Source of the DNA: an uncultured Brachyspira sp.
GTDB taxonomy: Bacteria; Spirochaetota; Brachyspiria; Brachyspirales; Brachyspiraceae
Length of the DNA: 12,319 nt
Assembly (NCBI GenBank): GCA_934725655.1
Contig: CAKVCJ010000027.1
Location: 1 to 12,319 of the forward strand
Reading direction: 5' to 3'
Notes under the pieces: model-generated
Seen by the model: the letters and a program-made list of their open reading frames with translations, nothing else
Databases searched by the model: none
Told to the model about the DNA's origin: nothing
Shown here: one piece after another, positions 1 to 12,319 of the stretch
How the letters are laid out: every line of letters begins with the position of its first letter
Position numbering within the stretch: the stretch's first letter is position 1
Made by a program: the position numbers and the translations under genes

Positions 1-50
1 TACACCAGTTGTGTTTTGTTTTATTAAACTTAGCTTCTGCTATCCATATT

Positions 51-59
51 TCAAAGAAC
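51..59 (-). promoter_or_regulatory. boxA-like antitermination sequence
   Basis: The minus strand reads GTTCTTTGAAAT from here leftward. This closely resembles the boxA of Bacillus-type rRNA leaders (TGTTCTTTGAAAA), which recruits Nus factors to stable-RNA transcripts. It lies about 50 nt downstream of the strong leftward promoter and after a short hairpin. The match is by eye only, and short A/T-rich motifs arise by chance. The promoter context is what raises it above noise. Confidence 0.4.
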
Positions 60-69
60 TTTTTGTTTC

Positions 70-98
70 AAGCGATGTTTTTTTATTTCTCATCGTTT
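70..98 (-). other. Hairpin in the leader of the leftward transcript
   Basis: Arms AAGCGATG (70-77) and CATCGTTT (91-98) pair over 8 positions including one G-U, around a T-rich 13-nt loop. It lies between the leftward promoter and the boxA-like motif, as leader stems often do in rRNA transcripts. It could instead be a weak terminator, but neither side carries a clean T run. Confidence 0.35.
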
Positions 99-106
99 GT
101 TTTATT

Positions 107-134
107 ATTATAGCATGAGTCTGATAAATAGCAA
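107..134 (-). promoter_or_regulatory. Strong leftward promoter of an off-window gene, probably a stable RNA
   Basis: On the minus strand a -35 TTGCTA (129-134) and an extended -10 TGCTATAAT (107-115) are separated by 16 bp. The transcript would run off the left edge. Just downstream come a hairpin (arms 70-77 and 91-98) and a boxA-like GTTCTTTGA (51-59). No ORF starts between the promoter and the edge. The combination resembles an rRNA leader, but the target gene is not in the window. Confidence 0.6.
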
Positions 135-140
135 TACTCT

Positions 141-500
141 TAAAACCATTTTTTTTAAATTTTTTCTAAATTTGCCTTAAATATCTATATATATACTACA
201 TATTATACATATTTTGCCGCCCAAATTCTAAACATTAAAAATTTACAGCAAAATCATAATCATTTTTTTGGATTTTTTTTATTTTTTAATGCAAAAAAAC
301 AAAATATAATGAAATTTTACCCTATTTTAAGAACTTTTTTAATAATTTAATCATCATAAAAGAAAATTTGAGAAAATATTTTTTTTGTATTCAAAAACTC
401 TTTTTCAAACTAAAACAATTTATAAAAATACAAATATCATTAAAATAAATTTCATGAAATATACAATAAAATTTAATAATTATAAAATTCTTTGTTAATC
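141..500. other. AT-rich spacer with no recognisable gene
   Basis: This long stretch is dominated by A and T homopolymer runs. I found no ORF of credible length, no tRNA-like cloverleaf and no strong inverted repeat. It separates the leftward promoter at 107-134 from the rightward operon beginning at 558, so it probably serves only as a divergent intergenic region. Confidence 0.6.
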
Positions 501-535
501 TTGATTTTATCTTAATTCTAATGTATCATTATAAT
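501..535 (+). promoter_or_regulatory. Putative promoter of the winged-helix/LysM operon
   Basis: Two readings are possible. TTGATT (501-506) lies 17 bp before TATCAT (524-529). A perfect TATAAT (530-535) has only a weak TTTATC -35 at 506-511, 18 bp upstream. Either would start transcription a few nucleotides before the GGAG ribosome site at 547-550. In sequence this AT-rich, -10-like hexamers are common. Confidence 0.35.
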
Positions 536-557
536 CTATAATAATCGGAGAAATATT

Positions 558-1310
558 TTGGAAACTATGTTAGATATCATAAATAAGGTACAATTAGAGA
601 GTATCAAAAATCTTGATAAGGATACCTTTATATCAATAGCTGCTCTATGCTCTTTCATTCCAAAATCTATAACAGAAAATAACAAATGGAAAAAATTACC
701 CCTTTCTGCTAAAGAAGTATATAGAGTTTTAGTATCCAATTACGATTATGAAAATGGAATAGCAAAAACCACACATTCTCAAATGCTAAATGAGGCTGGT
801 ATTGGAGGAAATGCTACTATAGTTAAATCATTAGATACTTTGGAAGAAAATAATTTTATTACAAGAGTTGAATCTAAAGTTAAAAGTCACTATTATCTAA
901 TGCCTTATCAAGAAAAGTTTTTTGCTGATATGTGCCATTTTAATCCGAGAGATTTTTCTGTATTATATACAATAAACAAAAAAAATAAAAAAGAACAGCA
1001 AGTAAAACAAGCTATAGATAAATTGTTCTTCAAAGTTTGTTATAGTTTAAGCTGTCTTGGTATAGATAATCCTCAAAAGATAATAGAAAAATATTCTTCT
1101 GATGGAAATAAATTAAGAATAATACTTTTTATGGCTAATTCGGTTTTTATAGCTAAAAAATATAACTTAAATGATGATAATATAGATTTAAATAAATATC
1201 TTATAGATTTATTAAAAAAGGGAAACATTAAAGAAAATATATTTGATAATGAAAAAATGAATACTATAAGAAATATAATCATAAAAATTAAACAAAATAT
1301 TACAGAGTAA
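558..1310 (+). CDS. Winged-helix DNA-binding-like protein, first gene of operon
   Basis: A 250-residue protein of unknown specific function. Residues about 47-115 read as a winged helix-turn-helix. A helix after LPLSAKEVYRVLV is followed by a turn at GIGGNATIVK (81-90) that looks like a recognition helix, then by LEENNFITRV and a beta hairpin ending HYYLM, the usual wing pattern of HTH_36/DnaD-like folds. The C-terminal half (130-250) is Lys/Asn/Ile-rich and helical. The TTG start is preferred because GGAG (547-550) sits 7 nt upstream; the in-frame ATG at 567 is 16 nt away from it. No signal peptide or membrane segment is visible. The next gene begins 4 nt after the stop, so the two are almost certainly cotranscribed. 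I infer DNA binding, either as a regulator or as a partner of the Lys-rich membrane protein downstream. Confidence 0.75.
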   Translation: METMLDIINKVQLESIKNLDKDTFISIAALCSFIPKSITENNKWKKLPLSAKEVYRVLVSNYDYENGIAKTTHSQMLNEAGIGGNATIVKSLDTLEENNFITRVESKVKSHYYLMPYQEKFFADMCHFNPRDFSVLYTINKKNKKEQQVKQAIDKLFFKVCYSLSCLGIDNPQKIIEKYSSDGNKLRIILFMANSVFIAKKYNLNDDNIDLNKYLIDLLKKGNIKENIFDNEKMNTIRNIIIKIKQNITE

Positions 1311-1314
1311 GAAT

Positions 1315-3498
1315 ATGGCAACAAAAAAAACAACAAATAAAGAAGAAGCAAAAAAAAATACTGTAGCTAAGAAAACTACAACAGCTAAAAAAACTGCTGC
1401 TAAAGACAACAGTAAAGAAACTACAGTAAAAAAAACACCTGCTGCTTCAGTAAAAAAAACTGATGCTGCTAAAAAAGAAACAGTTAAAAAAACTGAAGTA
1501 TCGGCAGAAAAGAAGACAGCGGTTGCTAAAAAAACTGCTGCTAAAGATAACAATAAAGAAACTACAGTAAAAAAAACACCTGCTGCTTCGGTTAAAAAAA
1601 CTGATGCTGCTAAAAAAGAAACAGCTAAAAAAACTGATTTGGAAGTAAAAAAAACCGTATCCCCTCTAACTTCTTTAAAAAAAGATGATGCTCAAAAAAC
1701 AATAGATAATATATTCAAAAAGATAGCTGCTAAAGATAATATCGATGAAGCTAATAAACAAACAAAAGAAACATCTTTTACCCCATTAAAAACATCATCT
1801 GCTATAAGAAAAATAGAACCTATTAAAACAACAGAAAAAACTTCAGAAAGAGAATCTATTACTTTATTGAAAGAAGCTATAAGAGCTAAATCTAAAAATG
1901 TTTCAAGACCTATAGTAGCAAAAAAACATTTAGTAGTAGCTGATGATAAAATAGAAGAAGAAAAAACAAATGAAATTGCAAATGAGGCTAAAGAAGAAAA
2001 AACAAATAATGAAATTAAAAGCGAAAATATTTTCAATAAAACAAGTACTATAGTAAATGAAGTATTAAATAAAAAAGAAAATGAAATAATTAAAGATGAT
2101 TATGATAAGCCTCAAACTTTGGAAGAAGTTGTTAAAAAATATAATTTTGATTCGTTTGATAAATACAAAGAAGAAGAGATTTCTAAAGATAAAGAAACTC
2201 AAACTATAAAAGAAGAATTAGAAAAAATAAAAAATGATATAGAAGATATTGAAGAAATAAATAAAGAAACAGAAAATATTGAAAGTCAAGAAACTTCAAA
2301 AGAAAAAACAGAAGAAATTAAAGAAAAAGTAACATACACTAAAGGTGATATATTCAAAAACAGAAAAACTGTTCTTCCTACTATACTTCAGCAAAGCACT
2401 TCAACTGAAGAATCCAAGTTTAATCAAGAAGAAATTGATAAAGCAATAGAAAATGCAGCAGAAATAGATGAAAATACTCCAGTGGATGATTATCCAAATT
2501 ATTCTAATAAAAAATTAAAAGAATTAGAAGAGAAAGACATAAAAATCATAGAAACTGAAGAAGAATTAAAAGCCTCTACAGCTATTCCAGAAATAGAGAA
2601 AAAGCCTGTAGAACCATATAAAGTTCCAGACCATTCTATTGATTCTAAAGATGAAAATAAATCTAATAAATTAATACCAATCATCGGTATTATAATCATA
2701 ATATTAGGCTTATCGTTCTTAGGCTTCCAATTCTTAACTTCTAAAAACGATAATAATGATGACGGCTTTTACAATATAGTTACAAATGAAAATGTATTGA
2801 GTAATGAAAATCTTAATGAAATGACAAATGATTATGATAATTTATCTGACATGTCAAATATTAATGCCATCAGCAGCAATAAAAACAATATTATAACTAA
2901 TCAGCAAAATGATATAAAAAATGTTAATACTAATAAACTTATAACTAATAATATTACAACTAATAATATTGTTTCTAATAATCAAGTAAATAAAATAACA
3001 AATAATACTCAATTAAAAACTAATAACACTCAAACAAATACATCAGCAGCAGTAAAAACAAACACAGCTGTTAATACAAATGTTAATCCACCAAAAGAAC
3101 CTGAATTGCCTAACCCGCCTGTAATACCTGACCCTCCTACTCCGCCAGCAGCACAAAATAATGCTCAAAACAATGCTGTTTCATATATAGATGGTAATTT
3201 GTATAAAACTAAGTGGACAGATACTTTAACTTCTATTGCTGTAAAAGAGCTTGGAGATGCGAGAAAATGGCCTATGATATTTGCTGCTAATGATAATATA
3301 TTTACAGATCCTGATAAAATAGTATTTAATGTAAATATAAAGCTTCCTGATGACGGTAAAAAAAAAATTGAAGATATGAATGATAGAGAAAAAAAAAGTT
3401 TATATGATGCTTACATAAAGGTTGCTGACAGATATATTGAACTTGGTAAAACTAATATGGCTAATATAGTAAGAAATGCTGCTAATAATATAAAATAA
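1315..3498 (+). CDS. Single-pass membrane protein: histone-like Lys-rich N-terminus, C-terminal LysM-like domain
   Basis: A 727-residue protein. Residues 1 to about 120 are an Ala/Lys/Thr-rich, strongly basic segment with recurring AKKTAAKD and VKKTPAASVKKTD motifs, like bacterial histone-H1-like proteins. A 113-bp stretch is duplicated there at a 141-bp (47-residue) period. Residues 120-450 are Glu/Lys-rich, disordered or coiled coil. Residues 453-474 form one hydrophobic transmembrane helix. An Asn/Thr-rich linker and a Pro-rich hinge (592-611) follow. Residues 629-678 match a LysM-like module (DTLTSIAVKELGDARKWP, then FAANDNIFTDPDKI and KLP), which in known families binds peptidoglycan. 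There is no N-terminal signal peptide, so the topology is probably N-terminus in the cytoplasm and LysM in the periplasm. It lies 4 nt after the winged-helix gene and its stop overlaps the next start. A nucleoid-to-wall link is inference; a structural envelope protein or FtsN-like role is also possible. Confidence 0.85.
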   Translation: MATKKTTNKEEAKKNTVAKKTTTAKKTAAKDNSKETTVKKTPAASVKKTDAAKKETVKKTEVSAEKKTAVAKKTAAKDNNKETTVKKTPAASVKKTDAAKKETAKKTDLEVKKTVSPLTSLKKDDAQKTIDNIFKKIAAKDNIDEANKQTKETSFTPLKTSSAIRKIEPIKTTEKTSERESITLLKEAIRAKSKNVSRPIVAKKHLVVADDKIEEEKTNEIANEAKEEKTNNEIKSENIFNKTSTIVNEVLNKKENEIIKDDYDKPQTLEEVVKKYNFDSFDKYKEEEISKDKETQTIKEELEKIKNDIEDIEEINKETENIESQETSKEKTEEIKEKVTYTKGDIFKNRKTVLPTILQQSTSTEESKFNQEEIDKAIENAAEIDENTPVDDYPNYSNKKLKELEEKDIKIIETEEELKASTAIPEIEKKPVEPYKVPDHSIDSKDENKSNKLIPIIGIIIIILGLSFLGFQFLTSKNDNNDDGFYNIVTNENVLSNENLNEMTNDYDNLSDMSNINAISSNKNNIITNQQNDIKNVNTNKLITNNITTNNIVSNNQVNKITNNTQLKTNNTQTNTSAAVKTNTAVNTNVNPPKEPELPNPPVIPDPPTPPAAQNNAQNNAVSYIDGNLYKTKWTDTLTSIAVKELGDARKWPMIFAANDNIFTDPDKIVFNVNIKLPDDGKKKIEDMNDREKKSLYDAYIKVADRYIELGKTNMANIVRNAANNIK
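1384..1637 (+). repeat. In-frame tandem duplication in the Lys-rich segment
   Basis: Copy 1 (1384-1496) and copy 2 (1525-1637) are 113-bp near-identical segments at a 141-bp period, i.e. exactly 47 codons. The encoded repeats differ at only a few residues (for example DNSKE versus DNNKE, and VKKTE versus AKKTD). Silent differences are few, which suggests a fairly recent duplication or ongoing gene conversion. Because the period is a multiple of three, gain or loss of a copy changes the length of the basic domain without breaking the frame. Confidence 0.9.
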
Positions 3499-3881
3499 TG
3501 AAAAAAATCAAAAAGAAAAATGATATATTAGAATTTTCTTGTATAGGCTGCGGATTATGCTGTAAAGAAAAAGGATATGTTTATTTTTCTTTAGAAGATA
3601 TTAAAGAAGCCTCAGAATATTTAAATATTAATCCTCTTATATTCATTAGCAAATACCTTAAACACAGCTACTCGCTTGAATATCATATTAAAGTAGATGA
3701 AGAAAACAGATGCCCTTTCTTAGACGAAAATGATAAATGTATTATACATAATGCCAAACCAAAACAATGCCGTACTTATCCTTATTGGAATGAATATACT
3801 GACAAAAATGGAAATTTAATATCTGGTAAATTTAACAGACCTTGTCCTGGGGTTAAAGTAAAAAGAAAAAATAAAAAATAA
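3498..3881 (+). CDS. YkgJ/UPF0153-type cysteine-cluster protein
   Basis: A 127-residue protein with the CxxCxxCC signature of the YkgJ family at Cys15, Cys18, Cys21 and Cys22. More cysteines follow at 72 (RCPFL), 81 (KCIIH), 91 (KQCRTYP) and 116 (RPCPG). Members are annotated as putative zinc or iron chelators, and the biochemical role of most is unknown. Eight cysteines at family-typical spacing suggest an intact metal centre. The N- and C-termini are Lys-rich. The start codon overlaps the stop of the LysM-protein gene (TAATG), so translation is probably coupled. Coupling to an envelope-protein gene suggests the same transcript rather than a proven shared function. It is a cytoplasmic protein with no signal peptide or membrane segment. 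Confidence 0.85.
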   Translation: MKKIKKKNDILEFSCIGCGLCCKEKGYVYFSLEDIKEASEYLNINPLIFISKYLKHSYSLEYHIKVDEENRCPFLDENDKCIIHNAKPKQCRTYPYWNEYTDKNGNLISGKFNRPCPGVKVKRKNKK

Positions 3882-3890
3882 TATGAAAAT

Positions 3891-3921
3891 TATAAAAAAA
3901 TAATACTTTTACTTTTTTATA
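3891..3921 (+). terminator. Weak AT-only hairpin after the YkgJ gene
   Basis: TATAAAAAA (3891-3899) and TTTTTTATA (3913-3921) can pair over 9 A-U pairs, starting 9 nt after the stop codon. The stem contains no G-C pair, and the right arm carries the T run. It may end the three-gene operon, but stability is low and a chance palindrome is plausible here. Confidence 0.25.
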
Positions 3922-3935
3922 AAATATTATATACT
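3907..3935 (+). promoter_or_regulatory. Possible promoter of the HD-GYP gene
   Basis: TTTTAC (3907-3912) is followed after 17 bp by TATACT (3930-3935), about 40 nt before the ATG at 3977. The -10 is good and the -35 poor. Its -35 overlaps the weak hairpin at 3891-3921. The 95-bp gap after the upstream stop makes an independent promoter reasonable. Confidence 0.3.
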
Positions 3936-3976
3936 AAATATGTTTAATATAAAATTTTTAAGGAAAATTAATAAGT

Positions 3977-5428
3977 ATGCCAGATGAATTAAATATTGAT
4001 AAATACATCATTCTTACTTTAGATGAAATAAAAGATATAAAAGATAATTTAATAGCACACAGTATTCCATTATTTAGAATGGATAAAGAAAATAATATAA
4101 TAGCTTTTCCTACAGAGCAGTTAAGTCTTATTGTAGATAATCCAAAATACTCTAATGTAAAATTATATGTTCCTAAAAGTTTTTCTCATTTTATAAATGA
4201 GTTTAAATTATTAAATACAAACACTGCTGCAACATATATAGAAACAAACAAATATGTATTTCAAACTCCAAAAGAAGCTGCAGAAGAAATGAGCAGAAAA
4301 ATATCTGAAATATCTAAAATGAGTTATTATGAAAAAGTAAACATAATTGAAACTTACAATAAAGAACTCAAAGAAATTAAAGTTGATGAGAAACATGCAA
4401 TTAATAGAAACACAGCCCAGCAGATAGTAGATGCTGGCAACGATGTTGGACTTATTGCTAAAGTGACTATGTTTGAAAGCATAAAAAAAATTAAAGGAAA
4501 TGAGATTACACAGGATCAGGCTAAATTAGAGAATCAGGAAATTAATGATACTACTACTTCTTTAGTAAATACTATAGTTAATATGCTTTCAAAAAATTTA
4601 GAAACGCAGAAAGTTTTTACAGAATTAAAAAATTATTCTGATGGAGGCGTGATGGCGCATTCAAATAGGGTATTTGTTTCTTATGTAAATTTTCTTGCTT
4701 TCTATAATAATCTCATAAAAAGAAGAAATTTAATACATAGCATAAGAACAGCTTTCCCTAATGTATATAAAAAATATTATGAGAATATGACTACCTCTTC
4801 AGAAAAATATAGAATATACGAAGACTTTAGAACACTTGAAGATTGTATAGATAATGGAATGCGTTTTGTAGAAGAGAAGGAAATGAACTTGTATTCTATT
4901 GGAGCTTTGCTTCATGATATAGGAAAAGTAAAAGATTTGGATTATTTTGAGGGTGAATCTGGAAGAGATTATGAAAGAATAAAAAAGCATTTATTTAACA
5001 GCTACACTTTAGTAAGTCAAACTTCTGAATATTCGCTCGAGGTTATTTTAACAGTTGCTTTGCATCATGAATATTATGGTCTTGGTTATGGGCCTTATGA
5101 GCGTTTATACAAATTAAAATTAGAAAAAGTACCTAGTTTTCAAATACCGAGAATTATGTCTTATGAGGCTAAGGTAATAGATGATTGTGATGCTTTTGCT
5201 TATTTCCCTGCTAAGATGCTTGAGATAATAGATGTTTATGATGCTTTAATCGACCCTGCAAGAAAATATAGAGGAGGAAAAACTTTTACTCCTGAAGAAG
5301 CATTAAACATTATGAAAGAAGATTTTATAGAAAAGCATGTAAAATTAGACCCTATACTTTATGATGTATTTGTTGAGTTTTTAAGCAACTCTATAGAAAA
5401 AGATTTACTTTCTTCTAAGTTGGAATAG
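3977..5428 (+). CDS. HD-GYP-related metal-dependent phosphohydrolase with divergent GYP motif
   Basis: A 483-residue protein. Residues 1-220 have no domain I recognise. Residues 228-440 show the HD-GYP layout: MAHSNRV (His228), LLHDIGK (His313-Asp314), LHHEYYGLGYGP (His363-His364) and DVYDALIDPARKYR (419-432). HD-GYP enzymes hydrolyse cyclic di-GMP in the cytoplasm. The canonical HHExxDGxGYP is altered here: the Asp is missing and an extra Gly precedes Pro. Metal ligands appear kept, so a hydrolase is likely, but c-di-GMP as substrate is uncertain. No receiver, PAS or transmembrane segment is evident, so the N-terminal half may be an unrecognised sensor or partner domain. AAGGA (3960-3964) lies 12 nt before the ATG, a slightly long spacing. 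The gene stands alone, converging on the CheX pair. Confidence 0.8.
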   Translation: MPDELNIDKYIILTLDEIKDIKDNLIAHSIPLFRMDKENNIIAFPTEQLSLIVDNPKYSNVKLYVPKSFSHFINEFKLLNTNTAATYIETNKYVFQTPKEAAEEMSRKISEISKMSYYEKVNIIETYNKELKEIKVDEKHAINRNTAQQIVDAGNDVGLIAKVTMFESIKKIKGNEITQDQAKLENQEINDTTTSLVNTIVNMLSKNLETQKVFTELKNYSDGGVMAHSNRVFVSYVNFLAFYNNLIKRRNLIHSIRTAFPNVYKKYYENMTTSSEKYRIYEDFRTLEDCIDNGMRFVEEKEMNLYSIGALLHDIGKVKDLDYFEGESGRDYERIKKHLFNSYTLVSQTSEYSLEVILTVALHHEYYGLGYGPYERLYKLKLEKVPSFQIPRIMSYEAKVIDDCDAFAYFPAKMLEIIDVYDALIDPARKYRGGKTFTPEEALNIMKEDFIEKHVKLDPILYDVFVEFLSNSIEKDLLSSKLE

Positions 5429-5784
5429 ATTTATTAGTTATAAGAACTAAATTTAAAATATTTATAGTGATTTAATTTTTGTTTATATAATTTTTTATTT
5501 TATTCAACTTTTTCCAGTAGCAAAAAGTGCAAGTACTTTAGCTTTATATGTTTGGAATATACAATAAGATAATACAAACATTTTAAGTTAAAAAAATGCA
5601 GTTCTTTTGCTTCTTTTATATCAATACCGAGTAGGTGCCTATCGGCAAAAGAAGTGGGGAGTGTACCCATAGGGCACGCTTCGCAGGGGGCAAAGCCACC
5701 ACAAATAATAAAAAATATGTATTAAATATATTGTATAACATAAAATTATATAAAAAAGTTTTAGTATATGACATAAACCAAAAA
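5429..5784. other. 356-bp convergent intergenic region carrying a structured repeat
   Basis: This gap separates the stops of the rightward HD-GYP gene and the leftward small membrane protein. It contains a weak hairpin right after the HD-GYP stop (TTAGTT 5434-5439, AACTAA 5445-5450). It also contains a CAAAAAGTGCAA motif near 5521 and the GC-rich repeat core at 5591-5709. No credible ORF, tRNA or T-tailed terminator is seen, so the repeat core may itself stop converging transcripts. Confidence 0.5.
5591..5709 (+). repeat. Intergenic structured repeat, copy 1
   Basis: It shares with 11740-11812 an opening of the type AAAATGCAGTTsTTTTGCTT, the arms CTTCTTTT and AAAAGAAG, and an end GGGGGCAAAGCCACCACAAA. 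Copy 1 carries extra sequence in two places: a 5627-5645 hairpin (CCGAGTAGG/CCTATCGG with a bulged G) inside the loop, and a 5661-5676 hairpin (GTGTACCC/GGGCAC) before the GC-rich end. It is much richer in G+C than its surroundings. The nested stems suggest an RNA- or DNA-structured element of the REP/BIME kind. Confidence 0.7.
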
Positions 5785-6108
5785 CTAAAATCTTAATTTC
5801 TTTTTCTTTATAAGAAGCTCTGCTAAATATTTAAGCTCATATCTTGAATAATAATCTTTTACCATAGTAACGCCTCTTTTATTAAAAAAACTAAAATACT
5901 TATGTGTTTCTAATATGCTTATAAGATATTTAAAATGTTCTTTATCCAATTTAAAACTATTTGAAACTTCTTCTATTGTGTATAATTTATTTTCATCTTG
6001 AAAATATTTATTTAAGAAAATATTAGCTTTCTTTGATATTATTATTTTAGAGACTATGTATTTTATAAGAAGAGTAAAAGCAAATAATATTAATAAATAA
6101 TTAATCAT
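5785..6108 (-). CDS. Small membrane-anchored protein coupled to CheX-like gene
   Basis: A 107-residue protein I cannot assign to a family. Residues 3-24 form a hydrophobic helix, probably an N-terminal membrane anchor. The rest is cytoplasmic or periplasmic, with LYTIEEVSNSFKLDKEHFKYLI (about 42-63) reading as two helices with a turn, somewhat like a winged-helix domain, and a very basic end (LLIKKKKLRF). Its ATG overlaps the stop of the CheX-like gene (ATGA), so the two are translationally coupled. That suggests it acts with the chemotaxis phosphatase or merely shares its transcript. Length and composition match its neighbours, and nothing indicates truncation. Confidence 0.7.
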   Translation of the reverse strand: MINYLLILFAFTLLIKYIVSKIIISKKANIFLNKYFQDENKLYTIEEVSNSFKLDKEHFKYLISILETHKYFSFFNKRGVTMVKDYYSRYELKYLAELLIKKKKLRF

Positions 6109-6581
6109 GATGGAGCTTGATTAAAGATTATTAAATTCATAAATATTTCGCCAAGCTCTGTTTTATAGCATATAGAGAGTATTTTATCATTTTCTTTCTC
6201 AAGCATAGATAATTGGTCGCTCATTAATATAGCAGGAGGCGTCATATCTAAATCTATATGCTTAGTAGAAAGTTCATTAATAGCAGAGCCAGCAACCATA
6301 TTAACAAATTCTTTTATAGTAGAAATAAATATATCATCTATAACAGTAATAGATTCCATATTAAGAGCCGAAGCCAATTTAAAAGCAGTAGCCTTACTCA
6401 TATTAAACATAAGTCTTCCGCTTAAATCTCCATTAATGCCTATAAAAACTATAACTCCGCCTACATGATTAGCATTTCTATGTATTTTTATGCTTCCCTT
6501 CCCAACATTAGAATTAAAATAACTCTTCAATATAACTACAGTACCCTTACTAAAAGCATTTACAACATCTAAATCAAACAT
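6105..6581 (-). CDS. cheX: CheX-like chemotaxis phosphatase
   Basis: A 158-residue protein with the CheC/CheX/FliY fold pattern. The signature helix IKEFVNMVAGSAINEL carries the ExxN catalytic pair, Glu91 and Asn94, followed by Gly98. The early segment GVIVFIGINGDLSGRLMFNMS (about 42-62) matches the conserved GxxxGxxxF/M strand region. CheX dephosphorylates CheY-P and is typical of spirochaete chemotaxis. A single ExxN motif fits CheX rather than the two-motif CheC. It is cytoplasmic. AGGTAG lies about 9 nt upstream of the ATG as a moderate ribosome site. The likely promoter is at 6665-6692. No other chemotaxis gene is adjacent, so this is an orphan locus. A CheX-domain protein acting on another response regulator cannot be excluded. 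Confidence 0.85.
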   Translation of the reverse strand: MFDLDVVNAFSKGTVVILKSYFNSNVGKGSIKIHRNANHVGGVIVFIGINGDLSGRLMFNMSKATAFKLASALNMESITVIDDIFISTIKEFVNMVAGSAINELSTKHIDLDMTPPAILMSDQLSMLEKENDKILSICYKTELGEIFMNLIIFNQAPS

Positions 6582-6636
6582 ATAAAAAACTACCTAAAAA
6601 ATAAGAATATTATATTATATATATCGGTAAATATTT

Positions 6637-6667
6637 ACTATAATATAAATTGTATTTAAATTATAGT
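6637..6667. promoter_or_regulatory. Inverted repeat, possible operator between cheX and threonine aldolase
   Basis: ACTATAATATAAAT (6637-6650) and ATTTAAATTATAGT (6654-6667) form a 14-bp imperfect palindrome with one mismatch around a 3-nt spacer. A perfect 12-bp palindrome GTAAATATTTAC abuts it at 6627-6638. Together they sit at the start site of the leftward promoter, where a dimeric repressor could bind. AT-only palindromes arise easily here, so the length of the arms is the main support. Confidence 0.4.
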
Positions 6668-6692
6668 ATATTAATAATATTTAATTTATCAA
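6665..6692 (-). promoter_or_regulatory. Promoter of the CheX operon
   Basis: On the minus strand TTGATA (6687-6692) and TATACT (6665-6670) are 16 bp apart, about 80 nt upstream of the CheX-like start. The downstream side of its -10 overlaps the large inverted repeat at 6637-6667, a position suited to an operator. Confidence 0.5.
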
Positions 6693-6714
6693 GTATTGCG
6701 ATATTTTTTCATAG

Positions 6715-6742
6715 TTGACATTTATAAAAATTGTAATATTAT
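6715..6742 (+). promoter_or_regulatory. Promoter of the threonine aldolase gene
   Basis: A consensus TTGACA (6715-6720) is followed after 16 bp by TATTAT (6737-6742). The expected start near 6749 gives a leader of about 60 nt, with no leader ORF or clear hairpin before the AGGAG ribosome site. Confidence 0.65.
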
Positions 6743-6809
6743 ATTTTTATACTAAAAAAGGAATATAAAATATAAATAACCAACCTTTATTATACACAGG
6801 AGCAACAAT

Positions 6810-7832
6810 ATGAGAGTATATGATTTAAGAACGGACACAATAACTAAGCCAAGTGATGAGATGCGTAAAGCAATATATGAAGCAGAATGCGGCGATGATG
6901 TTTATATGGAAGACCCTACAGTAAATAAACTTCAAGATATATCAGCAGAAATCACAGGAAAAGAAAAAGCAATATTTGTTTCAAGCGGAACTATGGGAAA
7001 TTTAATACCTCTATTAATATTATCATCAAAAACAAGACAGATACTTTTAGAAGAGGAATCACATATTATACACTATGAACTTGGAGGGGTTGCTGCATTA
7101 GCAGGTGTTATGCCTTTGCAAGTAAAAACTAAAAGAGGAATATTAACCAAATCTATAATAGAAGATTATTTTTCTGCCCAGCCTTATTATATGTCTAATA
7201 TCAATATAGTAGAAGTTGAAAATACACATAATAGGCATGGCGGAAGCGTATATCCTATAGAAGTTTTGAAAGAATTATATAGTTTTACAAAAACAAAAAA
7301 TGTGCATATGCATATGGACGGAGCGAGGGTATTTAATGCTTCAATTGCATCAAAAGCTTCAGTAAAAGAAATAGCTTCTAATACAGACTCTATTACATTT
7401 TGTTTATCAAAGGGATTAGGTGCACCTATGGGAGCTATGCTATGCGGAAAAAAAGAGTTTATAGAGGAGGCTTTCAAAATTAGGAAGTTAATAGGAGGAG
7501 GATTGAGACAGATTGGTTTGATGGCTGCTGCAGGAATATATGCTTTAGAAAATAATATTAATTCATTAGAAGAAGATCATATAAAGGCTAAAAAAATTGC
7601 CGCTGCTGTGATAGAAGCAAAATTGGGTGAGCTAAGCTTAGATGAAGTTGAAACTAATATTGTAATAGCTAAAACACAAAAAAAATCTATAGAGATAGTA
7701 AATAAACTTGCAGAAAAAGGAATAAGAGCAAGTTCTTTTGGTGATTATAAATTAAGATTTGTAACACATAGAGATATTAGTATGAAAGAAGTTGAAGAAG
7801 CTTGCGAGATAATAAAAACTTTTAAAATATAA
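6810..7832 (+). CDS. ltaE: Low-specificity L-threonine aldolase (PLP-dependent)
   Basis: A 340-residue fold-type I PLP enzyme, about the usual family length. It cleaves L-threonine and L-allo-threonine to glycine and acetaldehyde in the cytoplasm. The N-terminus VYDLRTDTITKPSDEMRKA and GDDVYMEDPTVNKLQ are family hallmarks. SSGTMGN (58-64) is the phosphate-binding loop and His85 in EESHII stacks on the cofactor. Asp170 in HMDGARVFNA contacts the pyridine nitrogen, and Lys201 in LSKGLGAPMG is the Schiff-base lysine. All key residues are present. AGGAG (6798-6802) lies 7 nt before the ATG, which settles the start. It is a single-gene unit with its own promoter and a large hairpin after the stop. 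Related beta-eliminating lyases share the fold, but these motifs fit threonine aldolase best. Confidence 0.93.
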   Translation: MRVYDLRTDTITKPSDEMRKAIYEAECGDDVYMEDPTVNKLQDISAEITGKEKAIFVSSGTMGNLIPLLILSSKTRQILLEEESHIIHYELGGVAALAGVMPLQVKTKRGILTKSIIEDYFSAQPYYMSNINIVEVENTHNRHGGSVYPIEVLKELYSFTKTKNVHMHMDGARVFNASIASKASVKEIASNTDSITFCLSKGLGAPMGAMLCGKKEFIEEAFKIRKLIGGGLRQIGLMAAAGIYALENNINSLEEDHIKAKKIAAAVIEAKLGELSLDEVETNIVIAKTQKKSIEIVNKLAEKGIRASSFGDYKLRFVTHRDISMKEVEEACEIIKTFKI

Positions 7833-7839
7833 TAAAAAA

Positions 7840-7885
7840 TAATTAATAAGCTTTTGTAATTTTTATTACTTAAGCTTATTAATTA
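7840..7885. terminator. Large two-part hairpin after the threonine aldolase gene
   Basis: TAATTAATAAGCTT (7840-7853) pairs perfectly with AAGCTTATTAATTA (7872-7885). Inside, after a TT/TT internal loop, GTAAT (7856-7860) pairs with ATTAC (7865-7869) around a TTTT loop. It begins 8 nt after the stop codon, as a terminator would. No strong T run follows, so it may instead stabilise the mRNA 3' end. Confidence 0.5.
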
Positions 7886-7941
7886 TAAACACAAAAATTA
7901 ATTTATTTTTTAAAATAATTATTTAAATTTATTAATACCTA

Positions 7942-7969
7942 TTGACTTTTTAATTATTTTTAATATACT
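7942..7969 (+). promoter_or_regulatory. Promoter of the aroF leader transcript
   Basis: TTGACT (7942-7947) and TATACT (7964-7969) are 16 bp apart, a near-consensus housekeeping promoter. Transcription would begin at about 7975, only some 3 nt before the ATG of the leader peptide, so the leader ORF may be translated without a ribosome-binding site. Confidence 0.7.
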
Positions 7970-7977
7970 ATATTACT

Positions 7978-8055
7978 ATGAAAGGTAATATTATTTTAAA
8001 TACAAATAATTTCTTAGCTTATTACTTTAAGTCTTTTTATTATTTTGGCGTTTAA
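7978..8055 (+). CDS. Aromatic-rich leader peptide of aroF
   Basis: A 25-codon ORF starting at the first ATG after the promoter. Its last 14 residues are FLAYYFKSFYYFGV, so eight of fourteen are Phe or Tyr, arranged as FxxYYFxxFYYF. The stop codon lies in the loop of the terminator hairpin that follows. DAHP synthases of this type are feedback controlled by Tyr or Phe, so a Phe/Tyr-rich leader is the pattern expected of ribosome-stalling attenuation. No ribosome site precedes it, and the predicted transcript start leaves almost no untranslated leader. Short ORFs in AT-rich DNA are enriched for Phe and Tyr by composition, but the clustering beside a terminator argues against chance. Confidence 0.7.
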   Translation: MKGNIILNTNNFLAYYFKSFYYFGV

Positions 8056-8076
8056 AGCGCCAGAGTATCTTTTTTT
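8041..8076 (+). terminator. Attenuator terminator in the aroF leader
   Basis: GGCG (8047-8050) pairs with CGCC (8058-8061) and the stem extends outward as TATTTTGGCG/CGCCAGAGTA with two G-U pairs. A run of seven T follows at 8070-8076. The G+C-rich stem core stands out in this region. It overlaps the end of the leader ORF, and aroF begins about 120 nt downstream, so it would act inside the transcript. CTTTAA (8025-8030) can pair with TTAAAG (8052-8057) as a weak competing structure. Confidence 0.65.
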
Positions 8077-8198
8077 AAACAACCACACATACATTTTAAT
8101 TTAATCTAAATAATAAAAACATTATGATAAAATATAATGCTTATTATTAATAAATTACTATCAAAAAAATAAATATATTTTTAAGGAGAAAAACGAAT

Positions 8199-9242
8199 AT
8201 GATTATAGTAATGAAGGCAAATGCCAAAGAAGAACAAGTTAATAATATAACAGATAGATTAACTAATTTAGGACTTGGTACAAACAAAATCGTAGGAGTA
8301 GACTGTACAGTTATAGGTATTGTAGGCGACACTTCAAAAGTAGATAAAGAATTAATAGCAACATTACCAGGCGTAGATAAAGTATTAAAAGTACAAGAGC
8401 CATTCAAAAGAGCAAACAGAGCATTCAAAAAAGAAGATACAATAGTAGATGTAAGCGGAGTAAAAATAGGTGCAGAAAAGCCAGTAATTATAGCAGGCCC
8501 TTGTTCTGTGGAAAGCGAAGAGCAAGTAATAAATATAGCAAAAAGCGTAAAAGCATCAGGAGCTTCAATACTTAGAGGAGGAGCTTTCAAACCAAGAACT
8601 TCCCCTTATGCATTCCAAGGCTTAGCACTTGACGGACTCAAAATATTAAAACTTGCAAAAGAAGAAGTTGGAATTCCTATTGTAAGTGAGATTGTATCTA
8701 TAAGACATTTAGAAGATTTTGAAAACACTGTTGATATGATTCAAATTGGTGCAAGAAATATGCAGAACTTCGAGCTTTTAAAAGAGGTTGGTAAATTAAA
8801 AAAGCCAATACTTTTAAAAAGAGGCTTAGCTAACACTATGGAAGAATGGCTTATGAGTGCAGAATATATATTGGATAAAGGCAATCCAAATGTGGTGTTG
8901 TGTGAGAGGGGTATAAGAACATTTGAAACATACACAAGAAACACTTTCGATGTATCAGCCATACCAGTAATAAAAAGAATGAGCCATTTACCTGTTATAG
9001 GCGACCCTTCACATTCAAGCGGAAGAGCGTGGATGGCATTACCGCTCACACTTGCTGCTATTTCAGCAGGTGCTGACGGTATGATTATAGAAGTACATAA
9101 TGACCCAGAGCATGCTTTATGTGACGGTGCACAGTCTATAAAACCTGATACATTTGCAGACGTAATGGAAGCAGTTAATATGATTAGCGAAACAGTATCC
9201 AAAATAAAATCAAAACACAACGGAAGAGTTTATACAAAGTAA
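8199..9242 (+). CDS. aroF: 3-deoxy-7-phosphoheptulonate (DAHP) synthase, type Ibeta with N-terminal regulatory domain
   Basis: A 347-residue enzyme for the first step of the shikimate pathway: phosphoenolpyruvate plus erythrose 4-phosphate to DAHP, in the cytoplasm. Residues 1-70 form the ferredoxin-like domain found in Thermotoga maritima DAHP synthase, where Tyr or Phe inhibits. The barrel shows IIAGPCSVE (97-105), RGGAFKPRTSPYAFQG (126-141), LLKRG (205-209), CERGIRTFE (235-243) and DPSHSSGR (269-276). Metal ligands Cys102, His272, Glu298 and Asp309 fall at the same numbers as I recall for the Thermotoga enzyme, so the ATG at 8199 is very likely right. AAGGAG (8183-8188) is 10 nt upstream. 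SSGRA replaces the more common SGGRR. No other aromatic-pathway gene is adjacent. Expression probably depends on the leader and terminator at 7978-8076. Confidence 0.95.
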   Translation: MIIVMKANAKEEQVNNITDRLTNLGLGTNKIVGVDCTVIGIVGDTSKVDKELIATLPGVDKVLKVQEPFKRANRAFKKEDTIVDVSGVKIGAEKPVIIAGPCSVESEEQVINIAKSVKASGASILRGGAFKPRTSPYAFQGLALDGLKILKLAKEEVGIPIVSEIVSIRHLEDFENTVDMIQIGARNMQNFELLKEVGKLKKPILLKRGLANTMEEWLMSAEYILDKGNPNVVLCERGIRTFETYTRNTFDVSAIPVIKRMSHLPVIGDPSHSSGRAWMALPLTLAAISAGADGMIIEVHNDPEHALCDGAQSIKPDTFADVMEAVNMISETVSKIKSKHNGRVYTK

Positions 9243-9316
9243 AATATTTTGATTTATAATAGGAAAAACTGCACAAATATTTAAAACTAAAAAATACAAA
9301 TTGAGAATAAAATTAT

Positions 9317-9370
9317 AACCTTACATTATAATTTTTATATATTAATTATACTGTAAGGTTTTTATTATTT
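9317..9370. terminator. Terminator between convergent aroF and the secreted-protein gene
   Basis: AACCTTACA (9317-9325) pairs with TGTAAGGTT (9352-9360), and after one mismatch the stem continues as TATAATT/AATTATA. On the plus strand TTTTATTATTTT follows, so it ends aroF. On the minus strand the stem is followed by ATAATTTTATT, so it can also serve the convergent gene, whose stop codon lies at 9370. Confidence 0.8.
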
Positions 9371-10422
9371 TATTGTAAATAATATTCAAAAATTTCTAAA
9401 GGTATAAATCCAATTAATTCAGTATCTTTATATTTATTTACATTATTTTCCATATCTTCTTTATTGTAGAAATTTTTTAAATATATATATGTTTTAGTAG
9501 ATTTGGATTTGCTAATAACGCTTTTTAAATAATCATTAGTTACTGTATTATAATCTTTTTTTATTATTTGTTTGGATTTTAAATCAAGATAATTTGTTAT
9601 TTTATACTCATCTTCATTTAAATAATAAGTATCCGTATTAGTATACCAGCCTTTTGGTACTAATAAATTAAGAAATGAATCTTTGCTGTCTATATACTGA
9701 GCTATAGTGCTGGTATAATAAAATTGAGGATTATATATTAATTGAATATTACCATCATTATTGTAATTTTTTAATTTTTTTTCATCTACATTTACATCAT
9801 TTATACCATAATAATATTCATTTTGAAAACATAATATACTAGTTATTTTTTTATATACATAATTATTATTTTCTGTATCTTTTAATAAGTATATTCCTGC
9901 AGAATTTTTATTAATTATTTCATCTTGGGTTAAACTATATTTATACGCCTTATTTATATAATTTGTATTATAAGTATCACTTTTATAGAAATATATTTTT
10001 TGTTTTAAACTATCCATAATACTAAAATCATCTTCATAGTAATTTCCATCTTCATATATTATTCTATCATATAAACTTTCACCAAATCTATTTTTTGTAA
10101 CTTTATACATTGAATTTTTTGACATATTTTTATCTGTAAAATTTTTATACATATTATTATTAAAATCATAGTAATAACTACCTTCATCATTGACATATTT
10201 ATAAAATAATTTCTTTTCTTTTTTCTTAAAATCATATATATATTTGTAAGTATTATTATTTGAATATTCATTTATAAATATGCAGTCTTTAGGTATTATT
10301 TCTGTTTTTAGTGTGCTATGATATAATTTATTAGTATAATAGAAATAATAAAGTTCTATTATATTTTCAGCAAAAATGTTTGAAGACATTATGAACATAA
10401 AAAAAATTATTAGTTTTTTCAT
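9370..10422 (-). CDS. Secreted Tyr/Asn-rich protein of unknown function
   Basis: A 350-residue protein that I do not recognise. Residues 1-18 are a signal peptide (KKLIIFFMFIMSS, then NIFA before Glu19), so it is exported to the periplasm or outer membrane. The mature part is rich in Tyr, Asn and Lys, without cysteine clusters, repeats or a second membrane helix. There is no Cys at the cleavage site, so it is not an obvious lipoprotein. Many short Tyr-Tyr pairs in strand-like segments suggest a beta-rich fold. AAGGA about 9 nt before the ATG supports the start. It is the last leftward gene before the shared terminator at 9317-9370. An 81-bp gap with a hairpin separates it from the zinc-ribbon gene upstream, so its cotranscription is uncertain. 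Confidence 0.8.
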   Translation of the reverse strand: MKKLIIFFMFIMSSNIFAENIIELYYFYYTNKLYHSTLKTEIIPKDCIFINEYSNNNTYKYIYDFKKKEKKLFYKYVNDEGSYYYDFNNNMYKNFTDKNMSKNSMYKVTKNRFGESLYDRIIYEDGNYYEDDFSIMDSLKQKIYFYKSDTYNTNYINKAYKYSLTQDEIINKNSAGIYLLKDTENNNYVYKKITSILCFQNEYYYGINDVNVDEKKLKNYNNDGNIQLIYNPQFYYTSTIAQYIDSKDSFLNLLVPKGWYTNTDTYYLNEDEYKITNYLDLKSKQIIKKDYNTVTNDYLKSVISKSKSTKTYIYLKNFYNKEDMENNVNKYKDTELIGFIPLEIFEYYLQ

Positions 10423-10455
10423 AAAAATTATTCCTTAATAATTTAATATTTTTTG

Positions 10456-10489
10456 AATTAGAGCCGTATAAAAATATACAGCCCTAATT
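10456..10489. terminator. Hairpin between the zinc-ribbon and secreted-protein genes
   Basis: AATTAGAGCCGTATA (10456-10470) and TATACAGCCCTAATT (10475-10489) pair over 15 positions with two mismatched or wobble positions, depending on strand, around AAAA. It begins about 14 nt downstream of the leftward zinc-ribbon gene. No T tract follows on either strand, so it may be a weak terminator or an mRNA processing stem. Confidence 0.4.
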
Positions 10490-10503
10490 TAATATAATTA
10501 ATC

Positions 10504-10887
10504 CTAATTCCAATGCAAACTGCCTCCGCATCTGTCGCATTTAGATGAATGAGTTCTTGGATAAATACTTCCGCATTTTGAACATACTAATTTTTTATCT
10601 TTAGTCATAAGTCCATATCTTCTATATGCTTCTGTAAATATGCTCATCATATATCTAGTAATTCTGCTTGATTTGTAGAGTATAGCAAATAATTTACTAT
10701 CCTCAGATAATGTAATGGATAATATTGATATTATTATAAATAAAACAGCTATTATAATAATAATTGGTATTGATACTGCATCTTTATTTATTTTCCCCAT
10801 AATTATTGCGGAGCCTATACAGAATATTATAAATAATACTATATACATACTCCAAAATATTTTAATTCTTTCTATAAATTTTTTCAT
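10504..10887 (-). CDS. Two-TM membrane protein with C-terminal zinc ribbon
   Basis: A 127-residue protein. Hydrophobic helices span about 12-32 and 40-60. The C-terminus (100-127) holds a zinc-ribbon motif CSKCG, then 10 residues, then CDRCGG, with all four cysteines present. The loop between the helices is short and charged, so both ends are probably cytoplasmic. Zinc ribbons of this kind often mediate protein or nucleic-acid contacts, but no function can be assigned. AAGGAG about 7 nt before the ATG marks the start. It lies 63 nt after the TM2 gene, which also carries a ribbon, and is probably cotranscribed with it. The 86-residue opposite-strand reading at 10715-10975 is an antisense shadow. 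Confidence 0.8.
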   Translation of the reverse strand: MKKFIERIKIFWSMYIVLFIIFCIGSAIIMGKINKDAVSIPIIIIIAVLFIIISILSITLSEDSKLFAILYKSSRITRYMMSIFTEAYRRYGLMTKDKKLVCSKCGSIYPRTHSSKCDRCGGSLHWN

Positions 10888-10950
10888 TTGTTTCTCCTTT
10901 TTTATTAAGTATTTAAGGTGGAATAATTATTCATTTTTGTTATTTTATTG

Positions 10951-11295
10951 TTATGATATTATTTTTCTTCCCTGATAGTCTTTAAAATTTTTGCTTAAAA
11001 TCATAATAATATCTATTATCCACCATATTAAAAATCCGCCTGCAGTTAATATAAATAGTATTGCTGTTATTGGTTTTCCTGCATAAAATCTATGTGCTGC
11101 AAATTCAGGTAAAAATATACATAAAAGTAAAAGTGTACTCCATTTTTTAGCAGGGTATATCATTTGTCTTGCTCCACAATGAGAACATATTTCATCATCT
11201 TTATTAATGATTTTACCGCAAAAACTGCAGAATTTTTCATCTGCATTTCTAGATATAATTGTTTGATTTTGTTGATTATTATTTTCTTCTAACAT
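10951..11295 (-). CDS. TM2-domain protein with N-terminal zinc ribbon
   Basis: A 114-residue protein. CSFCGKIINKDDEICSHCGA (23-42) is a four-cysteine zinc ribbon. From about residue 48 the TM2 domain follows: PAKKWSTLLLL, a helix, HRFYAGKPITAILF, then LIWWIIDIIMIL. This is the two-helix module with the conserved FYxGK-type turn and the WxxD pair near the end. TM2 proteins are membrane proteins of mostly unknown role in bacteria. AAGGAGT lies 6 nt before the ATG, a strong site. It is the first gene of a leftward unit, with a long leader running back to the promoter at 11583-11610 through the TGCGG repeat. The ATG overlaps the stop of the repeat-dependent reading frame. Confidence 0.9.
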   Translation of the reverse strand: MLEENNNQQNQTIISRNADEKFCSFCGKIINKDDEICSHCGARQMIYPAKKWSTLLLLCIFLPEFAAHRFYAGKPITAILFILTAGGFLIWWIIDIIMILSKNFKDYQGRKIIS

Positions 11296-11495
11296 TTCAG
11301 ACTCCTTAAATTTGTTTGATTTATATAAAATAAATTTATATACATAATTAATAAATTGAATATGTTATAAGATTTTATATGTTTAGGAGTAAACATAATA
11401 TTTTTTAAAAATAAAATTTCAGCTATTTTATATACAATATTTTTTATCTTGTTGAATATGATATGAAATAAATTTTTAGATAAATATGATATTAG

Positions 11496-11540
11496 TGCGG
11501 TGCGGTGCGGTGCGGTGCGGTGCGGTGCGGTGCGGTGCGG
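11496..11540. repeat. Pentanucleotide tandem repeat (TGCGG)x9
   Basis: Nine perfect copies of TGCGG, 45 bp and 80 % G+C inside a region of about 15 % G+C. It lies about 200 bp upstream of the TM2 start and about 36 bp downstream of the predicted transcript start of the leftward promoter, so it is in the 5' leader of that transcript. Perfect multi-copy pentamers mutate by slipped-strand mispairing, and a unit of five changes the reading frame with each gain or loss. Confidence 0.97.
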
Positions 11541-11582
11541 TTATTTTTTATAATTGTTTTAATTGACTTACACATACCATTT

Positions 11583-11610
11583 ATTATATAAAAATAATTT
11601 AATAAGTCAA
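11583..11610 (-). promoter_or_regulatory. Near-consensus promoter of the TM2 leader transcript
   Basis: On the minus strand TTGACT (11605-11610) and TATAAT (11583-11588) are 16 bp apart. The start is expected near 11576, one base before an ATG at 11575-11573 that opens a short frame running into the TGCGG repeat. The TM2 start is about 280 nt downstream. Confidence 0.6.
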
Positions 11611-11739
11611 GTTTTATTTATAGAGTTGTTTCAAAAGTTTTTAAAATATTTAATATAATTCTATATTTGCACTTTTTGGTTCCTTAGATTTACATGCTCA
11701 TAATAATATAAAATGTAAGATAACGCGTATATTTTGGAT

Positions 11740-11812
11740 AAAAATGCAGTTGTTTTGCTTCTTTTATACCAATAAAAGAAGTGGGGGTGTGGGGGCAAAG
11801 CCACCACAAATA
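11740..11812 (+). repeat. Intergenic structured repeat, copy 2
   Basis: This compact version of the 5591-5709 repeat has the stem CTTCTTTT/AAAAGAAG with an 8-nt loop (ATACCAAT). A strong hairpin TGTGGGGGC/GCCACCACA follows, with an AAA loop and one G-A mismatch (11788-11808). Compared with copy 1 it lacks both inserted hairpins. It lies downstream of rpoC, as copy 1 lies downstream of the HD-GYP gene. Confidence 0.7.
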
Positions 11813-11830
11813 AAAAAACTTTAAATTTTT

Positions 11831-11861
11831 TTGACAAAATATAGTTATTTAAATATATACT
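11831..11861 (+). promoter_or_regulatory. Promoter-like sequence inside the MITE-like element
   Basis: A consensus TTGACA (11831-11836) is followed by TATATA after 17 bp (11854-11859) or TATACT after 19 bp. It points right, toward the 3' end of rpoC, where no rightward gene exists. It could make a short RNA covering the GTTCTTTTT stem, or be a relic of the element. Confidence 0.3.
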
Positions 11862-12002
11862 AAAATAATTGTATCTTAATCAAATTTTTTTATTGTTCTT
11901 TTTCCCGCCGCAAAAAGAACCAAAAAGTGCAAATGTTATAACTTTTATAAATATAAAATAATATAGCCATATTTTAACAAAACTAATTTAATTTTTTACA
12001 AT

Positions 12003-12036
12003 AAAAAAAGCGATAATACAATTTGTACTATCGCTT
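12003..12036 (-). terminator. Rho-independent terminator of rpoC
   Basis: AAGCGATA (12008-12015) pairs with TATCGCTT (12029-12036), and the stem continues inside as TAC/GTA. On the minus strand it is followed by a run of seven T. It starts about 27 nt after the rpoC stop. Confidence 0.85.
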
Positions 12037-12062
12037 ATTAATTTACTAATCTTATTTTTTTA

Positions 12063-12319
<257 letters not shown>

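Follow-up and report, generated by a model that had tools for sequence, protein, structure and literature searches.

Attenuators of the E. coli pheA and trp type work through an antiterminator switch, with the control codons in segment 1 and the stop codon before the terminator. Upstream of aroF in a Brachyspira genome we found a leader that resembles such attenuators (covered by parts of PMC1183508) in having control codons in a leader peptide and a predicted intrinsic terminator before a biosynthetic gene; unlike them, it carries its stop codon in the terminator loop, and no antiterminator was detected. The leader is probably a transcription attenuator of the ribosome-mediated kind, which responds to charged tRNA-Phe and tRNA-Tyr and regulates aroF by occlusion.

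The closest target is aroR-aroF of C. glutamicum (Neshat 2014, as related in passages of PMC11802643 and PMC4046766), in which a Phe-Tyr-Phe leader peptide stands before a DAHP synthase gene. According to the same passages, stalling when Phe is limiting is said to raise aroF transcription, Tyr being without effect. In both systems a DAHP synthase gene is preceded by a leader peptide with Phe/Tyr codons, a likeness seen in the leader peptides; unlike aroR, which belongs to another phylum, 16 of the 41 Brachyspirales leaders compared here are Tyr-rich and others mixed. The closest mechanism may be that of B. subtilis tlrB (yxjB). In the sections of PMC6851288 devoted to it, the terminator base is proposed to be blocked by a stalled ribosome, with no overlapping antiterminator identified; RNA polymerase has to pause, and termination returns once the ribosome is released at the stop codon. 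Direct occlusion would thus have a precedent. As in tlrB, the leader ORF extends to the terminator base and no antiterminator was detected. Unlike the Brachyspira leader, tlrB senses a macrolide via an RYR arrest motif, and it has an SD-sequestering hairpin as well as a Shine-Dalgarno sequence for the leader peptide (PMC6851288, same sections). The leader C-termini described here read aromatic-G-V, and the R/K-X-R/K macrolide arrest motif is absent; the aroF leader may be tlrB-like in its working, yet not a member of that group.

Similarly, the Acholeplasma element uORFC-13-1 lies before aroF and is described, in extracts of PMC8632094, as comprising a promoter, a start codon, Phe codon(s), a terminator stem and a second paired element, a sequence of parts shared by the Brachyspira leader. 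Compared by description, uORFC-13-1 has a ribosome-binding site in addition, and at least one Phe but no Tyr run is named. The study took in the phylum Spirochaetes, and its main text makes no mention of Brachyspira. For aroF of E. coli and Shewanella, a Tyr-tRNA attenuator has been proposed as a hypothesis (parts of PMC2659441; also PMC8632094); the likeness lies in Tyr-tRNA attenuation of a Tyr-sensitive DAHP synthase gene. The mRNA of Sinorhizobium meliloti trpL starts at the leader ATG and serves Trp sensing (PMC7298713, in part), and the leader peptide of C. glutamicum ilvB is leaderless too (PMC11857589, in part). A (near-)leaderless leader peptide mRNA is what trpL has in common with the present case, from which it differs in Trp sensing, organism and RNA.

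The kind of system is therefore already known, and what appears to be new is its occurrence in this lineage, the use of a stop-in-loop occlusion design to sense amino acids, and the division between paralogues. Among the matches listed, the open-access literature held nothing relevant on attenuators of Brachyspira or other spirochaetes, in agreement with a preliminary description of the locus that knew of no amino-acid attenuator in this lineage. If the proposal is true, Brachyspirales, a spirochaete order, joins the lineages with amino-acid attenuators; end-product sensing would be possible via plain ribosome occlusion on a near-leaderless mRNA; and there would be a Tyr-reading attenuator where C. 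glutamicum aroF reportedly answers to Phe, not Tyr. Outside this lineage, a scan of 64 aroF loci from other bacteria flagged 9 with aromatic-rich leaders, to which L019 and L022 were added by eye, giving 11 (L019, L022, L024, L025, L026, L029, L030, L032, L044, L052 and L059, upstream of position 4001). They are labelled Clostridia and kin, Selenomonadales and Smithellaceae, and are likely ordinary attenuators, perhaps undescribed ones.

The leader locus

The window, by which we mean the whole 12,319-nucleotide stretch of DNA analysed, stems from an uncultured Brachyspira sp. and has Brachyspira pilosicoli as its closest relative (99% identity). The features that concern the leader are:

7942..7969, + strand: predicted sigma-70-type promoter TTGACT-16-TATACT (promoter scan)
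7978..8055, + strand: leader ORF of 25 codons plus TAA, MKGNIILNTNNFLAYYFKSFYYFGV (read directly; in frame in 41/41 leaders)
8017..8032, + strand: small hairpin GCUUA-UUACUU-UAAGU, candidate RNA polymerase pause hairpin (folding)
8020..8046, + strand: control region YYFKSFYYF, with seven aromatic codons out of nine (read directly and from the 41-leader comparison)
8041..8067, + strand: predicted terminator hairpin of 12 pairs, -13.1 kcal/mol, core GGCGUU/AGCGCC (terminator scan)
8068..8076, + strand: U tract UCUUUUUUU, T score 3.44
8183..8188, + strand: AAGGAG, ribosome-binding site of aroF (read directly)
8199..9242, + strand: aroF, DAHP synthase with an N-terminal ferredoxin-like domain, 347 aa (NCBIfam, Pfam)

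The preliminary description had proposed a promoter, a 25-codon ORF, a hairpin with seven T, and aroF with its own ribosome site, and direct reading finds all of them where it placed them. The hairpin and its seven T do run to 8076, but the left arm, which had been taken to begin at 8047, belongs to a full stem that starts at 8041. TTGACT occupies 7942-7947 and is followed by a spacer of 16 nt; TATACT ends at 7969, 8 nt before the leader ATG at 7978. On its own the promoter scan was not above chance (6 sites against 7.0 expected). The leader is very U-rich, its ORF has the C-terminal end FLAYYFKSFYYFGV, and its TAA (8053-8055) forms the loop of the terminator hairpin as UAA, with the codons for Tyr22 and Phe23 at the stem base. 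After the stem come TC and then seven T at 8070-8076. The aroF product matches NCBIfam NF006421 and Pfam PF00793 and PF18152.

Between 7501 and 8600 the terminator scan returned one site, where shuffles lead one to expect 0.2 (sd 0.5). The leader RNA folds with a z of -2.83 relative to its own shuffles, 3/200 of which fold equally well. Dinucleotide shuffles of the intergenic region contained an ORF with at least 7 F/Y per 12 codons in 79/5000 cases, and 0/5000 combined such an aromatic-rich ORF with a terminator-like hairpin spanning the stop. A T-box or other known Rfam RNA was ruled out, with 0 family-model matches at the gathering score in the window.

Upstream of the leader, at 6810-7832, lies a gene for a PLP-dependent aldolase of the GntG/threonine aldolase group, which among the loci compared stands at that place in the window, L103, L104 and L105 and not in L081. 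Positions 1315-3498 encode a protein of 727 aa that contains long Lys/Ala/Thr-rich repeats and matches no Pfam family.

Conservation across Brachyspira and the order

The comparison comprises 41 leaders: one from the window, 37 from aroF copies in 22 Brachyspira genomes, and three from order relatives. Leaders were identified by the pattern GGY-GTY-stop, an earlier search round having used GGCGTTTAA; given the search pattern, conservation of Gly-Val-stop and of the left core arm is partly by construction. No such selection acted on the right arm, on the frame back to the ATG, on promoter spacing or on the aromatic codons. An aroF match occurs in 25/26 genus genomes, G020 being without one. We read the 5' regions of 43 Brachyspira aroF copies and of a divergent G024 copy, leaving L092 and L102, whose gene 5' end is missing, out of the counts. 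The leader is present in 37/43 copies and absent from six (L096, L113 and L123-L126), and none was seen at the divergent copy (L116/L160). Among order genomes outside the genus, 3/5 have it (G010, G028, G029), and no leader was found at aroF in G030 and G031. In G013 there are two aroF copies (L113, L126) with a leader on neither, and each begins 25-40 nt after another ORF.

The 41 leaders represent 35 distinct ORF sequences of eight lengths, and the frame from the promoter-anchored ATG to the stop is open in all of them (in L097 the second of two in-frame ATGs was used). The stop is TAA in 39, TGA in one and TAG in one. The best-scoring promoter has a spacer of 16 in 40/41 leaders and of 17 in L158, and the gap from -10 box to ATG is 7-9 nt throughout (8 nt in 37, 7 or 9 in four). 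Because the -10 box lies 7-9 nt before the ATG, the leader mRNA, with its start inferred from that box, is expected to be nearly leaderless, and the spacing in this way bears out, for a predicted start, what had been suggested for the window.

The leader ORF, the aromatic codons, the hairpin, the stop in its loop, the promoter-to-ATG spacing and the link to aroF all emerge from the comparison. The association of a Phe/Tyr leader peptide with a terminator-like hairpin before aroF, claimed for the window, is thus maintained in the 41 leaders. Judged by sequence, the leader is real and conserved, and its reading as an attenuator is well supported.

Hairpins in the leader RNA

The core of the terminator hairpin has five pairs in 41/41 leaders and a sixth in 38/38, with the right-arm register of the three outgroup leaders placed by hand. 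L158 has a two-sided change in the core stem from C-G to U-A, U-A and U-G exchange at two core-stem positions, and L089 has C-G for U-A one pair further. The lower stem is uneven, with pair 7 in 24/41, pair 8 in 24/41 and pair 10 in 23/41 leaders. The stop codon sits in the loop of the hairpin, and its last A is also paired in two leaders, L091 and L158. With the terminator called from sequence, the T score is at least 2.0 in 36/41 leaders and the U tract is weak in the other five (L091, L107, L122, L158, L159). The hairpin would act as a terminator.

The upstream hairpin beats a synonymous-codon null in 10/34 distinct regions. Significance is reached by 4/4 distinct leaders of the window's group (p 0.02-0.04), and by 6/15 distinct regions of the Phe class, 0/12 of the Tyr class and 0/3 of the outgroup. 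The Tyr class has a covarying counterpart of this hairpin, with four pairs in 16/16 leaders, the variable pair being C-G in 12, U-G in two and U-A in two. The hairpin at 8017-8032 is a candidate RNA polymerase pause hairpin. Pairing of the trp antiterminator type was tried and rejected: complementarity of the leader to either terminator arm was within the synonymous-codon null, with 4/70 tests at p<0.05, as by chance. That the arrangement departs from the four-segment trp type, as had been noted for the window, agrees with this result, in which no antiterminator stands out.

Aromatic codons and leader classes

The codon before the Gly (-1) specifies Phe or Tyr in 41/41 leaders, and an aromatic codon stands at -2 in 40/41 and at -4 in 39/41. 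The leaders fall into 17 Phe leaders, 16 Tyr-rich ones, and mixed ones in the window, four relatives and three order relatives. In the 17 Phe leaders, the eight codons that precede Gly never include one for Tyr; the 16 Tyr-class leaders read Y-A-Y-Y-F-F-Y-Y-G-V with small variations. Codon drift was followed by counting extra alleles at codon positions 1, 2 and 3. In the Phe class, counted over the 12/17 leaders of similar length, these number 1, 1 and 5 in aromatic codons and 5, 9 and 6 in other codons, and variation in the aromatic codons is mainly third-base. The pattern is less clean in the Tyr class (16 leaders), whose aromatic codons have 3, 4 and 7, positions 1 and 2 together equalling position 3. 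The alignment with relatives that had been suggested as a check has thus been carried out, and its outcome favours the proposal: aromatic codons survive codon drift and the stem shows compensatory changes.

Restriction to aroF

The pattern GGCGTTTRARRCGCC has 37 sites in 22/26 genus genomes, and its reverse has 0. All 37 lie at most 391 nt from an aroF end; within the genus genomes scanned, the leader motif is confined to aroF (37/37 sites), which rules out the same motif elsewhere in the genome. At 16 pheA/tyrA loci from eight genomes no comparable leader was seen: the best short ORF upstream never exceeded 5 F/Y/W per 12 codons, a survey in which the start is internal in L203 and tyrA of G010 and G029 sits behind aroF. 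Of the 57 places with near-leaderless ORFs located in four genomes, 30 were viewed by eye; among these 30 the pattern was seen at aroF leaders alone (L173, L175, L182, L193).

A prephenate dehydrogenase domain is encoded directly 3' of aroF in G010 and G029. In L082, L083, L087 and L091 the gene downstream of aroF resembles one for 3-dehydroquinate synthase (aroB), so in these loci the leader may control a longer unit.

Mechanism and alternative explanations

The proposed mechanism would run as follows. The transcript would begin a few nucleotides from the ATG and a ribosome would load on the bare 5' end, the small hairpin and pausing holding RNA polymerase close by. The ribosome would then enter the run of aromatic codons, which borders on the terminator base and supplies part of it. 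With ample Phe and Tyr it would reach the stop and depart, the hairpin would form and transcription would end; with Phe or Tyr short, it would linger on the last aromatic codons and cover the left side of the stem, and polymerase would proceed into aroF. From the layout of the leaders we infer termination at the hairpin, relief on starvation, and occlusion as the switch instead of an alternative fold. Since there is no sign of an antiterminator and most control codons lie at or after the 3' arm of the first hairpin, occlusion would be the remaining route. Some aromatic codons lie upstream of the stem-blocking zone, namely the window Tyr codons at 8020-8025 and more in L158, L159 and L091; those early Tyr codons in the window are too far upstream for stem coverage. 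Further points that weigh against the proposal are the less clean Tyr-class codon pattern, the uneven lower stem, the weak U tracts of five leaders, and an upstream hairpin with significance in 10/34 regions.

Occlusion was also followed in a kinetic model, a sketch with assumed values for footprint, rates and occlusion zone (-6 to stop). The rates, those of E. coli, were 50 nt/s, 15 codons/s and a release of 1 per second (from parts of PMC1183508), and faster release was also tried; runs with delays of 0, 1, 2, 4 and 8 s used a release of 2 per second. With polymerase freed at the first hairpin and no delay, slower aromatic codons mostly lowered read-through, the exception being L094, which with fast release and U-tract dwell showed a slight rise. 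With delays of 2-8 s, modelled read-through started at 0.15 or less and climbed to peaks of 0.37-0.74 as codons slowed; with a delay of 1 s it went from 0.36-0.40 to 0.55-0.75. At the slowest codon rates read-through dropped again in several cases, in the window at 2 s delay from 0.48 to 0.04. Direct occlusion without RNA polymerase delay, mostly of the wrong sign, was accordingly discarded and kept solely in its delayed form. The preliminary idea of occlusion from a pause at the YYF codons is thus compatible with the model given a delay, but mostly fails in sign if polymerase runs on. The model would need RNA polymerase to be delayed by about 1-8 s before the terminator, and on these terms occlusion of the terminator base by the ribosome would be the best-fitting mechanism.

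Other explanations have to be weighed against this one. An overlooked antiterminator that forms on ribosome stalling would make the leader an ordinary trp/pheA-type attenuator, and aromatic-rich leaders with a separate downstream terminator-like repeat do precede aroF in the 11 loci viewed by eye elsewhere. A first hairpin is likewise present here, but most control codons lie at or after its 3' arm, so a stalled ribosome would cover the hairpin itself. Moreover, any upstream complement to either terminator arm stays within the null, and both the minimum-energy and the centroid fold of the window leader contain the terminator hairpin, which leaves this explanation unlikely. In pyrBI, control is of the coupling type, and an analogous leader would have a close-trailing ribosome suppress the terminator, fast translation giving more aroF and stalling less. 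The no-delay kinetic model mostly acts in this way and the leader is strongly U-rich; yet starvation would then shut off a biosynthetic gene, and the way in which Phe and Tyr codons are shared out among paralogues indicates end-product sensing. We give coupling a small chance of being right.

It is also conceivable that the hairpin serves mainly RNA processing, stability or fixed-level termination and that the aromatic codons come from U-richness, not from sensing. In an AT-rich genome UUU and UAU come at little cost, the 79/5000 shuffles with an aromatic-rich ORF attest to this, and part of the U tracts are weak. Against it, the frame, the stop site and the aromatic codons at -1 and -2 survive codon drift and whole-codon indels, and the Phe versus Tyr division tracks paralogues; this view seems very improbable to us.

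Leaders and aroF paralogues

In 15/26 genomes one aroF copy has a Phe leader and one a Tyr+Phe leader; two of the 26 have the Phe leader alone and one the Tyr leader alone. Four B. pilosicoli-like genomes carry a mixed leader on one aroF copy and none on the other, with a single motif site per genome, and in each of the three leader-bearing order relatives the one aroF match has a mixed leader. The aroF protein of the window shares 90-91% identity with the Phe-leader copies of full length (93% with a partial one) and 85-89% with Tyr-leader copies. In a protein tree of 41 rows, calculated without L095, L101, L120 and L122, the leaderless copies of the four relatives group inside the clade of Tyr-leader copies (fork 95/94); ultrafast bootstrap values for the wider splits are 86-93, and the deeper branching is not firm. 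A downstream gene family is common to the Tyr-leader copies L098, L099 and L117 and the leaderless L096, and this shared flanking gene agrees with the tree placement of the leaderless copies.

The split of Phe and Tyr leaders between paralogues suggests, and matches, end-product sensing. An ancestral Phe+Tyr sensor would have been split after aroF duplication, and the mixed leader of the B. pilosicoli group could be either a kept or a regained form. We regard as evenly poised the fuller reading of a two-hairpin, antiterminator-free attenuator, with the stop in the terminator loop and the ribosome as antiterminator, whose Phe+Tyr sensor split after the Brachyspira aroF duplication into a Phe and a Tyr-leaning sensor, the B. 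pilosicoli group having the combined sensor on one copy and no leader on the other. The DAHP synthase paralogues would then offer a natural experiment in which regulatory specificity is legible in codons and both splitting and loss are visible among species, and leader codons would predict which aroF copy answers to Phe and which to Tyr.

Finally, in L095 (G008), L120 (G015) and L122 (G018) a partial aroF 5' copy of 18-42 codons followed by a stop, a tandem partial duplication, lies between the Tyr leader and the full-length aroF, and the aroF start initially located in these three loci belonged to the partial copy.
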